Below are positions 1-64,000 of a stretch of 64,000 nucleotides of DNA, piece by piece; positions within the stretch are counted from its first letter, which is position 1, and every line of letters starts with the position of its first letter. The notes below the pieces were generated by a model. It searched no databases. It was not told the origin of the DNA and saw only the letters and a list, made by a program, of their open reading frames with translations. Origin of the DNA: Caulobacter sp. Lineage in GTDB: Bacteria; Pseudomonadota; Alphaproteobacteria; Caulobacterales; Caulobacteraceae. Both the position numbers and the translations under genes were made by a program. The DNA lies in assembly GCA_030645575.1 (NCBI GenBank), contig JAUSMJ010000004.1:1-64000 (forward strand). The letters are read 5' to 3'.

Positions 1-1
1 G

Positions 2-220
2 ATCGCCGGCAAGCAGCTCGGGTGGACGGCGTCGGACGACACCTTCCTCGTCGCCGCAGTCTGCGCCAGCCTGACCGCTGTCGTCTCGCTCGGCGCCATC
101 ATGCTGAATGTCGCAAGACCTTACGTCGTGGCCTTCGTTGCGACACTGGCCTTCTTCGGCATCGGGGAAATCCTGACGTGGATCCCTGCAGTCGAGCAGC
201 AGATCGGCCTCTATCTCTGA
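2..220 (+). CDS. C-terminal end of an unknown membrane protein (partial)
   Basis: This reading frame enters from the left edge and ends with TGA, leaving 72 residues. It holds two hydrophobic stretches, at about residues 15-34 and 41-58, consistent with two membrane helices. The frame has the GC-rich third positions of real genes here, whereas the overlapping frame that starts with ATG at 22 is arginine-rich and looks like a shadow. There is too little sequence to name a family. It faces nrdB tail to tail across about 30 bases. Confidence 0.55.
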   Translation: MAGKQLGWTASDDTFLVAAVCASLTAVVSLGAIMLNVARPYVVAFVATLAFFGIGEILTWIPAVEQQIGLYL

Positions 221-252
221 CGGCAGATCCCTGACGGAAAACGGCTCCGCCG

Positions 253-1281
253 CTACTCCGCCGCGACCGGCTTCTTCATCTTGTCGAACTGCGTCCACAC
301 GCCGTCCGAGCCGTGCCATTCGCCGCCCGTCGCGCCCTTGGAATATTCGGTGGCGCGCTGTTCGAAGAAATTGGCGTGCTCGACGCCGTTCAGCAAAGGC
401 GCGAGCCACGGCAAGGGATGTTCGTCGACCATGTACATCGGCTTCAGGCCGAGCTGGCCCAGCCGCCAGTCGGCGATGTAGCGGATGTATTTCTTGATCG
501 AATTGGGGGTCATCCCCTCGACCGGGCCATGCTCGAACGCCAGGTCGATGAACGCATCTTCCAGCCGCACGGTCTTCTGGCAGGCGTCGATGATGTCGTC
601 CTGGACCGCGGGGGTGAGGCAGTCGCGTTCCTTGACGAAGGCGTGGAACAGGCGGGTGATGCCCTCGCAATGCAGGCTCTCGTCGCGCACGCTCCAGCTG
701 ACGATCTGGCCCATGCCCTTCATCTTGTTGAAGCGCGGGAAGTTCATCAGCATGGCGAAGCTGGCGAACAGCTGCAGCCCCTCGGTGAAGCCGCCGAACA
801 TGGCCAGGGTGCGGGCAATGTCGGCGTTATTCTCGACGCCGAACTCCTGCATGTAGTCGTGCTTGGCCCGCATGGCCTCGAATTCCATGAAGGCGCCGAA
901 CTCGCTCTCCGGCATGCCGATGGTCTCGAGCAGCAGGGCGTAGGCGGCGATGTGGATGGTCTCCATGTTGGCGAAGCTGGAGAGCATCATCTTCACTTCG
1001 GTCGGCCGGAACACGCGGCCGTAGCGGTCCATGTAGTTGTCCTGGACCTCGATGTCGCCTTGCGTGAAGAAGCGGAAGATCTGCGTCAGCAGGTTGCGCT
1101 CGCGGTCGTTCAGATTGGCCGCCCAGTCCTTGCAGTCCTCGCCCAGCGGCACCTCTTCCGGCATCCAGTGGACCTGCTGCTGGCGCTTCCACATGTCGTA
1201 GGCCCACGGATAGCGGAACGGCTTGTAGGCCGCCGAGGGGGTGAGCAGGCCGGGCAGGATCAACTTGGACGAGGCGGTCAC
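253..1281 (-). CDS. nrdB: Class Ia ribonucleotide reductase beta subunit
   Basis: This is the small, radical-bearing subunit that works with NrdA to reduce ribonucleotides for DNA synthesis. I chose the GTG at 1281 (342 aa) because a GGAG lies nine bases upstream; the open frame continues further but that extension looks non-coding. The diiron/tyrosyl-radical core is visible as E107-T-I-H110-IAA-Y114, matching the E-x-x-H-x-x-x-Y arrangement of the family, and a later RDESLH supplies further metal ligands. No ATP-cone is present. Its partner nrdA lies about 12 kb away, so the genes are not an operon. A pair of NrdR-box-like palindromes lies 75-120 bases upstream. Confidence 0.95.
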   Translation of the reverse strand: MTASSKLILPGLLTPSAAYKPFRYPWAYDMWKRQQQVHWMPEEVPLGEDCKDWAANLNDRERNLLTQIFRFFTQGDIEVQDNYMDRYGRVFRPTEVKMMLSSFANMETIHIAAYALLLETIGMPESEFGAFMEFEAMRAKHDYMQEFGVENNADIARTLAMFGGFTEGLQLFASFAMLMNFPRFNKMKGMGQIVSWSVRDESLHCEGITRLFHAFVKERDCLTPAVQDDIIDACQKTVRLEDAFIDLAFEHGPVEGMTPNSIKKYIRYIADWRLGQLGLKPMYMVDEHPLPWLAPLLNGVEHANFFEQRATEYSKGATGGEWHGSDGVWTQFDKMKKPVAAE

Positions 1282-1355
1282 GGTGACGAACTCCGGACGG
1301 GGGCGGACGAGAATCGAGGCAGGCGCGTTAGGATGGACGACCGTATCAAACTGCC

Positions 1356-1402
1356 ACGACACATCTAGTGGCCATGCTGACGCAACCCACAAGATGTTGT
1401 GA
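1356..1402. promoter_or_regulatory. Two NrdR-box-like palindromes upstream of nrdB
   Basis: Two 16-bp sites start at 1356 and 1387, 31 bp apart. The second, CCACAAGATGTTGTGA, matches the NrdR consensus (aCaCwAtATATwGtGt) at about 12 of 16 positions. The first, ACGACACATCTAGTGG, is weaker but keeps the ATcTAGTG half. NrdR usually binds two boxes spaced about three helical turns, and the same arrangement recurs upstream of nrdA. They lie between nrdB and the divergent GST gene and could affect both. Confidence 0.75.
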
Positions 1403-1418
1403 GATTGTGGATAAGATC

Positions 1419-2081
1419 ATGAACCAACCGTTGACCGTCTATGGCGCCCTGGGCTCGGGCAGCGTGCCCGTCGAGGCGGCGCTGACGCTGATCGGCCTGC
1501 CCTACGCGGTGGTCGAGGGGGCCACCTGGGAGCATGACCCGGCGGTGTTGGCCCGGGTCCGGGCGGTCAATCCGCTGGTCCAGATCCCGGCCCTGGCCCT
1601 GCCGTCGGGGGAGATGCTGACCGAGAGCGCGGCCATCCTCATCTGGCTGGCCGACGGCTATCCGGAGGCGAGGCTGGGTCCGGCCGTGGGCGACCCGCGC
1701 CGGGGCCAGTTCCTGCGCTGGATGACCTACATTCCGGCCTCGATCTATTCGCTGTTCTGGGTCCGCGACGTCCCCTCGCGCCTGGCTGGCCCCGATCCGG
1801 CCCAGGGCGAGCGGATCAAGCAGGCCACGGCCGAGCGTATCGCCGATTGCTGGCGCATGATGGACCGGCAGATCACCCCGGCCGGCGACTATCTGCTCGG
1901 CGACGACCTGTCGGTGCTCGACCTCTACGTCGCCGTGGTCAGCCGCTGGGGGCCGGGCCGCAACCGCTTCTACCGCGAGGCGCCGGGGATGGCGCCGGTG
2001 GTCCGCCGCGTCGATGCCGACCCGCGCCTGGCGGACTTCTGGGCGCGACGGTTTCCGTTCGCGGAGGGCTGGGAGCGATAG
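1419..2081 (+). CDS. Glutathione S-transferase family protein
   Basis: The 220-aa protein has a GST layout: an N-terminal thioredoxin-fold segment beginning with a typical beta strand (LTVYGALGS), a cis-Pro region (VQIPAL), the ESAAI glutathione-binding motif near residue 70, then an all-helical C-terminal domain. The family conjugates or reduces substrates with cytosolic glutathione; the substrate cannot be told. ATG 1419 is preferred over upstream ATGs, which lie inside the NrdR boxes. It is divergent from nrdB, and the Shine-Dalgarno is weak. Confidence 0.85.
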   Translation: MNQPLTVYGALGSGSVPVEAALTLIGLPYAVVEGATWEHDPAVLARVRAVNPLVQIPALALPSGEMLTESAAILIWLADGYPEARLGPAVGDPRRGQFLRWMTYIPASIYSLFWVRDVPSRLAGPDPAQGERIKQATAERIADCWRMMDRQITPAGDYLLGDDLSVLDLYVAVVSRWGPGRNRFYREAPGMAPVVRRVDADPRLADFWARRFPFAEGWER

Positions 2082-2127
2082 ACGCGACAATCCCTCCCGG
2101 GCGAGGAAGGGATGCCGTGATCGCGGC

Positions 2128-2955
2128 CTAGCTATCTCCAGACGGCGGCGGTGACGGCGGCGGGGGCGGCGGCGAGGGCGGGGGCGCGTTCAACGCGGCG
2201 GCCAGTCCGCGCAGCAGATCGCCGCCGAACAGATCGGCGAAGCCCGGCGAGGACTGGCCATCCATGTCGCGGTCACGCAGCGTCCCGCCGCCGAAATTCC
2301 AGCGCAGCCCGACCCGGAACGAGTCCGAGGCGATGTCGATGTCGTTCAGTTCGCCATGCTCGACCCGGCCGAACAGCGAAACCGGCGCGCCGCCGAACTG
2401 GTGCTCGGCGCCGAAGCCGAAGACCCAGCCGTCGTCGCTGCCGCCGCCCGCGTCGAAGCTGACGAAATTGGCGAAGCCGTCGAGCCGGGTGTTGTCGGAG
2501 ACGAAGAATCTCAGTTCCCCGCGCGCCGCCCAGGCGTCGGCATCGCCGGACGCGGCCCCGGCGGAGGCGTCCAGCCGCCAGTCGGGCGACAGGTTGAACC
2601 GTCCCTCGACGCCGCCGCCGGCAAGGTCGAAGTTGTCCCCGCTGACGCCGCCGACGAAGCCGCCCAGCCGCCCCGGTCCGACATCGAACATCAGCCGCGC
2701 CGTGGGCGATGTCACCGTTTCGCCGTCGAACTGCGTGCCCTCGGCCGCGAGCTCGAATCCAAGGCCCGGGCTGAGCGGCAGGACCAGAAGGCCCTGAAGA
2801 TTGGTCAGGTCCGCGTCCGCGGAACCCGCCGCGCCCGCGTCGATACTGGCGCCGCCGCCCGAAGCGCCGATGTATCCGATCGGCGCCTCGGCGGCCTGAA
2901 CGACCCCGCCCATCAGGGTGAATACCCCGGCGGTCGTGGCGAGAATGGCTTTCAT
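2128..2955 (-). CDS. Small outer-membrane beta-barrel protein with proline-rich tail
   Basis: The 275-aa protein starts with a Sec signal peptide (MKAILATTAGVF...VQAAE) and continues as alternating hydrophobic/glycine-rich strands typical of a porin-like barrel, ending with a WNFGGG strand. The last ~50 residues then run out of barrel pattern and finish in a low-complexity Pro/Ser tail. ATG 2955 is chosen for the signal peptide and an AGGA upstream. It is divergent from the AraC-type regulator at 3147, which may control it. No specific family name can be given; the proline tail after the barrel is odd because barrels usually end at the last strand. Confidence 0.65.
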   Translation of the reverse strand: MKAILATTAGVFTLMGGVVQAAEAPIGYIGASGGGASIDAGAAGSADADLTNLQGLLVLPLSPGLGFELAAEGTQFDGETVTSPTARLMFDVGPGRLGGFVGGVSGDNFDLAGGGVEGRFNLSPDWRLDASAGAASGDADAWAARGELRFFVSDNTRLDGFANFVSFDAGGGSDDGWVFGFGAEHQFGGAPVSLFGRVEHGELNDIDIASDSFRVGLRWNFGGGTLRDRDMDGQSSPGFADLFGGDLLRGLAAALNAPPPSPPPPPPSPPPSGDS

Positions 2956-3079
2956 GACTGCGTTTCCTCGTGCCGTTTCTATGGGTTCGAGGCAGCCCCC
3001 CTCGGACTCCGGCCGGGACCTGGAGCGCCTGGCCCCGACCCAATTCGGGGGGCGGTCCCTTCTAGGACTGCCGCTTGCG

Positions 3080-3099
3080 TTGCAATTGTAGGATTGCGA
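3080..3099. promoter_or_regulatory. Candidate operator palindrome between barrel gene and AraC regulator
   Basis: TTGCAAT and ATTGCGA form a near-palindrome with a six-base spacer in the divergent intergenic space. Its position suits autoregulation by the neighbouring AraC-type protein, but this is inference only. Confidence 0.3.
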
Positions 3100-3146
3100 C
3101 ATTCCGCCGTGGGGCGACGTGATGCAGGCTCCCGCGAAGGAGCGCC

Positions 3147-4034
3147 ATGGCGACCGCGACGGTGCGTTTTCATCTTCCGGCCCCGGCTCTGCGCGGCTCC
3201 ATCTCGACCTACTACATCCTGCGAATTCACGGGCCCGACGTCGTCGAGGACATCATTCATCCGGAGTGGGCCAACCCCCGACTGGTCCTGACCGGCCAGT
3301 GGCAAGTGCGGTTCGCCGGCAAGGACGACTTCGAGACCCTGCCCGACGCCGCCCTGACCGGCATGCTCGAACGCGGCGCGGTCGTGCGGGGCTCGCCCGG
3401 CGTCCTGATCGGCATGGGCGTGTTGCCCGAGGGCTGGGTGCGGCTGACGGGCCAGGCCGCCGCCGCCTTCGCCGATCGCCTTCGCCCGCTGTCCGACGCC
3501 TTCGGCCCGGGTGTCGAGGATCTGCTGACGCGGCTGCGCGGGGCGGAGACGGATGCCCAGGCCCTGGCGATGCTGGACGCCTTCTTCATCGCCCTGATCG
3601 CCGACCGCCCGCCGGCGCCGCCGATCGTCACGCGCGCCCACACCGCCCTGGTGACGGCCCAGCCCCGCTCCGTCGAGGCCTGGGCCAGCGACCTGTCCGT
3701 GTCGGTGCGCCAGCTGGAGCGGCTCTGTCTGCGCTACTTCGGCATGTCGCCAAAGCGCCTGCTGCGCCGCCAGCGCTTCCTGCGCACCCTGGCGGCGATG
3801 AGGGACGCCGCGCCGGGGGCCTGGAGTGGTCTGATCGACAGCCACTATGTCGATCAGTCCCACTTTATTCGCGAGTTTCACAACTATCTGGGCATGACGC
3901 CGCGCGCCTATTTCGCCCGCGTTCAGCCGTTCATGCGCGAAGCTGGCGACCAGCGGATGGCGCTGCTCGGCGCGCCGGTCCAGGGTCTGCACGCGCCCGG
4001 CGACGGACCGGCAGGGCTCCCTTCCGGGGGATGA
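3147..4034 (+). CDS. AraC family transcriptional regulator
   Basis: The 295-aa protein has a variable N-terminal domain of about 165 residues and a C-terminal double helix-turn-helix (about residues 173-258). The latter is recognised by SVEAWASDLSVSVRQLER, the YVDQSHFIREF recognition helix region and the GMTPRAYF ending. The N-terminal part resembles the DUF6597-type domain common in this class. AAGGAG precedes ATG 3147. It probably controls the divergent barrel-protein gene; the effector is unknown. About 35 residues after the HTH are low-complexity. Confidence 0.88.
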   Translation: MATATVRFHLPAPALRGSISTYYILRIHGPDVVEDIIHPEWANPRLVLTGQWQVRFAGKDDFETLPDAALTGMLERGAVVRGSPGVLIGMGVLPEGWVRLTGQAAAAFADRLRPLSDAFGPGVEDLLTRLRGAETDAQALAMLDAFFIALIADRPPAPPIVTRAHTALVTAQPRSVEAWASDLSVSVRQLERLCLRYFGMSPKRLLRRQRFLRTLAAMRDAAPGAWSGLIDSHYVDQSHFIREFHNYLGMTPRAYFARVQPFMREAGDQRMALLGAPVQGLHAPGDGPAGLPSGG

Positions 4035-4079
4035 TCAGGGGCGGAAACCGTGGGCGGATGACGGCTCGCTGCGTCCGCG

Positions 4080-5120
4080 CTACCCCGCCGGAAACACCCG
4101 GATCCGCCGGGCCGAGACGCGCACCGCGCCGCCGACCCTGGCGAAGGCCGGAACCTCGCCGGCGGCCAGCAGCAGGTCGATGGCCTCGCCGCGGATCACC
4201 AGTTCCAGCCGCGCGACGCCGCCGCGCCGGGCGATGGCGGCGACCGTCGCCGGGACGCCCTCGCCGTCGCCGTCGGCGATGATCGCGTCCTCATGGCGGA
4301 AGAACACCTCGACCGGACCCCGCGGCGCGCCGTCGGGCGCCGCCATGCGCCAGTCGTCGATCATCAGCATCGCCCCCGTCACCTGGCCCCGCAGGCGGAC
4401 GGCGCCGCCGAGGAAGTCGTAGACGAAGGCGTCGGCCGGCCCGTCGTAGATCGCCTGCGGCTCGCCGACCTGGACCAGCCGGCCGTCCTTCAGGATGGCC
4501 ACCCGGTCGGCCAGATCGAGGGCCTCCTCCTGGTCGTGGGTGACGAAGATGGTCGTCACCCCGGTCTCGTCATGCACCGTGCGCAGCCAGCGGCGCAGGT
4601 CGCGGCGGACCCGGGCGTCGAGCGCCCCGAACGGCTCGTCGAGCAGCAGCATGCGCGGTTCGATGGCCAGGGCGCGGGCCAGGGCCACCCGCTGCCGCTG
4701 GCCGCCGGACAGCTGCGAGGGATAGCGCTTCTCCAGCCCCTCCAGCTGGACCAGCCGCAGCAGGTCGGCGACCCGCCGCGCGATCTCGGCGCTGGGCGGT
4801 CGCGTGGCGCGCGGGCGCACGCTCAGGCCAAAGGCGACGTTCCGGGCCACGGTCATGTGCCGGAACAGGGCGTAGTGCTGGAACACCATGCCGACCCGCC
4901 GCTCGGCCGCCGACAGGGCCAGCAGGTCCTCGCCGGCGAAGGCGGCAGAGCCGGCGTCGGGAACCTCCAGGCCCGCGAGGATGCGCAGCAGGGTGGTCTT
5001 GCCCGAACCCGACGGGCCGAGCAGCGCCAGGAACTCGCCCTGGCGCACCTCGAGCGAAACGTCGTCAAGGGCCAGGAACCGGCCGAACGCCTTGGTCACG
5101 GAGGTGAGGGTCAGGGACAT
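4080..5120 (-). CDS. cysA: Sulfate/thiosulfate ABC transporter ATP-binding protein, orphan
   Basis: The 346-aa ABC ATPase shows Walker A (GPSGSGKTT, residues 35-43), the LSGGQ signature at 137-141, Walker B LLLDE at 158-162 and the switch histidine H195. A C-terminal TOBE-like regulatory segment (about 235-345) fits the CysA branch of importers. It would energise sulfate or thiosulfate uptake at the inner membrane. No cysT, cysW or binding-protein gene is next to it, so its permease must be elsewhere, and another anion substrate such as molybdate is possible. It follows the DUF167 gene by nine bases and may be co-transcribed with it. Confidence 0.8.
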
Positions 5121-5129
5121 CGAATGTCT

Positions 5130-5468
5130 CTAGAGGAGCGTCTGCTGCTGGAACACGGCCGGGAGCTTTTGCGGCGCCTTGATCCTCAGCTGTTTGTTGA
5201 CGTTGAAGCGCCCGAAGACGACCTCGATCGCCGAGGGGGAAACGCCGAACTCGCCGGCCAGAAACCGCACCATATGGTCCGTCGCCCGACCCAGCTGGGG
5301 CGCCGCCGTCACGCTGACCTTGAGCTGAAGCCCCTTGGGCTTGCCGATGGCGTCACGGCTGGCGCTGGGCTTGCCCAGGATGTTGACCACGAGCGTGTCC
5401 GCCTCCCACCAGAAGAAGGACGAGTGTTGTTCGGTCATGGACCCGGCCTTCGCCCGCGGCTTTTTCAT
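5130..5468 (-). CDS. DUF167 (YggU) family protein
   Basis: The 112-aa protein carries the DUF167 signature: basic residues early, LQLKVSVTAAPQLGRATDHMV in the middle and a C-terminal RFNVNKQLRI strand, where the family usually has sequences like G-x-x-x-R-x-K-x-x-x-I. The family is small, cytosolic and of unknown function. Two starts are possible: ATG 5468 (GGAG ten bases upstream) and ATG 5438 (AAGG upstream). cysA follows directly on the same strand. Confidence 0.7.
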   Translation of the reverse strand: MKKPRAKAGSMTEQHSSFFWWEADTLVVNILGKPSASRDAIGKPKGLQLKVSVTAAPQLGRATDHMVRFLAGEFGVSPSAIEVVFGRFNVNKQLRIKAPQKLPAVFQQQTLL

Positions 5469-5649
5469 GTCGGGTCGGCTCCGGGATTCGACGCGTTCTC
5501 CCCCATAGCCCGCCTCTATCCCGCCGCAAGAAACAATTGATTGTCCCGCCCCCGCCGCGCGGGACTACCCTGCCGGTCGTCGGCGGGCGGGGGTCCGCTC
5601 CCGTGGCGTGACTCCCGGCCCCACCCCATCCATCGGAGACTCAACGACC

Positions 5650-6066
<417 letters not shown>

Positions 6067-6074
6067 GGCTTCCC

Positions 6075-6181
6075 TGCGTCCTTCGACACGCCCCGGACGG
6101 TGTCCGGGGCTGCTCAGGATGACGGGCATTTTGCATACGTCATGGTGAGCAGCGCCCGGCGGGCGCGTGTCGAACCACGCA
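6075..6181. repeat. Intergenic inverted repeat, family B, copy 1
   Basis: The element starts TGCGTCCTTCGACACG and ends CGTGTCGAACCACGCA, with inner arms GCTCAGGATGACG and CGTCATGGTGAGC, so the RNA or single strand would fold as one long imperfect hairpin. A second copy in reverse orientation lies at 61055-61170. It separates the rubrerythrin and Fe-S oxidoreductase genes. Confidence 0.8.
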
Positions 6182-6213
6182 CTCTGTCACCGCTGCTTCG
6201 CAGGCCGCCCCGC

Positions 6214-7581
6214 ATGACCGACCAACCCCCCGCTCCCCCGCCGGCTCCCAAAACCGAAGGCAGCCTCGACGCGCCGATGCGGCATCCGATCGCCTGGCGG
6301 GACGACAGCTATTACGACCTGGCGGCCGTCGAAAAGGAGATGGAGCGGGTCTTCGACATCTGTCACGGCTGCCGGCGCTGCTTCAATCTGTGCGACAGCT
6401 TCCCCAAGCTGTTCGACATGATCGACGAGGGGCCGACCGGCGAGCTCGACGGCGTGCCGAAGGAGAAGTACGCCCAGGTCGCCGAGGCTTGCACCCTCTG
6501 CGACATGTGCTTCCTGACCAAATGCCCCTATGTGCCGCCGCACGAGTTCGACCTCGACTTCCCGCACCTGATCCTGCGCTACCGGGCGGCCAAGCGGAAA
6601 GCCTCGGGCGGCGAGTTCGTGCGCGAACAGCTGGGCGAGACCGACCGCAACGGCAAGCTGGCCAAGCCCGTGGCGGGCCTGGCCAACTGGGCCACGGCGC
6701 GCGAGAACACCCCCCTGCGCGGCCTGCTCGAGGCCATCGCCGGCATCGACCGCGAGGCCGAACTGCCGAAGTTCCATGGCAGGACCGCGAAGGACCGGCT
6801 CAAGACCATGCCCCCGGCCGACCCCGCTGGCCCGGCCTTCGGCCAGCGCAAGGCGGTGATCTACGCCACCTGTTTCAGCAACTACAACGACCCCGCGACG
6901 GCGGAGGCGGCCGCCGCGGTGCTGGCCCGCCAGGGGGTCGAGACGGCCTTCTGCTACCCCGAATGCTGCGGCATGCCCCAGCTGGAGGCCGGCGACCTGG
7001 CCGACGTCGCCGGCCGCGCCGAGCGGACGGCGGCGGCCTTCGCGCCGTACATCGCCCAGGGTTACGACGTGGTCGCCCTGACCGCCTCCTGCGGCCTGAT
7101 GATGAAGTTCGAATGGCCGCTGCTGCTGCCCGACAGCGCGGCGGTCCAGGCGCTGGCCCGGGCGACGAAGGACGTGTCGCAATACGTCGTGAGCCTGAAC
7201 AAGGCGTTCGGCCTGGCCCCGGGGCTGAGTCCCATCCCGGGCGGCGTCACCGTGCACCACGCCTGCCACGCCCGGGCCCAGAACATGGGCGCCCAGTCGG
7301 CCCAGATGCTGCGGCTGATCCCCGACACCCGCATCGAGCTGGTCGAGCGCTGCAGCGGCCACGGCGGCACCTTCGGGGTGATGAAGGCCACTCGACCGAT
7401 GGCGGTCAAGGTCGGCAAGCCGGCCGCGAAGCAGGTGGCGGCGAAGAAGACCGAAGCGCTCTGCTCCGACTGCCCGCTGGCCTGCACCCACCTGGGCCAG
7501 ATGGTCGCCGCCGAGACCGGCGGGACCCAGGTCCACACCGGCCACCCGATCGAGATCATGGCGCGGAGCTATGGAATATGA
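6214..7581 (+). CDS. GlpC/HdrD-like Fe-S oxidoreductase
   Basis: The 455-aa protein carries two 4Fe-4S ferredoxin-like clusters, C50-x2-C53-x2-C56-x3-C60 and C93-x2-C96-x2-C99-x4-C104. Two CCG domains follow (CYPECCGMP, then HHACHARAQ with ERCSGHGG), as in GlpC and heterodisulfide reductase subunit D. It is a cytosolic or membrane-associated electron-transfer protein. Its place between rubrerythrin and DUF3501 suggests it feeds electrons to the rubrerythrin, but the donor is unknown. ATG 6214 is chosen because upstream in-frame sequence lies in repeat family B. Confidence 0.88.
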   Translation: MTDQPPAPPPAPKTEGSLDAPMRHPIAWRDDSYYDLAAVEKEMERVFDICHGCRRCFNLCDSFPKLFDMIDEGPTGELDGVPKEKYAQVAEACTLCDMCFLTKCPYVPPHEFDLDFPHLILRYRAAKRKASGGEFVREQLGETDRNGKLAKPVAGLANWATARENTPLRGLLEAIAGIDREAELPKFHGRTAKDRLKTMPPADPAGPAFGQRKAVIYATCFSNYNDPATAEAAAAVLARQGVETAFCYPECCGMPQLEAGDLADVAGRAERTAAAFAPYIAQGYDVVALTASCGLMMKFEWPLLLPDSAAVQALARATKDVSQYVVSLNKAFGLAPGLSPIPGGVTVHHACHARAQNMGAQSAQMLRLIPDTRIELVERCSGHGGTFGVMKATRPMAVKVGKPAAKQVAAKKTEALCSDCPLACTHLGQMVAAETGGTQVHTGHPIEIMARSYGI

Positions 7582-7586
7582 CTGAA

Positions 7587-7752
7587 CTCTCCCTCTTGGG
7601 AGAGGGGGGCCATGCGCAGCATGGTGGAGTGGGATGCGCCGCTGTGGGCCGTTCTCCCGCCGTCGTCTACCTCGTCCCGAATGGCCCTGCCAATGCCTCC
7701 GCGTCCCACTCCACCAGCCTTCGGCTGGTCCCCCTCTCCCAAGAGGGAGAGG
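7587..7752. repeat. Intergenic inverted-repeat element, family E
   Basis: Arms of about 45 bases flank a core of about 70 bases. The left arm begins CTCTCCCTCTTGGGAGAG and continues to TGGTGGAGTGGGA; the right arm is its near-complement, from TCCCACTCCACCA to CTCCCAAGAGGGAGAGG. Each end is itself a small palindrome. It fills almost all of the space between the Fe-S oxidoreductase and DUF3501 genes and contains no credible reading frame. It looks like a non-autonomous palindromic element. Confidence 0.75.
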
Positions 7753-7764
7753 TAAGAGGTTTCC

Positions 7765-8364
7765 ATGCCCCTCTCTGAACACCGCATCACCCCCGCCGAC
7801 CTGATTTCCGATGCGCAGTACGCGCTGGAGCGCTCGGCGCGCCGCGCCGCCCTGATGCCGGTCAAGCGGCTGCGGCGGGTGGCGCTGGGGCCGTACTGCA
7901 CGGTGATCTTCGAGAGCTACGAGAACATGTTGTTCCAGGTGCAGGAGATGCTGCTGACCGAGAAGGGCGGCGCGGCCCAGGTCCCCGACGAGCTGGCCGC
8001 CTACAATCCGCTGATCCCGCAGGGCAGCGAGCTGGTCGCCACGGTGATGTTCGAGATCGACGAGCCGGCGCGCCGCGCCCGCGAGCTGGCCCGGCTGGGC
8101 GGGGTCGAGCAGCGCTTCTTTCTGCAGTTCGGGGCCGACTTCCGCGCCGACGGCGTGCCCGACGACGACGACATCGAGCGCACGCGCGAGGACGGCAAGA
8201 CCTCGGCCGTGCATTTCCTGCGCTTCCCGCTCGACGAGGCGATGAAGACCGTATTCCGCGACCCGGCCATGAGCATCGCCATCGGCTGCGACCACGAGCA
8301 CTACGCCCACCTGGCCATGCTCGGCCCGGCCACGCGCGCGGAACTGGCGCGAGACCTGACGTGA
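7765..8364 (+). CDS. DUF3501 family protein
   Basis: The 199-aa soluble protein matches the DUF3501 pattern: an N-terminal MPVKRLRRVALGP segment followed by TVIFESYENMLFQVQEML, and a C-terminal HFLRFPL...AIGCDHEHY stretch. The function is unknown. It regularly accompanies rubrerythrin and GlpC-like genes, as here, and may be an accessory factor of that peroxide-detoxifying set. Its start lies 12 bases after the palindromic element at 7587-7752, so transcription may read through that element. Confidence 0.8.
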   Translation: MPLSEHRITPADLISDAQYALERSARRAALMPVKRLRRVALGPYCTVIFESYENMLFQVQEMLLTEKGGAAQVPDELAAYNPLIPQGSELVATVMFEIDEPARRARELARLGGVEQRFFLQFGADFRADGVPDDDDIERTREDGKTSAVHFLRFPLDEAMKTVFRDPAMSIAIGCDHEHYAHLAMLGPATRAELARDLT

Positions 8365-8452
8365 GGGGCCAGGGATTAGGGGCTAGGGATTGGCTGAGTC
8401 GCGGGACCGGCCAGGTGCGGGAACTTGCTGGCCCCTAGCCCCTAGCCCCTCA
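8362..8452. terminator. Bidirectional terminator-like repeat hairpin
   Basis: The left side repeats AGGGATT/AGGGGCTAGGGATT and the right side repeats CCCCTAGCCCCTAGCCCCT, so the two sides pair over about 25 bases with mismatches. It lies between the converging DUF3501 gene and the small gene at 8457-8567 and probably ends transcription from both sides. There is no strong U-tract. Confidence 0.5.
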
Positions 8453-8456
8453 AACC

Positions 8457-8567
8457 CTACTTCTTCCCGGCCACCTCGATGAACCGGCTGGTGGGCGCGG
8501 CGGCGGGCTTCTTGTCCGCCTTGGGCTTGCGGACTTCCTTGTTGGACTTCTTCTGACCCTTGGCCAT
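8457..8567 (-). CDS. Small lysine-rich protein (36 aa)
   Basis: The 36-aa reading frame encodes a highly basic protein starting MAKGQKKSNKEVRKPKADKK, with 11 lysines and a hydrophobic FIEVAG near its end. GGAG lies just upstream of the ATG. Short Lys-rich proteins of this pattern (MAKGQ..SN+E.+KPKADK) occur widely in alphaproteobacteria as conserved hypotheticals, perhaps binding nucleic acid. Convergent to the DUF3501 gene. Confidence 0.7.
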   Translation of the reverse strand: MAKGQKKSNKEVRKPKADKKPAAAPTSRFIEVAGKK

Positions 8568-8800
8568 GACCGGCTCCGGTTCGCGGCGCCCCGGGGCCCG
8601 GCAAGACGCCGGGCGAGGGTCTGCCGGCGGTGATGGGGCCTTCTACAACATTCCGCGGCCGGACACAGCCGCCGCCGCGCCGACCGCGATCCTTATACCT
8701 CCCTTATGCCCCCGCCCCCTTTCGCTATCGAAACCCAACGCGGCCCGGCGCTAGATCAGCGCGAACCGAACCCCGACCCCGGGGGCAGACGGAGTCCGCG

Positions 8801-10702
8801 ATGAACACGTCCACCACGGCCGGCCCCGCGACGGCGGCCGCCCGCCATTCCGGCTTCTGGGCCCTGACGCTCGGCTCGGTGGGGGTGGTGTTCGGCGATA
8901 TCGGCACCAGCCCGCTCTACGCCATGCGCGAGGCGCTGGCCCATACGAAGGGGATTCCCACCGACATGGCCGCCCTGGGGGTGGTGTCGCTGGTGTTCTG
9001 GGCCCTGACCCTGATCGTGACGATCAAATACCTGGTCGTGGTGCTGCGCGCCGACAACAAGGGCGAGGGCGGAACCCTGGCGATGATGGCCCTGGCGCAG
9101 CACGCCATGGGCCGCCGGTCAGGCCTGGTCTTCCTGCTGGGCATCGTCGGGGCGGCGCTGTTCTACGGCGACGGCCTGATCACCCCGGCCATCTCGGTGC
9201 TGTCGGCGGCCGAGGGGGTGGTCGACGCCCCCGGCGTCGGCGAGGCCTTCCGGCCCTTCGTCCTGCCCACCGCCGCCGTCATTCTGGTGGCGCTGTTCAT
9301 GGTTCAGTCGCGCGGCACGGCCAGCGTCGGTCGCTACTTCGGCCCGATCACCATGGTCTGGTTCCTCGTGCTGGCGGCCATGGGCCTGCACCACATCGTT
9401 CGCGAGCCCTCGATCCTGCTGGGCCTCAGCCCCCAGTACGGGGTCAACCTGTTCATCCATAACTGGGTGATCGGGGTCGCGGTGCTGGGCAGCGTGTTCC
9501 TGGTGGTGACAGGGGCGGAGGCGCTCTACGCCGACGTCGGCCATTTTGGCAAAGGCCCGATCCGCACGGCCTGGCTGGCCGTGGCCTTTCCCTGCCTGAT
9601 GCTCAACTACCTGGGCCAGGGCGCCCTGGTGCTGGCCGATCCGGCGGCGGCGGCCAATCCGTTCTTCAAGATGATCCCGTCGTTCGCCTACTGGCCAGTG
9701 CTGGCCCTGACCACGGCCGCGACGGTCATCGCCAGCCAGGCGGTGATCACCGGCGCCTTCTCGGTCACCCAGCAGGCGGTGCAGCTGGGCCTGCTGCCGC
9801 GGATGACCATCAAGCGGACCAGCGAAACCATCGCCGGACAGATCTTCGTGCCGGGGATCAACAACCTGCTGATGGTCGGGGTGCTGGCCCTGCTGGTCAT
9901 ATTCCGCAACTCCTCCAATCTGGCCGCCGCCTATGGCATCGCCATCACCGCCACCATGGTGATCACCGTCCTGCTGCTGTTCGCCATCGCGCGCCGGTAC
10001 TGGAAGTGGCCGTTGTGGGCCGCGGCGGCCCTGTGCGCGCCCTTCCTGCTGATCGACCTGACCTTCTTCGGGGCCAACACCCTGAAGTTCGCCCAGGGCG
10101 GCTGGTTCCCGGTCCTGCTCGGCGCCGGCCTGATGCTGATCATGTGGACCTGGACCAGCGGCGCGCGGATCCTCTCCGCCAAGGCCCATCGGGACTCCAT
10201 CCCGATGGCCGACCTGGCCGAGACCCTCAAGGCCCGCCCGCCGCACCGGGTCGAGGGCACGGCCATGTTCCTGACCTCCGATCCGGACGTCGCGCCGGTC
10301 GCCCTGATGCACAATCTCAAGCACAACCGCGTGCTGCACCGGCAGAACGTGATCCTGACCGTCCAGACCGCCGACGTCCCCCGCGTGCCGCCCGAGGACC
10401 GGGTCGAGATCTCCGCGATCAACGAGGACTTCCGCCGGGTGACGCTGCGCTACGGCTTCATGGAGACGCCCAACGTGCCCAAGGCGCTGGGGCTCTGCCG
10501 CCAGAAGGGGATGAAGTTCGACATCATGGCCACCAGCTTCTTCCTCGGCCGCCGCTCGGTGATCGCCTCGGCCCACAGCGGCATGCCCCTTTGGCAGGAC
10601 AAGTTGTTCATCTTCCTGATGCGCAACGCCGCCAACCCGACCGACTTCTTCACCATTCCCCCCGGCCGCGTGGTCGAGATGGGAACCCAGGTGTCCGTCT
10701 AG
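8801..10702 (+). CDS. kup: Low-affinity K+/H+ symporter Kup
   Basis: The 633-aa protein is full length for the Kup/HAK/KT family. It shows the N-terminal family signature (GVVFGDIGTSPLYAMREAL), about twelve hydrophobic segments to residue ~460 and a soluble C-terminal domain. It brings potassium across the inner membrane. ATG 8801 fits the family N-terminus and follows GGAG. The KdpDE-like regulators lie just downstream on the opposite strand, which suggests a potassium-related neighbourhood. The 230 bases upstream hold a small GC-rich hairpin near 8598 and no recognised riboswitch. Confidence 0.95.
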   Translation: MNTSTTAGPATAAARHSGFWALTLGSVGVVFGDIGTSPLYAMREALAHTKGIPTDMAALGVVSLVFWALTLIVTIKYLVVVLRADNKGEGGTLAMMALAQHAMGRRSGLVFLLGIVGAALFYGDGLITPAISVLSAAEGVVDAPGVGEAFRPFVLPTAAVILVALFMVQSRGTASVGRYFGPITMVWFLVLAAMGLHHIVREPSILLGLSPQYGVNLFIHNWVIGVAVLGSVFLVVTGAEALYADVGHFGKGPIRTAWLAVAFPCLMLNYLGQGALVLADPAAAANPFFKMIPSFAYWPVLALTTAATVIASQAVITGAFSVTQQAVQLGLLPRMTIKRTSETIAGQIFVPGINNLLMVGVLALLVIFRNSSNLAAAYGIAITATMVITVLLLFAIARRYWKWPLWAAAALCAPFLLIDLTFFGANTLKFAQGGWFPVLLGAGLMLIMWTWTSGARILSAKAHRDSIPMADLAETLKARPPHRVEGTAMFLTSDPDVAPVALMHNLKHNRVLHRQNVILTVQTADVPRVPPEDRVEISAINEDFRRVTLRYGFMETPNVPKALGLCRQKGMKFDIMATSFFLGRRSVIASAHSGMPLWQDKLFIFLMRNAANPTDFFTIPPGRVVEMGTQVSV

Positions 10703-10730
10703 CGGCCCCCCGAGCGACAGGAGCAGGACC

Positions 10731-10994
10731 ATGGCCGCGCCCGGCGTCGTCGCCGACTGCATCGCCCGCCTCGACGGACTGTTGGCCCTCGTCGAGGCCG
10801 GAGTGGACGTGGCTCCGGCGCTTGAGAGCCTGGCAAGGGACATCCGCGCCCAGGCCCGGCGGAGAGGAGACCTGGCCGCGATCATCGCGGGGGTCGAGCT
10901 GGCGGCGGCCCTGTCGACGCCGCTGGACCATCCCGAGACCCCCGCCGAGCGCTTCCTCAACCGCGCGGCCGCGCTGCTGCGGGCGCCCGAATAG
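10731..10994 (+). CDS. Small hypothetical helical protein downstream of kup
   Basis: The 87-aa protein is alanine/leucine-rich and predicted mostly helical, with no signal peptide. AGGAG sits six to eight bases before the ATG, and it begins 28 bases after kup on the same strand, so it is probably co-transcribed. I recognise no family. The end is followed by a family A repeat. Confidence 0.6.
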   Translation: MAAPGVVADCIARLDGLLALVEAGVDVAPALESLARDIRAQARRRGDLAAIIAGVELAAALSTPLDHPETPAERFLNRAAALLRAPE

Positions 10995-11021
10995 GTTCAA
11001 TCGACGTTCATCCAAATTTGG

Positions 11022-11147
11022 CGTCATGGCCCGACTTGTTCGGGCCACCCAAGCGCACCGAGGTCAGAACTTGGCCCGCCGAAGGTCAGCAGTTCACCGT
11101 CGAAGCGACCGTGTGCATGGGTGGCCCGAACAAGTCGGGCCATGACG
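11022..11147. repeat. Intergenic inverted repeat, family A, copy 1
   Basis: The arms CGTCATGGCCCGACTTGTTC (continuing GGGCCACCCA) and TGGGTGGCCC...GGGCCATGACG are almost perfectly complementary and separated by about 70 bases. The same arms recur at 57280-57400. It lies between the converging ends of the kup operon and kdpE and may also act as a terminator. Confidence 0.85.
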
Positions 11148-11208
11148 GGTCCATTTGATTCGTGCGGCGCCGCGCATCGGCCATCGCAGGTCTGAATTTC
11201 GAATGGCC

Positions 11209-11901
11209 CTAGCCGGCCAGGAAGCGGTAGCCGACCCCCGGCTCGGTGACGAAGTGGCGGGGCGCGGCGGGATCGGCCTCCAGCTTCTGGCGCAGCTGGC
11301 TGACGAACACGCGCAGGTACTGCACGTCCTGGGCATGGGCCGGCCCCCAGACGGCGGTCAGCAGCTGGCGGTGGGTCACCACCCGGCCACCGGCCTCGAC
11401 CAGGCTGCTCAGCAGCTCGAACTCCTTCGGCGACAGCCGAACCACCGCCCCGTCCCGACGCACGATACGCATGGCGATGTCGATCCGCAGGTCGCCGGCC
11501 TCGACCATCCGCGGCGCGGCCTCCACATGCGGACCGCGCCGCAGTACCGCCCGCAGCCGGGCCAGCAACTCGCCAACGCTGAACGGCTTTTCCACATAGT
11601 CGTCGGCGCCCAGGTCGAAGGCGTCGATCTTCTCCATCTCGCGATGACGGGCCGACAGGATCAGGACCGGCCCCTCGTAGAACCGCCGCGCCCGCTCCAG
11701 CGCCTCCTTGCCGTCCATGTCCGGCAGGCCAAGGTCCAGCACCACCGCGTCGGGCGCCCGCCGGGCGAGCTCGCGCAGCCCGGCCTCGCCGGTGTCGGCG
11801 CGGATCGGCTCGTAGCCGGCCGCCTCCAGCGCCGGGGTCAGGAAGCGGTGGATCTGCGGCTCGTCGTCAATGACCAGGATGCGCGGGCGATGGACGGTCA
11901 C
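11209..11901 (-). CDS. kdpE: KdpE-like response regulator
   Basis: The 230-aa OmpR/PhoB-type regulator has a receiver domain with acidic pair D12/D13, phosphoacceptor D56 and K105, and a winged-helix DNA-binding domain from about residue 130 (RLSPKEFELL...GPAHAQDVQYLRVFVSQLRQKLE), the pattern of KdpE. The GTG start at 11901 overlaps the kinase stop (GTGA), so the two are translationally coupled. KdpE normally activates kdpABC, but no such genes lie in this window. Its target may be elsewhere, or it may serve the neighbouring kup. Confidence 0.85.
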   Translation of the reverse strand: MTVHRPRILVIDDEPQIHRFLTPALEAAGYEPIRADTGEAGLRELARRAPDAVVLDLGLPDMDGKEALERARRFYEGPVLILSARHREMEKIDAFDLGADDYVEKPFSVGELLARLRAVLRRGPHVEAAPRMVEAGDLRIDIAMRIVRRDGAVVRLSPKEFELLSSLVEAGGRVVTHRQLLTAVWGPAHAQDVQYLRVFVSQLRQKLEADPAAPRHFVTEPGVGYRFLAG

Positions 11902-13439
11902 AGCAGCCCCTTCGGCGTGCGGGTGGATTTTGGCAGGGAGATCAGGAACCGCGTGCCCCGACCGCCGGTCACCGGACTGGTCGCCGCGATGCGCCCGCCC
12001 ATGGCCTCCACGAACCCCCTGGCGATCGACAGCCCCAGCCCCAGGCCCTCGCCGCGGTCGCTGGCTCGTTCGAGACGGCGAAACCGGTCGAAGATGACCT
12101 TCAGGGCCTCCGGCGCGATGCCCGGCCCCTCGTCCTCGATGGCGATCACCACGCGACCGGCGTCCTCGTAGGCGGCCACCTCGATCCCCGAGCCGTCGGC
12201 GCTGTAGGCGACGGCGTTTTCCAGGATGTTCAGGATCGCCTGTTCCAGCAGGGTGCGGTCCAGCTTCACCCGCGACAGGTCCGGGGCGAAGTCGCGCGTG
12301 ATCCGCCGCCCGCCCGTCCGTTCGCCGATCCGCGCCAGGGCCGAGGCGACCACCTCTCGCACATCGACCCATTCCCGCTTCGGGGTCAGGGCCCCGGCCT
12401 CCAGCCGGGCCATGTCGAGCAGATCGCCGACGTAGCGGTTCAGCCGTTGCGCCTCCTCGCGGATGCTCTCGAGCAGGTCGCGCCGCACGGCGGGCTTCAG
12501 CTGGTCGCCATAGTCCAGCAGGGTGGTGGCCGAGCCCAGCACGGTCGATAACGGCGTGCGGAAATCGTGGCTGATCGAGTTGAGCAGGGCCGAGCGCAGG
12601 TCGTCGGCGCGGCGCAGGGCCCGGTTCTCGACCGTCGCGGCCGCCAGCTCCGCCCGCTCCAGCGCTATCGTCCCCTGCCGTAGCAGGCCGGCGATCAGGT
12701 TCTCGGCCGCCGTGTCGGTCTTGAGCGCCTGGCCGCGCAGCCCGACCACCCCGACCCGCCCGTTGGCCCCCTCCAGCGACCGGAAGCGATACCCCGTCGC
12801 CGCCTCGTCGGACGCGTCCTCGCCATCGGTCGCGCGCCCGGTCTCCAGCATCTGGCGCGCCGCTTCGGCGGCGGCGGGGCTCAGCCGGTCCAGTCCGGTC
12901 GGCCCCCCGGCGATGCGTGGTCCGGCGGGTGAGGGCAGGACCACCACGGCGGCGCCGGCGCCGGCGGACATCAGCTGCAGCGCCAGGGCCTGGGCCACCT
13001 CGTCCGGGGTCGTGGCCGCGGCCAGCGCCCGACTGGCGGCCAGCAGCGTCCCCACCGTCGCGGCATGGCGGCGCGTCATGTGCGCCTGGTCCCGCTCCCG
13101 ACCGGCCAGCCAGCCGGTCGCCATCGCCACGGCGAAGAACATGGTGAAGGTCAGCAGATCCGCCGGGTGACCGATCCAGAAGGTGAACCTGGGCTCGATG
13201 AACAGGAAGTTGAAGCTGACCGCGGCCGCCAGGGCGGCGACCAGGGCCGGTCCCAGGCCGAAGCCGACGGCGCTGACCAGCACCGGCGCCAGGAACAGCA
13301 TCGCCAGATTGGCGCCGGCCAGCCGTGGGCCCGCCATCCAGGCGACGCCGACCGCCGCCGCGACCAGGCCGAGGGCGGCGGCATAGCCTGGCGCGAGCCT
13401 CACCCAGGCCGCCGCACGATCCCGGTCCGCCACCGTCAT
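11898..13439 (-). CDS. KdpD-like sensor histidine kinase lacking the N-terminal KdpD domain
   Basis: The 513-aa kinase has a DUF4118 four-helix membrane region (about residues 18-113), a GAF-like segment (about 125-265), a HisKA box with H291 (SISHDFRTPLS) and an HATPase domain (NILENAV, DEGPGI, GLGLGLSI). Full KdpD is about 900 aa and begins with a cytosolic KdpD/USP sensing region; that region is absent here. It phosphorylates the coupled KdpE-like regulator. The input signal must therefore come through the membrane or GAF region. ATG 13439 is preferred over an upstream GTG. Confidence 0.85.
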   Translation of the reverse strand: MTVADRDRAAAWVRLAPGYAAALGLVAAAVGVAWMAGPRLAGANLAMLFLAPVLVSAVGFGLGPALVAALAAAVSFNFLFIEPRFTFWIGHPADLLTFTMFFAVAMATGWLAGRERDQAHMTRRHAATVGTLLAASRALAAATTPDEVAQALALQLMSAGAGAAVVVLPSPAGPRIAGGPTGLDRLSPAAAEAARQMLETGRATDGEDASDEAATGYRFRSLEGANGRVGVVGLRGQALKTDTAAENLIAGLLRQGTIALERAELAAATVENRALRRADDLRSALLNSISHDFRTPLSTVLGSATTLLDYGDQLKPAVRRDLLESIREEAQRLNRYVGDLLDMARLEAGALTPKREWVDVREVVASALARIGERTGGRRITRDFAPDLSRVKLDRTLLEQAILNILENAVAYSADGSGIEVAAYEDAGRVVIAIEDEGPGIAPEALKVIFDRFRRLERASDRGEGLGLGLSIARGFVEAMGGRIAATSPVTGGRGTRFLISLPKSTRTPKGLL

Positions 13440-13602
13440 GAAGGCCTTCCTCGTGGCGCCCGCCGCTTCGCGTGGCCAGGCAGCCCGCAATATGCGCTCA
13501 CACGCCCGGCGCCACGAAGATTCTGTACCGCTGACTTCGGTCGGCGCCTCGCCCGCTCACGCCGGGACAGCTACGCTTCGCGAAGCAGTCCTGACCGCGT
13601 GT

Positions 13603-15471
13603 CTACTGGCAGGCCAGGCACTCGTCGTAGTCGGTCTTTTCGCCGGCTTCGAAGCTGTAGGTGTCGAGCGTTTCGGCGCCGGCGTGGCTGGCGCGCTGCA
13701 CCGACTTGGAGCGCAGGTAGTAGAGGCTCTTCATGCCCCGCTCCCACGCCTGCCAGTGCAGCATGTGCAGGTCCCACTTATCGACGTCGCCGGGGATGAA
13801 CAGGTTGACCGACTGGCTCTGGCAGATGTCCGGGGTGCGGTCGGCGGCCAGCTCGACCACCCAGCGCTGGTCGATCTCGAAGGCGGTCTTGTAGATGTCC
13901 TTCTCGTCGTCGCTCAGGCAGTCGAGATGCTGCACAGAGCCCTCGTTGGCCAGGATGCTGTCCCACACCGGCGGGGTGTTGGCGCCCTTGGTCTCGAGCA
14001 GGCGCTCAAGGTAGGGGTTGCGCACCGCGAAGCTGCCCGAGAGGGTCTTGTGGGTGTAGATGTTGGCCGGGATCGGCTCGATGCCGGCGCTGGTGCCGCC
14101 GCAGATGATGCTGATGCTGGCGGTCGGGGCGATGGCCAGCTTGTGGCTGAACCGCTCCATCACGCCGCGCTCGGCCGCGTCGGGGCAGGGGCCCTTCTCC
14201 TCGGCCAGCTTGACCGACGCCTTGTCGGCCTCGCGGCGCAGGTGTTTGAACAGCCGCATGTTCCACGACTTGGCCAGCGCGCTCTCGAACGGCACGTTCT
14301 GGGCCTGCAGGAAGGTGTGGAAGCCCATCAGGCCCAGGCCGACCGAGCGTTCGCGCTGGGCGGCGTAGATGGCGTGCCTGGCGTCCTGCGGCGCGCGCTG
14401 GATGAAGTCCTCCAGTACGTTGTCGAGGAAGCGCATGACGTCCTCGATGAACCGCGGCTCGTCGCGCCATTCGAGGAAAGTCTCGGCGTTGACGCTGGAG
14501 AGGCAGCAGACGGCGGTGCGCTCATTGCCCAGGTGGTCCTTGCCCGTGTGCAGCATGATCTCGCTGCACAGGTTGGACTGGCGGACCTTGAACCCGAGCG
14601 CCTTCTGGTGCGCCGGCATGGCCTTGTTCACGTGGTCGGCGAAGATCAGATAGGGCTCGCCGGTCTGCAGCCGCAGTTCGAGCACCTTCTGCCACAGGGC
14701 GCGGGCATCGACCTCGCGCAGCACTTCGCCGGTCTTGGGCGAGCGCAGGCCGAACTTCGCGCCGTCGCGGACTGCGAACATGAACTCGTCGGTGATCGAG
14801 ATGCCGTGGTGCAGGTTCAGGGACTTGCGGTTGAAGTCGCCCGAAGGTTTCCGGATTTCCAGGAATTCGTCGATCTCGGGATGGTGGATGTCGAGATAGA
14901 CCGCGGCCGAGCCCCGGCGCAGGCTGCCCTGGCTGATGGCGAGCGTGAGGGAGTCCATCACGCGGATGAAGGGGATGATGCCGCTGGTCTGGCCGGCGCC
15001 CTTGACCTTCTCGCCGATGCTGCGGACGCCGCCCCAGTAGGTGCCGATGCCGCCGCCGTTGGCGGCCAGCCAGACGTTCTCGTTCCAGGTCCCGACGATG
15101 CCGTCGAGGCTGTCGCCCACGGCGTTGAGGAAGCAGCTGATCGGCAGGCCGCGGTCGGCGCCGCCGTTGCTCAGCACCGGCGTGGCCGGCATGAACCACA
15201 GCCGGCTCATGTAGTCGTAGACCCGCTGGGCGTGTTCAGCGTCGTCGGCGAAGGCCGTGGCGACGCGGGCGAACATGTCCTGATAGGACTCGCCGGCCAG
15301 CAGATAGCGGTCTTCGAGCGTGGTCTTGCCGAACTCGGTCAGAAGAGCGTCGCGGCTGCGATCAACCTCGACCTTCCGCACCAGCGCCAGCTGGGGTTTG
15401 TCGCCCCCGAGCCAGGCCGTGTCGCCGGCCGCCTCGCCGAGGGGAATCTGCCTTGCCGCTTCGCCCATCAT
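13603..15471 (-). CDS. nrdA: Class Ia ribonucleotide reductase alpha subunit
   Basis: The 622-aa catalytic subunit shows the active-site set: Cys113 (ISCFLN), the N300-L-C302-S-E304 triad with the thiyl cysteine, the redox partner in C322-C323-LSSVN, and a C-terminal ECLACQ supplying the shuttle cysteines. Unlike E. coli NrdA (about 760 aa) it lacks an N-terminal ATP-cone, so the usual dATP on/off control is not visible. It works with NrdB encoded 12 kb away. ATG 15471 (or 15468) is chosen; two NrdR-box-like sites lie 56-103 bases upstream. Confidence 0.95.
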   Translation of the reverse strand: MMGEAARQIPLGEAAGDTAWLGGDKPQLALVRKVEVDRSRDALLTEFGKTTLEDRYLLAGESYQDMFARVATAFADDAEHAQRVYDYMSRLWFMPATPVLSNGGADRGLPISCFLNAVGDSLDGIVGTWNENVWLAANGGGIGTYWGGVRSIGEKVKGAGQTSGIIPFIRVMDSLTLAISQGSLRRGSAAVYLDIHHPEIDEFLEIRKPSGDFNRKSLNLHHGISITDEFMFAVRDGAKFGLRSPKTGEVLREVDARALWQKVLELRLQTGEPYLIFADHVNKAMPAHQKALGFKVRQSNLCSEIMLHTGKDHLGNERTAVCCLSSVNAETFLEWRDEPRFIEDVMRFLDNVLEDFIQRAPQDARHAIYAAQRERSVGLGLMGFHTFLQAQNVPFESALAKSWNMRLFKHLRREADKASVKLAEEKGPCPDAAERGVMERFSHKLAIAPTASISIICGGTSAGIEPIPANIYTHKTLSGSFAVRNPYLERLLETKGANTPPVWDSILANEGSVQHLDCLSDDEKDIYKTAFEIDQRWVVELAADRTPDICQSQSVNLFIPGDVDKWDLHMLHWQAWERGMKSLYYLRSKSVQRASHAGAETLDTYSFEAGEKTDYDECLACQ

Positions 15472-15526
15472 GACCCTAAAACCCGTAATCCACAGCGGCT
15501 TCCAGAACGAACGCACCGCCCGGAAG

Positions 15527-15574
15527 ACGCTACATCTTGTGGGCGACGCGCCCCCTGAACCCACTATATGGGGC
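15527..15574. promoter_or_regulatory. Two NrdR-box-like palindromes upstream of nrdA
   Basis: ACGCTACATCTTGTGG (15527-15542) matches the NrdR consensus at about 12-13 of 16 positions, and ACCCACTATATGGGGC (15559-15574) at about 11. The boxes start 32 bp apart, the family's usual three-turn spacing, and mirror the nrdB arrangement. NrdR would repress both genes when dATP is plentiful. Confidence 0.8.
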
Positions 15575-15746
15575 CACGAGGGCTAATGACTCGTCAACGG
15601 GGAGAAACGCCTCAGGGGCGACTTTTTCGTTAACAACATGTTGAGAAGCCCTCCGTGGGCCGCGCTTTCGCAAGGGTTTGGCAACCATTTCAGACACCTG
15701 CCGCGACCCCTCGTCGCGGACGCCCGCCCGTGGCAAGGTCTCCGCG

Positions 15747-17060
15747 ATGACATGGCAGGAAATATACGCCGCGAGGCGCTTGACGGCGACCGAAGCGGCT
15801 AACCGTATCGAGTCCGGCTCGCGCGTTTGCATGGGCATGGCCCTGGCCGAGCCGCCGGCCATCCTCGCGGCCATCGCCGCCCGCGCCGAGGCCGACGAGA
15901 TCGACGAGGTCAAGCTCTACTATTTCCACTCCACGCCGCACGCGGGGGCGACCGTCCTGCGCTACGACCTGATGGACCGCATCCGGCCGCACTGCTTCTT
16001 CCTTGGACCGATCGAACGGGCGTTGCTCGAGCGGGGCGCGGCCGAGGGAAAACGGACCGTCGCCTTCGTCCCGGGCGCCTTCAGCCAGGCCCCGCGGCTG
16101 ATGACCGCGCAGGCGCCGATCGACGCCTATGTCGCCACCGTTTCGCCGATGGACCGGCACGGCTTCTTCAGCCTGGGGACCAACAACGACTATGGCTCGA
16201 CCGTGGCCCGGTCGGCCCGTCAGGTGATCGTCGAGGTCAACAAACACATGCCGCGGGTCCGCGGCGGCATGATCCATGTCAGCGAGGTCGATGGCATCGT
16301 CGAGAACGACCTGCCGCTGCTCGAATATCCCAACCGGCCGCCAGCCCCCGAGGACGCCGCCATCGGCCGGATCGTCGCCGGCCTGGTGGACGACGGCGCC
16401 TGCCTGCAGATGGGCATCGGCGCCCTGCCGGACGAGATCTGCGCGGCCCTGGTCCAGCATCGCGACCTGGGGATCCACACCGAGCTGCTGACGCCTGGAC
16501 TGGCGGCCCTGATGAAGGCGGGCGCGGTGACCAACGCGCGCAAGACCACGGACCCGGGTCTGGCCATCTTCACCTTCGTCCTCGGCGACCAGGCGCTGTA
16601 CGACTTCATCGACGACAACGCCGCCATCGAGAGCCGGCCGGTGGCCTATGTCAACGATCCGGCGGTGATCGCCCGCAACGACCGGGTGGTGTCGGTCAAC
16701 GCCACCCTGCAGATCGATCTGTCCGGGGCCTGCAATTCCGAACACCTCGCTGGCCGCCAGTTCAGCGCGGCCGGCGGCCAGCTGGACTTCGTTCGCGGGG
16801 CCTACGCCTCGGCGGGCGGCCGCTCGATCATCGCCTGCCATTCGACGGCCAGGGCGGGGACGGTCTCGCGCATCACCCCCCGTCTCGACGGACCCGTGAC
16901 CACGCCGCGCAACGACACCCATATCGTGGTCACCGAGTTCGGCCAGGCGGACCTCAAGGGGCTGTCGGCGTTCGAACGCGCCAGGGCGCTGATCGGCCTG
17001 GCCCATCCGAAGTTCCGCGACGAGCTGACGGCCGCGGCCAAGGCGGACGGCAGCCTCTAG
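15747..17060 (+). CDS. Acetyl-CoA hydrolase / 4-hydroxybutyrate CoA-transferase family protein
   Basis: The 437-aa protein belongs to the two-domain CoA-transferase family I (Cat1/Cat2 type). An N-terminal domain ends near GGMIHVSEVDGIVEN; the C-terminal domain carries LQMGIGALPDEI, the glutamate-containing CNSEHLAG and GGQLDFVRGAYASAGG. It moves CoA between acyl-CoA and an acid such as acetate, or hydrolyses acyl-CoA; the substrate cannot be fixed from sequence. ATG 15747 is favoured over an upstream start. The upstream space is shared with nrdA and its NrdR boxes. Confidence 0.85.
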   Translation: MTWQEIYAARRLTATEAANRIESGSRVCMGMALAEPPAILAAIAARAEADEIDEVKLYYFHSTPHAGATVLRYDLMDRIRPHCFFLGPIERALLERGAAEGKRTVAFVPGAFSQAPRLMTAQAPIDAYVATVSPMDRHGFFSLGTNNDYGSTVARSARQVIVEVNKHMPRVRGGMIHVSEVDGIVENDLPLLEYPNRPPAPEDAAIGRIVAGLVDDGACLQMGIGALPDEICAALVQHRDLGIHTELLTPGLAALMKAGAVTNARKTTDPGLAIFTFVLGDQALYDFIDDNAAIESRPVAYVNDPAVIARNDRVVSVNATLQIDLSGACNSEHLAGRQFSAAGGQLDFVRGAYASAGGRSIIACHSTARAGTVSRITPRLDGPVTTPRNDTHIVVTEFGQADLKGLSAFERARALIGLAHPKFRDELTAAAKADGSL

Positions 17061-17089
17061 GCTTGCCAACCAGCCCCCGGGACCGTATC

Positions 17090-17215
17090 TGCGGCCCCGT
17101 CACTGGGGAGTAGCCGGCTGCGCGTTCAGCAGCGGGTGCGTCAACACACTTGGAGCCGCGGTTCCATGGCGCATCCAGCCTGAAAAGGCTTGGCGAGACC
17201 TTTGGCTTTCGCGCG
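17090..17215 (+). ncRNA. yybP-ykoY (Mn2+) riboswitch aptamer
   Basis: The conserved blocks of this riboswitch class occur in order: GGGGAGTAGC (17105-17114), CGTCAACA (17139-17146) and GAGACCTTTG (17195-17204). The GC-rich helices between them fit the aptamer's paired elements. The class senses Mn2+ and controls Mn exporters; here it sits directly before a GDT1/UPF0016 exporter gene. The outer ends are approximate. Confidence 0.9.
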
Positions 17216-17222
17216 TGGTCGA

Positions 17223-17268
17223 GCGGGACCGGGGCGCGGAACGCCAATGGTCTGTCTGCCGGTCCCGC
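17223..17268 (+). promoter_or_regulatory. Probable riboswitch expression platform hairpin
   Basis: A perfect nine-base stem (GCGGGACCG with CGGTCCCGC) encloses a 28-base loop and ends one base before the AGGA Shine-Dalgarno of the exporter gene. Alternative pairing with the aptamer would be the expected way to gate translation. The mechanism is inferred. Confidence 0.55.
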
Positions 17269-17280
17269 CAGGACAAGTTC

Positions 17281-17844
17281 ATGGAAGCCTTCCTCGTCTC
17301 CACCGGCCTCGTGGCCATCGCCGAGATCGGCGACAAGACCATGCTGCTGGCCGTCGTGCTGGCGGCGCGGTTCCGCAAGCCCTGGCCGATCCTGGCCGGC
17401 ATCCTCGTCGCGACCCTGGCCAACCACGGCCTGGCCGCGACGCTCGGCTCCGTCGCCGGGCACGCCCTGCGCGGGCCGTGGGTGCACTGGGTGCTGGGCC
17501 TGCTGTTCATCGCCTTCGGGGTCTGGGCGCTGATTCCGGACAAGTTCGAGGACGACGAGGCGCCGTCGGCGGTCCGGGCCGGGTCGGTGTTCCTGACCAC
17601 CGCCATCGCCTTCTTCTTCGTCGAGATGGGCGACAAGACCCAGATCGCCACCGTGGCGCTGGCCGCGCGGTTCCACGCGATCCTGCTGGTCGCCGCTGGC
17701 ACGACGCTCGGGATGATGCTGGCCAACGGTCCGGCCGTCTGGCTGGGCGAGACGGCGGCCACGCGCCTGCCGATGAAAGTCATCCGCTGGACCGCGGCGG
17801 CGGCCTTCGCGGGCATCGGCCTGTGGATCCTGATGGCGGGTTAG
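17281..17844 (+). CDS. GDT1/TMEM165/UPF0016 family Mn2+ exporter
   Basis: The 187-aa membrane protein has two homologous halves of three helices, each with the family's acidic motif: EIGDKT at 15-20 and EMGDKT at 115-120. Bacterial members (MneA/Mnx) export manganese across the inner membrane. The Mn2+ riboswitch directly upstream supports that role strongly. ATG 17281 gives the proper family N-terminus with an AGGA before it. It converges on the SRPBCC gene with a two-base gap. Confidence 0.92.
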   Translation: MEAFLVSTGLVAIAEIGDKTMLLAVVLAARFRKPWPILAGILVATLANHGLAATLGSVAGHALRGPWVHWVLGLLFIAFGVWALIPDKFEDDEAPSAVRAGSVFLTTAIAFFFVEMGDKTQIATVALAARFHAILLVAAGTTLGMMLANGPAVWLGETAATRLPMKVIRWTAAAAFAGIGLWILMAG

Positions 17845-17846
17845 GG

Positions 17847-18347
17847 TCAGGCCAGCAGGGCGCGATAGGCGTCCCGCGCCGCCTTGAACCGTTCGAACGG
17901 GAACTTGATCGGCACGTCCTCCAGCGCCGCGGCCAGCATCTCCAGATGGGCCTCCCAGCCGGCGGCGGCGCGGCCGGCGTCCTCGGCGGCAGGGGTCGTG
18001 AGGGTCAGGGTCAGGCGGGTCGCCGCCGGCCCGTCGGCCTGCAGTTCCCAGCGAACGGGCCGCGGCGGCTCGCCCGGTTCGCTCCAGCTGTATTCCAGCA
18101 GGGCGCCGGGCTTGAAGGCGCTGACGACGCTGTCGATCATCGTACCGGAGTCGACGAAATCCAGCCGCGCCCGTCCGCCCGGGTGTAGCTCGATCTCGCC
18201 CGGCGCCAGCCACTCGGGCAGTCGGGCCGGATCGGTCAGCAGGGTCCAGACCGTGGCCACGGCATGGTCGAACCGGCGGGTCAGCGTCACCTGGACCTGG
18301 TCTCCCAGGCGGGCGATCTGGCCGAGGTCGGCGGGGGTGTCGGTCAT
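17847..18347 (-). CDS. SRPBCC (AHSA1-like) family protein
   Basis: The 166-aa cytosolic protein shows the AHSA1/Bet v 1-like fold pattern: a first strand followed by FDHAVATVWTLLTDPARLPEWLAPGEIEL, a central LLEYSW...RPVRWEL strand pair, TRLTLTLT, and the long C-terminal helix GWEAHLEMLAAAL. Such proteins bind hydrophobic ligands; a specific role cannot be assigned. GGAG precedes ATG 18347. Confidence 0.8.
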   Translation of the reverse strand: MTDTPADLGQIARLGDQVQVTLTRRFDHAVATVWTLLTDPARLPEWLAPGEIELHPGGRARLDFVDSGTMIDSVVSAFKPGALLEYSWSEPGEPPRPVRWELQADGPAATRLTLTLTTPAAEDAGRAAAGWEAHLEMLAAALEDVPIKFPFERFKAARDAYRALLA

Positions 18348-18489
18348 GGCGGGAAGCTCCTGCGGTCGGTCCCGAACGCCTATCGTCCGGTCGCGGGGCG
18401 GACCGTGACCTGAATCAACGCCTCGGCACATCGCCACCGGCTCCGTGGATGGCTAAACCAAGGAGCGCCCGCCAGACCGGAGATTCGCC

Positions 18490-18792
18490 ATGACCGACGC
18501 CGCCAAACCCGCCTATGTGATCCTGGTCCGCGACCGGATGATCGACGCCGCCGAGTTCGCTACCTATGGCCAGATGGCCCGCAAGGCGCGCGAGGGCCAT
18601 GCGGTGACGCCGCTGGCCGCCTACGGCCGGCAGGAGGTGCTGGAGGGGCCGCAGGTGGAGGGGGCGGTGATCCTGTCATTCCCCAGCTTTGCCGAGGCCC
18701 AGGCCTGGTACCGCAGCCCGGCGTATCAGGAGGCCCTGCAGCACCGGCTCAAGGGCGCCGAGTACCGCGTGCTGATCGTCGAGGGCGTCTAG
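18490..18792 (+). CDS. DUF1330 family protein (first of a convergent pair)
   Basis: The 100-aa protein has the dimeric ferredoxin-like barrel pattern of DUF1330: YVILVRDRM, a central GAVILSFPSFAEAQAWYRSPAYQ and a final strand YRVLIVEG. The function is unknown. AAGGAG lies upstream. Its stop overlaps by four bases the end of the DUF1330 gene on the other strand. Confidence 0.85.
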   Translation: MTDAAKPAYVILVRDRMIDAAEFATYGQMARKAREGHAVTPLAAYGRQEVLEGPQVEGAVILSFPSFAEAQAWYRSPAYQEALQHRLKGAEYRVLIVEGV

Positions 18793-19085
18793 AGACCGCC
18801 CAACCCCTTCACCAACAGCACCACGCCGTCCGAGCCGGCGTGGCGGTCCCTGGCGATCTCCTGGTAGGCGGGCGAATCGGCCCAGGCGCGGAAGGCCGCC
18901 TCGTCCGGAAAGCTCATCAGGATGACCTTGTCGCGATCCCAGCGACCTTCCTCGACCGACGGCGACTCGTCGGCCGCCAGGAGCCGGCCGCTGAACCGCT
19001 GGAAGACCTCCATGAACCGCGCCTGATAGCGTTCGTAGGCCGCCCGATCGGTGATCGAGATCTGGGCCAGGGCGTAGACCGTCAT
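18789..19085 (-). CDS. DUF1330 family protein (second of a convergent pair)
   Basis: The 98-aa protein shows the same pattern (YALAQISITD, VILMSFPDEAAFRAWADSPAYQ, VVLLVKG) and is probably an old paralogue of the convergent neighbour. It lies four bases downstream of the nitronate monooxygenase gene on the same strand and is probably co-transcribed with it, which may hint at a role in small-molecule oxidation. The function is unknown. Confidence 0.85.
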   Translation of the reverse strand: MTVYALAQISITDRAAYERYQARFMEVFQRFSGRLLAADESPSVEEGRWDRDKVILMSFPDEAAFRAWADSPAYQEIARDRHAGSDGVVLLVKGLGGL

Positions 19086-19089
19086 TGCG

Positions 19090-20088
19090 TCAGGCCGCCG
19101 TCTCCCGCGCCACGGCCGGGCTGGCGGCGTTCAGCGCCGTCAGGCGGCCGATCGCCGCGTGGGTCTCGGCCATCAGGCGGCGGACGATGTCGCCGGCCGG
19201 CATGACGTCGTGGACGCCGCCAGCGCTCTGGCCCATGGCGAAACAGGACTTGTCCGGATCGAGGCCCTCGACCTGCCCGCCGATGCCGCCCATGGCGTTG
19301 TTCTGGATGCTGATCCCCGCCTGCATCGGGAAGCCCTGGATGTCGCCCGGGCGGCTCTCCCAGTCGGCGACATAGGGGTTCTTCTGCACCCGCATCGGCT
19401 TGCCACTGTAGCAGCGCGTGCGGACCGTATCCTCGTCGGACGCCTGGAGAATGGTCTGGCGATAGAGGTCGCCGGCGTGGGCCTCGACGCTGGCGATGAA
19501 GCGGGTGCCCATCCAGACGCCCTGGGCGCCCAGAGCCAGGCAGGCCGCCACGCCGCGGCCGTCATACAGGCCGCCGGCGCCGACCACGGGGATCTTCACC
19601 GCCTCGACGGCCTGGGCCAGCAGCGGCAGGGTGCCGACCAGACCCGTGTGCCCGCCGCCTTCGCCGCCCTGGCAGATGACCGCGTCGCAGCCGGCCTGCT
19701 CGGCCTTGACCGCGTGTTTCACCGCGCCGCACACGACCATGACCTTGAGGCCGGCCTTCTTCAGCTTCTCCATGATCGGCATGGGCACGCCCAGGCCGGC
19801 GATGAAGGAACTGGCGCCTTCCTCGATGATGATCTCGACGGCGGCGGTAAGGCTTTCCGGGCTGGCGGCCAGCAGATCGACGCCGAACGGCCTGTCGGTC
19901 AGCGAGCGGACCTTGCGCATCTGTTCGCGGATGAACTCGGGGCTGGTTCCGGCCATGCCCAGCACGCCGTAGCCGCCGGCGTTGCTGACCGCGGCCGCCA
20001 GCTCGGCGTAGGACACGCCGCCCATGCCGGCGAGCATGATCGGATGCTCGATGTCGAGCATGTCGCAGAGGGGGGTGCGGAGGGACAT
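19090..20088 (-). CDS. Nitronate monooxygenase family flavoprotein
   Basis: The 332-aa TIM-barrel FMN protein matches the 2-nitropropane dioxygenase/nitronate monooxygenase family: PIMLAGMGGVS at the N-terminus, CQGGEGGGHTG phosphate-binding loop, VGAGGLYDGRGVAACLALGAQGVWMGTRF near residues 190-220. The family oxidises nitronates such as propionate-3-nitronate; the real substrate may differ. The downstream DUF1330 gene follows closely. Confidence 0.88.
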   Translation of the reverse strand: MSLRTPLCDMLDIEHPIMLAGMGGVSYAELAAAVSNAGGYGVLGMAGTSPEFIREQMRKVRSLTDRPFGVDLLAASPESLTAAVEIIIEEGASSFIAGLGVPMPIMEKLKKAGLKVMVVCGAVKHAVKAEQAGCDAVICQGGEGGGHTGLVGTLPLLAQAVEAVKIPVVGAGGLYDGRGVAACLALGAQGVWMGTRFIASVEAHAGDLYRQTILQASDEDTVRTRCYSGKPMRVQKNPYVADWESRPGDIQGFPMQAGISIQNNAMGGIGGQVEGLDPDKSCFAMGQSAGGVHDVMPAGDIVRRLMAETHAAIGRLTALNAASPAVARETAA

Positions 20089-20178
20089 GGCGCGTTTCCT
20101 TGGTCTTGTTGGCCCATCATCGGCCAGCCCGCGCCGCGCCTCAACCGTGACCTCGCGTCAAGCAATCTGGCGTTTGGT

Positions 20179-21192
20179 CTAATTGGGCTTGGGCGAGCGA
20201 CCGCACAGGAACCGGTTCGCCAACGTCAGATACTCCGCGTGTGGCTTCATCCCGAGCTCGGCGCGATAGGCGTCGATCCGGCCCGGGTCCTCAATCGGGA
20301 AGGGTTCCCACGCGCCGGCCTCGGTGCAGCCGCCCTGCGTTCCGTAGCGCTGTGGCCGACCACGACTGATCGCCACCCGGTCAAACAGGAGGCCGTAGGA
20401 CTCACCGCGCGTGTCCTTCGTGGGGACGAGCGGGCCAAGCATGCCAAGGACCCGTTCCTGAAAACCCGGATCGTGGTCTGCATGCTGGACAATGATCCAT
20501 GCGGCCAGATCCGCCTCCGCGCCATCGGCGGCGATGCTGAACCAGCCGCGTCGAGCCAAAACGTTCTTGAGCCAGGCCGTGTTGTCGCGACCGACCTTGC
20601 ACTGATGGATGACCGCCTCACCGCCCAGCAGGCTGTCCGCGGCCGGTGATATACCTCGCCCGAACGTGCGCGGACCGGCGGCGATCGCCGTTACCGTCGC
20701 CTGGTCGAGGGCGGCCCTCTGGAAGAGTTCGCGCAGCACCGGATCGGTCGCCTTCGTCGAGGCGGCCATCAGTCGTTCGGCGGCCCGGAATTCCTTGAAG
20801 GGGGACGGCTTGCCGGCGACAAGGGCCTTGATCAGCGACCGGCGACGCTCGTCGGCGTCGCGGGCCTGGCGCACGGCTTCACGCCACTCGGCTGGCGACC
20901 TGGCCGCCATGGCCGACCAGACGCCGCTGAGGACCCGCTCTTCCCGGTCGGACTTGCAGGTCGGCAGGGTGGCGACGCCGTGGCTCCGCAGAATGCCGGC
21001 CGTTACCGCGACCTCCAGCTTGGCGAGGTATTCGGCGGAGTCCGCCTCTCCGGCCAGCGCGCCATACTCATACGATCGTGCGTTCAACCGGCCGGACAGG
21101 AGCTCACGAGCGAGCTGATCGGGCGCGATGGGATGGAGCGGCAGCGAGAGGGCAGCGATTACAAAACTCAGGGCCAGGATCGGCTGGGTCAT
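20179..21192 (-). CDS. Secreted protein with C-terminal DUF6624-like domain
   Basis: The 337-aa protein begins with a hydrophobic signal-like segment (about residues 4-20). Its last 120 residues carry the DUF6624-like pattern AAWIIVQHADHDPGFQERVL, then SYGLLFDRVAISRGRPQRYGTQ. The middle is helical. The function is unknown, probably periplasmic. The gene stands alone between the monooxygenase and an SDR gene on the same strand. Confidence 0.65.
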   Translation of the reverse strand: MTQPILALSFVIAALSLPLHPIAPDQLARELLSGRLNARSYEYGALAGEADSAEYLAKLEVAVTAGILRSHGVATLPTCKSDREERVLSGVWSAMAARSPAEWREAVRQARDADERRRSLIKALVAGKPSPFKEFRAAERLMAASTKATDPVLRELFQRAALDQATVTAIAAGPRTFGRGISPAADSLLGGEAVIHQCKVGRDNTAWLKNVLARRGWFSIAADGAEADLAAWIIVQHADHDPGFQERVLGMLGPLVPTKDTRGESYGLLFDRVAISRGRPQRYGTQGGCTEAGAWEPFPIEDPGRIDAYRAELGMKPHAEYLTLANRFLCGRSPKPN

Positions 21193-21243
21193 GGCGTCCT
21201 TGTCGCTTTCATCGCCGGCTACTGCTCGGACCGGCTGAGAACG

Positions 21244-22026
21244 CTAAAAGATCGCGTAGCCGCCGTCGATCAGGAAGGAATCGCCGGTGTGGAAACGGGA
21301 GGCGTCGGACGCCAGGTAGACGGCCATGCCGCCGAAGTCCTCGGGCGTGCCCCAACGGCGCATCGGCACGCGGCTGATGACGTTGGTGGTGAACTTGTCA
21401 TTGCCCTGGGCCCCGGCGGTCATGTCGGTGGCGATCCAGCCGGGCAGGATCGAGTTGGCGCGGACGCCATAGCGGGCGTGCTCGACGGCGATCGATTTCA
21501 TCATCGAGACGACCGCGCCCTTGGTGGCGGCATAGGCCTCGTTGCGGGCGGCGCCTTCGACGGCGGCGAGGGAGGCGATGCCGATCAGCGAGCCGCCGGC
21601 GTCGCCGGTCCTGGCGCGCTCGACCATGTGCTTGGCCGCCTCGCGCAGAGTCCAGAACACGCCGTCGAGGTTCAGGGCCATGTTGTAGTTCCACACCTCG
21701 GTGGACATCTCGGAGAAGGAGGCGGCGCCCCGGCCCCGGCCGGCGTTGGCGATCACGGTATCGACCCGGCCCATGGCCGTGACGGCTTCCCGCATGCCGG
21801 CGACCACCTGGGCCTCGTCGGCGCAGTCGATGATCTGGGCCTTCACCCGCACGCCGTAGCCGGTCAGCTTGCCTTCGGCGGCCAGCGTCTTGTCGGGGTT
21901 GGAGCCCCAGATGACGATGTCCGACCCAGCCTGGGCCATCGCTTCGGCCATACCCAGGCCGATGCCGCCATTGCCGCCGGTGACCAGGGCGACCTTTCCG
22001 GTCAGGTCGAAGGGCTTGTAGGCCAT
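21244..22026 (-). CDS. Short-chain dehydrogenase/reductase
   Basis: The 260-aa classical SDR has the nucleotide-binding TGGNGGIG (about 16-23), the NAG motif (IANAG), a catalytic Ser in GIASLAAV, and the active-site YAATKGA. The C-terminal end (FHTGDSFLIDGGYAIF) is typical of the FabG-like branch. It oxidises or reduces an alcohol/ketone with NAD(P). The substrate is unknown. The nudix and hydroxybutyrate dehydrogenase genes precede it on the same strand. Confidence 0.85.
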   Translation of the reverse strand: MAYKPFDLTGKVALVTGGNGGIGLGMAEAMAQAGSDIVIWGSNPDKTLAAEGKLTGYGVRVKAQIIDCADEAQVVAGMREAVTAMGRVDTVIANAGRGRGAASFSEMSTEVWNYNMALNLDGVFWTLREAAKHMVERARTGDAGGSLIGIASLAAVEGAARNEAYAATKGAVVSMMKSIAVEHARYGVRANSILPGWIATDMTAGAQGNDKFTTNVISRVPMRRWGTPEDFGGMAVYLASDASRFHTGDSFLIDGGYAIF

Positions 22027-22087
22027 GGTCCGTCACTCCCCGTGAACATCTGTTTGACGTCACAAAAGGCGGGTGACGCGGCGGCGG

Positions 22088-22510
22088 TCAAGCGCCGAAA
22101 CGGTCGAAAGCCTCCTGGATCACCCGGCGGGTTTCCTCCCACTCGACGGCGGCCAGGGCTTCCTTGAGCGGGAAGAAGGCGGCCTCGACCGCGTCGTCCC
22201 CGGCGACGGGTTCGCCCGACAGCCAGCGGGCCGCGTAATCGACCATGATGTAGTGGCGGGTGACGAGGCCGGTCTCGCGCGAGGTCATGATGCCATCGAC
22301 CACGTCGATCAGGCCCAGCGGCTCGGCCTCGACGCCGGTCTCTTCCCGCAGTTCGCGCAGGGCGGCGGCCTCGCTGGTCTCGCCCCATTCGATGCGGCCG
22401 CCGGGCAGACTCCACTGGCCCTGCCTGGGCGGGGTGCCGCGCTTGATCAGCAGGATCTCCCGGCCCCGGAGGCAGGCGACGCCGGCGGTGGGCCTGGGAT
22501 GGCCCGTCAC
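22088..22510 (-). CDS. NUDIX hydrolase
   Basis: The 140-aa protein carries a full nudix box, G-x5-E-x7-REL-x2-E-E-x-G, in GRIEWGETSEAAALRELREE (and on to TG). The GTG start at 22510 overlaps the TGA of the upstream dehydrogenase (GTGA), so translation is coupled. The pattern resembles ADP-ribose or nucleotide pyrophosphatases; the substrate is not determinable. An earlier in-frame start would lie inside the dehydrogenase gene and adds an implausible arginine-rich stretch. Confidence 0.88.
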   Translation of the reverse strand: MTGHPRPTAGVACLRGREILLIKRGTPPRQGQWSLPGGRIEWGETSEAAALRELREETGVEAEPLGLIDVVDGIMTSRETGLVTRHYIMVDYAARWLSGEPVAGDDAVEAAFFPLKEALAAVEWEETRRVIQEAFDRFGA

Positions 22511-23298
22511 GCGGCCGTCCAGCCGCCGTCGATCGACAGGATGGCGCCGTTCACCGAGGCGCCGGCGTCGGCGCAAAGGTACAGCAGCATGCCGGCCAGC
22601 TGCTCGACGGTGACGAACGCCTTGGTCGGCTGGGCGGCGAGGATCACGTCGCGCATGACGGCCTCCTCGCTGATGCCGCGCGTCTTGGCCTGGTCGGCGA
22701 TCTGGGCCTCGACCAGCGGCGTCTTCACATAGCCGGGGCAGATGGCGTTGACGGTCACGCCGTCGGTGGCCAGCTCAAGGGCCGCCGTCTTGGTGAAGCC
22801 CGCGACGCCATGTTTGGCGGAGACGTAGGCGCTCTTGAACGGCGAGGCGACCAGGGCGTGGGCCGAGGCGATGTTGACGATCCGGCCACGGCCGGCCGCC
22901 TTCATCGCCGGAATCGCCGCGCGAGTGGCGTGGAACACGCTCGACAGGTTGATGGCGATGATCCGGTCCCAGGCGTCGAGGGGGAAGTCCTCGATCGGCG
23001 AGACGTGCTGGACCCCGGCGTTGTTGACCAGGATGTCCAGCCGGCCGAAGGCCGCGACGGTCGAGGTCACCAGGTCGGCGATCTCGGCCGGACGGGTCAT
23101 GTCGGCGTCATGGTAGCGCACCTGGACGCCGTGGCGCGCGGCCAGACCGGCGCGCGTCGCCTCGATGGTCGCCGCGTCGCCCAGGCCGTTGAGCACGAGG
23201 TTCACCCCGGCGGCGGCCAGCGCTTCGGCGAGACCCAGGCCGATGCCGCTGGTCGATCCGGTGATGATGGCGACCTGGCCGCGCAGTTCGGAGGTCAT
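22507..23298 (-). CDS. bdhA: 3-hydroxybutyrate dehydrogenase
   Basis: The 263-aa SDR has TGSTSGIG at its N-terminus, NNAGVQHVSPIEDFP, IASAHALVASPFKSAYVSAKHG with the catalytic Ser/Tyr/Lys, and NAICPGYVKTPLVE...QIADQAK, all close to bacterial BdhA. It oxidises D-3-hydroxybutyrate to acetoacetate with NAD in polyhydroxybutyrate turnover. ATG 23298 follows a GGAG. It is coupled to the nudix gene. Confidence 0.9.
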   Translation of the reverse strand: MTSELRGQVAIITGSTSGIGLGLAEALAAAGVNLVLNGLGDAATIEATRAGLAARHGVQVRYHDADMTRPAEIADLVTSTVAAFGRLDILVNNAGVQHVSPIEDFPLDAWDRIIAINLSSVFHATRAAIPAMKAAGRGRIVNIASAHALVASPFKSAYVSAKHGVAGFTKTAALELATDGVTVNAICPGYVKTPLVEAQIADQAKTRGISEEAVMRDVILAAQPTKAFVTVEQLAGMLLYLCADAGASVNGAILSIDGGWTAA

Positions 23299-23386
23299 GG
23301 GCGATAGCGCTCCGCCTAGTTTATGTTGCGCTGCAGCATAGAGGGTCGCGGCGGCCGGGGCGAGCGGAAAACAGCGCGCGCGATGC

Positions 23387-24145
23387 TCAGCGCTGGAAGA
23401 TCCATTCGGCGTCCGAGGACAGGTCCCCGCGGAACGCATAACCCTCCCTGTCGAAGGCCTTGAGGTCCTCGGCGCGGTCGATGCGATGGTCGATGGCGTA
23501 GCGGGCCATCATCCCGCGGGCCTTCTTGGCCATGAAGCTGATCTGTTTGGTTACCGCGCCACGGTCCTCGAAGAACTTGCAGGTGACCACGGGCAGGGTC
23601 AGGGCCTTCAGATCGACGGCCGCGAAATATTCGAGGCTGGCGAGGTTCACGAGGGTCTTTTCCTTGTGATCCTCGGCCGCCGCATTGAGGCCGAGGGCGA
23701 TGCGATCGCCCCAGAACTGGCACAGGGTCTTGCCGCGGCCGGTCTTCAGCCGCACGCCCATTTCCAGCCGGTAGGGCTGGATGGCGTCGGCCGGCCGCAG
23801 CATGCCGTAGAGGCCCGACAGGATGCGCAGCCGGCTCTGGGCCCAGCCGAACGCCTTGGCGTCGAGCGTGCGGGCGTTCAGGCCCGCATAGACGTCGCCG
23901 TTGAACGCGATGGCCGCCTGGAGACCCTCCTCGACCGAAGGATCGAAGGCCTGGAAGCGCTCGTAGTTCAGGTCGGCCAGCGTCTCGGAAATATCCATCA
24001 GCTTGCGCAGGTCGCGCGGCCGCAGCTTGCGGGTGACGGCGTCGAGTTCGGCGATGTCGTCCTTCAGCACCGGCGTGGTCAGCGGCAGGGCGCGGTCCGG
24101 CGCCGCGAAGTTCATGGCCTTGGCCGGCGAGATCACCATCAGCAT
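23387..24145 (-). CDS. yaaA: YaaA peroxide stress protein (DUF328)
   Basis: The 252-aa protein matches YaaA: it starts MLMVISPAKAMNF, then LRPRDLRKLMDIS, FNGDVYAGL, LRILSGLYGMLRPADAIQPYRLEMG, and ends with GYAF...W.F. YaaA limits free iron and protects DNA during peroxide stress. Two ATGs six bases apart could start it. It is divergent from the membrane-protein/winged-helix operon, whose operator lies in the shared spacer. Confidence 0.9.
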   Translation of the reverse strand: MLMVISPAKAMNFAAPDRALPLTTPVLKDDIAELDAVTRKLRPRDLRKLMDISETLADLNYERFQAFDPSVEEGLQAAIAFNGDVYAGLNARTLDAKAFGWAQSRLRILSGLYGMLRPADAIQPYRLEMGVRLKTGRGKTLCQFWGDRIALGLNAAAEDHKEKTLVNLASLEYFAAVDLKALTLPVVTCKFFEDRGAVTKQISFMAKKARGMMARYAIDHRIDRAEDLKAFDREGYAFRGDLSSDAEWIFQR

Positions 24146-24218
24146 GGGGGCGGGGATAGAGCGCGCGGGCAGGGAAGGCCAGCCCCCATGGCCGCGCTCC
24201 CGGGTATCGGCTTTCCGA

Positions 24219-24280
24219 CCTGGAAAGTTATCACTTGACGTTATGGAAAGTAATCCGTAACTTTCCGCTATGGAAACTAA
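24219..24280. promoter_or_regulatory. Promoter with overlapping GGAAAGT operator repeats
   Basis: TTGACG (24235-24240) and TAACTT (24258-24263), 17 bases apart, form a plausible sigma-70-like promoter for the rightward operon. An inverted repeat GGAAAGT-N8-ACTTTCC overlaps the spacer and -10, and two further TGGAAA copies flank it. The likely ligand is the winged-helix protein encoded at the end of the operon (autoregulation), by inference. Confidence 0.6.
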
Positions 24281-24749
24281 AGAGCCGCCGATGGCCCCGC
24301 CTTCCCCCGCCGACGCCGCCCGCATGCTGGCCGAGGTCAACGCCGCCCGGACCGAGATGGCGCGCCGCGCCGTGGCGCCGGTCTGGTATCACCCGGCCCT
24401 GGGCCTGCTGATCGGCGGCCTCGTCGCCGTCCAGGGTCAGCCCCTGTGGATTCTCGGCCCCTACTATCTGGTCTTCGTCCTTGGCCTCGCCGGGCTGGCT
24501 CGGGTCTATCGGGCGCGGACCGGCATGTGGGTCAACGGCTACCGAAAAGGACGGACGATGATCGTTTCGCTGGGCCTGGCGGCGTTGTTCGTGGCCATCA
24601 TGATCGGCAGCACATGGCTGGTCCGCGCCCACGGACTGACCGTGGCGCCGTTCGTTGCAGGCGTCCTCGCCGCCCTCGTCACGACCGCTGGCGGCTTCCT
24701 GTGGGAGATCGCCTATCGCCGGGACCTGCGGGACGGGGCCCACGTGTGA
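24270..24749 (+). CDS. Small membrane protein in a winged-helix operon
   Basis: The protein has up to 159 aa and four hydrophobic segments, at about residues 44-60, 62-78, 96-116 and 126-146. I do not recognise a named family. ATG 24270 would make a nearly leaderless mRNA; ATG 24291, with AGAG upstream, is an equally plausible start. Its TGA overlaps the GTG of the regulator gene, a pairing often seen for membrane proteins with an HTH_34-type regulator. Confidence 0.7.
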   Translation: METKEPPMAPPSPADAARMLAEVNAARTEMARRAVAPVWYHPALGLLIGGLVAVQGQPLWILGPYYLVFVLGLAGLARVYRARTGMWVNGYRKGRTMIVSLGLAALFVAIMIGSTWLVRAHGLTVAPFVAGVLAALVTTAGGFLWEIAYRRDLRDGAHV

Positions 24750-25045
24750 CCGGCGTCCTCGACCCCGTCATCCACGCCCCGAACCGCCTGCAGATCTGTT
24801 GCATGCTGGCGGCGGCCGACACCATCGACTTCGCCACCATCCGCGAGTCGCTGGACGTGAGCGAGTCCGTGCTCAGCAAGCATGTGAAGCTGCTGGAGGA
24901 GGCGGGCTATCTGTCGGTCAGCAAGAGGCCGTCGGGCGGCCGGGTGCGGACCTGGCTGGCGCTGACGGCCGCGGGCCGCAAGGCGCTCAAGGGCCATCTG
25001 GCGGCGTTGAACACCCTGATCGCCAGCGCGGGCCCCGGGGTCTGA
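24746..25045 (+). CDS. Winged-helix (HTH_34) transcriptional regulator
   Basis: The 99-aa protein starts with GTG overlapping the previous stop. It is a single MarR/ArsR-like winged helix: LDPVIHAPNRLQICCML, DFATIRESLDVSESVLSKHVKLLEEAGYL as recognition helix region, and the wing KRPSGGRVRTWLALTAAGRKAL. The family is PF13601-like. It probably represses its own operon through the GGAAAGT palindrome upstream. Confidence 0.85.
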   Translation: MTGVLDPVIHAPNRLQICCMLAAADTIDFATIRESLDVSESVLSKHVKLLEEAGYLSVSKRPSGGRVRTWLALTAAGRKALKGHLAALNTLIASAGPGV

Positions 25046-25114
25046 CGAAGGGCTTGCTCCCCTCGCGCGGCCGGGGCCATCATCCCGGCCTGATCGAGAC
25101 GGAGTGTGACCGAC

Positions 25115-25570
25115 ATGCGGACCTTTCTGGCGATGATCACGGCCTGTCTGGCCGTCGCGGCCTGCAGCCTGCCGACCATCGACAAACAGGCCGACGCCGA
25201 GGCGCGGACGCTCTACGAGCAGATCCGCACGGGCGCCGATCTGAGCGCCAATCCGAACCTGGCGCCCGACCTGCGCCGGCCGGCCACCCTGGCCCAGCTG
25301 GCGGCGGTCAGGGCCTCGCTGCCGCCTGGCGCGCCGACAGCTACCGCCAACCGCCGCTGGTCGATCAACGCCGGGACGGGCGGGACCACCGCGACCCTGG
25401 TCCACGCCTACAGCTATCCCTCCCAGACCGTGCTGGCCGAGACGGTGCTGCGGAAGGACAAGGCCGGCGCCTGGCTGATCATCGGCTTCCACGTGACCTT
25501 CGAGGGCCCGTCCGGCGCGCCGGAGGCCGGCGGCGCCGTGACGGTGACCAAGCCACCCGTGGCGACCTGA
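25115..25570 (+). CDS. Putative lipoprotein of unknown function
   Basis: The 151-aa protein has a lipoprotein signal (MRTFLAMITACLAVAAC) with lipobox VAAC, then a helical segment and a beta-rich C-terminal half (LVHAYSYPSQTVLAETVLRKD...WLIIGFHVTF) that resembles the DUF4019-type fold. ATG 25115 is chosen because GGAG lies ten bases upstream, while the GTG at 25106 is too close to it. The function is unknown. Confidence 0.7.
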   Translation: MRTFLAMITACLAVAACSLPTIDKQADAEARTLYEQIRTGADLSANPNLAPDLRRPATLAQLAAVRASLPPGAPTATANRRWSINAGTGGTTATLVHAYSYPSQTVLAETVLRKDKAGAWLIIGFHVTFEGPSGAPEAGGAVTVTKPPVAT

Positions 25571-25589
25571 GGAGGCCGGGTGCGAGGCC

Positions 25590-26999
25590 CTAGAACAGCA
25601 CCCGCGGGTTCATGATCCGCTTCGGGTCCAGCGCCGCGCGAATGGCCCTCAGCGCCTCGACCTCGACCGGCGACTTGTAGCGCAGGGCATCGACGGTCTT
25701 CATCGCGCCCAGGCCATGTTCGGCGGAGATCGCGCCGTCCATGGAATCGACAATGTCGTGGACGATGCGCGCGCCGGCGTCGCGGCCCGCGTTGTGCGCC
25801 GCGTCGGACCCGCCTTCGGGGCGCAGCACGTCGTAGTGGACATTGCCGTCGCCGACGTGACCGAAAGCGACGACCCGGACGGCGGGGGCGTGCTTCAGCA
25901 CCGCCGCCGTCGCCTGCTCGATGAAGTCGGCGATGCGCGAGACCGGCACCGAGATGTCGTGCTTCCAGGCCGCGCCCTCGGGTTTCTGGGCGCCGGACTG
26001 GTTCTCGCGCACGGCCCAGAAGGCCTTGGCCTGGGCGTGGGTCTGGGCGATGGCGGCGTCGGTGATCAGGCCGTCCTCGAGCGCGCGGCCGAGCAGCCGC
26101 TCCATCGCCCCCTCGGCGGCGCCCGGCTCGCCGCTGGCCGTCTCGACCAGCACGTACCAGGGATGGACGGTGTCCAGCGGTTCGCGGATGCCGGGGATGT
26201 GGTCGATGGCGAACCGCACGCCCAGCCGGCTCATCAGCTCGAACGCCTCGACGGCGCCGCCGGTCTCTTCTCTGGCGCGGGCCAGCAGCCGGATCGCATC
26301 GGCCGGCGAGGCCAGGCCGACCACGGCGGTGGCGCGTGAGTTCAGGACCGGGAACAGTTTCAGGCTGGCGGCCGTGATCACGCCCAGCGTGCCCTCGGCG
26401 CCGATAAGCAGCTGCTTGAGGTCATAGCCGGTGTTGTCCTTGCGCAGCCGCTTGAGGCCGTTCCAGATCTCCCCGTTGGGCAGCACGGCCTCAAGGCCAA
26501 GCACCAGGTTGCGCGTCGTGCCGTAGCGCAGCACCTGGGTGCCGCCGGCATTGGTCGAGACCACGCCGCCGACCGTGGCCGAGCCCTCCGACGCCAGGCC
26601 AAGCGGGAAGCGTCGATCCAGCGCCGCCGCCGCCTCATGCACGGCCGCCAGAGTCACCCCGGCCTCGGCGACGATCACGTCGTCGAAGCCGTCGATGTCG
26701 CGAATGCGGTTAAGCCGCTCGGTGGACAGCAGGATTTCGCCCTGCGGAATCTGGCCGGAGACCAGGCCCGTGTTGCCGCCCTGGGGGGTGATCGCCGTGC
26801 CGGACTCGGCGCAGACGCCGACCACGGCGGCGACCTCGGCCGTGGTTTTCGGCAGCGCCAGCAGCGGCGTGGTCCCCTCCCAGCGGCCGCGCCATTCGAC
26901 GAGCTTGGGCGCGATGCGGTCAGCGTTCTGACTCCAGCCGCCCTCGCCAAGCACGGCCTTCAGGCGGGATATGACGTCTGCGGGCACGGAGATGGTCAT
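25590..26999 (-). CDS. FAD-linked oxidase (D-2-hydroxyacid dehydrogenase type)
   Basis: The 469-aa protein has the PCMH-type FAD domain (TPQGGNTGLVSG, then ASEGSATVGGVVSTNAGGTQVLRYGTTRNLVLGLEAVLPNG) and the FAD-oxidase C-terminal domain ending SAEHGLGAMK...DPKRIMNPRVLF. This matches D-2-hydroxyglutarate/D-lactate dehydrogenases that pass electrons to a quinone or electron-transfer flavoprotein. The precise 2-hydroxyacid is not clear. It diverges from vapBC. Confidence 0.88.
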   Translation of the reverse strand: MTISVPADVISRLKAVLGEGGWSQNADRIAPKLVEWRGRWEGTTPLLALPKTTAEVAAVVGVCAESGTAITPQGGNTGLVSGQIPQGEILLSTERLNRIRDIDGFDDVIVAEAGVTLAAVHEAAAALDRRFPLGLASEGSATVGGVVSTNAGGTQVLRYGTTRNLVLGLEAVLPNGEIWNGLKRLRKDNTGYDLKQLLIGAEGTLGVITAASLKLFPVLNSRATAVVGLASPADAIRLLARAREETGGAVEAFELMSRLGVRFAIDHIPGIREPLDTVHPWYVLVETASGEPGAAEGAMERLLGRALEDGLITDAAIAQTHAQAKAFWAVRENQSGAQKPEGAAWKHDISVPVSRIADFIEQATAAVLKHAPAVRVVAFGHVGDGNVHYDVLRPEGGSDAAHNAGRDAGARIVHDIVDSMDGAISAEHGLGAMKTVDALRYKSPVEVEALRAIRAALDPKRIMNPRVLF

Positions 27000-27033
27000 G
27001 GGAGGAGCCTATGCTTTTCGCGGCGGCCTGACG

Positions 27034-27055
27034 AGTATATACTTAGGTATATACT
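27034..27055. promoter_or_regulatory. vapBC operator palindrome
   Basis: AGTATATAC-TTAG-GTATATACT is a perfect 9-bp inverted repeat, AT-rich in a GC-rich genome, 12 bases before vapB. VapB-VapC complexes commonly bind such sites to repress their own operon. Confidence 0.75.
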
Positions 27056-27066
27056 GAGAGGCGGCC

Positions 27067-27324
27067 ATGGGCATCTTCATCAAGAACCCCGAGACGGAGC
27101 GCAAGGCGCGCGAACTGGCGAGATTGCGCGGCGACAGCCTGACGGCAGTCATCGATGCGGCGTTGGACGACGCGCTTGTCGAAGAGCGGGCCAAAACACC
27201 CGCCCGCCCGAGTGCCGACGATATCGAAGCCGCATCTGTACAATTGCGCGCGGCTCTCGGACTGGACCGCAAGCCGCAGCCTCCCGTGCTGCGCGAAGAA
27301 TTCGACGCGCTATGGGAGGACTGA
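27067..27324 (+). CDS. vapB: VapB-type antitoxin
   Basis: The 85-aa protein has the PSK/VapB antitoxin pattern: an N-terminal ribbon-helix-helix (FIKNPETERKARELARLRGDSLTAVIDAALDDAL) and a flexible C-terminal tail ending FDALWED that would wrap the toxin. It overlaps vapC by 13 bases. The operon carries its own palindromic operator. Confidence 0.88.
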   Translation: MGIFIKNPETERKARELARLRGDSLTAVIDAALDDALVEERAKTPARPSADDIEAASVQLRAALGLDRKPQPPVLREEFDALWED

Positions 27325-27716
27325 TTGTCGTCGATGCTTCGGCGCTCGTTTCGGTGGCGATCGGGGAACCGGACGCCGGCGATCTGCGGCGCGTTCTGGC
27401 GGAAGCAGACGAAATTCTCGCCGCGCCGATCAATCTTCTTGAGACCGCGATTGTTCTCGTGAAGCGTGGCCATGAGCCGAACGCCGAGGCCATCGCCGCC
27501 TGGATCAGGTCTCTCCGTGTGAAAGAGCACGAGGGCGTGTCGTCGGAGGCGGCAATGGCGGCCTACTTCCGTTTCGGCAAGGGTTTTCATCCCGCGCGGT
27601 TGAACATTGCTGATGCCTTCGCCTACGCTCTGGCCAAGCACCTCGACGCGCCGCTGCTCTACAAGGGCGATGACTTCGCGCTCACTGACGTCCGCTCGGC
27701 GCTTCAGCCGACGTAG
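27312..27716 (+). CDS. vapC: VapC toxin (PIN-domain ribonuclease)
   Basis: The 134-aa PIN domain shows the acidic active-site set: D in VVDASALV, E in INLLETAIVL, D in NIADAFAYALA and D in YKGDDFALTDV. VapC toxins cut tRNA or rRNA until neutralised by VapB. ATG 27312 lies inside vapB, and the gene end overlaps by 13 bases the end of the convergent Sua5 gene. That tight junction suggests the module has settled exactly at the end of that gene. Confidence 0.9.
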   Translation: MGGLIVVDASALVSVAIGEPDAGDLRRVLAEADEILAAPINLLETAIVLVKRGHEPNAEAIAAWIRSLRVKEHEGVSSEAAMAAYFRFGKGFHPARLNIADAFAYALAKHLDAPLLYKGDDFALTDVRSALQPT

Positions 27717-28594
27717 CCAGCGGCGCGTTTTAGCCGGTCGTTGATCGCCTCGCCCAGGCCCTCGGCCGGGATCGGCGCCACGGCGATGGCGGTTGGCTTC
27801 GTCCGGTCCGCCGCGCGCAACAGGGCGAACAGCCTGGCCGCCGCCTCGACCAGATCGCCGGTTGGGCTCAGGTTGAACGGACTGTCGCCCGGCCCGAACG
27901 CCAGGAAGGCCTCGCCCGGTTCGGGCCGGGTCACGTTGATCCGCACCGGCGCGTCCGGCGCGTAGTGCAGGGCCAGCCGGCCGGGCGAGCGTTTGGCGTC
28001 CCCGTCCGCCTCGGCCAGCGGGCCGATCAGCGCCTCGATCTGCGCCCGGGTCACGGCCCCGGGGCGCAGCAGCCGGGCGGGACCGCCCGGCAGAACCGCG
28101 ACCACCGTCGACTCCAGACCCACCGCGCAGGGGCCGCCGTCCAGCGCCTCGGCGGCCGACGGCCCCGTCTCCTCGAGCGCGTCGGCGAAGGTGGTCGGGC
28201 TGGGGCGTCCCGAACGGTTGGCCGAGGGCGCGACCAGCGGGCCGCCGAAAGCCTGCAGCAAAGCCCGGGACAGGGGGTGGCCTGGAACGCGCACGGCCAC
28301 GGTGTCGAGGCCCGCCCGGGCCAGGTCGCAGACGGCCGCCGCGTCCCGCGCCGGGGCGACGATCGTCAGCGGGCCGGGCCAGAAGGCCGCCGCCAGCCGC
28401 TCGGCCCGCGCGTCGAGCACGGCGATACGCCGCGCGGCGTCCAGATCGGCGACGTGGGCGATCAGGGGATTGAAGGCCGGCCGGCCCTTGGCGGCGTAGA
28501 CGGCGGCCACGGCCCGGGGATTGGCGGCGTCGGCGGCCAGGCCATAGACCGTCTCGGTTGGCAGGATGACGAGGTCGCCGGCGCACAGGGCCAC
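27704..28594 (-). CDS. L-threonylcarbamoyladenylate synthase (Sua5/TsaC family)
   Basis: The protein makes threonylcarbamoyl-AMP for the universal t6A tRNA modification. About 200 N-terminal residues form the YrdC domain (ILPTETVYGLAADA, then KGRPAFNPLIAHV, PLVAPSANRSGRPSPTT), and the C-terminal Sua5 extension begins after LLRPGAVT. The likely GTG start at 28594 (296 aa) lies 12 bases after the upstream yceI stop; no better start was found, so the exact N-terminus is uncertain. The 3' end overlaps vapC. Confidence 0.88.
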   Translation of the reverse strand: MALCAGDLVILPTETVYGLAADAANPRAVAAVYAAKGRPAFNPLIAHVADLDAARRIAVLDARAERLAAAFWPGPLTIVAPARDAAAVCDLARAGLDTVAVRVPGHPLSRALLQAFGGPLVAPSANRSGRPSPTTFADALEETGPSAAEALDGGPCAVGLESTVVAVLPGGPARLLRPGAVTRAQIEALIGPLAEADGDAKRSPGRLALHYAPDAPVRINVTRPEPGEAFLAFGPGDSPFNLSPTGDLVEAAARLFALLRAADRTKPTAIAVAPIPAEGLGEAINDRLKRAAGYVG

Positions 28595-28605
28595 GACCGC
28601 GCGGC

Positions 28606-29172
28606 CTATCCCGCGCGCTTCGCCGTCAGGCTGATATTGACCGTCACCGTCGCCGGCACGACCTCGGTCGTCTTCCACTCGTTCTGTCCCACGCCGAAGG
28701 CCAGTCGGTTCAGGCCCACGCTGGCGTTCATCTTGGCCACGCCGCCGGTGATGACGAGGGTGAAGGGCAGGGTCAACGGCTTCGTGACGCCGCGGATCGT
28801 CAGGGCCCCCACCGCCTGATAGCGGTTGCCGCCAAGCGCCTTGAACGTCCTGGCCGTGAAGGTTGCCTTGGGGAACTTGCCGGCGGCGAACCACTCGTCC
28901 TGCGGCAGGGCCTCGTCGCGACCAGAATCGCCGGTCACGGCCGAGGTCATGTCGAACGCAGCCGTTACCGAAGAACCCGCCAGATTGGCCGGATCGAAGC
29001 GGATGGCCGCATCCCAGCGGCGAAATGAACCGGTGAAGGCGCCGCCATCGAAGCTGGAGCTGAAGGCCACCTTCGAGGCGGGCTTGTCCACCGTCCAGGC
29101 TGGCGCCGGGGCGGCCCAGACCGGGGAGGCCAGAACGACGGCGACGGCCAGGACGGGGACGAAGGGTCTCAC
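28606..29172 (-). CDS. YceI family periplasmic protein (second in operon)
   Basis: The 188-aa protein starts with GTG overlapping the b561 stop (GTGA), followed by a signal peptide (VPVLAVAVVLASPVWA). It carries the YceI lipocalin-like pattern WTVDKPASKVAFSSSFDGG, a central FPKATFTARTF and LTIRGVTKPLTLPFTL. YceI proteins bind polyprenoid or quinone-like lipids. It is coupled to the cytochrome b561 gene upstream. Confidence 0.88.
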   Translation of the reverse strand: MRPFVPVLAVAVVLASPVWAAPAPAWTVDKPASKVAFSSSFDGGAFTGSFRRWDAAIRFDPANLAGSSVTAAFDMTSAVTGDSGRDEALPQDEWFAAGKFPKATFTARTFKALGGNRYQAVGALTIRGVTKPLTLPFTLVITGGVAKMNASVGLNRLAFGVGQNEWKTTEVVPATVTVNISLTAKRAG

Positions 29173-29756
29173 GCGGCGGCGTCCTTGCGGGCCAGGAACG
29201 GGATCATCCTGGCCAGCTCGTTGTCCTTGTCGAGGAACTGGTGCTTGAGGGCGCCCAGAATGTGCAGCGGGATCAGGCCATAGATGATCACCTTGGCCAG
29301 CAGTTTGTGGACATCCTCCAGCTGCTCGTGCCGGGTGTGCCGCAGTTCGGCGGGCAGCTCGTACAGGGGCGTGATCGCCGGCCAGTTGAACAGGCCGAAC
29401 ATGTTGATCGGGTACTGCTGGATCAGGGCGCTGGCCGAGACCGCCGCCCAGCCGGCGAGCGGTACGGCGATCATGGAGATGTAGAACAGCCCGTAGACCG
29501 ACTTGGCGAGAGTCTTCTCCCAGGGCTTGAGGTGGTCGCCCATCGGCGGGGCCGGTCTGACGAACCGCCAGACGATACGCAACAGCGTCAGCAGCATGAT
29601 CGTGATGCCCAGCGGCTTGTGCAGCTGCAGGACGGCGACCTTGGCCGCGCCCTTCAGGTCCTCCGCCTGCCAGGCCAGCAGGACGGTCCAGACCAGCAGG
29701 GCCGCGATGGTCCAATGCAACAGGATGGCGACGGTCGAATAGCGGGTCTGGGTCAT
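29169..29756 (-). CDS. Cytochrome b561 family protein
   Basis: The 195-aa inner-membrane di-heme cytochrome has four hydrophobic helices with the expected histidines, including LLHWTIAALLVW, LQLHKPLGITIMLLTLLRIVWR and HKLLAKVIIYGLIPLHILGALKH. It probably moves electrons between the quinone pool and periplasmic partners. It sits between two YceI genes in one leftward operon, a common pairing. Confidence 0.9.
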   Translation of the reverse strand: MTQTRYSTVAILLHWTIAALLVWTVLLAWQAEDLKGAAKVAVLQLHKPLGITIMLLTLLRIVWRFVRPAPPMGDHLKPWEKTLAKSVYGLFYISMIAVPLAGWAAVSASALIQQYPINMFGLFNWPAITPLYELPAELRHTRHEQLEDVHKLLAKVIIYGLIPLHILGALKHQFLDKDNELARMIPFLARKDAAA

Positions 29757-29781
29757 GGGCGCTCCGGGTCCTTGGCTGACC

Positions 29782-30387
29782 CTACTTCTTCACGAATTCC
29801 AGTTCGAGGATCAATTCCACCTCGTCGCCGACCATGGCCATCGGCGGATTGAGCAGGAAGGTCGAGCCGAACTCGGACCGCTTGATCACCCCGCGCGCCG
29901 AAAAGCCCGAGCGCTGGCCGCCCATGCCGGCGGCATAGCCGTCGAACGTGACATCCAGGGTCACCGGCTTCGTTACGCCGCGCAGGGTCAGGTCGCCGGT
30001 CATGGTTCCCTTACCGGGGCTGGTCTGGACGATCGAGGTGGAGATGAAGCGGATGGTCGGGTTGGCCTTGGCGTCGAGAAATTTCTCGGCGAACTCGCCG
30101 TTGAACTTCGGCTCGCCGGTGTCGAGGGACGCGGCCTGCAAGGTGGCCTCGACCCGGGCCGTCTGCGGCGACTTCGGGTCCCAGGCGTAGGTGGCGTCGA
30201 AGCCGGTGAAGCGGACCGTATAGGCCGCCAGGCCCATGTGCTGGACCCGGGCGATCAGGCTCGCATGGGTCTTGTCCACCTCATAGGTCCCGGCGGGCAT
30301 GTCGGCGGGGTCGGTGGACGGGGCGGCCATCGCCATCGGGGCGGTCAACAGCATGAGGGCCAGGGCGGCGGCGAGCGGGCGGAACAT
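29782..30387 (-). CDS. YceI family periplasmic protein (first in operon)
   Basis: The 201-aa protein has a signal peptide (MFRPLAAALALMLLTAPMAMA) and YceI motifs: GTYEVDKTHASLIARVQHMG, NPTIRFIST, LTLRGVTKPVTLDVTF. It is the leading gene of the yceI-cytb561-yceI operon. ATG 30387 follows a weak purine-rich site. Confidence 0.9.
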   Translation of the reverse strand: MFRPLAAALALMLLTAPMAMAAPSTDPADMPAGTYEVDKTHASLIARVQHMGLAAYTVRFTGFDATYAWDPKSPQTARVEATLQAASLDTGEPKFNGEFAEKFLDAKANPTIRFISTSIVQTSPGKGTMTGDLTLRGVTKPVTLDVTFDGYAAGMGGQRSGFSARGVIKRSEFGSTFLLNPPMAMVGDEVELILELEFVKK

Positions 30388-30410
30388 GACGACCTCGATT
30401 GTGACTGTAC

Positions 30411-30425
30411 GTGTTGCAGTAACAC
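30411..30425. promoter_or_regulatory. Possible operator (GTGTT-N5-AACAC)
   Basis: A small perfect palindrome lies in the divergent spacer between the YceI operon and the acyl-CoA dehydrogenase gene. It fits a regulator site by position, but no cognate regulator is nearby. Confidence 0.25.
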
Positions 30426-30513
30426 ATAGGGCCGAACCGCGTCGGAGGAAAGGCCGAGGCTTCACGAAATGGCGATCCGCAGCCTAAAACGCGCGACCAC
30501 AAGGAGACGCTCC

Positions 30514-32187
30514 ATGACCTATCGTCCGCCGCTTCGAGACATGACCGCCGCGCTGAAGGCGGCCGGGTTCGACCGGCTGGGCGAGGCCTTCCCGGACGCT
30601 GACGCCGAAACGGCCTGGGCGGTGCTCGAGGCGGCCGGCGAGTTCGCCGCGGGGGTGATCGCGCCCCTGAACCGCCAGGGCGACCTGACCGGCGCCCGCT
30701 ACGCCAATGGCCGCGTCACGGCGGCCCCCGGCTTCGCCGACGCCTACCGCCAGTTCGCGCAAGGGGGCTGGAACAGTCTTTCAGCCGAGCCTGAGTTCGG
30801 CGGCCAGGGCCTGCCCAGGACGCTCGAGATCGCCGTGTTCGAAATGATCCAGGCGGCCAGCCTGGCCTTCGGCCTGTGCCCGATGCTGACCCAGGGGGCC
30901 ATCGAGGCGCTCGCCGCGCATGGCACGGACAGCCAGAAGGAACGGTTCCTGCCGAAACTGGTCAGCGGCGAATGGACCGGCACGATGAACCTGACCGAGC
31001 CGCAGGCCGGTTCGGACCTTGCCGCCCTGACCACCCGGGCGGAGCCGGACGGCGAGGGCGGCTGGCGCCTGACCGGTCAGAAGATCTTCATCACCTGGGG
31101 CGACCACGACGTCGCCGACAACATCGTCCACCTCGTGCTGGCCCGCCTGCCCGGCGCGCCGGAGGGCAGCCGCGGCATCTCGTTGTTCGTCTGTCCCAAA
31201 CGGCTGCTGAACGCCGACGGATCGGCGGGCGCGCCCAACGACGCGCGGCCGGTCGGCATCGAGCATAAGCTGGGCATCCACGGCTCGCCGACCTGCGTGA
31301 TGGCCTTCGAGGGCGCGCGGGCCGAGCTGGTCGGGGCCGAACACCAGGGTCTGGCGGCGATGTTCACGATGATGAACGCCGCCCGGCTGCAGGTCGGCGC
31401 CCAGGGCGTCGGCATCGCCGAGCGCGCCTACCAGCAGGCGCTGGCCTTTTCGCTGGAGCGCCGCCAGGGCCGCTCGGCCTGGACCGGCGAGACCAACGCG
31501 CCGATCCACGACCATCCCGACGTGCGCCGCATGCTGATGCTGATGCGGGCGAAGATTCTCGCCGCCCGGGCCATCTGCCTGTCGACGGCGGTGGCGGCGG
31601 ACCTGTCGCGCCACGCGGCCGCGGAGGCCGACCGCACGGCGGCCAAACTGCGCGAGGAGTTGCTGACGCCGATCGCCAAGGCCTGGTCGACCGACCTCGG
31701 CGTCGAGGCGGCCAGCCTGGGCGTGCAGATCCATGGCGGCATGGGCTTCATCGAGGAAACCGGCGCGGCGCAGCACTACCGCGACGCCCGCATCCTGCCG
31801 ATCTACGAGGGGACCAACGGCATCCAGGCCATCGACCTGGTGGGCCGCAAGCTGACGCTGGGCGACGGCGCGGCGCTGGCGTCCCTGCTGGCCGACATCC
31901 GCGAGGCGGCGGTGGACGAACCGCGGCTGGCGGCCGGTGTCGAGGCGCTGGAGGAGGCTGCCACCTGGTTGATCGCGCGGCGCGGCACGCCCGACGCGCT
32001 GGCGGGGGCCACGGCGTTCCTGAAGCTGGCGGGAGATGTGGTCGGCGGCTGGATGCTGGCCAGGATGGCCCACGCCGACGCGGCCTATGCCGGCGTCTGG
32101 CGCTTCTACGCCGAACAGGTCCTGGCGACGGTCCCTGGCCAGGTGGCCGGGGTGGTCCAGGGCGCGGCGGTGCTGGAAACGGAATAG
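30514..32187 (+). CDS. Acyl-CoA dehydrogenase (long-form)
   Basis: The 557-aa flavoenzyme has the long-form acyl-CoA dehydrogenase layout: helical N-terminal domain, LTEPQAGSDLAALTTRA FAD/substrate motif near residue 170, a beta domain ending GIEHKLGIHGSPTC, and a C-terminal domain with VQIHGGMGFIEETGAAQHYRDARILPIYEGTN (catalytic Glu region). It oxidises an acyl-CoA to the enoyl-CoA and passes electrons to ETF. AAGGAG precedes ATG 30514. It resembles DMSP-lyase-associated/DmdC-like and FadE-type enzymes; the substrate is unknown. Confidence 0.9.
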   Translation: MTYRPPLRDMTAALKAAGFDRLGEAFPDADAETAWAVLEAAGEFAAGVIAPLNRQGDLTGARYANGRVTAAPGFADAYRQFAQGGWNSLSAEPEFGGQGLPRTLEIAVFEMIQAASLAFGLCPMLTQGAIEALAAHGTDSQKERFLPKLVSGEWTGTMNLTEPQAGSDLAALTTRAEPDGEGGWRLTGQKIFITWGDHDVADNIVHLVLARLPGAPEGSRGISLFVCPKRLLNADGSAGAPNDARPVGIEHKLGIHGSPTCVMAFEGARAELVGAEHQGLAAMFTMMNAARLQVGAQGVGIAERAYQQALAFSLERRQGRSAWTGETNAPIHDHPDVRRMLMLMRAKILAARAICLSTAVAADLSRHAAAEADRTAAKLREELLTPIAKAWSTDLGVEAASLGVQIHGGMGFIEETGAAQHYRDARILPIYEGTNGIQAIDLVGRKLTLGDGAALASLLADIREAAVDEPRLAAGVEALEEAATWLIARRGTPDALAGATAFLKLAGDVVGGWMLARMAHADAAYAGVWRFYAEQVLATVPGQVAGVVQGAAVLETE

Positions 32188-32268
32188 GGGACATGCACCG
32201 CAGGTACGTGTCCCCCAATCGAGCGGTCGCGGGGTTTAGGGGACACGTACCTTCGGTACATGTCCCCT
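32187..32268. repeat. Intergenic repeat, family C, tandem pair 1
   Basis: Two palindromic units of about 30 bases, each GGGGACAyGyACC-loop-GGTACrTGTCCCC-like, sit between converging genes. Copies also occur at 55704 and 63233. Each unit could form a strong hairpin and serve as terminator. Confidence 0.8.
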
Positions 32269-32274
32269 CAGAAC

Positions 32275-32757
32275 CTACAGCTGCGCCAGCATGTAGTCCG
32301 CCGACGAGACCTTGAACTCGCCGCCGGCTTCGACGTTCAGGGTATCGACGACGCCGTTCTTGACCAGCATCGAATAGCGTTGCGAGCGCAGGCCCATGCC
32401 GAACTTGCTGCCGTCCATCTCCAGGCCGATGGCCTTGGTGAAGTCGCCGTTGCCGTCGGCCAGCATGATGATGTCGTCGCCCACGCCCTGGTCGAGGCCC
32501 CAGGCCTTCATCACGAACACGTCGTTGACCGAGATGCAGACGATGGAATCGACGCCCTTGGCGCGGAACTCGGCGGCATGCTCCTTGAAGCCCGGCAGGT
32601 GTTTGGCCGAGCAGGTCGGGGTGAAGGCGCCCGGCAAGGCCAGCACGGCGACGGTCTTGCCCTTGAACAGCTCGTCGCTGGTGATCGGGCGGGGACCCTC
32701 GGGGCCGGAAGTCATGAAGGTGGCGTCGGGCAGTTTGTCGCCGGCTTTGATGGTCAT
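32275..32757 (-). CDS. Peroxiredoxin (Prx5 type)
   Basis: The 160-aa protein is an atypical peroxiredoxin of the Prx5/PrxII group: PGAFTPTCSAKHLPGF contains the peroxidatic cysteine near residue 49, preceded by TVAVLALP. It reduces hydrogen or alkyl peroxides with thioredoxin or glutathione. ATG 32757 follows GGGAG. It is transcribed away from yqgE. Confidence 0.92.
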   Translation of the reverse strand: MTIKAGDKLPDATFMTSGPEGPRPITSDELFKGKTVAVLALPGAFTPTCSAKHLPGFKEHAAEFRAKGVDSIVCISVNDVFVMKAWGLDQGVGDDIIMLADGNGDFTKAIGLEMDGSKFGMGLRSQRYSMLVKNGVVDTLNVEAGGEFKVSSADYMLAQL

Positions 32758-32868
32758 TGGGTCTCTCCCTGTCGCGGAACCGCGGTTGCTGGTGCAAATA
32801 GAGGCGACGGACCGGTTCGCCAAGCGCGCGACCTTGAAACCGTCGTCCCGAAGGCCAATCATCAACGC

Positions 32869-33447
32869 ATGACCGAGCCATCGGACGCAGACTTCCTTTC
32901 CGGCCGTCTCCTGATCGCCATGCCCGGCATCGGCGACACCCGGTTCGAGCGGGCCGTGGTGTTTCTTTGCGCGCACGACGCCGAGCACGCCATCGGCCTG
33001 GCCGTGAACCGTCCGGTGGACGGCCTGACCCTGGAATCGCTGTTCGAACGGATCGGCATCGACCCGCCCGTGCGTCGGGTCGCGGACGAGGCGGTGCTGA
33101 TGGGCGGACCGGTCGAGCGCGAGCGCGGCTTCGTGCTGCACACCGACGACTATCTGCTGGACGGCGTCAGCCTGCCGGTGAAGGACGGTCTGGCGCTGAC
33201 CACGACCCGCGACGTGCTCGAGGCGCTGGGCGGCGAGGCGGCTCCCCGCCGCGCGCTGCTGGCGCTCGGCTATTCCGGCTGGGGCCCCGGCCAGCTGGAG
33301 CGCGAGGTGCGCGAGAACGTCTGGCTGGTCTGCGACCCGGACGAAGCGCTGATCTTCGGCGACGACTTCGACCACAAGTGGTCGCGGGCGCTGGAGAAGC
33401 TGGGGATTTCGGCGGCCATGCTGTCGGAGAGCGGGGGACGGGCGTAA
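32869..33447 (+). CDS. yqgE: YqgE/AlgH family protein (UPF0301)
   Basis: The 192-aa protein fits UPF0301: LSGRLLIAMPGIGDTRFERAVVFLCAHDAEHAIGLAVNRP at the N-terminus, VLMGGPVERERGFVLH, and ALGYSGWGPGQLEREVRENVWL. The fold is known; the function is still unclear (regulatory roles are proposed). A hairpin follows the stop. Confidence 0.92.
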   Translation: MTEPSDADFLSGRLLIAMPGIGDTRFERAVVFLCAHDAEHAIGLAVNRPVDGLTLESLFERIGIDPPVRRVADEAVLMGGPVERERGFVLHTDDYLLDGVSLPVKDGLALTTTRDVLEALGGEAAPRRALLALGYSGWGPGQLEREVRENVWLVCDPDEALIFGDDFDHKWSRALEKLGISAAMLSESGGRA

Positions 33448-33455
33448 CGGCCTGT

Positions 33456-33476
33456 CCTCCCCGCCACGCGGGGAGG
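33456..33476. terminator. Bidirectional hairpin terminator between yqgE and pdeA
   Basis: CCTCCCCGC and GCGGGGAGG pair perfectly around a CAC loop between two converging genes. A U-tract is not obvious. Confidence 0.55.
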
Positions 33477-33486
33477 AATGAGGAAA

Positions 33487-35151
33487 CTACCCCTGCCGTC
33501 GCACCGGGGCGGCCCCATCGACATAGCTTTCGTTGAGATAGACCTCCGCCTCCTGCGGCGAGAGGGCCGGAGCGTAGCCGAAGCCCTGGCCGAAGTCGCA
33601 GCCCAGTTCCATCAGCTGGCGGGCCATGATGGCGTTCTCGACGCCCTCGGCGACGACCTCGAGGTTCAGGTCCTGGCCCAGCTTGATCACCGACCGCACG
33701 ATCTTGGCCGACCCCTCGTTGGCGCCCATGGTGCGCACGAAGTAGCGGTCGATCTTCAGCGTGTCGAAGGGCAGGCGCGTGAGGTAGCTGAGCGACGAGA
33801 ATCCCGTGCCGAAGTCGTCCAGCGCCAGGCCGGCGCCGCCGCCGCGCAGGGCCCGCAGGATCGTCGCCGCGCCCTCCGGGTCGCGCATGATGTCGCTCTC
33901 GGTGATCTCCAGCTTCAGCGAGCCCGGCGGCAGGCGATGTTTGGCGATCAGGCCGGTGACGTCCGAGACCAGGCCCTCGCGGTGGATCTCGCCGGTCGAC
34001 AGGTTGACGCTGACGGTCATGTTGCCGGCGGCCGGGTGGCTCTGGCGCCAGGTGGCCAGCTGGCGGGCCGAGGCGCGCAGCATATGCGCCCCCAGCTCGG
34101 CCATCATGCCCAGCTCCTCGGCCATCGGCAGGAAGTCGTCGGGCGGGATCAGGCCGCGCCGCGGGTGGCGCCAGCGGCACAACGCCTCGAAGCCCGACAG
34201 GGCGCCGTCGGACAGCCGCACGACGGGCTGGAAGAAGGGCACGATCTCGCCGCGGCCGACCGCGCCGCGCAGATCCGATTCGAGGGCCAGCTGCGAGAGG
34301 CCGTCGCTTTCCATCGACCGGCCATAGGCCGCGCCGCCCCCGCGTCCGGCGCCCTTGGCCGCCTCGACGGCCAGTTCGGCGCGGCGCAGCAGTTCGGCGG
34401 CGTCGGGCGCGTCCTCGCCGCCCTCGGCCTCCACGGCGCCGATGGCCAGGGTCGGCAGGATGTCGAAGCCGGCGATGCGCAGCGGCTGCTCCAGCGCCCG
34501 GCGCAGGCGCTCGGCCGGATCGTTGTCGCCGGAGATCATCACGGCGAACTCGTCCTCGCCGACCCGGGCCATGATGGCCCCGGCCCCGAAGGCGGCGGCC
34601 AGGCGCGAGCCCAGCGCGGCCAGCACCAGGTCAGCCCGGTCGTGGCCCAGCGCCTCGTTGAGCCGGCGCAGCCGGTCGAGGTCGGCCACCACCAGCGTCT
34701 GGCGGCTGGGCTGGGTCAGCCGCTCCCGGGCCTGGGCGATGAAGCTGGGCCGGTCGAGCAGGCCGGTCAGAGCGTCGAACTCGGAGGCGGCGAAGCGGGT
34801 CTCGGGCGCGACGACGCCGGACGCCCGGACACCCTCCTCGAGCCAGACACCGCGCCACAGGCAAGTCTCTCCGCCCCGCATGCGGATGCGCAGGGCGATC
34901 TCGGCGCCGGGGCACTGAACGCGCAGCAGGTCTTCGGCCGAGGCGCGGTCCTGCGGCAGGGCCAGCGCGCGGAAGGCGGCGGAGGAGCATTCCGGCGCGA
35001 GCGGGCCCAGGCCCAGCTGCCGCGCGGCGCCGTAAAGCCGGAAACGGTCCTCCTCCGGCTCCCAGACCCACAGGGCCACATGGGCGCCTCCGAGCGCCTC
35101 CATCGTGGCCGCGGCGTCCCACACTCGTCGATCCTGGGCGGTGAGCCTCAT
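33487..35151 (-). CDS. pdeA: c-di-GMP phosphodiesterase with GEDEF and EAL domains (PdeA-like)
   Basis: The 554-aa protein has an N-terminal PAS-like region (about 1-120), a degenerate GGDEF domain with GEDEF at 198-202, and an EAL domain with E-A-L at 322-324, EITES 415-419, DDFGTG 445-450, K466/D468 and E502, the full catalytic set. It should hydrolyse c-di-GMP. Length, domain order and GEDEF motif match Caulobacter PdeA (CC3396), whose GEDEF domain binds GTP and activates the EAL domain. The neighbouring rimJ, M16 peptidase and thrC fit that locus. ATG 35151 is chosen by the family N-terminus. Confidence 0.85.
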   Translation of the reverse strand: MRLTAQDRRVWDAAATMEALGGAHVALWVWEPEEDRFRLYGAARQLGLGPLAPECSSAAFRALALPQDRASAEDLLRVQCPGAEIALRIRMRGGETCLWRGVWLEEGVRASGVVAPETRFAASEFDALTGLLDRPSFIAQARERLTQPSRQTLVVADLDRLRRLNEALGHDRADLVLAALGSRLAAAFGAGAIMARVGEDEFAVMISGDNDPAERLRRALEQPLRIAGFDILPTLAIGAVEAEGGEDAPDAAELLRRAELAVEAAKGAGRGGGAAYGRSMESDGLSQLALESDLRGAVGRGEIVPFFQPVVRLSDGALSGFEALCRWRHPRRGLIPPDDFLPMAEELGMMAELGAHMLRASARQLATWRQSHPAAGNMTVSVNLSTGEIHREGLVSDVTGLIAKHRLPPGSLKLEITESDIMRDPEGAATILRALRGGGAGLALDDFGTGFSSLSYLTRLPFDTLKIDRYFVRTMGANEGSAKIVRSVIKLGQDLNLEVVAEGVENAIMARQLMELGCDFGQGFGYAPALSPQEAEVYLNESYVDGAAPVRRQG

Positions 35152-35174
35152 GACCGGTTCACGCCGGCTTCTCC

Positions 35175-35768
35175 TTACGGGCGTCCATGCGCGCCTTCGC
35201 GCGAGACCAACCCGAACAGACGATGATCTCGCCAATCGCCGTTAATTTTCAGATAAGCCCTGGCGTATCCCTCCTCGGAGAAGCCCGCCTTCAGCAGCAG
35301 GGCGGCCGAGGCGTCGTTGGTCGGCAGGCAGGCGGCCTCGAGCCGGTGCAGACCCAGCGGGCCGAACGCGAAGCCGATCAGGGCCCGCAGCGCCGCCAGG
35401 GTGTGGCCCTGCCGGGCGAACGGCTGGCCGGACCAGTAGCCGACCGTGCCCATCTGGGCGACGCCGCGCCGCACGCCGTTCAGCGTGATGCCGCCGACCA
35501 GCGCCTCGTCGTCCTCGCGGAAGACGAAGAAGGCGTACATCTGGTCCAGGTCGCGGCCGTTGCGCCAGGCCGACAGTCGCCGCGAATAGGCCGCCAGGCT
35601 CAGCTCGTCCGGCGCCCAGACCGGCTCCCACGGCTGCAGGAACGGTCGCGAGGTCTGCCGCAGCGCCTGCCACTCCGGATAGTCCCGCTTGCGCGGCGGA
35701 CGCAGCACCACGCCCTGGCCGCGCAGGCTGGGACCGGTCTCCGGCGAGATCCATTCAAGGAGCGACAT
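35175..35768 (-). CDS. RimJ-like GNAT N-acetyltransferase
   Basis: The 197-aa GNAT enzyme has the RimJ/RimL pattern: LRGQGVVLRPPRKRDYPEW at the N-terminus, VGGITLNGV, acetyl-CoA loop QPFARQGHTLAALRALIGFAF and LHRLEAACLPTNDASAALLLKAGF. It acetylates protein N-termini, classically ribosomal S5. It lies directly upstream of pdeA, 23 bases away, probably co-transcribed. Confidence 0.88.
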   Translation of the reverse strand: MSLLEWISPETGPSLRGQGVVLRPPRKRDYPEWQALRQTSRPFLQPWEPVWAPDELSLAAYSRRLSAWRNGRDLDQMYAFFVFREDDEALVGGITLNGVRRGVAQMGTVGYWSGQPFARQGHTLAALRALIGFAFGPLGLHRLEAACLPTNDASAALLLKAGFSEEGYARAYLKINGDWRDHRLFGLVSREGAHGRP

Positions 35769-35865
35769 GGATGGAGGGTCGCGCGTGTTGGGGAAGGGGG
35801 CAAGTGCGTGGATCGAATGACAGTTGCGGGTGGTAGCAGGCGCACATCCAAGACCGCTTGTGCCT

Positions 35866-36201
35866 CTATTCGTAGACCACGCGAGCGCAGGGGGTGTTGC
35901 CCAACACTCTGATCTTCGTATGGGCATTCGGCGTAACGTAGCTCCAGCCCCTGCTCCTACCAGAACTGCAACGCAGCTCGATAGAGCCCTCTATCTGAGG
36001 CACGGTGTAGAAATAGCCGCGCCATAGCCGGTGGATTGGCTGCTCTCTGCCGTCACTGGTGGTGATGAAGGCGGCTTCCACGCCATTTGTCTCGTCCACC
36101 ACCACGACCGACCCAACCAGCCAGAGGTAGCCAGACGCCAAGACGGTGGCAGTCACTGCCACCAATAGTGCCAATCGTTTAATCCAGCCCCGGTTAGCCA
36201 T
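35866..36201 (-). CDS. Small membrane-anchored protein of unknown function
   Basis: The 111-aa protein has a short basic N-terminus, one hydrophobic helix (about residues 10-32) and an extracytoplasmic beta-rich tail with two cysteines. Its base composition is visibly less GC-rich than the flanking genes. It interrupts an otherwise conserved gene order between the M16 peptidase and rimJ, so it is probably a recent insertion. I recognise no family, and the start has no clear Shine-Dalgarno. Confidence 0.55.
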   Translation of the reverse strand: MANRGWIKRLALLVAVTATVLASGYLWLVGSVVVVDETNGVEAAFITTSDGREQPIHRLWRGYFYTVPQIEGSIELRCSSGRSRGWSYVTPNAHTKIRVLGNTPCARVVYE

Positions 36202-36242
36202 GCCAAAAGTGTGGATCGGCAAACAAGAGTCCGCAATGCGGT

Positions 36243-37508
36243 TTAGCTGAACACGGCCCGCTCGAACGCCTCCGGGGCCCCCAGCGCGGTCTTCGAGCCG
36301 AGCACCGAGACCACGCAGCGTCGGTCGGCGATCATCCGCTCGCCCAGCCGCGCGAAGTCGGCCGCCGTCACCTGGTCGATGGCCCGCGAGATGTCGGCGG
36401 GCGCGTAGAGGTGTCCGAACATCAGGGTTTGGCCGGCGGCCTGTTCGGCGCGGTTCAGCGGCTGTTCGCGGCCCATGAACAGGCTGGCCTTGAGCTGGGC
36501 CCTGGCGCGGGCCAGCTCGGCCTCGCCGACCGATGACGCCAGGGCGCGGACCTCGGCGGCGGCGATCCTCGCCAGTTCCGCCGCGTCGCCCGCGGCGCAG
36601 CCGGCATAGACGCCCAGCATGCCGACGTCGGCGTAGGTGTCGGCATAGGCGTCGATGGCGTAGGCTAGTCCCCGCTTCTCGCGCGCTTCCTGGAACAGGC
36701 GTGAGGACATGCCGCCGCCGAGCGCCTCGGCGAACAGGCGCAGCACGAAATAGTCGCTGTCCATGGCGCCGACGGCCGGCAGCAGCAGCACCAGATGCGC
36801 CTGCTCCAGCTTGCGCAGCCTGGCCGCCGATCCGCCGGTGAAGGCGGGCGCCGGCGGCAGGGCGGCGCCGGCGGTCATCGACAGATGGCCGAACGACTCC
36901 TCGGCCAGTTTCAACAGGTCGCCCTCGTCCACGGCCCCGGCGACGCTGACGATCAGCCGGTCGGGGGCGTAGAGGGCCGCGCGCCAGTCGGACAGGGCCT
37001 GCGGCGTGGCGCTTTTCAGCGACTTCACGGTGCCCAGGATCGGCCGGCCCAGCGACTGGCCGGCGAAGGCCTGCTCCTGGGCCAGCTCGAACACCAGGTC
37101 GTCGGGGGTGTCGAGCGCCTCGGCGATCTCCTGGCCGACCACCTGTTTCTCGCGCACAAGGTCGCCGGGATCGAGGGTTGGGCGCAGAACCAGGTCGGCG
37201 GTGATGCGCATGGCCAGCGGCAGGCCGCCAGCCAGGGTGCGGGTCTGGAAGCTGGTTCGCTCGTAACCGGTGGCCGCGTTGAGGTGGCCGCCGGCCGCCT
37301 CGATATCCTCGACGATCGCCCGCGCGGTCCGATTGCCGGCGCCCTTGAACACCATGTGTTCGAGCAGGTGCGACCAACCGCTGTGCGCTTCGTCCTCATA
37401 GCGGGCGCCGCGCCCGGCCACCACGGTCAGGGCCAGCGTCTCAAGGCCGGGCATCGGGTCGAACACCACCCGCACGCCGTTGGACAGGGTGTGGAGGCGG
37501 CCCGTCAC
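36243..37508 (-). CDS. M16 family zinc metallopeptidase
   Basis: The 421-aa protein has the inverted zinc motif H47-L-L-E-H51 in a context typical of mitochondrial-processing-peptidase-like bacterial enzymes (GARYEDEAHSGWSHLLEHMVFKG). A second M16 half-domain follows (AEALGGGMSSRLFQEAREKRGLAY). It degrades peptides, probably in the cytosol or periplasm; no signal peptide is seen. Its GTG start overlaps the thrC stop (GTGA). Confidence 0.92.
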   Translation of the reverse strand: MTGRLHTLSNGVRVVFDPMPGLETLALTVVAGRGARYEDEAHSGWSHLLEHMVFKGAGNRTARAIVEDIEAAGGHLNAATGYERTSFQTRTLAGGLPLAMRITADLVLRPTLDPGDLVREKQVVGQEIAEALDTPDDLVFELAQEQAFAGQSLGRPILGTVKSLKSATPQALSDWRAALYAPDRLIVSVAGAVDEGDLLKLAEESFGHLSMTAGAALPPAPAFTGGSAARLRKLEQAHLVLLLPAVGAMDSDYFVLRLFAEALGGGMSSRLFQEAREKRGLAYAIDAYADTYADVGMLGVYAGCAAGDAAELARIAAAEVRALASSVGEAELARARAQLKASLFMGREQPLNRAEQAAGQTLMFGHLYAPADISRAIDQVTAADFARLGERMIADRRCVVSVLGSKTALGAPEAFERAVFS

Positions 37509-38914
37509 CTGGTCACGAAGGCGCGGACATAGGCCATGATGGCGTCCGCGTCCGCGGGCAGGTGGTCGTAGCGTTCCGGCCGGGCGGCCAGGCCTCGCGC
37601 GGCGGCCGGAATCTCGGGCGTCGCCCCGGTGGCCGCGCTGACGGCCTCCGGGAACTTGGCGGGATGGGCGGTCGACAGGACGGCCATCGGCGTTGTCGGA
37701 TCGGGCAGCGACGCGCGCCGGGCCGCCGCCAGGGCCACGGCGGTGTGCGGATCGACCAACTCGCCGGTCTCGTTCAGCGTCGACAGCATGCTGCGGGCCG
37801 TGTCGTCCTCGGTCACCGAGGCGCCGGTGAAGGTTTCGCGCATCGCCGACAGGGCCTGGGGCGGCAGGTCGATGACGCCCGTCTCGGCGAAGGCGCGGAA
37901 GGCGCGGCCGGTCTCGACCCCGTCGCGGCGCACGCTCTCGTAATAGAGCCGCTCGAAGTTGGAGGCGACCTGGATGTCCATGGCCGGCGACTGGGTGGCC
38001 GCCACCACGCCGCGGGCGTAGCGGCCCGTCTCGAAGGCGCGCGAGACGATGTCGTTGCTGTTGGTCGCCACCAGGATGCCGGCGATCGGCAGGCCCATGC
38101 GGCGGGCGACCCAGCCGGCGAAGGCGTCGCCGAAATTGCCGGTCGGCACGGCGAAGGCCACGCTCCGGTGCGGCGCGCCGAGCGCCACGGCGGCGGTGAA
38201 GTAGTAGACCGCCTGGGCGGCGATACGGGCGAAGTTGATCGAGTTGACGCCCGACAGATCGACCGCGTTGCGGAACTGGTCGTCGCCGAACATGGTCTTG
38301 AGGATCGCCTGACAGTCGTCGAACGTGCCATCGACCGAGACGCAGGCGACGTTGCTCTCGCCGGCCGTGGTCATGAACCGGCGCTGGACCTCGCTGATCC
38401 GGCCCTCGGGAAACAGGGCGACGATGCGGGCGTTGGCCCGGCCGCGGAAGGCCTCGACCGCCGCGCCGCCGGTGTCGCCCGAGGTGGCGCAGACCACGGT
38501 CATGGTGCGGCCGTGGCGGGCCAGGGCGTAGTCGTACAGCCGCCCCAGCAGCTGCATCGCCACGTCCTTGAAGGCCAGGGACGGGCCGTGGAACAGCTCG
38601 ACCAGGAACAGGCCTGGCGTCAGCTGCTTCACAGGGCAGGTGGCGGCGTGGGTGAAGGTGGAATAGGCCTCCTCGCACATCTCCTCTAGGGCGTCGTACG
38701 GGATCTCGCCGCCCGTAAATCGGCCGAGGATGTCGGCGGCGACCCGGTGATAGGGCTGGCCGGCGAAGGCGGCGATCTCTTCAGCCGTCAGCTCCGGCCA
38801 GGTCTGCGGCACATACAGGCCGCCGTCGGGCGCCAGACCCGACAGGACCGCTTCGAGAAAGCCGACGGCCGGCGCGTCGGGGCCCGACCCCGTCCGTGTG
38901 GAGACGTATTTCAT
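37505..38914 (-). CDS. thrC: Threonine synthase
   Basis: The 469-aa PLP enzyme converts O-phosphohomoserine to threonine. It shows the N-terminal YVSTRTGS... start, ELFHGPSLAFKDVAMQLLG with the PLP lysine, VVCATSGDTGGAAVEAF and IVATNSNDIVSRAFETG. It is the yeast/proteobacterial long type. Its ATG overlaps the SURF1 stop (ATGA) and its stop overlaps the M16 peptidase start, a tightly coupled run. Confidence 0.95.
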   Translation of the reverse strand: MKYVSTRTGSGPDAPAVGFLEAVLSGLAPDGGLYVPQTWPELTAEEIAAFAGQPYHRVAADILGRFTGGEIPYDALEEMCEEAYSTFTHAATCPVKQLTPGLFLVELFHGPSLAFKDVAMQLLGRLYDYALARHGRTMTVVCATSGDTGGAAVEAFRGRANARIVALFPEGRISEVQRRFMTTAGESNVACVSVDGTFDDCQAILKTMFGDDQFRNAVDLSGVNSINFARIAAQAVYYFTAAVALGAPHRSVAFAVPTGNFGDAFAGWVARRMGLPIAGILVATNSNDIVSRAFETGRYARGVVAATQSPAMDIQVASNFERLYYESVRRDGVETGRAFRAFAETGVIDLPPQALSAMRETFTGASVTEDDTARSMLSTLNETGELVDPHTAVALAAARRASLPDPTTPMAVLSTAHPAKFPEAVSAATGATPEIPAAARGLAARPERYDHLPADADAIMAYVRAFVTR

Positions 38915-39606
38915 GCCGCTTTCAATCCGCGCCGGAGAAGCGCCGCATAGACGGCGGCCAGCGCGCCCGCAAGGCCGAACCAGGTCAGGGCGTATTCGAG
39001 GTGACGGTTGGGGATGTCGGGCGGCAGCGGCGTCGGGACCAGGGGCTTCCAGGCCGGATTGCTCGAGGTCTCCGCCAGGATCATCACATCGGGGTGGCGC
39101 CGGGCGCCGAGCGCCAGGGCCATCTGGTCGATGTCCCGCACATAGAACAGGTCACGCACCGTCGGCGGCGTGAAGGTCCCGGGCTTCTCGCCCTCGCGCA
39201 GCACGCCGGTCAGGTGGACGAGGGCGGTCGAGGGCGTCACGGCCGGTCGGGCGGAGACGGTGTCGGCGACAAAGCCGCGGTCGACCATGATCTGGGTCCG
39301 CGCGCCTACGGGGCTGCACAGCGACACCAGCCGATGGCCGGCCTCGCCGTCCTTGATCGCGTAAAGTTCGACGAACGGGGCGCTGGCCAGGCCCGGACAG
39401 TCCAGCGTGACCCGCCGGAAGCGGTAGGCCGGCGTCAGCGGCACGAGGGCGATTGGCCGCGGCGGCTCGGCCTGGGCCGAGGCGATGCTGGCCAGCAACT
39501 CGGTCTTCCACGCCAGCCGCTTCAGCTGCCACCCGCCCAAGCCGCAGAGGATCGCCAGCGAGATCGCGGTGGCGATGGTCAGTCCGATCGGGAAGCGTGT
39601 TCTCAT
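38911..39606 (-). CDS. SURF1 family cytochrome oxidase assembly protein
   Basis: The 231-aa protein has an N-terminal membrane helix (ATAISLAILCGLGGWQ) with the LGGWQLKRLAWK signature, a periplasmic domain with ...FRRVTLDCPG... and PNRHLEYALTWFGLAGALAAVY as second helix. SURF1 helps insert heme a into subunit I. It overlaps thrC by four bases and is the last assembly gene of the cta cluster. Confidence 0.92.
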   Translation of the reverse strand: MRTRFPIGLTIATAISLAILCGLGGWQLKRLAWKTELLASIASAQAEPPRPIALVPLTPAYRFRRVTLDCPGLASAPFVELYAIKDGEAGHRLVSLCSPVGARTQIMVDRGFVADTVSARPAVTPSTALVHLTGVLREGEKPGTFTPPTVRDLFYVRDIDQMALALGARRHPDVMILAETSSNPAWKPLVPTPLPPDIPNRHLEYALTWFGLAGALAAVYAALLRRGLKAA

Positions 39607-39610
39607 AATC

Positions 39611-39715
39611 CGCTCATCCCCGCGAAGGCGGGGACCCAGGCTTTTTCCTGAAGCCGCTGAGCTTGTCCGACCCAGCCCAAAAACACCTGGGTCCCCGCCT
39701 TCGCGGGGATGAGCG
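39611..39715. repeat. Intergenic inverted repeat, family D
   Basis: CGCTCATCCCCGCGAAGGCG (continuing GGGACCCAGG) and its reverse complement at the far end flank about 45 bases. Very similar repeats are known in many alphaproteobacterial genomes. It separates the DUF983 and SURF1 genes. Confidence 0.85.
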
Positions 39716-39729
39716 GTATTTTATGCGGC

Positions 39730-40086
39730 CTAGCGGTCATCCCGCCCGGCCTCCCGGGCCTTGTTGGTGAACTGCGCGGCGACCAGCAGGCCCTTGAAGG
39801 GCCGCAGCAGGGCGCCGCAGACCACCGCGGTCAGTGGCAGCCAGATCAGCAGCTGCAGCCAGATCGGGGGACTGAAGGCGATCTCGGTGAACACCGCCCC
39901 GAAGGCGACCAGGAAGCCGCCGATCAGGATGACGAAGACGGCCGGACCATCGCCGGTGTCGGCCGACTTCAGATCAAATCCGCAAGCCTCGCAGACCGGG
40001 GCGATCGTCAGGAAGCCGTCGAACAGATGGCCTTCGCCGCAGTTGGGGCAGCGACCCGCCGCCCCCGCCACGTACGGATTGACCAC
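39730..40086 (-). CDS. DUF983 family membrane protein
   Basis: The 118-aa protein has an N-terminal zinc-ribbon-like pair, CPNCGEGHLFDGFL and CEACG, then two membrane helices (about 50-90), the standard DUF983 layout. It always accompanies cytochrome oxidase genes in this group. The role is unknown, perhaps in assembly. It starts two bases after ctaE stops. Confidence 0.9.
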   Translation of the reverse strand: MVNPYVAGAAGRCPNCGEGHLFDGFLTIAPVCEACGFDLKSADTGDGPAVFVILIGGFLVAFGAVFTEIAFSPPIWLQLLIWLPLTAVVCGALLRPFKGLLVAAQFTNKAREAGRDDR

Positions 40087-40087
40087 G

Positions 40088-40966
40088 TCAGGCCGTCCCG
40101 AAGATCACGTAGATGAAGGCGAACAGGAACAGCCAGACCACATCGACGAAGTGCCAGTACCAGGCGGCGGCCTCGAAGCCGAAGTGCTGCTTGGGAGTGA
40201 ACCCGCCGGCCAGCAGCCGGATGAAGCAGACGGTCAGGAAGATGGTCCCGATCAGCACGTGGAAGCCGTGGAAGCCCGTGGCCATGAAGAAGGACGAGCC
40301 ATAGAGGCCGGCGTTGGCCGCCTCCTCCGAATAGAACAGCTTCTCGTGCAGGATGTGCTGGTACTCGAACGCCTGGATCGAGGTGAACAGCACGCCCAGC
40401 GCGATGGTCAGGAACAGGCCGATCTTGGCGGCCTTACGGTCGCCCTGCTGCAGCGCGTGGTGCGCCCAGGTGCCCGTGGTGCCTGACAGCAGCAGGGTCA
40501 GGGTGTTGACCAGCGGCAGGTGGAAGGCCGGAACCAGCTCGATGCCCTTGGGCGGCCAGGTCTTCCAGGCCTCGGCGACGCCCTCGAAGTTTCCCATCTC
40601 CGGCGTCAGCGTGCGGTGGCCCGAGAACAGGACCATCTCGAAGAAGATCCAGAACCAGGCGACGAAGAACATCACTTCCGATGCGATGAACAGGATCATG
40701 CCGTAGCGCAGGCCGATCGACACCACCGGGGTGTGATCGCCGGCGTTGGCCTCGCGGGTCACGTCCATCCACCAGCCCGCCATGGTGAACAGCACCATGG
40801 CAAGACCGCCGAGGGCGACCCAGCCGGTGCCCTTCTCAAGGCCGAACAGGCCCTTCATCCAGATGACCATGCCCAGCATCAACACCGTGGCGGCGATGGA
40901 GCCGACCAGCGGCCAGGGACTGGGACTGACCAGGTGATAGTCGTGTTTGACGGCGCCGTGGGCCAT
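40088..40966 (-). CDS. ctaE: Cytochrome c oxidase subunit III
   Basis: The 292-aa protein has seven membrane segments and the subunit III signatures [19 protein letters not shown] and FYFATGFHG/HVLIGT-like motifs, ending [21 protein letters not shown]. It is part of the aa3 oxidase in the inner membrane. It lies in the cta operon after ctaG. Confidence 0.95.
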
Positions 40967-41025
40967 GATCGTGCCTGAACCTCTTCTTCCCCCGGAAGCG
41001 GCGGGCCGCTCCCATCTTCAGGATG

Positions 41026-41625
41026 CTATAGCCTCGCCCCGGCGCTTCCGCCAAGAGCCGCTTGGGTCTTCTTCTCCGTCGAGGGGAAGAAGGTGTAGGA
41101 AAGTGTGACCTCCTGGGCTCCCTTTGTCTCGAAATCGTCGGCGAACTTGGGATCGACGAAGTAGACGACGGGGAACTCGACGGTGGCGCCCGGCGCGATC
41201 GTCTGGTCGGAGAAGCAGAAGCATTCCAGCTTCTGGAAGTAGAGACCGGCTGATTCGGGCACCACGTTGTAGCTTGCCCGCCCGGTCAGCGGCGTCTCGC
41301 CGTTATTGGTCACGCGGAAGAAGGCCAGCCCGGTGTCGCCGATCTTCAGCTCCTGGCTGACCTGGTCGGGGGTGAAGGTCCAGGGCAGGTCGCGGACATT
41401 GGCGTCGAAGCGAATCGTCAGCTTGCGGTCGAGAACCCGGCTGGGCGCCGCGGACGCCTGGCGCACCGTGCCGTCGAATCCGGTCAGCTGGCAGAAGGCC
41501 TTGTACAGCGGCACCGAGGCGTAGGCCGCCCCGACCATGCCGGCGAACACCGCCGTGCAGACCAGCGCCAGCCGGACGTTGCGGCCGGCCTTGCGCCGCG
41601 CGGGATCAGAAGTGCGGTTGAACAT
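41026..41625 (-). CDS. ctaG: Cytochrome c oxidase assembly protein Cox11/CtaG
   Basis: The 199-aa protein has one N-terminal membrane helix and a periplasmic domain with the copper-delivering motif ECFCFSDQTI. SVPLYKAFCQLTGFDGT precedes it. It delivers copper to the CuB site of subunit I. Its start overlaps the end of the small gene at 41606-41770. Confidence 0.95.
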   Translation of the reverse strand: MFNRTSDPARRKAGRNVRLALVCTAVFAGMVGAAYASVPLYKAFCQLTGFDGTVRQASAAPSRVLDRKLTIRFDANVRDLPWTFTPDQVSQELKIGDTGLAFFRVTNNGETPLTGRASYNVVPESAGLYFQKLECFCFSDQTIAPGATVEFPVVYFVDPKFADDFETKGAQEVTLSYTFFPSTEKKTQAALGGSAGARL

Positions 41626-41770
41626 TGGCGCCCATCCGGATCACGCTGACGACGAAAACGATGATGACGAAAGCCATCAGGCCCAGGCCCAGGGCGATGT
41701 TGCGGCCGGCGCGGGCCTTGCGGAACGCCTCGGCGTCGTACCGCGGGCGTTCGATCGTCTCGGGCATCAT
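41606..41770 (-). CDS. Small single-helix membrane protein in the cta operon (CoxF-like)
   Basis: The 54-aa protein has a charged N-terminus ([20 protein letters not shown]) and one membrane helix (about residues 25-46). It overlaps ctaB (ATGA) upstream and ctaG downstream by 20 bases, so it is translated from the same mRNA. Small proteins at this position are annotated as CoxF in alphaproteobacteria. It may aid assembly or be an accessory subunit. Confidence 0.8.
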
Positions 41771-42762
41771 GACAGCAGCTCCAGCGGCGCGACGCCCAGC
41801 AGGTGCTCGCCCAGCAGGGCGGCGAACAGCAGGGCCAGATACAGGATCGACACGGCGAACAGGTTGCGGGCGTCCTTCGCTCCGGCGCGCACGGCATAGA
41901 GCCGGTCCTCGCCCTCGATGCGCTCGTCGGGGGCGTCGCCGGCCTTCGAGCGGAGCACCCGCCAGGCCAGCAGCAGGAAGACCAGGCCGCCGGTCGCCGC
42001 GATCGCCAGGTAGACCGGTCCGCCCAGGCCGGTGAAGGCCGGGGCGAGGCAGACCGGGATCAGGGCCAGCGAATAGAGGAAGATCTGCCGGCGGGTGGAG
42101 GCCGCGCCCTTGACCACCGGCATCATCGGCACCCCGGCCCTGGCGTAGTCCTCGGCCGTGTAGAGCGACAGCGCCCAGAAGTGCGGCGGGGTCCAGACGA
42201 AGATGATCAGCACCAGCAGCCAGGCGTTCAGCGGCGCGTCGCCCGAGGCGGCGGCCCAGCCGATGGCCGGGGGCAGGGCGCCGGCCAGTCCGCCGATGAC
42301 GATGTTCTGCGCTGTCGAGCGCTTGAGCCACATCGTGTAGACCACGGCGTAGAACAGGATCGTGAAGGCCAGCAGGCCGGCCGCCAGCCAGTTGGTCGTC
42401 ATGCCCATCAGCATGACCGAGAACAGCGACAGGGTGACGCCCAGGGCCAGGGCCTCGGCGCCGGCCACCTTGCCGGCGGGCACCGGCCGGCCGCGAGTGC
42501 GGCGCATGCGGGCGTCGATGTCGGCGTCGTACCACATGTTCAGGGCGCCCGATGCGCCCGCGCCCACGGCGATGCACAGGATGGCCACCCCGGCCAGCAC
42601 CGGGTTCATCGCCGTGTCGGCGCAGACCAGCCCGGTCAGGGCCGTGAACACCACCAGCGACATCACCCGCGGCTTGAGCAGCTGCAGATAGTCGGACCAC
42701 AGCGCCGGAACGGCGGCGCGGATCTTGATGGCGGCGGGCTGGGTCATGGGTGAAGGCTTCAT
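41767..42762 (-). CDS. ctaB: Protoheme IX farnesyltransferase (heme O synthase)
   Basis: The 331-aa UbiA-family membrane protein makes heme O for the oxidase. It shows the two prenyl-diphosphate motifs: [19 protein letters not shown] and later [19 protein letters not shown]. About nine helices are visible. The start could be at residue 6 ([12 protein letters not shown]). It is in the cta operon between ctaD and the CoxF-like gene. Confidence 0.95.
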
Positions 42763-42826
42763 AAGGGAAGGGCGCGCCCGGGTCCAACCCTGACGCGCCC
42801 TGGTAGTGCTTCCGATGGACGCGGAC

Positions 42827-44485
<1,659 letters not shown>

Positions 44486-44496
44486 TTATCCTGAAT

Positions 44497-45432
44497 TCAG
44501 TTCACGGCCGCCGGCGCGGGGCCGGCGGCGGGCGCGGCGGGGGCCGCCGTGGGGATCGGAGCGAGCGTGGCGCCATCGGCCGCCGGAGCGGCGACGGGCG
44601 CCGGCGCGGCGGCGGGAGCCTTGGAAGCCACCCAGGCGTCGAAATCGGCCTGGCTCACCACCTTGATCTCGATCGGCATGAAGGCGTGGTCCACGCCGCA
44701 CAGCTCCGAGCACTGGCCGTAGTAGGCGCCGATCTTGTCGGCCTTGAACCAGGTCTCGTTGAGTCGGCCGGGGATGGCGTCGGTCTTCAGACCGAAGGCC
44801 GGCAGGGCGAAGTTGTGGATCACGTCGGCGCCGGTGACCTGCACCCGCACGACCTTGCCGACCGGCACGACCATCGGCTCGGTGGCGGCCAGGCGGAACA
44901 GGCTGTGGTCCAGGCCCCGCGCGGCGACTTCCTTCTCGGGCAGCATGGCCGAGATGTATTCGGGGATCTTCTGGTCGGGGTATTCGTAGCCCCAGTTCCA
45001 CTGATAGCCGACCGCCTTCACCGTCATGTAGGGCTTGGGCATGTTGTGGTAGTCGAACAGCAGCCGGAACGAGAAGATGGCGATGACCATCAGGATCAGC
45101 ACCGGCACCAGCGTCCAGACCACCTCGATCAGCGTGTTGTGGCTCCACTTGGCCGGGGTCGGGTTGGACCGCTTGTTGTAGCGGACCAGGATCCACAGCA
45201 GCAGGCCCAGCACGAACAGGCAGATCACCGTGATGATCGGCAGCAGGATCGCGTCGTGGAAGAAGATGACCTGCTGTTTCAGCGGCGATCCCGCCGGCTG
45301 CAGGCCCATGCCCCCGGGGCTGGGTTGCCCGATCAATTCACTGGCGCGGACCCCACCCGCGGCCATCGCCGTCATCACGACGGCGGCGAAAGCCGCGAAC
45401 AGCCCCCGCATCCCCTTAACCTTCGCGTTCAT
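44497..45432 (-). CDS. ctaC: Cytochrome c oxidase subunit II
   Basis: The protein has a signal peptide, two membrane helices and a cupredoxin domain with the CuA site YGQCSELCGVDHAFMP. It takes electrons from cytochrome c in the periplasm. The C-terminal ~45 residues are Ala/Pro-rich, an extension common in this group. ATG 45432 is used; a GTG nine bases earlier and an ATG at 45411 are also possible. It leads the cta operon. Confidence 0.95.
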   Translation of the reverse strand: MNAKVKGMRGLFAAFAAVVMTAMAAGGVRASELIGQPSPGGMGLQPAGSPLKQQVIFFHDAILLPIITVICLFVLGLLLWILVRYNKRSNPTPAKWSHNTLIEVVWTLVPVLILMVIAIFSFRLLFDYHNMPKPYMTVKAVGYQWNWGYEYPDQKIPEYISAMLPEKEVAARGLDHSLFRLAATEPMVVPVGKVVRVQVTGADVIHNFALPAFGLKTDAIPGRLNETWFKADKIGAYYGQCSELCGVDHAFMPIEIKVVSQADFDAWVASKAPAAAPAPVAAPAADGATLAPIPTAAPAAPAAGPAPAAVN

Positions 45433-45652
45433 GCGCCTCACGTCCGTTTCGCCGGTCTCTGGAGTCCGCCGGCAGACTGGAGCTACTCGGCGGATGGTCC
45501 GGCCCGCTGTCGCGTGCTTGGCCCCCCGACCCTTTCGCCTGTTCAGGCCCGGTGCATACGCGCTGGAACCGGGCTTGCCAAGCCGCTCAAGGGCTGGCCC
45601 GGCTTGGGCCGGCCGCTGTCATTGATCTGACCCGCTACCATGTCACGACAGC

Positions 45653-45681
45653 TACCTTGCATTAGTCAGTATCATGCGGTA
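45653..45681. promoter_or_regulatory. Candidate PadR operator
   Basis: TACC..GCAT and ATGC.GGTA form an imperfect palindrome around an AT-rich core about 20 bases before the PadR gene. PadR proteins often repress their own operon through such sites. Support is position and symmetry only. Confidence 0.4.
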
Positions 45682-45701
45682 GAAGGGTGTCAGGTTTGGG
45701 A

Positions 45702-46037
45702 ATGGAAATCGTGACCGAAACTATCGAAATCCAACTGAAAAAAGGGGTGCTGGCGCTCTGCGTTCTGGCCTTGCTGTCGCGCGCCGACAGCTATGCCTAC
45801 GAGATCGCCAGCCGTCTCGCGAAGGACATCGACATGGGGGAAGGCACCATCTACCCGCTCATGCGCCGCCTGCAGGCGGACGGGCTGGTCGAGACCTATC
45901 TGGTGGAATCGCAGAGCGGTCCGCCGCGGAAATACTATCGGCTGACCGACGCCGGCCGCGGCAGTTTCACGCAGCAGAAGACCGAGTGGGCCGCCTTCAC
46001 CCGCGCCGTTAATGACATTCTGGGAGCAGGGGCATGA
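45702..46037 (+). CDS. PadR family transcriptional regulator
   Basis: The 111-aa winged-helix protein shows the PadR pattern QLKKGVLALCVLALLSRADSYAYEI, MGEGTIYPLMRRLQADGLV and RKYYRLTDAGR. It ends in a short dimerising helix. Its stop overlaps the HAAS gene start (ATGA). It probably represses its own operon. Confidence 0.9.
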   Translation: MEIVTETIEIQLKKGVLALCVLALLSRADSYAYEIASRLAKDIDMGEGTIYPLMRRLQADGLVETYLVESQSGPPRKYYRLTDAGRGSFTQQKTEWAAFTRAVNDILGAGA

Positions 46038-46600
46038 CCCGCGCGGACTTCATGGCGAGACTCAGGAGTGGGCTGGCGGGCCTGCCCGCCGCCACGATCG
46101 AGGACATCGCCGCCGACTACGAGACCCATTTCGCCGACGCCCAGGCCGCCGGCCGCAGCGAGCAGGAGGTGGCCGACGCGCTCGGCGCCCCCGGTCGTCT
46201 CGCCCGCGAGCTGCGCGCCGAGGCCGGCCTGAAGAAGTGGGAAGAGCAAAAGAACCCCTCGGCCGCCGCCGCCGCCATCTTCGCGGTGCTGGGTCTGGGA
46301 GCGATCGACATCATCGTCCTGCTGCCGATCCTGATGGGCGTGCTGGGAGCCATGTTCGGCTTCTTCGTCGCCGTCATCGCGGTGTTCTTCGCCGGCGGCG
46401 TCGTGTTCGCCGCGGGGCCCTTCGCCGATCCGCCGGGCGGCCCGGTCACCGCCATCCTCGGCGGCCTGGGCATGATGGCCATCGCCACCTCGATCGGCGC
46501 CCTGCTGACCCTGGCGACCATCGGCCTGGTCAACGCCCTGGTCTGGTACGCCCGACTTCACTACCGGCTGCTCAAGCCGGCCATCGATCCGCAAGGCTGA
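46034..46600 (+). CDS. DUF1700/HAAS-domain membrane protein
   Basis: The 188-aa protein starts with a HAAS domain (FMARLRSGLAGLPAATIEDIAADYETHFADAQAAGRSEQEVADALGAP), then three to four hydrophobic segments (about 70-180). Such proteins are partners of PadR regulators in membrane-stress-like circuits. The function is otherwise unknown. Confidence 0.88.
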   Translation: MTRADFMARLRSGLAGLPAATIEDIAADYETHFADAQAAGRSEQEVADALGAPGRLARELRAEAGLKKWEEQKNPSAAAAAIFAVLGLGAIDIIVLLPILMGVLGAMFGFFVAVIAVFFAGGVVFAAGPFADPPGGPVTAILGGLGMMAIATSIGALLTLATIGLVNALVWYARLHYRLLKPAIDPQG

Positions 46601-46610
46601 GGGGCCCGTC

Positions 46611-47375
46611 ATGATCCGCGTTCTGATCATCATCGCCGTGGCGAGCTTCGTGCTGGCCGTGGCCTGTTTCTCCGGCGCCGTCGCCACGGGCGGCCGCGAC
46701 CTGATCGAGCATGGCTGGAACATCTCTCCGGCCTATTTCGAGAACCTCGACGACGACGGCGACGTCCGAATCAGCGTCGGCCGCCACCGGGACTCAGGGC
46801 CCGATGTCTCCCATGACCTGGCCTGGGCCGGCGGTCCGCTGCTGCAGATCGACGTGCCGGCCGAGGTGACCTTCACCCAGGGCGCCGCGCCGAAGATCAC
46901 CGTCTCCGGCCCCCAGGACCTGGTCGACCGGGTCGAGATCGTGGACGGCCGCCTGCGGTTCCGCGACGGCGACGGCGGGGAGGGCATGCGCGTCCGTCTC
47001 GTGCGTGAGCGGCTTAGCATCGACGTCGTCGCCCCGGCCGTGAAGCGCTTCGTGCTCAACGGCTCGCCGTCGCTCAGCCTGGCCGCCTATGACCAGCCGG
47101 AGCTGGCCATCGAGATCAACGGCTCGGGCGAAGTGTCCGGAACCGGCAAGACCCAGGCCCTCACCCTGGCCATCGCCGGCTCGGGCGACGCGAACCTCGG
47201 CGAACTCCAGGCCCAGGACGCCAACGTCAGCCTCGCCGGCAGCGGCGAGGCCGAGCTGTCGGCCCGGGGCGCGGTGCAGGTGAGTCTCGCCGGCAGCGGC
47301 GACGTCACCCTGACGACCAAGCCGGCCAGCCTGAACAGCAATATCCACGGATCGGGCGATCTTCACCTGCCATAG
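46611..47375 (+). CDS. DUF2807 (GIN-domain) envelope protein
   Basis: The 254-aa protein has an N-terminal hydrophobic helix (VLIIIAVASFVLAVACF) and a C-terminal right-handed beta-type repeat domain with recurring GSGDA/GSGEA/GSGDV units at about 20-residue intervals, the DUF2807 pattern. It is likely exported. It is the last gene of the PadR-HAAS-DUF2807 operon; the role is unknown. Confidence 0.85.
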   Translation: MIRVLIIIAVASFVLAVACFSGAVATGGRDLIEHGWNISPAYFENLDDDGDVRISVGRHRDSGPDVSHDLAWAGGPLLQIDVPAEVTFTQGAAPKITVSGPQDLVDRVEIVDGRLRFRDGDGGEGMRVRLVRERLSIDVVAPAVKRFVLNGSPSLSLAAYDQPELAIEINGSGEVSGTGKTQALTLAIAGSGDANLGELQAQDANVSLAGSGEAELSARGAVQVSLAGSGDVTLTTKPASLNSNIHGSGDLHLP

Positions 47376-47452
47376 CGAGGGGCGTCCGGCTTTCGACCTT
47401 CAAATTCGGCGCGCCAGATGACGAAGGCGATCGAAGCGCCTACCTGTAGGCC

Positions 47453-48883
47453 ATGACCGCCTCAGTCCTTGCTCCCTCCCTCCTCGACTCCGCCGGCGTC
47501 GATCCCGAGCGCGCGCGCGCCATCCTCGGCGAGGCCCTCGCCGGGGCCGACGACGGGGAGCTGTTCCTCGAACGCAGCGAGAGCGAGGCCTTCGTGTTCG
47601 ACGACGGCCGGCTCAAGAGCGCCGCCTACGACAGTGGCGAGGGCTTCGGCCTGCGGGTGGTGGCCGGCGAGACGGCCGGCTACGCCCACGCCAGCGAGAT
47701 TTCCGAGGCCGCCATCCGCCGCGCGGGCGACTCGGCCCGGCTGGCCCGGCGCGGCTATAGCGGCGTCGCGGCCGAGGGGCCCCGCGCCACCAACACCCGG
47801 CTCTACGGCGAGGACGACCCCGTCGCCTCGCCCGGCTTCTCCGACAAGGTCGCCCTGCTGCAGGAGATCGACGCCTTCGCCCGGGCCCGCGACCCGCGCG
47901 TCGTCCAGGTCATGGCCCGTCTGTCGGGCGAGCGCCGCACGGTCGAGATCCTGCGCGCCGACGGCCGGCTGGTCCGCGACGTCCGTCCGCTGGTGCGGGT
48001 GGATGTGCAGGTCACGGTCGAACGCGATGGCCGCCGCGAGACGGGCGTCGCCGGCGCTGGCGGCCGCGCCGGCTTCGAGGCCTGGATTTCCCCCGACAAA
48101 TGGCAGGGCCAGATTGACCAGGCCCTGGCCCAGGCCCTGGTCAACCTGGACGCCGTGGACTGTCCGGCCGGCGAGATGGACGTGGTGCTCGGCCCCGGCT
48201 GGAACGGCGTGCTGCTGCACGAGGCCGTCGGCCACGGGCTGGAGGGCGACTTCAACCGCAAGGGCCTTTCCGCCTTCTCCGGCCGCATCGGGGAGCGCGT
48301 CGCCGCCCCGGGCGTCACGGTGTTCGACGACGGCAGCATTCCCGGCCGCCGCGGCTCGCTGACCGTCGATGACGAGGGCACCCCGACCGAACGGACCATC
48401 CTGATCGAGGACGGCATCCTGGTCGGCTACATGCACGACCGGATGAGCGCGCGGCTGATGGGCATGGCCCCCACCGGCAACGCCCGGCGCGAGTCCTACG
48501 CCCACATGCCCCTGCCGCGCATGACCAACACCGGCATGCTCGGCGGCAAGGACAGCCAGGCGGAAATGATCGCCTCGACGAAGCGCGGCATCTTCTGCGC
48601 CCACCTCGGCGGCGGCCAGGTGGACATCACCAACGGCAAGTTCGTCTTCCAGTGCACCGAGGCCTGGCTGATCGAGGACGGCAAGCTGGTCCATCCGGTC
48701 AAGGGCGCCAGCCTGATCGGCGACGGCCCCAGCGCCCTGACCCGCATCACCATGATCGGCGACGACTTCGCCATGGACCCCGGCATCGGCGTCTGTGGCA
48801 AGGGCGGCCAGGGCGTCCCGGTCGGCGTGGCCCAGCCGTCGCTGAAGATCACCGGCCTGACGGTGGGCGGGACGGCGGTTTAG
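47453..48883 (+). CDS. tldD: Metalloprotease TldD
   Basis: The 476-aa protein carries the zinc-binding HEAVGHGLEGDF motif and the C-terminal GGGQVDITNGKFVFQCTEAWLIEDGKL typical of TldD. With TldE (PmbA) it forms a peptidase that trims peptides such as microcins or antitoxins. No tldE lies in this window. ATG 47453 starts a normal-length protein. Confidence 0.95.
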   Translation: MTASVLAPSLLDSAGVDPERARAILGEALAGADDGELFLERSESEAFVFDDGRLKSAAYDSGEGFGLRVVAGETAGYAHASEISEAAIRRAGDSARLARRGYSGVAAEGPRATNTRLYGEDDPVASPGFSDKVALLQEIDAFARARDPRVVQVMARLSGERRTVEILRADGRLVRDVRPLVRVDVQVTVERDGRRETGVAGAGGRAGFEAWISPDKWQGQIDQALAQALVNLDAVDCPAGEMDVVLGPGWNGVLLHEAVGHGLEGDFNRKGLSAFSGRIGERVAAPGVTVFDDGSIPGRRGSLTVDDEGTPTERTILIEDGILVGYMHDRMSARLMGMAPTGNARRESYAHMPLPRMTNTGMLGGKDSQAEMIASTKRGIFCAHLGGGQVDITNGKFVFQCTEAWLIEDGKLVHPVKGASLIGDGPSALTRITMIGDDFAMDPGIGVCGKGGQGVPVGVAQPSLKITGLTVGGTAV

Positions 48884-48996
48884 GGGGCGTCGGGCGCGAA
48901 CCTGACCGGTATTATGGCGCAAACGCCACAGAGTCGAATCGACGAGATTCCGCCCAGCGTTGACGGTGTGCCGCTGACAATGCGACGCTCGTAGGC

Positions 48997-49338
48997 ATGG
49001 GAGAGCAGGCGCTCCAAGATGCGGTGCAGTTCGCCGCCCAGACAGGTCGGTTGGACTTCCTGACAGCCGTCCTAGCCGTTCTTGCGCTGTTCATCGGGAT
49101 TTCGGCCTTCCCGTTGTTCAACTTTCTCAAGGCGCGCGCTGAGCAAGTCGCCCGCGAGGCGGTCGCCGACGTTCTGCGGACGGCCGAAGAGGCAATAGAA
49201 AAAGCGGCCATCTCCAAACTGGAGGAGATGCTCCCCACATTGGTGGAAGAGTATATGAAATTGGCGCAGAACGCCGTTAGCGCCGAATTGGGCGACCAGA
49301 TCGCAGCTGCTCAAGAAGACGGTGGTGGAAAAGAATGA
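48997..49338 (+). CDS. Single-pass membrane protein upstream of ImmA/IrrE protease
   Basis: The 113-aa protein has one helix (about residues 20-43) followed by a long amphipathic helix rich in Ala/Glu (about 48-100), possibly coiled coil. No family is recognised. Its stop overlaps the next gene's ATG (ATGA), so the two are translated together. The base composition is lower in GC than the surrounding core genes. Confidence 0.7.
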   Translation: MGEQALQDAVQFAAQTGRLDFLTAVLAVLALFIGISAFPLFNFLKARAEQVAREAVADVLRTAEEAIEKAAISKLEEMLPTLVEEYMKLAQNAVSAELGDQIAAAQEDGGGKE

Positions 49339-49814
49339 CCGTAATCGAGGCAATCAAGCGTGCTCAAAGAACGGCCCCCGTTGATGTGATGGGACTAGCT
49401 GGTGACCTTGGCGTGCGCGTTAACGTCATGCGGTTGGACGAAGATGTGTCCGGCGAGCTTAAGCGCGTGTCCGGCGACGTGTTTGAGATCAACGTGAACG
49501 CGCTTCATCCACCGACTCGCCAGCGATTCACCATCGCCCATGAACTCGGGCACTACCTCTATCACCGCGAACTGATCGGTGAGGGCGTGGACGATAACAA
49601 GGCCTACAGACGTTCTGACGGGCACCGCTTCCCAAGTACGCGGATTGGCGCGCGCGAAGAGTCGGATGCCAATCGCTTTGCGGCGAACCTGCTCATGCCC
49701 TTTGACCTAATCGCCCGCCTGCGCGCGGAGGGGCTGAATCGTGCCCAAATGGCCCGGCGCCTGGAGGTTTCGGAACAGGCGCTCGCCATCCGAACGGGCG
49801 AGCCTTACCCGTAG
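49335..49814 (+). CDS. ImmA/IrrE family zinc metallopeptidase
   Basis: The 159-aa protein has the zinc motif H69-E-L-G-H73 after a typical N-terminal region (VDVMGLAGDLGVRVN), and the downstream REESDANRFAANLLMP helix of the family. A C-terminal helix-turn segment (NRAQMARRLEVSEQAL) follows. Such peptidases cleave repressors or regulators. The gene is coupled to the membrane protein before it; this pair could be a small regulatory or defence module. Confidence 0.9.
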   Translation: MTVIEAIKRAQRTAPVDVMGLAGDLGVRVNVMRLDEDVSGELKRVSGDVFEINVNALHPPTRQRFTIAHELGHYLYHRELIGEGVDDNKAYRRSDGHRFPSTRIGAREESDANRFAANLLMPFDLIARLRAEGLNRAQMARRLEVSEQALAIRTGEPYP

Positions 49815-49829
49815 CGTGTCTTGTTTCAC

Positions 49830-50103
49830 CTAACCCAGCGACCAGCGACGCGGATAGTCAGGGTGCCGCGTAACCCCGTTTCTGGCCCGACACTTCAGCG
49901 TCATTAACAGCGAGCATCGGACCGATCGCAGCATGTCGGCGCCATAGGGCTCGCCACGGGCGTCCAGCGCGCGCACGGTGATCTCGCGGGCGGTCATGGA
50001 CCCGTCTGCCGTCCGTAGCACGTCGAAAGTCGCGCCGCGCCAACGTTTCGTTCAGCACGGTTCGGGACTTCGATAAGGGGTGCCGGGCGCCGATCAAGAA
50101 CAA
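49830..50103 (-). pseudogene. Frameshifted remnant of a small HTH-like protein gene
   Basis: The 5' part reads in one frame (...HPLSKSRTVLNETLARRDFR) and continues in another frame (VLRTADGSMTAREITVRALD...) after a shift near 50020. Joined, they resemble a common alphaproteobacterial hypothetical family with the pattern RxVLDxLRxADxPMTxREI. There is no intact start, so I judge it broken. Confidence 0.55.
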
Positions 50104-50110
50104 CCTGGAA

Positions 50111-50140
50111 GCCCTGCGCTCGGTTTCGAGAGCGCAGGGC
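50111..50140. terminator. Strong hairpin (possible terminator)
   Basis: GCCCTGCGCTC and GAGCGCAGGGC form a perfect 11-bp stem around an eight-base loop. It lies at the edge of the remnant gene in the lower-GC islet. Confidence 0.5.
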
Positions 50141-50188
50141 TCCGGCTTGTCATCACGGATGACGACAGGCCGCTAGGGTTGAGTGGGC

Positions 50189-50377
50189 TCAGAAGCCCGG
50201 AAGCGGGATCGGATAAGCCGTAGGGTAGCGGCGGCGGTGAACGATGTGATTTACTGTGCCGATGTTGAGGCCGATAACGATAGCCGCCTTAGTCTGGGTC
50301 CAACCCATGATGCAGACGGCCCAGAGGACGTTACAGGCCAAGCGGAAGTCGCAGGGGTATTGGTTGGGAGGGGTCAT
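50189..50377 (-). CDS. Small helix-turn-helix protein (62 aa)
   Basis: The 62-aa frame reads like a DNA-binding protein: WTQTKAAIVIGLNIGTVNHIVHRRRYPTAYPIPLPGF is a homeodomain-like HTH with a conserved-looking tail. Very similar short proteins occur in alphaproteobacterial genomes and prophages. The Shine-Dalgarno is weak. Its function is unknown. Confidence 0.55.
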   Translation of the reverse strand: MTPPNQYPCDFRLACNVLWAVCIMGWTQTKAAIVIGLNIGTVNHIVHRRRYPTAYPIPLPGF

Positions 50378-50589
50378 GTTTGGAGAGCTTTCAAGAGCGG
50401 GAAACGGGTCCGGCCTTGAAGTCCAACGCCAAGCATGCGACTCTTTCGAGCCTTTCAGGGCTGCCTGGTGTTGAACTCCGACCGGGGTTGAGACCTAGGT
50501 TCGGCTGGACCAGTTGGGGAAGCTAGTAACTACCCCCGCTGGTCCAGCCGACTACATCGGACGTCTAGTCTGATACGCACTCGCATCCC

Positions 50590-51048
50590 TTACCCCAGCA
50601 AATCGTCGATGGTATTGGCGCGCGACGTGAGTGCGACGTGCATGTCATCCCGCCGAATGACGCCGCTCTTTTTCATGTCGCTCAGCTTGGGTGAAATCGA
50701 GGACATCGGGACTTCCGTTCCAAGGAGCGTCGAGGCCGCTGTCTGAATCTGCTTCGCTGTCATCCAGGGGTCTGCGGCGGTTGAGAGAATGTTCATGATG
50801 GCCCTCGAAAGGCCCGTAAGCCGTCCGCGGCTGCCCGCTGGCTTGGGCTGATCGGCCTCTTGCGGAGACTCCTCCGCTTCGGGGGGTGGATCAGGCGGCG
50901 GCTCATCTGGCTTGGGCGCGTTCGCCTCTAGCCTCGCCATGTAGCGTTTGACGGCGGGAATCTCTTCCAGTTCCGCCGTGGCCTCTTGGATTATCCGCCG
51001 CAGCTCCGCTTCGCGGGCCAAGATCGATTCTGGGGTCAGGTTAACCAT
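50590..51048 (-). CDS. Coiled-coil plus winged-helix protein of unknown function
   Basis: The 152-aa protein has an N-terminal helix with heptad-like charge (AREAELRRIIQEATAELEEIP), a Pro/Glu-rich linker (about 46-70) and a C-terminal winged-helix-like domain (SRAIMNILSTAADPWMTAKQIQTAA...SPKLSDMKKSGVI). It may bind DNA. The gene is in the lower-GC islet with no close partner. Confidence 0.65.
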   Translation of the reverse strand: MVNLTPESILAREAELRRIIQEATAELEEIPAVKRYMARLEANAPKPDEPPPDPPPEAEESPQEADQPKPAGSRGRLTGLSRAIMNILSTAADPWMTAKQIQTAASTLLGTEVPMSSISPKLSDMKKSGVIRRDDMHVALTSRANTIDDLLG

Positions 51049-51321
51049 GCAATCTTATCACACAGGCTAATCAGAAGACGCAAGCCAAATTGGCTTCTGT
51101 TCGCCCGATTTCGGACGGAAGCCCGCAATTCCCAATCTGAAGTACAAATTGAGAACGGCGAGACGAGCACCGCGCGGTCATCCCACCTGTGGCATTTGCT
51201 ACCTAACGCCCAACCTGACACCGATTTAATCCACATTTCAGGCTTGTAACGTGCTCCGGCGGCGAACGCCGGTCACCTTCCCCGTCAGTTCCGGGCCGGG
51301 GGGCCCACTGGGGGAGGTCTT

Positions 51322-53400
51322 ATGAGTCAGGTGCTTTTGCTCGCGCTGCTGGCCGCGTCGCCGGAGGTGGCGGCCAGTTCGCCCACGGTGGCGGGCGCGG
51401 GGCGGGAAGGCGTCATCTCCTATCCCCCGGCCTTCTTCTCCGAGGCCCAGCCGACCACGGCCTTCGACATGATCACCCGCATCCCGGGGTTCGTGTTCGA
51501 CCAGGGCGACAGCGTGCGCGGCTTCGCCGGGGCGGCCGGCAACGTGCTGGTCGATGGCCAGCGGCCGACGACCAAGAGCGACGACCTGCAGAGCATCCTG
51601 CGGCGGATCCCGGCCAGCCAGGTCGAACGGGTCGATGTCATCCGCGGCGGCGCGCCCGGCATCGACATGCAGGGCAAGACCATCCTGGCCAACGTTGTGG
51701 TCAAGTCCGGCGACTCGGTCACCGGCCTGGTCGGGGTGGCCAACACCTTCGTCTGGGACGGCCGCCAGGCTCCGGCCCTGCGGCTGGAGGGCGTGCGGCG
51801 CGGCGCCGGCCGCACGCTGGAGGGCTCGTTCGTCATCGCCGGCTTCACCGACGACGGCTCCGGCGACGGACCGCTGATTGGCCGCGACCCGGCGGGCGTC
51901 ATCACCGACCGGGCCGAGATGCATTCCGAGGGCGACGGCGAGCAGGCCGTTGGCACGGCCGCCTATGAGACGCCGCTGGCCGGCGGCAAGTTCCGCGTCA
52001 ACGGCCGCCTGTTCTTCCAGCGCTTCTATTACGGCGAGCGCGACGACTACACGACCAGCCCGGCCATCGCGACCGACCGCGAGTTCGAGGAGCGGCTCGA
52101 GAGCGAGCTGGGGCTGCGCTACGGCAAGGACCTGGGCCCGCGCACCAAGGTCGAGGCGCTGTTCATCCAGCAGCTCAAGAGCAGCGACTTCGACCTGGTC
52201 TTCCGTATCGCGCCGGACGAGGACCTGTTTTCCAACAGCCGCACGCTGGGCGAGACGATCGGCCGAGGCGTGCTGAGCTTCACGAAGTCGGACAAGCTGT
52301 CGTTCGAAACCGGCGGCGAGGCGGCCTTCAACTGGCTGGAGAGCGAGACCAGCTATGTCTCCAACGGCGCCCCGGTGGCCCTGCCGGCCGCCAATGTGAC
52401 GGTCGAGGAGCGCCGCGGCGAGGTGTTCGGCCAGGCGACCTGGAAGCCCTACACGACCCTGACGCTTGAGGGCGGCCTGCGTATCGAGGGATCGCGCATT
52501 TCCTCCGAGGGCGACGTCACGCTGGAAAAGACCCTGGTCTTCGCCAAGCCCCGCCTGGTGGCGACCTGGTCGCCCAATCCAGCCAACCAGATCCGCCTGC
52601 GCCTCGAGCGCGAGGTCGGCCAGCTCGACTTCAACGACTTCGTCGCCAGCTCGCAGATCAATTCCGGCGGCGGCATCGCCACGGGCAATCCCGACCTCGA
52701 TCCGCAGCAGTCGCTGATCGCCGAAATCGCCTACGAGCGGCGGTTCTGGAAGAAGGGGTCGGTGACGCTGACCTTGCGCCATTTCGAGTTCACCGACGTC
52801 ATCGACCGCACGCCGGAGGTGGTCGCCGCGACCTGCCCGCTGCTGCCCGGCGGCCAGCCGGACCTGAATTCGCCGTCCTGCGTGCGGTTCGACCACCCCG
52901 GCAACATCGGCGAGGGCACGCGCAACGCCGCCCTGATCGACTTCACCCTGCCGCTGGACCGGTTCGGCATCCCCGGCGGCCTGCTGCGGGGCGACGCCTC
53001 GATCCGCGTGTCGGAGGTCGAGGATCCGACCACCGGCGAGACGCGCCGCATCTCCGGCGAGCACCCCCAGGACTGGGGCCTGACCTTCACCCAGGACATC
53101 CCGGCCTGGAAGATCAACTGGGGCGTCGAGGCCTACGGCGGCTGGCGCGAGACCTACTACCGCTTCAACCGGATCGAGACGGTCAAGCTGCGCACCTTCG
53201 TGGCGCCCTACATCGAGTGGAAGCCCAGTCCCGGCGTCAGCTGGCTGCTGCAGATCCAGAACGCCACCTCGCGCGACCTGCAGCGCCAGCAGGCGGTCTA
53301 CGCCGGCCCGCGTAACCTGACCCCGCTCAGCGGCCGCGAGGTGCGCCAGTACGACAACCAGCCGCTGATCTATATCCGCCTGCGCAAACAGTTCGGCTGA
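51322..53400 (+). CDS. TonB-dependent outer-membrane receptor
   Basis: The 692-aa protein has a signal peptide, a plug domain with the classical VLVDGQRPTTKSDDLQSILRRIPASQVERVDVIRGG, and a beta barrel ending IRLRKQFG. It imports a large substrate powered by TonB; the substrate is unknown. There is no signalling extension or SusD partner. GGGGAGG lies before ATG 51322. A strong terminator follows. Confidence 0.92.
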   Translation: MSQVLLLALLAASPEVAASSPTVAGAGREGVISYPPAFFSEAQPTTAFDMITRIPGFVFDQGDSVRGFAGAAGNVLVDGQRPTTKSDDLQSILRRIPASQVERVDVIRGGAPGIDMQGKTILANVVVKSGDSVTGLVGVANTFVWDGRQAPALRLEGVRRGAGRTLEGSFVIAGFTDDGSGDGPLIGRDPAGVITDRAEMHSEGDGEQAVGTAAYETPLAGGKFRVNGRLFFQRFYYGERDDYTTSPAIATDREFEERLESELGLRYGKDLGPRTKVEALFIQQLKSSDFDLVFRIAPDEDLFSNSRTLGETIGRGVLSFTKSDKLSFETGGEAAFNWLESETSYVSNGAPVALPAANVTVEERRGEVFGQATWKPYTTLTLEGGLRIEGSRISSEGDVTLEKTLVFAKPRLVATWSPNPANQIRLRLEREVGQLDFNDFVASSQINSGGGIATGNPDLDPQQSLIAEIAYERRFWKKGSVTLTLRHFEFTDVIDRTPEVVAATCPLLPGGQPDLNSPSCVRFDHPGNIGEGTRNAALIDFTLPLDRFGIPGGLLRGDASIRVSEVEDPTTGETRRISGEHPQDWGLTFTQDIPAWKINWGVEAYGGWRETYYRFNRIETVKLRTFVAPYIEWKPSPGVSWLLQIQNATSRDLQRQQAVYAGPRNLTPLSGREVRQYDNQPLIYIRLRKQFG

Positions 53401-53452
53401 CGCTCGGCGCTCGCCGGCCGCCCTCCGAGCCCCTGGGCGGCGGCCGACGAAG

Positions 53453-53490
53453 AAGGGCCCCGGGATCGCTCCCGGGGCCCTTTGTTGTTT
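53453..53490. terminator. Intrinsic terminator after the TonB receptor gene
   Basis: AAGGGCCCCGGG and CCCGGGGCCCTT form a perfect 12-bp stem around ATCGCT, followed by TGTTGTTT. It lies between two converging genes and can serve both strands. Confidence 0.85.
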
Positions 53491-53507
53491 CAGCGATGTC
53501 CGGTCGT

Positions 53508-55421
53508 TCAGTGCGGCATGGACTGCCGGTCGCCATCGATCTCGGCATGCGGCGTTCCGTCGATGCCGACGTGGCCCCATTTCTTCACCAGGAAGCTGAT
53601 GAGGATGAAGAACACGCCCACGCCGATGCCGGCCCAGCCGAGCTTGCCGAAGCCGCTCAGCGAGGTGGCCAGGGCGCCGGCCGGATCCAGAACCTGACCG
53701 CCGACCGTCTCGGTTCCCATGGCGCCGGCGATGATCCCGCCGACGTACTGGGCGATCGAGCTGGACAGGAACCAGACGGCCATCATGAAGGACACCACGG
53801 TGGGCATCGACAGCTTGGTGATCTCCGACAGGCCGACTGGCGACAGGAACAGCTCACCGGTGGTGTGCAGCAGATACAGCGCGCCGAGCATGATCAGCGG
53901 CATCTGGAAGGCCGAATTGGCCATCCCGGCGCTGGCGCCCCAGACGATGATCATGAAGCCCAGGCCGACCTGGACCAGGCCCAGGCCGAACTTCATCACC
54001 GGATTGGGGTCGCGGTTATGCTTGCCCAGGAACAGCCACATCGCCGCGAACACCGGGGCGAAGATCAGGATGAAGCCGGCGTTGAACGACTGGGTCTGGG
54101 CGGCGGTGATGCCCATGTCGATCCAGCGCACGTTCGCCGGCACGCCGGCGGCCATGATCATGTCCCGGGTGCCGAAGAAGAAGCTCTGGCCGAACAGGTC
54201 CAGCGTGAAGGGCGAGCTGATCAGCGACAGATCGACGTTGCGGTCGGCGAACAGGTTGAGCGAGGTGCCGGCCTGTTCGAACAGGGTGAAGAACACCACC
54301 GCGCCGAAGATCAGGATCATGGCCAGCATCATGCGTTGCCGCTGGACCCAGGTCTTGCAGACGACGGCGATGATGAAGACGACCGCCACCAGCGAGGCGA
54401 TGATGCTGGCGATCAGCACCAGGCCGACGATGGCGTTCCGCTGGACCAGCAACCAGACGACGGCGATGCCGGCGATGCCGAGGATGTAGATCAGGCCTTC
54501 CTGGTTGATCGGGCCAAAGATCGGCTTGGCCAGCTTCTCGGGGTTCGGCGGCTCGCCATGGCCCTCAAGCAGGGGCTTGCCGAGCACGAAGGCCAGATAG
54601 CCGAGCAGCATGCCCGCGCCGGCCAGGCCGAAGCCCCAGCCCCAGCCGTAGGTCTGGCCGAGATAGCCGCAGAGAACCGAGGCCCAGAAGGCCCCCATGT
54701 TGATGCCGTAGTAGTAGAGGGTGAAGCCCGGATCCCGGCGCGGATCGCCTTCCGGATAGAGCTGGCCGACGATGGTCGAGATGTTCGGCTTGAGGAAGCC
54801 GACGCCCATGATGATCAGCGAAATGGCCAGGAAGAAGATGTTCACATAGGTCGAATTGCGCGTCTCCTTCATCTCGTAGGAGCCCTGCGCCAGGCTGGCG
54901 GGCAGCGGCGAGGCGGCCGGCAGGTCCTTGATCTGCAGGGCGCCGTTCTCGCCGGCGCCGAAGCCGTAGCAGCCTTCGCCAACCTTGATGCAGACCTCGC
55001 GCTCGGACCCGCGGCCCTCGACCTGCATGGCGTAGGCCTGGCCCTGGTAGTTCAGGGTCTGCTGCGCGGGCGCGCCCTCGATGGCCATCATCCCGTGACC
55101 GGCCACCAACAGCAGGGCGCCGAAGGCGATGGCCTTGCGGGTGCCGATGTAGCGGTCGGCGAGGATGCCGCCGAGCAGGGGCAGCAGGTAGACCAGTGAG
55201 GTGTAGGAACCGTAGAGGCCGCTGGCGTAGTCGTCTTTGAACAGGAAATGCTGGGTCAGGTAGAAGATGAGGATGCCGCGCATCCCGTAGTAGGAGAAGC
55301 GCTCCCACATCTCCGCGAAGAAGAGAATGAAGAGGCCCTTCGGGTGATTCCGCATCTGCAGAAGCACCGGGATGCCCGTGGCCAGGGTCACGAGGATCCC
55401 CAGCGCGATAACGATATTCAT
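53508..55421 (-). CDS. POT/PTR family proton-coupled oligopeptide transporter
   Basis: The 637-aa protein has MFS-type helices and the POT signatures: FFAEMWERFSYYGMRGILIFYLTQHF at the N-terminus and FTLYYYGINMGAFWASVLCGYLGQ. About 80 extra residues with a Cys-containing loop lie around 130-190. It imports di- or tripeptides with protons. The start has an ATG at 55421. Confidence 0.92.
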   Translation of the reverse strand: MNIVIALGILVTLATGIPVLLQMRNHPKGLFILFFAEMWERFSYYGMRGILIFYLTQHFLFKDDYASGLYGSYTSLVYLLPLLGGILADRYIGTRKAIAFGALLLVAGHGMMAIEGAPAQQTLNYQGQAYAMQVEGRGSEREVCIKVGEGCYGFGAGENGALQIKDLPAASPLPASLAQGSYEMKETRNSTYVNIFFLAISLIIMGVGFLKPNISTIVGQLYPEGDPRRDPGFTLYYYGINMGAFWASVLCGYLGQTYGWGWGFGLAGAGMLLGYLAFVLGKPLLEGHGEPPNPEKLAKPIFGPINQEGLIYILGIAGIAVVWLLVQRNAIVGLVLIASIIASLVAVVFIIAVVCKTWVQRQRMMLAMILIFGAVVFFTLFEQAGTSLNLFADRNVDLSLISSPFTLDLFGQSFFFGTRDMIMAAGVPANVRWIDMGITAAQTQSFNAGFILIFAPVFAAMWLFLGKHNRDPNPVMKFGLGLVQVGLGFMIIVWGASAGMANSAFQMPLIMLGALYLLHTTGELFLSPVGLSEITKLSMPTVVSFMMAVWFLSSSIAQYVGGIIAGAMGTETVGGQVLDPAGALATSLSGFGKLGWAGIGVGVFFILISFLVKKWGHVGIDGTPHAEIDGDRQSMPH

Positions 55422-55738
55422 ACTGCCTACCCTGTGACTCTTGGCCCTGTGCGGAGGAGAAGCGGCAAGATCCCCCCGAACCTCCGCGATTTGCAGGCGA
55501 GAAAATCACGCGCGGGCCGGTTTCACAAGCAACGGCTTGCCGTGCCGGTTATTCGGAAGCCGACCTGTGGCCGCCGCGTTATCCTCCGCGGAAGGATCGA
55601 CCATGTCCGACGCGGTTTCCGGTTCCGGCCTGACAATCGCGGCGGTTGCGGGCCGGGCCGCGTTCGCGGCGGCGGCAAAACGGCCGGCGGAGGGAGCGCG
55701 GGCGGGGACACGCACCGAAGTGCATGTCCCCGCGCCGG
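55422..55738. other. Intergenic space, no credible gene
   Basis: This 317-base spacer between the POT transporter and the gshA gene end contains the promoter region of the transporter and a family C repeat (55704-55731). A short rightward frame from 55603 has a good Shine-Dalgarno but an alanine-rich, repeat-derived product. I see nothing else. Confidence 0.5.
55704..55731. repeat. Intergenic repeat, family C, single unit
   Basis: GGGGACACGCACCGAAGTGC continuing ATGTCCCC is a near-perfect palindrome that matches the units at 32187-32268 and 63233-63305. It lies just past the 3' end of the gshA gene. Confidence 0.85.
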
Positions 55739-57112
55739 CTAATAGGCGCAGTCTTCGAAGACGCGGCTGATGTCACCGTTCCACGCGCCGTGGAACTTCT
55801 CCAGCAGCCGTTCGGCGGGCGTGATCCCGCTGTCGGCGATCGCCTCGAGCTCGCCCAGATAGGTGGACTCATCGACGAAACCGCCGTCGAGCCGGGCGCG
55901 GCGTTTGAGGCCTTCCTTGCTGATGGCGATCATGTCCCTGGCCACGTCCTGCACCGTGCGGCCACCGACCACGGCCTTGAGGCCCAGCCGGTTGACGTCG
56001 CGGCGGACGTTTTCGCGGTCCTCCGGCGTCCAGTGCTTGCACAGGTCCCAGGCGGCGGCGAGGGCGGCGCCATCATAGAAGATGCCGGTCCACAGGGCGG
56101 GCAGGGCGCACAGCCGGCTCCACGGCCCCCCGTCGGCGCCGCGCATCTCCAGATAGGTCTTCAGCCGCACTTCCGGGAAGATGGTGCTGGTGTGATCGAC
56201 CCAGTCCTTGATCGTCGCCCGCTCGCCGGGAACCTCGTCCAGCCGGCCGTCGATGAAGTCGCGGAACGACTTGCCGGCCAGGTCGATGTACAGGCCCTTC
56301 CGCTTGGCGAAATACATCGGCACGTCGAGGGCGTAGCGCGCGTAGCGTTCGAAGCCGAAGCCGTCCTCGAACACGAAGTTCAGCATGCCGGTGCGGTCGG
56401 GATCGGTGTCGGTCCAGACGTTGGCCCGGGCCGACAGAAAGCCGTTGGGCCGGCCTTCCGTGAACGGTGAATTGGCGAACAGGGCCGTGGCGATCGGCTG
56501 CAGCGCCAGGCTGGCGCGGAACTTGGCCGCCATGTCGGCTTCGGAGCTGAAGTCGAGATTGGCCTGCACGGTGCAGGTGCGGAACATCATGTCCAGGCCC
56601 AGGCCGCCGACCTTGGGCATGTAGCGCCGCATGATCACATAGCGGCCCTTGGGCATGATGGCGGCGTCTTCGCGCTTCAGGGTCGGGTGGAAGCCCAGGC
56701 CCAGGAAACCGAGGCCCAGCTCGTCGGCGACCTGTTTGACCTCCTGCAGGTGACTGCCGGTCTCCTCGCAGATCTCGTGCATCGAGTTCAGCGGCGCGCC
56801 GCTGAGCTCGAACTGGCCGCCGGGCTCCAGGCTGACGCTGGCGCCGTTGCGTTCCAGCGCGATCAGGGTCCGGCCGCCGTCGGCGCGATCCTCGTAGACG
56901 CCTTCCCAGCCGAACCGCATCAGGCCCTTGAGCATCGCCTCGATGCCGTCGGGGCCGCCGTACTGGACGGGCGCATGGGATTTCAGGTGGAAGCCGAACT
57001 TCTCATGTTCGGCCCCGACCCGCCATTCGCTGGCGGGCTTGCTGCCGGAGGCGAACCAGCCGGTCAGATCATCAAGAGTCAGGGGCCTGTCGTCACGGAC
57101 GGTCGTGGCCAT
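55739..57112 (-). CDS. gshA: Glutamate-cysteine ligase (plant/alphaproteobacterial type)
   Basis: The 457-aa enzyme makes gamma-glutamylcysteine, the first step to glutathione. It carries WRVGAEHEKFGF, ISLEPGGQFELSGAPL-like motif (SVSLEPGGQFELSG), and MFRTCTVQANLDF, the pattern of the plant-type GCL family. Its Shine-Dalgarno (GGGGAGG) lies inside a perfect 10-bp hairpin directly before the ATG. Confidence 0.93.
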   Translation of the reverse strand: MATTVRDDRPLTLDDLTGWFASGSKPASEWRVGAEHEKFGFHLKSHAPVQYGGPDGIEAMLKGLMRFGWEGVYEDRADGGRTLIALERNGASVSLEPGGQFELSGAPLNSMHEICEETGSHLQEVKQVADELGLGFLGLGFHPTLKREDAAIMPKGRYVIMRRYMPKVGGLGLDMMFRTCTVQANLDFSSEADMAAKFRASLALQPIATALFANSPFTEGRPNGFLSARANVWTDTDPDRTGMLNFVFEDGFGFERYARYALDVPMYFAKRKGLYIDLAGKSFRDFIDGRLDEVPGERATIKDWVDHTSTIFPEVRLKTYLEMRGADGGPWSRLCALPALWTGIFYDGAALAAAWDLCKHWTPEDRENVRRDVNRLGLKAVVGGRTVQDVARDMIAISKEGLKRRARLDGGFVDESTYLGELEAIADSGITPAERLLEKFHGAWNGDISRVFEDCAY

Positions 57113-57120
57113 TTATTTTC

Positions 57121-57154
57121 GCCTCCCCAGGCATTTTCGAGTGGCTGGGGAGGC
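57121..57154 (-). promoter_or_regulatory. Hairpin sequestering the gshA ribosome-binding site
   Basis: On the mRNA strand GCCTCCCCAG and CTGGGGAGGC pair perfectly around a 14-base loop. The 3' arm contains GGGGAGG, and eight bases (GAAAATAA) separate it from the gshA ATG. The stem would hide the Shine-Dalgarno, suggesting a translational switch. A terminator role is less likely, as no U-tract follows. Confidence 0.6.
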
Positions 57155-57279
57155 CCCTTCCCCCACCGGGCGCGATCAATACGCTCAAGTGCAGGTGGGA
57201 GACAATCACACTCGATGCAAGGCTTCGTGACGGCGTCGTGTCAGCAGAACCGTTCAATCCCCATCGACCATTTTCCCGC

Positions 57280-57400
57280 CGTCATGGCCCGGCTTGTCCG
57301 GGCCACCTATGCGCGGCGTCGAAATCAGGATGGAACAGGCGGTCGCTCCAGCCGGTGAAGTCCGTGTTCCTGGGTGGCCCGGACAGGCCGGGCCATGACG
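57280..57400. repeat. Intergenic inverted repeat, family A, copy 2
   Basis: The arms CGTCATGGCCCGGCTTGTCC and the distal GGACAGGCCGGGCCATGACG match copy 1 at 11022-11147, while the central 60 bases differ. It fills most of the space between rsmE and the gshA leader; no gene is seen between 57155 and 57414. Confidence 0.85.
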
Positions 57401-57414
57401 GATGTCGGTAGGGC

Positions 57415-58137
57415 CTAGCCGCGCCAATCCCCCAGCGCCGCCTGCCACAGGGTCAGGGCCGCGATGGCGGCGGTGTCGGCGCGCAGGATCCTGGGGCCCA
57501 GCGAAACGGCCGTGACGAAGGGCAGGGCGCGCAGCCGCTCGCCCTCTTCCGGGGCGAAGCCGCCCTCGGGGCCGATCAGCACCGCCCCCGGCCCGGGAGC
57601 AACGGCGCGCAGGGCCTCCAGCGCCGGCGGGACGCCGCCGCCCTCGTCGCAGAACATCAGCGGACGCGTGGCGTCCCAGCCGTCCAGCAGGCGTTCGAGT
57701 TTCTCCGGCGCGACGATCTGCGGCACGTCCAGCCGGCCGGTCTGTTCGGCGGCCTCGACCGCGATGGCCCGCAGTCGCGCGACATTGGTGTGGTCGGCGT
57801 TGGTCCGCCGGGTCACGGCCAGCCGCACCCGCCGCGCGCCCAGTTCGGCGGCCTTCTCGATGATCGTCTCCAGCCGGGCCCGCTTGACCAGGGCCACCAC
57901 CAGATCGAGGTCGGGCCCGTCGGTCTGGGGCCGCACGCGCGCGCCGACCGCCAGCCGGCAACCGCGCTTGCCCGCCTCGACCAGCGTCGCCCGCCACTCG
58001 CCGTCGCGGCCATTGAACAGCAGCACCTCGGCCCCGACCGCCAGCCGCATGACGGTGGTCAGATAGCGGCTCTGCTCGGGCGCCGGGATCAGGTCGGCGC
58101 CGGCGGCGAGGTCATCGGGAACATGAAGACGGATCAT
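57415..58137 (-). CDS. rsmE: 16S rRNA (uracil-1498-N3)-methyltransferase RsmE
   Basis: The 240-aa SPOUT methyltransferase has the N-terminal PUA-like segment (RYLTTVMRLAVGAEVLLFNGRDGEW) and the knotted C-terminal SAM site: VLIGPEGGFAPEEGERL and VSLGPRILRADTAAIAAL. It methylates U1498 of 16S rRNA. It precedes gshA on the same strand. Confidence 0.93.
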   Translation of the reverse strand: MIRLHVPDDLAAGADLIPAPEQSRYLTTVMRLAVGAEVLLFNGRDGEWRATLVEAGKRGCRLAVGARVRPQTDGPDLDLVVALVKRARLETIIEKAAELGARRVRLAVTRRTNADHTNVARLRAIAVEAAEQTGRLDVPQIVAPEKLERLLDGWDATRPLMFCDEGGGVPPALEALRAVAPGPGAVLIGPEGGFAPEEGERLRALPFVTAVSLGPRILRADTAAIAALTLWQAALGDWRG

Positions 58138-58184
58138 GCGGACTCTTCTAGCCGCCCGGCGGGGTCCGGCGGTAGGGTCTCGTC

Positions 58185-58943
58185 ATGGACAACGACGCCT
58201 ACGACGCCGAACTTCGCGACCTGCAGATCGCCATGATCCGCACCCAGCAGCTGGCGATCAAGGAGGGCTGGAAGATCCTCGTGATCTTCGAGGGCCGCGA
58301 CGCCGCCGGCAAGGACGGCGCGATCGCCCGCGTGACCGCGCCCCTGTCGCGCCGCGAGACGCGGGTGGTGGCCCTGCCCAAGCCCTCGGACCGCGAGCGG
58401 ACGCAGTGGTATTTCCAGCGCTACGTCGCCCACCTGCCGTCGGCCGGCGAGTTCGTGCTGTTCAATCGCTCCTGGTACAACCGCGCCGGGGTCGAGCGGG
58501 TGATGGGTTTCAGCAGCCCGGATGAACAGGAAGAGTTCCTGCGCGAAGTCCCCAATTTCGAGCGCGTGCTGGTCGCCAGTGGCGTGAAGCTGCTCAAGTT
58601 CTGGCTCGACATCAGCCCGCAGGAGCAGGCCAGGCGACTCAAGGCGCGCCGCACCGATCCGCTCAAGGTGTTCAAGACCAGCCCTCTGGACGACGTCGCC
58701 GAGCAGAAGTGGGACGACTACACGGCCGCCCGGGACGAGATGCTGCGCCGGACCGACTGCGACGCGGCGCCCTGGATCTGCGTGCGGGCCGACCACAAGA
58801 AGCCGGCCCGGCTGAACGTCCTGCGCTGGCTGCTGCGAACGGCCGCGCCGGACAAGGTGCGCAAGGGCGTGGAGGCGCCCGATCCCGAGGTGATCTTCCG
58901 CTTCGATCCGGAAGCCCTGACCGACGGGCGGCTGCACCGGTAG
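58185..58943 (+). CDS. ppk2: Polyphosphate kinase 2
   Basis: The 252-aa protein is a one-domain class I PPK2: Walker A GRDAAGKDGAI, the lid-region RETRVVALPKPSDRER, and Walker B FNRSWYNRAGVERVMGF. It phosphorylates nucleoside diphosphates with polyphosphate. It diverges from rsmE with a short spacer. Confidence 0.93.
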   Translation: MDNDAYDAELRDLQIAMIRTQQLAIKEGWKILVIFEGRDAAGKDGAIARVTAPLSRRETRVVALPKPSDRERTQWYFQRYVAHLPSAGEFVLFNRSWYNRAGVERVMGFSSPDEQEEFLREVPNFERVLVASGVKLLKFWLDISPQEQARRLKARRTDPLKVFKTSPLDDVAEQKWDDYTAARDEMLRRTDCDAAPWICVRADHKKPARLNVLRWLLRTAAPDKVRKGVEAPDPEVIFRFDPEALTDGRLHR

Positions 58944-58970
58944 GGGCCGCTCCATCCCCCCACTAGCGCG

Positions 58971-59921
58971 CTACGCCTGAAACCCCCTCGGCGCGCCACA
59001 ATAGCCGTAGCCGAAGTCGTGCTTCAGGTTGCGGTCGAGGATGCCGCGCAGCATCGCCTCGTCGGCCTCGGAGAAGGTGGCGGCCGGGACGCCGTCCATG
59101 CGCAGGGGCTTTTCGTCCACCGCCGGATCCTGGTGGTTGGCCATGACCTCCTTGGCCCCCGCCGCAGCGCCGGCGTCGAGGGCGGTGGCTGACAGCGTCA
59201 GGCCAAGATGCTTCGCCAGCGTCTCCAGCGCCGCGCGGCGGTCGGCCTGGAAGTCCTCGTAGCGGATCACCAGGGTCTCGGCCGGGAACCGGCTGGCCAC
59301 CTCGCCCCAGCGGTTGAGGAAGTGGACGTACCACCAGACATCGCAGACATAGGCCTTGCCGGTCGGGTCGCCGGCGACATAGCGCGAGAACGGCACGGCG
59401 TAGGTTTCGCGCCACTTCTCGTAGTTCGAGACCATCACGTCGCGGATGTCGCGCACCACCACGCCATAGGGCGGCAGGGGCATCAGGGCCCGGACCCACC
59501 GCCGGTCCAGGGCGTAGGGCGGGATCGAGTGCGAGCTGGCGATGCGCGGCAGCGTCCCGTGGATGCGCCTGTGCTTCGGATGTCCGATGATCTCGTTGGA
59601 TGAGGCGTTGTTGAAATAGCGCGGCGGTTCGACGCCGTACTGGGCGGCGATGGCGTGGCTCAGCATCCACTTGATCCAGTGGGTCCCGGAATGCTGGCCG
59701 GTGACCATGTAGCCCTGCCAGTCGCGGTACTTCAGCAGGGCGCCGTTGGTGCTGTCGCGGTTGAGGCAGTGCAGGCGGAAGGCCCGGTCGGCCGCTGGCC
59801 CGCCGCGCTGGATTTGCGGAACGTCGCCGCTTGTCAAAGCCGTCAAGGTCGTCACTCTCCCCACCGCCCGGCGTGGGCAGTCCCCGGGGTCTATATGTGA
59901 CAGGAACGGGCGGCGTGTCAC
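58971..59921 (-). CDS. Sulfotransferase family protein
   Basis: The protein has the PAPS 5'-phosphosulfate loop TGQHSGTHWIKWML and a 3'-phosphate-like segment VVVRDIRDVMVSNYEKW, the core of the sulfotransferase fold. It would transfer sulfate from PAPS to an unknown acceptor. The start is uncertain: a GTG at 59921 (316 aa) or a GTG at 59855. It diverges from the aldo/keto reductase gene. Confidence 0.8.
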   Translation of the reverse strand: MTRRPFLSHIDPGDCPRRAVGRVTTLTALTSGDVPQIQRGGPAADRAFRLHCLNRDSTNGALLKYRDWQGYMVTGQHSGTHWIKWMLSHAIAAQYGVEPPRYFNNASSNEIIGHPKHRRIHGTLPRIASSHSIPPYALDRRWVRALMPLPPYGVVVRDIRDVMVSNYEKWRETYAVPFSRYVAGDPTGKAYVCDVWWYVHFLNRWGEVASRFPAETLVIRYEDFQADRRAALETLAKHLGLTLSATALDAGAAAGAKEVMANHQDPAVDEKPLRMDGVPAATFSEADEAMLRGILDRNLKHDFGYGYCGAPRGFQA

Positions 59922-59930
59922 GACGGCCGC

Positions 59931-59978
59931 GAGCCTGTTCCAATCAGGTCGATTGACCTGATCGGATGAAACAGGCTC
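59931..59978. promoter_or_regulatory. Nested palindrome upstream of the aldo/keto reductase gene
   Basis: The inner arms ATCAGGTC and GACCTGAT (four-base spacer) are perfect, and outer arms GAGCCTGTT and AACAGGCTC extend the symmetry. It could be an operator for a dimeric repressor or a transcript hairpin. No cognate regulator is adjacent. Confidence 0.5.
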
Positions 59979-59990
59979 GATTCAAAAGTT

Positions 59991-60039
59991 GAGCGCGATC
60001 TGATCGCCGAACCGGCATCCATTTCGGCGGATCGCGCTC
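59991..60039 (+). promoter_or_regulatory. Structured 5' leader hairpin before the aldo/keto reductase
   Basis: GAGCGCGATC and GATCGCGCTC form a perfect 10-bp outer stem; GCCGAA and TTCGGC form an inner stem. The Shine-Dalgarno (GGAGAGAG) starts two bases after it. It may influence translation or transcript stability. Confidence 0.45.
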
Positions 60040-60050
60040 TGGAGAGAGCC

Positions 60051-61034
60051 ATGGAATACGTCCGCCTCGGCAAGACCGGCCTGAAGGTCTCGCGCCTGTG
60101 CCTCGGCTGCATGACCTATGGCAGCAAATCCTGGCGGCCCTGGGTGCTGGAGGAGGACGAGGCCCGGCCGTTCTTCCGCGCCGCCATCGAGGGCGGGATC
60201 AACTTCTTCGACACGGCCAACATGTACTCGCTCGGCCAGAGCGAGGTCGTCACCGGCAAGCTGCTGAAGGAGTTCGCCGCCGGCCGGGACGAGGTGGTCA
60301 TCGCCACCAAGGTCAACTTCCCGATGGGCCCCGGCCCTAACGACAAAGGCCTGTCGCGCAAGCACATCATGAGTTCGATCGACGCCAGCCTGACGCGGCT
60401 GGGCGTGGACCATGTCGATCTGTTCCAGATCCACCGCTTCGACCCCGACACGCCGATCGAGGAGACGCTCGAGGCGCTGCATGACGTGGTGAAGGCCGGC
60501 AAGGCCCGCTACATCGGGGCCTCGTCGATGTACGCCTGGCAGTTCGCGAAGATGCTCAGCGTCAGCGACCTGCACGGCTGGACCCGCTTCGTCTCGATGC
60601 AGCCGCAGTACAATCTGGTCTATCGCGAGGAAGAGCGGGAGATGCTGCCGCTATGCAAGGCCGAGGGGATTGGCGTGATCCCCTGGTCGCCACTGGCCCG
60701 GGGCTTCCTGGCCGGCGGCCGCAGCAAGGTCGGCGAGGGCGATACCGAGCGCGCCCGCACCGATGAATTCGCGCCGCGCCTCTACTACCAGGACGCCGAC
60801 TTCGCGGTGGTCGATGCGGTCGAGGCCATCGCCGGCGCGCGCGGCCTGTCGAACATGCAGGTCGCCCTGGCCTGGGTGCTGCGCAATCCGGCGATCACCG
60901 CGCCGATCGTCGGCGCCTCGAAACTGAGCCACCTGACCGAGGCCCTGTCGGCGCTGGACGTCGCGCTCGGCGGCGACGAGGTCGCGACGCTGGAGAGGCC
61001 CTACAAGCCCAAGCCGGTGCTGGACCACGCGTGA
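60051..61034 (+). CDS. Aldo/keto reductase
   Basis: The 327-aa TIM-barrel enzyme has the AKR catalytic tetrad in FFDTANMYSLGQSE (Asp, Tyr), VIATKVNF (Lys) and FQIHRFD (His), with the NADPH-binding IVGASKLSHLTEAL near the end. It resembles the YajO/PdxI-like branch. It reduces an unknown carbonyl substrate. GGAGAGAG precedes ATG 60051. Confidence 0.93.
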   Translation: MEYVRLGKTGLKVSRLCLGCMTYGSKSWRPWVLEEDEARPFFRAAIEGGINFFDTANMYSLGQSEVVTGKLLKEFAAGRDEVVIATKVNFPMGPGPNDKGLSRKHIMSSIDASLTRLGVDHVDLFQIHRFDPDTPIEETLEALHDVVKAGKARYIGASSMYAWQFAKMLSVSDLHGWTRFVSMQPQYNLVYREEEREMLPLCKAEGIGVIPWSPLARGFLAGGRSKVGEGDTERARTDEFAPRLYYQDADFAVVDAVEAIAGARGLSNMQVALAWVLRNPAITAPIVGASKLSHLTEALSALDVALGGDEVATLERPYKPKPVLDHA

Positions 61035-61054
61035 AGGCGTCGGCGGCTCCAGGG

Positions 61055-61170
61055 TGCGTGGTTCGACACGCGATCCCTTCGGGATCGCTGCTCACCATGA
61101 CGTGGAGTTTCAGCCCCACCCCTGCACGTCATCCTGAGCAGGCCGCGCAGCGGCCGTGTCGAAGGACGCA
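61055..61170. repeat. Intergenic inverted repeat, family B, copy 2 (reverse)
   Basis: It begins TGCGTGGTTCGACACG and ends CGTGTCGAAGGACGCA, the reverse of copy 1 at 6075-6181. Its last bases (GAAGGA) act as the Shine-Dalgarno of the next gene. Confidence 0.85.
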
Positions 61171-62397
61171 ATGACCCCGAAATTCGATCTCTCCCTCAAA
61201 CAGGCCCGCCGCATCGCCCTGACGGCCCAGGGTTTCGCCGGGTCGCGCCGCCACGCCGCGCCGGGGCGCAGCCATTTCGGCAAGGTGGCCGGGCGGCTGG
61301 GCGTGATCCAGATCGACAGCGTCAACGTCCTGACCCGCACCCACTATCTGCCGGCCTTCTCGCGGCTGGGCGACTATCCACAGGCCGTGCTGGAGGCCGA
61401 GGCCTGGGGCAGGAAGCGCAGCCTGTTCGAATACTGGGGCCACGAAGCCTCCCTGCTGCCGCTGGAGATGCAGCCGCTGCTGCGCTGGCGCATGGCCCGG
61501 GCCCACGACGGCGAGCTGTGGACGGGCCTGGCCCGCTTCGGCCGCGAGAGGCGCGACTACATCGACAATGTTCTGGCCGAGATCGAGACGCGCGGCCCCG
61601 TCACGGGCGGCGACTTCGCGCCGGGCCAGGACGTCCCCGGACGCCGGGGCGAGGCGGGCTGGTGGTCATGGTCCGACGGCAAGCGGGCCCTGGAATGGCT
61701 GTTCTGGACCGGCCAGATCACCACCGCCACGCGGCGCGGCTTCGAGCGGGTCTACGACCTGACCGAACGGGCGCTGCCGGCGGCGATCGTTGATCTGCCC
61801 ACGCCGACCGAGGCCGACGCCCTGCGCGAGCTGGTGCTGCGCTCGGCCGGGGCGATGGGCGTTGCGACCGAGGCCGACCTGCGCGACTACTACCGCCTGC
61901 CCCTGGCGGGCGCCCGCCGCGCCGTCGGCGAACTGGTCGAGGCCGGCGCCCTGACGCCGGTCACCGTCCAGGGCTGGGGCAAGCCGGCCTATCTGCACCC
62001 GGAGGCGAAACCCCGGCGGATCGGGGCGCACGCGCTGCTGTCGCCGTTCGACAACCTGATCTGGTTCCGCGACCGGACCGAGCGGCTGTTCGGGATCAAG
62101 GTCCGGCTGGAGATCTACACCCCGGCCGAAAAGCGCGTGCACGGCTACTATGTGCTGCCGTTCCTCGAGGGCGAGGCGATCACCGCGCGCGTCGATCTGA
62201 AGGCCGACCGGCAGGCCGCCGTGCTGCGGGTGCAGGCCGCCCACGCCGAGCCCGAGGCCGGCCCGGCCACCCCGGCCGCGCTGGCCATGGAGCTCGCGCG
62301 CATGGCCGGCTGGCTCGGGCTGGACCGCGTCGAGGTCGCCGGAAAGGGCGATCTGGCAGGCCGCTTGCAGTCAGCGCTGCGATCGCCCGCGATCTGA
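61171..62397 (+). CDS. AlkX/YcaQ-like DNA glycosylase (HTH_42 family)
   Basis: The 408-aa winged-helix protein resembles E. coli YcaQ throughout its N-terminus (SLKQARRIALTAQGF, RLGVIQIDSVNVLTRTHYLPAFSRLG, LFEYWGHEASLLP). It contains a QxD motif (Q-I-D), as in AlkX enzymes that release alkylated or cross-linked bases, rather than the QxQ of AlkZ. ATG 61171 uses a GAAGGA provided by repeat B. Confidence 0.88.
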   Translation: MTPKFDLSLKQARRIALTAQGFAGSRRHAAPGRSHFGKVAGRLGVIQIDSVNVLTRTHYLPAFSRLGDYPQAVLEAEAWGRKRSLFEYWGHEASLLPLEMQPLLRWRMARAHDGELWTGLARFGRERRDYIDNVLAEIETRGPVTGGDFAPGQDVPGRRGEAGWWSWSDGKRALEWLFWTGQITTATRRGFERVYDLTERALPAAIVDLPTPTEADALRELVLRSAGAMGVATEADLRDYYRLPLAGARRAVGELVEAGALTPVTVQGWGKPAYLHPEAKPRRIGAHALLSPFDNLIWFRDRTERLFGIKVRLEIYTPAEKRVHGYYVLPFLEGEAITARVDLKADRQAAVLRVQAAHAEPEAGPATPAALAMELARMAGWLGLDRVEVAGKGDLAGRLQSALRSPAI

Positions 62398-62512
62398 TCC
62401 CTGTCGGGAATGTGAGCGGGTGCGACATTAAACATAGTTCGCGGCGGCCGTGGCCTGGGGTATCCACCCTGCCTGAGTGGCCGCGCGGGGGCGCGAAGGG
62501 GGAGACCCGATC

Positions 62513-63223
62513 TTGCGTAAACTGGATGAGCGCCTCTCGCGGCGCGGCCTGATCGTCGGCCTGGCGGCCCTGACCGCCTCCTGCGCCACCTCGACGCCGA
62601 AGCCGGCGCTGGTCGCCCAGGCCGCCTTGACCCCGCCTCCGGCCGCGCCGCCGCCGCTGGTCGTTCCGCCCGCGGTCGCGCCGGTCCTCGGCCCCGAGCT
62701 CGATCCCGGGGGCCTGATCCGCCGGCCGCTGATGCACGCGGCGCTCGACGCGCTGAAGCGCCATGGCGACCGGGTGGAACGCCAGGATCGCATCTACATC
62801 GTCGACTTCCAGGCTCATTCCAGCCGTCCGCGTCTGTTCCGGCTGGACCTCGTCACCGGTGAGGCGACGGCCTACCACACCGCTCACGGCCGGGGCTCCG
62901 ACCCGGCGCACACCGGCTTCGCCCAGCGCTTTTCGAACGTGCCGGAGTCGAACGCCTCGTCCGTCGGGGCCTATCTGACGGCTGGACCCGGGATGGGCGC
63001 CAAGCACGGCCCCAACGTCCTGCTGGACGGGCTGGACCCGACCAATTCGGAAGTCCGCGACCGGGCGATCATCGTCCACGGGGCCGACTACTGCGAACCT
63101 TCCTACCTGTCCGCCCACGGCAAGCTCGGCCGGTCGTTCGGCTGTTTCGCCGTGTCCCAAAAGGATCTGAACGCCCTGCGCCCCGACATGGACGCCGGCC
63201 GCCTGCTGTTCGCGGGGGTCTAG
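62513..63223 (+). CDS. Murein L,D-transpeptidase catalytic domain (YkuD_2) family protein
   Basis: The 236-aa protein starts at a TTG preceded by GGGGGAG and has a lipoprotein-like signal (RRGLIVGLAALTASC, with Cys24). After a Pro/Ala-rich linker it carries the YkuD_2 site: IIVHGADYCEPSY and GRSFGCFAVS with catalytic Cys. It would cross-link or modify peptidoglycan in the periplasm. The TTG start is supported by spacing; a GTG at 62477 is the alternative. Confidence 0.85.
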   Translation: MRKLDERLSRRGLIVGLAALTASCATSTPKPALVAQAALTPPPAAPPPLVVPPAVAPVLGPELDPGGLIRRPLMHAALDALKRHGDRVERQDRIYIVDFQAHSSRPRLFRLDLVTGEATAYHTAHGRGSDPAHTGFAQRFSNVPESNASSVGAYLTAGPGMGAKHGPNVLLDGLDPTNSEVRDRAIIVHGADYCEPSYLSAHGKLGRSFGCFAVSQKDLNALRPDMDAGRLLFAGV

Positions 63224-63232
63224 CGACAGTCA

Positions 63233-63305
63233 GGGACATGCACTTCAGTGCGTGTCCCTCGCCGCCTCGAAGCTGAGGGGGACACGCACTGAAGTGCATG
63301 TCCCC
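63233..63305. repeat. Intergenic repeat, family C, tandem pair 2
   Basis: Two inverted units of about 28 bases, GGGACATGCACTTCAGTGCG continuing TGTCCC and its reverse, lie between two converging genes. They match family C copies at 32187 and 55704 and could act as terminators. Confidence 0.85.
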
Positions 63306-63312
63306 GGTTTCC

Positions 63313-64000
63313 CTACCCCGCCCCGTACATCGCCATCACGTCGCGGCGCATCGACGCGCCGCTGTCGGGGCGACTGTAGAACATGTGGCCGCCCGGATAG
63401 ACCTTCAGCTGGACGCGGCCCGGATTGCCCATCGGCGGCAGCTGGTCGATCACGATGCGCGAGGCGAAATAGGGGCAGCTGAGGTCGTCGTAGCCGTGGA
63501 CGATCAGCACCTTCATCTTCGGGTCGTTGGCCAGCGCCTTGCGGAACGACGACACGGCCTCGATGGTCGGCAGCTCATCCTCCCAGGCCTCGTTCACCTC
63601 GCCGCTGAGGGCGTTGTAGCGGGCCTCGACCTTCCAGCCGACGACGCGGGTGACGAAATCGACCATGGCGCTGGTGGTCGGGGCGATCAGGGCGTCGAGG
63701 ATCGGGTCGCCGCTGCGCTGGTTCGGCGAGAAGGGGTAGGGGTCCCAGGCCGTGACGTTGGAATCGTACCAGCTGCCGATGCGGCCTTCGTCACGATAGA
63801 GCTCGCGCAGGAAGGCGCGGCTGTCGATGCGACCGCCCATCTGGCGCACCACGGACTCGCGCAGGCCGGTGTAGGCGGTCACGCGCTTGATGATCCGCTC
63901 CAGCGCCGGCTGGTTGGTCCGCCCGGCCATGAAGTCGGTCAGGAACTCGGTGCGGACGTAGTTTTCCACCTCGGCCATCAGCTCGGGCGACAGGGTCTTG
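63313..64000 (-). CDS. Peptidase S10-like serine carboxypeptidase (C-terminal part)
   Basis: The frame runs to the right edge of the window, so the N-terminus is missing. The 228 visible residues include an alpha/beta-hydrolase C-terminal region: KVLIVHGYDDLSCPYFASRIV with the catalytic Asp region and VYPGGHMFYSRPDS with the catalytic His. This matches S10 carboxypeptidases of alphaproteobacteria. The nucleophile serine would lie beyond the edge. Confidence 0.85.
   Translation of the reverse strand, partial: KTLSPELMAEVENYVRTEFLTDFMAGRTNQPALERIIKRVTAYTGLRESVVRQMGGRIDSRAFLRELYRDEGRIGSWYDSNVTAWDPYPFSPNQRSGDPILDALIAPTTSAMVDFVTRVVGWKVEARYNALSGEVNEAWEDELPTIEAVSSFRKALANDPKMKVLIVHGYDDLSCPYFASRIVIDQLPPMGNPGRVQLKVYPGGHMFYSRPDSGASMRRDVMAMYGAG

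Follow-up and report, generated by a model that had tools for sequence, protein, structure and literature searches.

The segment 1356–1402 of the window (the whole stretch of 64,000 nucleotides analyzed) looks like a real, conserved pair of NrdR binding sites, as judged from sequence comparison in the absence of binding data. With a probability of roughly three in four, it serves as a working NrdR operator at nrdB, accompanied by a second one at nrdA, in a regulon that also includes gcrA; directly observed are the sites, their spacing, their conservation and an nrdR gene whose product has the key residues, whereas it is inferred that NrdR binds and represses, that nucleotides govern this, and that it plays a part in the cell cycle. 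The operator at nrdB is ordinary, expected NrdR biology in a Caulobacter-like bacterium. The sites before gcrA suggest that DNA precursor supply is wired into the cell cycle.

The nrdB leader and the adjoining divergent gene comprise the following features:

253..1281, minus strand: nrdB, class I ribonucleotide reductase (RNR) small subunit (PF00268, E 6e-74; NF007186, 565 bits)
1311..1315, no strand assigned: GANTC site in the nrdB leader, located between box 2 and the nrdB start codon
1356..1371, minus strand: NrdR box 2, proximal to nrdB and weak, CCACTAGATGTGTCGT on the nrdB strand (10/16 to consensus, 13.0 bits)
1387..1402, minus strand: NrdR box 1, distal to nrdB and strong, TCACAACATCTTGTGG on the nrdB strand (12/16 to consensus, 19.7 bits)
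1406..1414, minus strand: perfect DnaA-box consensus TTATCCACA, 3 bp from NrdR box 1
1419..2081, plus strand: divergent glutathione S-transferase (GST)-like gene (PF13409, E 3e-8), possible passenger of the operator

The NrdR box is a 16-bp palindrome with the consensus ACACWATATATWGTGT. Two such palindromes 31 bp apart in the nrdB leader had been proposed by a sequence-only reading of this DNA, and both were confirmed at their positions with an offset of exactly 31 bp. They lie inside the 137-bp gap between nrdB, the start of which is most likely GTG 1281 (own reading), and the GST gene, the ATG of which (1419) stands 16 bases past the strong box. In box 2 the G that is conserved at box position 13 is missing, and only one half is good. 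The bit scores of the two boxes derive from a matrix of nrdA/nrdB boxes in which these two are included. Taken as criteria for an NrdR operator, two consensus-like palindromes (here with a weak second one), about three helical turns between the box centres (31–32 bp), an RNR gene downstream together with NrdR encoded in the genome, and retention of the pair in relatives are all met at nrdB.

The weakness of the proximal box, which contains the sequence CTAGAT, resembling an alphaproteobacterial −10 element, could be taken to mean that the two palindromes arose by chance or represent promoter −35/−10 sequence without any paired binding. This explanation is hardly tenable, since the score of the pair was not reached by any of 200 dinucleotide shuffles of the own leader, a profile built without this genome retrieves nrdB genome-wide at E 0.0011, and the spacing of 31–32 bp is kept among relatives despite drift of the spacer sequence. 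On the strength of the shuffles and of the held-out genome-wide profile, a chance origin of the nrdB pair was rejected.

Conservation of both boxes in related species, the lack of which would have refuted the sequence-only reading, was borne out at genus and order level. A 31- or 32-bp pair is present in 24/24 nrdB leaders of the genus (31 bp in 22 loci, 32 bp in 2), with each score reached by at most 1/200 shuffles; per-locus pairs were picked among spacings 30–32, and the leaders stem from 25 genus genomes, G017 being left out because its nrdB lies at a contig edge. The distal box was found, with variation, in all 24 leaders, and the sequence of box 1 is the same in the locus of a sister genome (L090). 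When spacings from 20 to 44 were compared in these leaders, the peak was at 31 bp (22/24 with a score of at least 20); we attribute shoulders at 29 bp (19/24) and 33 bp (11/24) to the repetitive consensus, which resembles itself when shifted by 2 bp. At order level, leader loci were obtained from 6 of 15 genomes with an nrdB match, and five of the six carry a 31/32-bp pair (each at most 1/200 shuffles). The sixth (L107), which was excluded from the matrix, has no convincing pair (score reached by 42/200 shuffles). A set of 80 named nrdB leaders, partly overlapping with the genus and order genomes, yielded 27 with a 31/32-bp pair (at most 1/100 shuffles). Of the 18 leaders bearing the name Caulobacter, Caulobacteraceae or Caulobacterales, 17 are among them, as opposed to only 10 of the 62 others, mostly sphingomonads, for which an arrangement of nrdB after nrdA remains unchecked. 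One record (L049), titled Pseudanabaena biceps, contains an alphaproteobacterial-type nrdB (79 % identity) and is probably a mislabelled or contaminated assembly.

The genome encodes the cognate regulator: an nrdR gene, the absence of which would likewise have spoken against the sequence-only reading, was found with TIGR00244 (171.5 bits, cut-off 124.65). Its product matches PF22811 and PF03477 as well as TIGR00244 above the cut-offs (zinc ribbon and ATP-cone), represents the one ATP-cone match found, and matched five PDB sequences, all of them NrdR; the flanking frames are glyA and ribD/ribE by our own reading. The protein carries D15, R17, R26–R29 (RRRR motif) and R37, i.e., positions reported as DNA contacts of NrdR in the available text of PMC9110341, and Q in place of R12 of the S. 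coelicolor NrdR. According to the same partial text, dATP/ATP-loaded NrdR tetramers bind two boxes and repress, ATP alone leads to a dodecamer without DNA binding, and NrdR is described as RNR-specific (PMC9110341). As far as the accessible part of PMC12051234 goes, spacers of 15–16 bp occur in most bacteria, the measured NrdR preference is for 14–17 and 24–27 bp, and these two lengths correspond to three or four turns between the box centres. The spacing at nrdB fits this measured preference, which counts for an operator.

The second pair is located upstream of nrdA:

13603..15471, minus strand: nrdA, class I RNR large subunit (NF006577, 1020 bits)
15527..15542, minus strand: NrdR box proximal to nrdA, CCACAAGATGTAGCGT (pair profile E 5e-9)
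15559..15574, minus strand: distal NrdR box of the nrdA pair, GCCCCATATAGTGGGT, at 32 bp from the proximal one
15588..15592, no strand assigned: GANTC site farther upstream of nrdA than the distal box

The distance of about 12 kb between nrdB and nrdA given in the sequence-only reading is correct (12.3 kb from nrdB start to nrdA stop), and its suggestion that shared sites keep the split enzyme in step is supported by the presence of an own pair at nrdA. In 25/25 nrdA loci of the genus, the best pair (picked among spacings 30–33, no shuffle control) has a spacing of 31 or 32 bp and a similar place, and it is there regardless of the nrdA–nrdB distance, which differs widely between genomes. Best pairs in five order-level nrdA loci occur at scattered positions.

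A 47-position profile was constructed from 19 nrdB and 18 nrdA pairs, with both the own genome and the relative nearest to it in nrdA/nrdB identity withheld; the bit matrix, in contrast, contains the window's own nrd boxes. In the own 3.2-Mb genome, the profile ranked nrdA first (E 5.1e-9) and nrdB second (E 0.0011); the third match has an E of 0.49. These are the three matches up to E 10, with 150 of 856 first-look candidates scored (150 per genome in all whole-genome searches). The other held-out genome (G011) gave nrdA at E 5.5e-9, nrdB at 0.06 and a match before gcrA at 0.24. A single-box pattern scan was uninformative (11 matches vs 9 control matches).

Apart from these loci, the genomes offered several further candidates. 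One contig of the own genome (G000:C53; L159:811 onward; L082) harbours a gene related to B12-dependent class II RNR (32 % to NrdA, class by own reading); nrdJ was rejected as a regulon member, since no pair was seen upstream of this class II-type gene and none was retrieved by the profile. A second nrdA-like NrdR pair (L195:1034–1080, G001:C20; profile E 1.8e-4) is located near a frame read as KatG, has no clear target gene and looks like a copied nrdA upstream region. Weaker paired matches (L211/L212 and L213/L214) lie upstream of a frame read as ParA (two genomes) and near a small frame that looks like a complex I accessory subunit. These and other weak profile matches (L196/L203, L199/L200, L201, L209) were set aside, as they fall inside coding frames or are common to only two genomes.

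In 23/24 genus loci, the gene diverging from nrdB is GST, and alignment puts the GST start 5–30 bp from the distal box; its promoter should therefore overlap the operator, and NrdR probably blocks GST too. The adjacency and the inevitable overlap of any nearby promoter with the operator would also agree with GST being targeted by NrdR in its own right, through selection for common regulation with nrdB, e.g., for thiol supply or protection of the reductase. We regard such selection as possible, on balance rather doubtful, since the pair is equally present in one genus locus (L110) and in 5/6 order-level loci where no GST was found beside nrdB, so that the boxes track nrdB. Moreover, family models identify the gene as no more than GST-like, and a sigma-70 scan of positions 1200–1500 returned no site on either strand, which is uninformative for both genes. 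GST is thus a likely passenger of the nrdB operator; its control by NrdR is plausible and unproven.

Two further signals, missing from the sequence-only reading as is gcrA, adjoin the operators. GANTC, the CcrM methylation motif, is found in 24/24 genus leaders in the stretch from the proximal box to the nrdB start (−17 to −52), vs 20.6 % of shuffled tails, and at −110 to −140, just upstream of the distal box, in 17/25 genus nrdA loci (no shuffle control). GcrA acts at methylated GANTC sites in Caulobacter, and GcrA is encoded in the own genome. The sequence TTATCCACA is the DnaA-box consensus; in the nrdB–GST regions of the genus it is perfect in 5/24 and has at most one mismatch in 12/24, vs 2.3 % of shuffles, and 8 of these 12 near-perfect boxes stand 3–6 bp from the distal NrdR box. 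Control of nrdB by GcrA via GANTC is unreported in the main text of PMC3667746, which contains none of the nrd terms looked for.

The third match of the profile in the own genome (C19:379–404) is located upstream of gcrA (C19:455; identity by PF07750); being a single box at E 0.49, it is not significant alone. With a matrix of 118 nrdA/nrdB boxes (73 distinct) that includes no gcrA site, three NrdR-like boxes were recognized at this promoter, the last two of them 41 bp apart:

L210:288–303, position −167: gcrA NrdR-like box, 10.7 bits
L210:349–364, position −106: gcrA NrdR-like box, 9.5 bits
L210:390–405, position −65: gcrA NrdR-like box, 18.7 bits

Of the 20 profile-match stretches fetched, i.e., the own one and 19 of the extra matches in the genus, stemming from 18 further genomes, 9 are gcrA promoters by mutual similarity, and G011:C39:7280 also maps to a gcrA promoter by coordinates. 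Among the first 31 gcrA promoters, pairs with a sum of at least 20 are spaced by 41 bp in 19 and by 62 bp in 16, with 0/907 composition-matched windows at either spacing; 31-bp pairs are few (4/31 at sum 20, vs 0.9 % of control windows). The control windows were cut from the DNA on either side of nrdB and consist mostly of coding sequence. Another forty promoters of the order were selected, with their DNA still unseen, among the 118 genomes that gave a match, so as to represent different genera. Three belong to the same genus, 17 to other genera of the family and 20 to four other families; 33 of the forty have a pair at 31, 32, 41 or 42 bp, peaking at 31 bp (20/40).

Both sets can be described by one grid of positions 0/31/62/103, i.e., steps of 31, 31 and 41 bp corresponding to 3, 3 and 4 helical turns. 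At least three of the four boxes are present in 48/71 gcrA promoters of the order, as compared to 0/907 windows and a mean of 2.9/71 for 20 random grids on the same DNA; the grid was read from the same data on which it was counted. All four boxes are kept in 10/71 promoters, and the Caulobacter loci L215, L216 and L235 have a degenerate second box. In L235, the array is situated between gcrA and the start of a divergent frame of 273 aa that is permease-like by own reading, with smaller mechanical frames overlapping the array. The steps of 31 and 41 bp agree with spacings that NrdR is known to accept.

Since related genomes are not independent, the best answer comes from a class-level set with one genome per family. 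The gcrA locus was obtained from 28 of 30 genomes with a GcrA match, and one (L293) was too short and dropped. In the remaining 27 promoters, each from another family of the class, the most frequent spacing is 31 bp (11/27, next 4/27), and 13/27 have a 31/32-bp pair, vs 0/353 windows of the same loci and 0/1350 shuffles. The other 14/27 have no such pair; a lack of NrdR does not account for the missing boxes, since NrdR was found in 27/28 class genomes, and G186, where it was not found, has a completeness of 75 % and does carry the pair before gcrA. The spacings of gcrA sites fall into one helical phase in all three sets (mean resultant 0.88, 0.90 and 0.65, with related loci counted repeatedly). 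The C and G of the box are retained in 88/88, 95/103 and 35/43 sites; as both weigh in the matrix, their retention is not independent evidence.

NrdR might nevertheless be confined to nrdA and nrdB, with the gcrA boxes bound by some other factor recognizing similar AT-centred palindromes or belonging to CtrA/DnaA parts of the promoter. A CtrA-like motif (TTAAC-N6-TTTAC) indeed overlaps the third gcrA box, a CTGTGGACA site lies between the boxes, and the gcrA promoter of C. crescentus is activated by DnaA and contains one DnaA box, according to the part of PMC3193534 available. This explanation is considered unlikely, since the palindromes match a matrix derived from nrd promoters only, are spaced by 31 and 41 bp, and show the 31-bp spacing again in other families of the class. 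Measured by the criteria for an operator, gcrA thus fulfils those of box sequence (agreement with the matrix from nrd genes alone) and of spacing (31–32 or 41–42 bp) and fails that of an RNR gene downstream. For this reason we propose that gcrA represents a novel type of target for NrdR rather than a standard RNR operator. Direct control of gcrA by NrdR in much of the Alphaproteobacteria, via a phased array of up to four boxes and, together with the GANTC sites of the nrdB leader, as part of a loop between dNTP supply and cell cycle, appears fairly probable to us, without any binding data at hand.

For the proposed regulon, one may envisage that plentiful dATP would lead to dATP/ATP-loaded NrdR tetramers that bind both nrdB boxes, bend the DNA and shut off nrdB, probably together with the overlapping GST promoter. 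By means of the second operator at nrdA, the two subunits of one enzyme would be set by one sensor despite their separate genes, and NrdR at both sites would constitute a feedback on dNTP synthesis. At gcrA, repression may be exerted via the array of 31-, 31- and 41-bp steps; this S-phase regulator would be held down at high dATP and released once replication consumes the dNTPs. GcrA could then act on the GANTC-bearing nrd leaders, closing a putative loop: the supply of dNTPs would gate the cell-cycle program, which in turn would drive dNTP synthesis.

If NrdR does repress gcrA, the dATP sensor of bacteria has a direct line to a master regulator of the cell cycle. The available text of a 2025 Caulobacter paper leaves undefined how replication initiation is delayed when dNTPs are raised, and it suspects that initiation is connected with stalked-cell differentiation in a way likewise undefined (PMC12186491). 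A dATP-sensing repressor on gcrA represents a concrete candidate for this delay, but the double mutant speaks against the simplest version: deletions of nrdR and fssC are synergistic for soft-agar hyper-spreading of C. crescentus (PMC12186491), and NrdR acting on gcrA therefore cannot be the simple cause of the high-dNTP delay. GcrA is not mentioned in the searched text of that paper.

NrdR pairs before nrd genes are established, and regulons have been predicted in bulk: the main text of PMC5343134 reports 186 NrdR regulons in 20 regulogs of Proteobacteria by comparative genomics. This main text does not contain nrdB and the site tables lie outside it, so that an earlier listing of gcrA cannot be excluded. 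In the literature searched, which does not extend to site tables and subscription papers such as the original NrdR regulon paper of 2005, one paper naming both GcrA and NrdR mentions them without connection, and another that contains both names (PMC2500167) is on E. coli DnaC. No text was found there in which COG5352 (gcrA) appears together with NrdR.

Compared with known systems, as far as described in the accessible parts of the sources, the nrdB operator resembles those of E. coli nrdHIEF and S. coelicolor nrdRJ (PMC9110341, PMC12051234) in having two 16-bp palindromes, a 15–16 bp spacer, an RNR gene downstream and NrdR encoded. It differs from both in that nrdA and nrdB form separate units with an own operator each, and in that the operator at nrdB is shared with the divergent GST and adjoins a DnaA-box match as well as a GANTC site. 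For the promoter of the same gene gcrA in C. crescentus, the available text of PMC3193534 describes DnaA activation via one DnaA box and reports no NrdR input. The closest likeness to the gcrA array is provided by Streptococcus nrdHEF/nrdDG and Listeria nrdAB, with spacers of 25–26 bp (four turns) or more than two boxes; these multi-box sites serve RNR operons in the part of PMC12051234 at hand, whereas the array described here serves the gene of a cell-cycle regulator.
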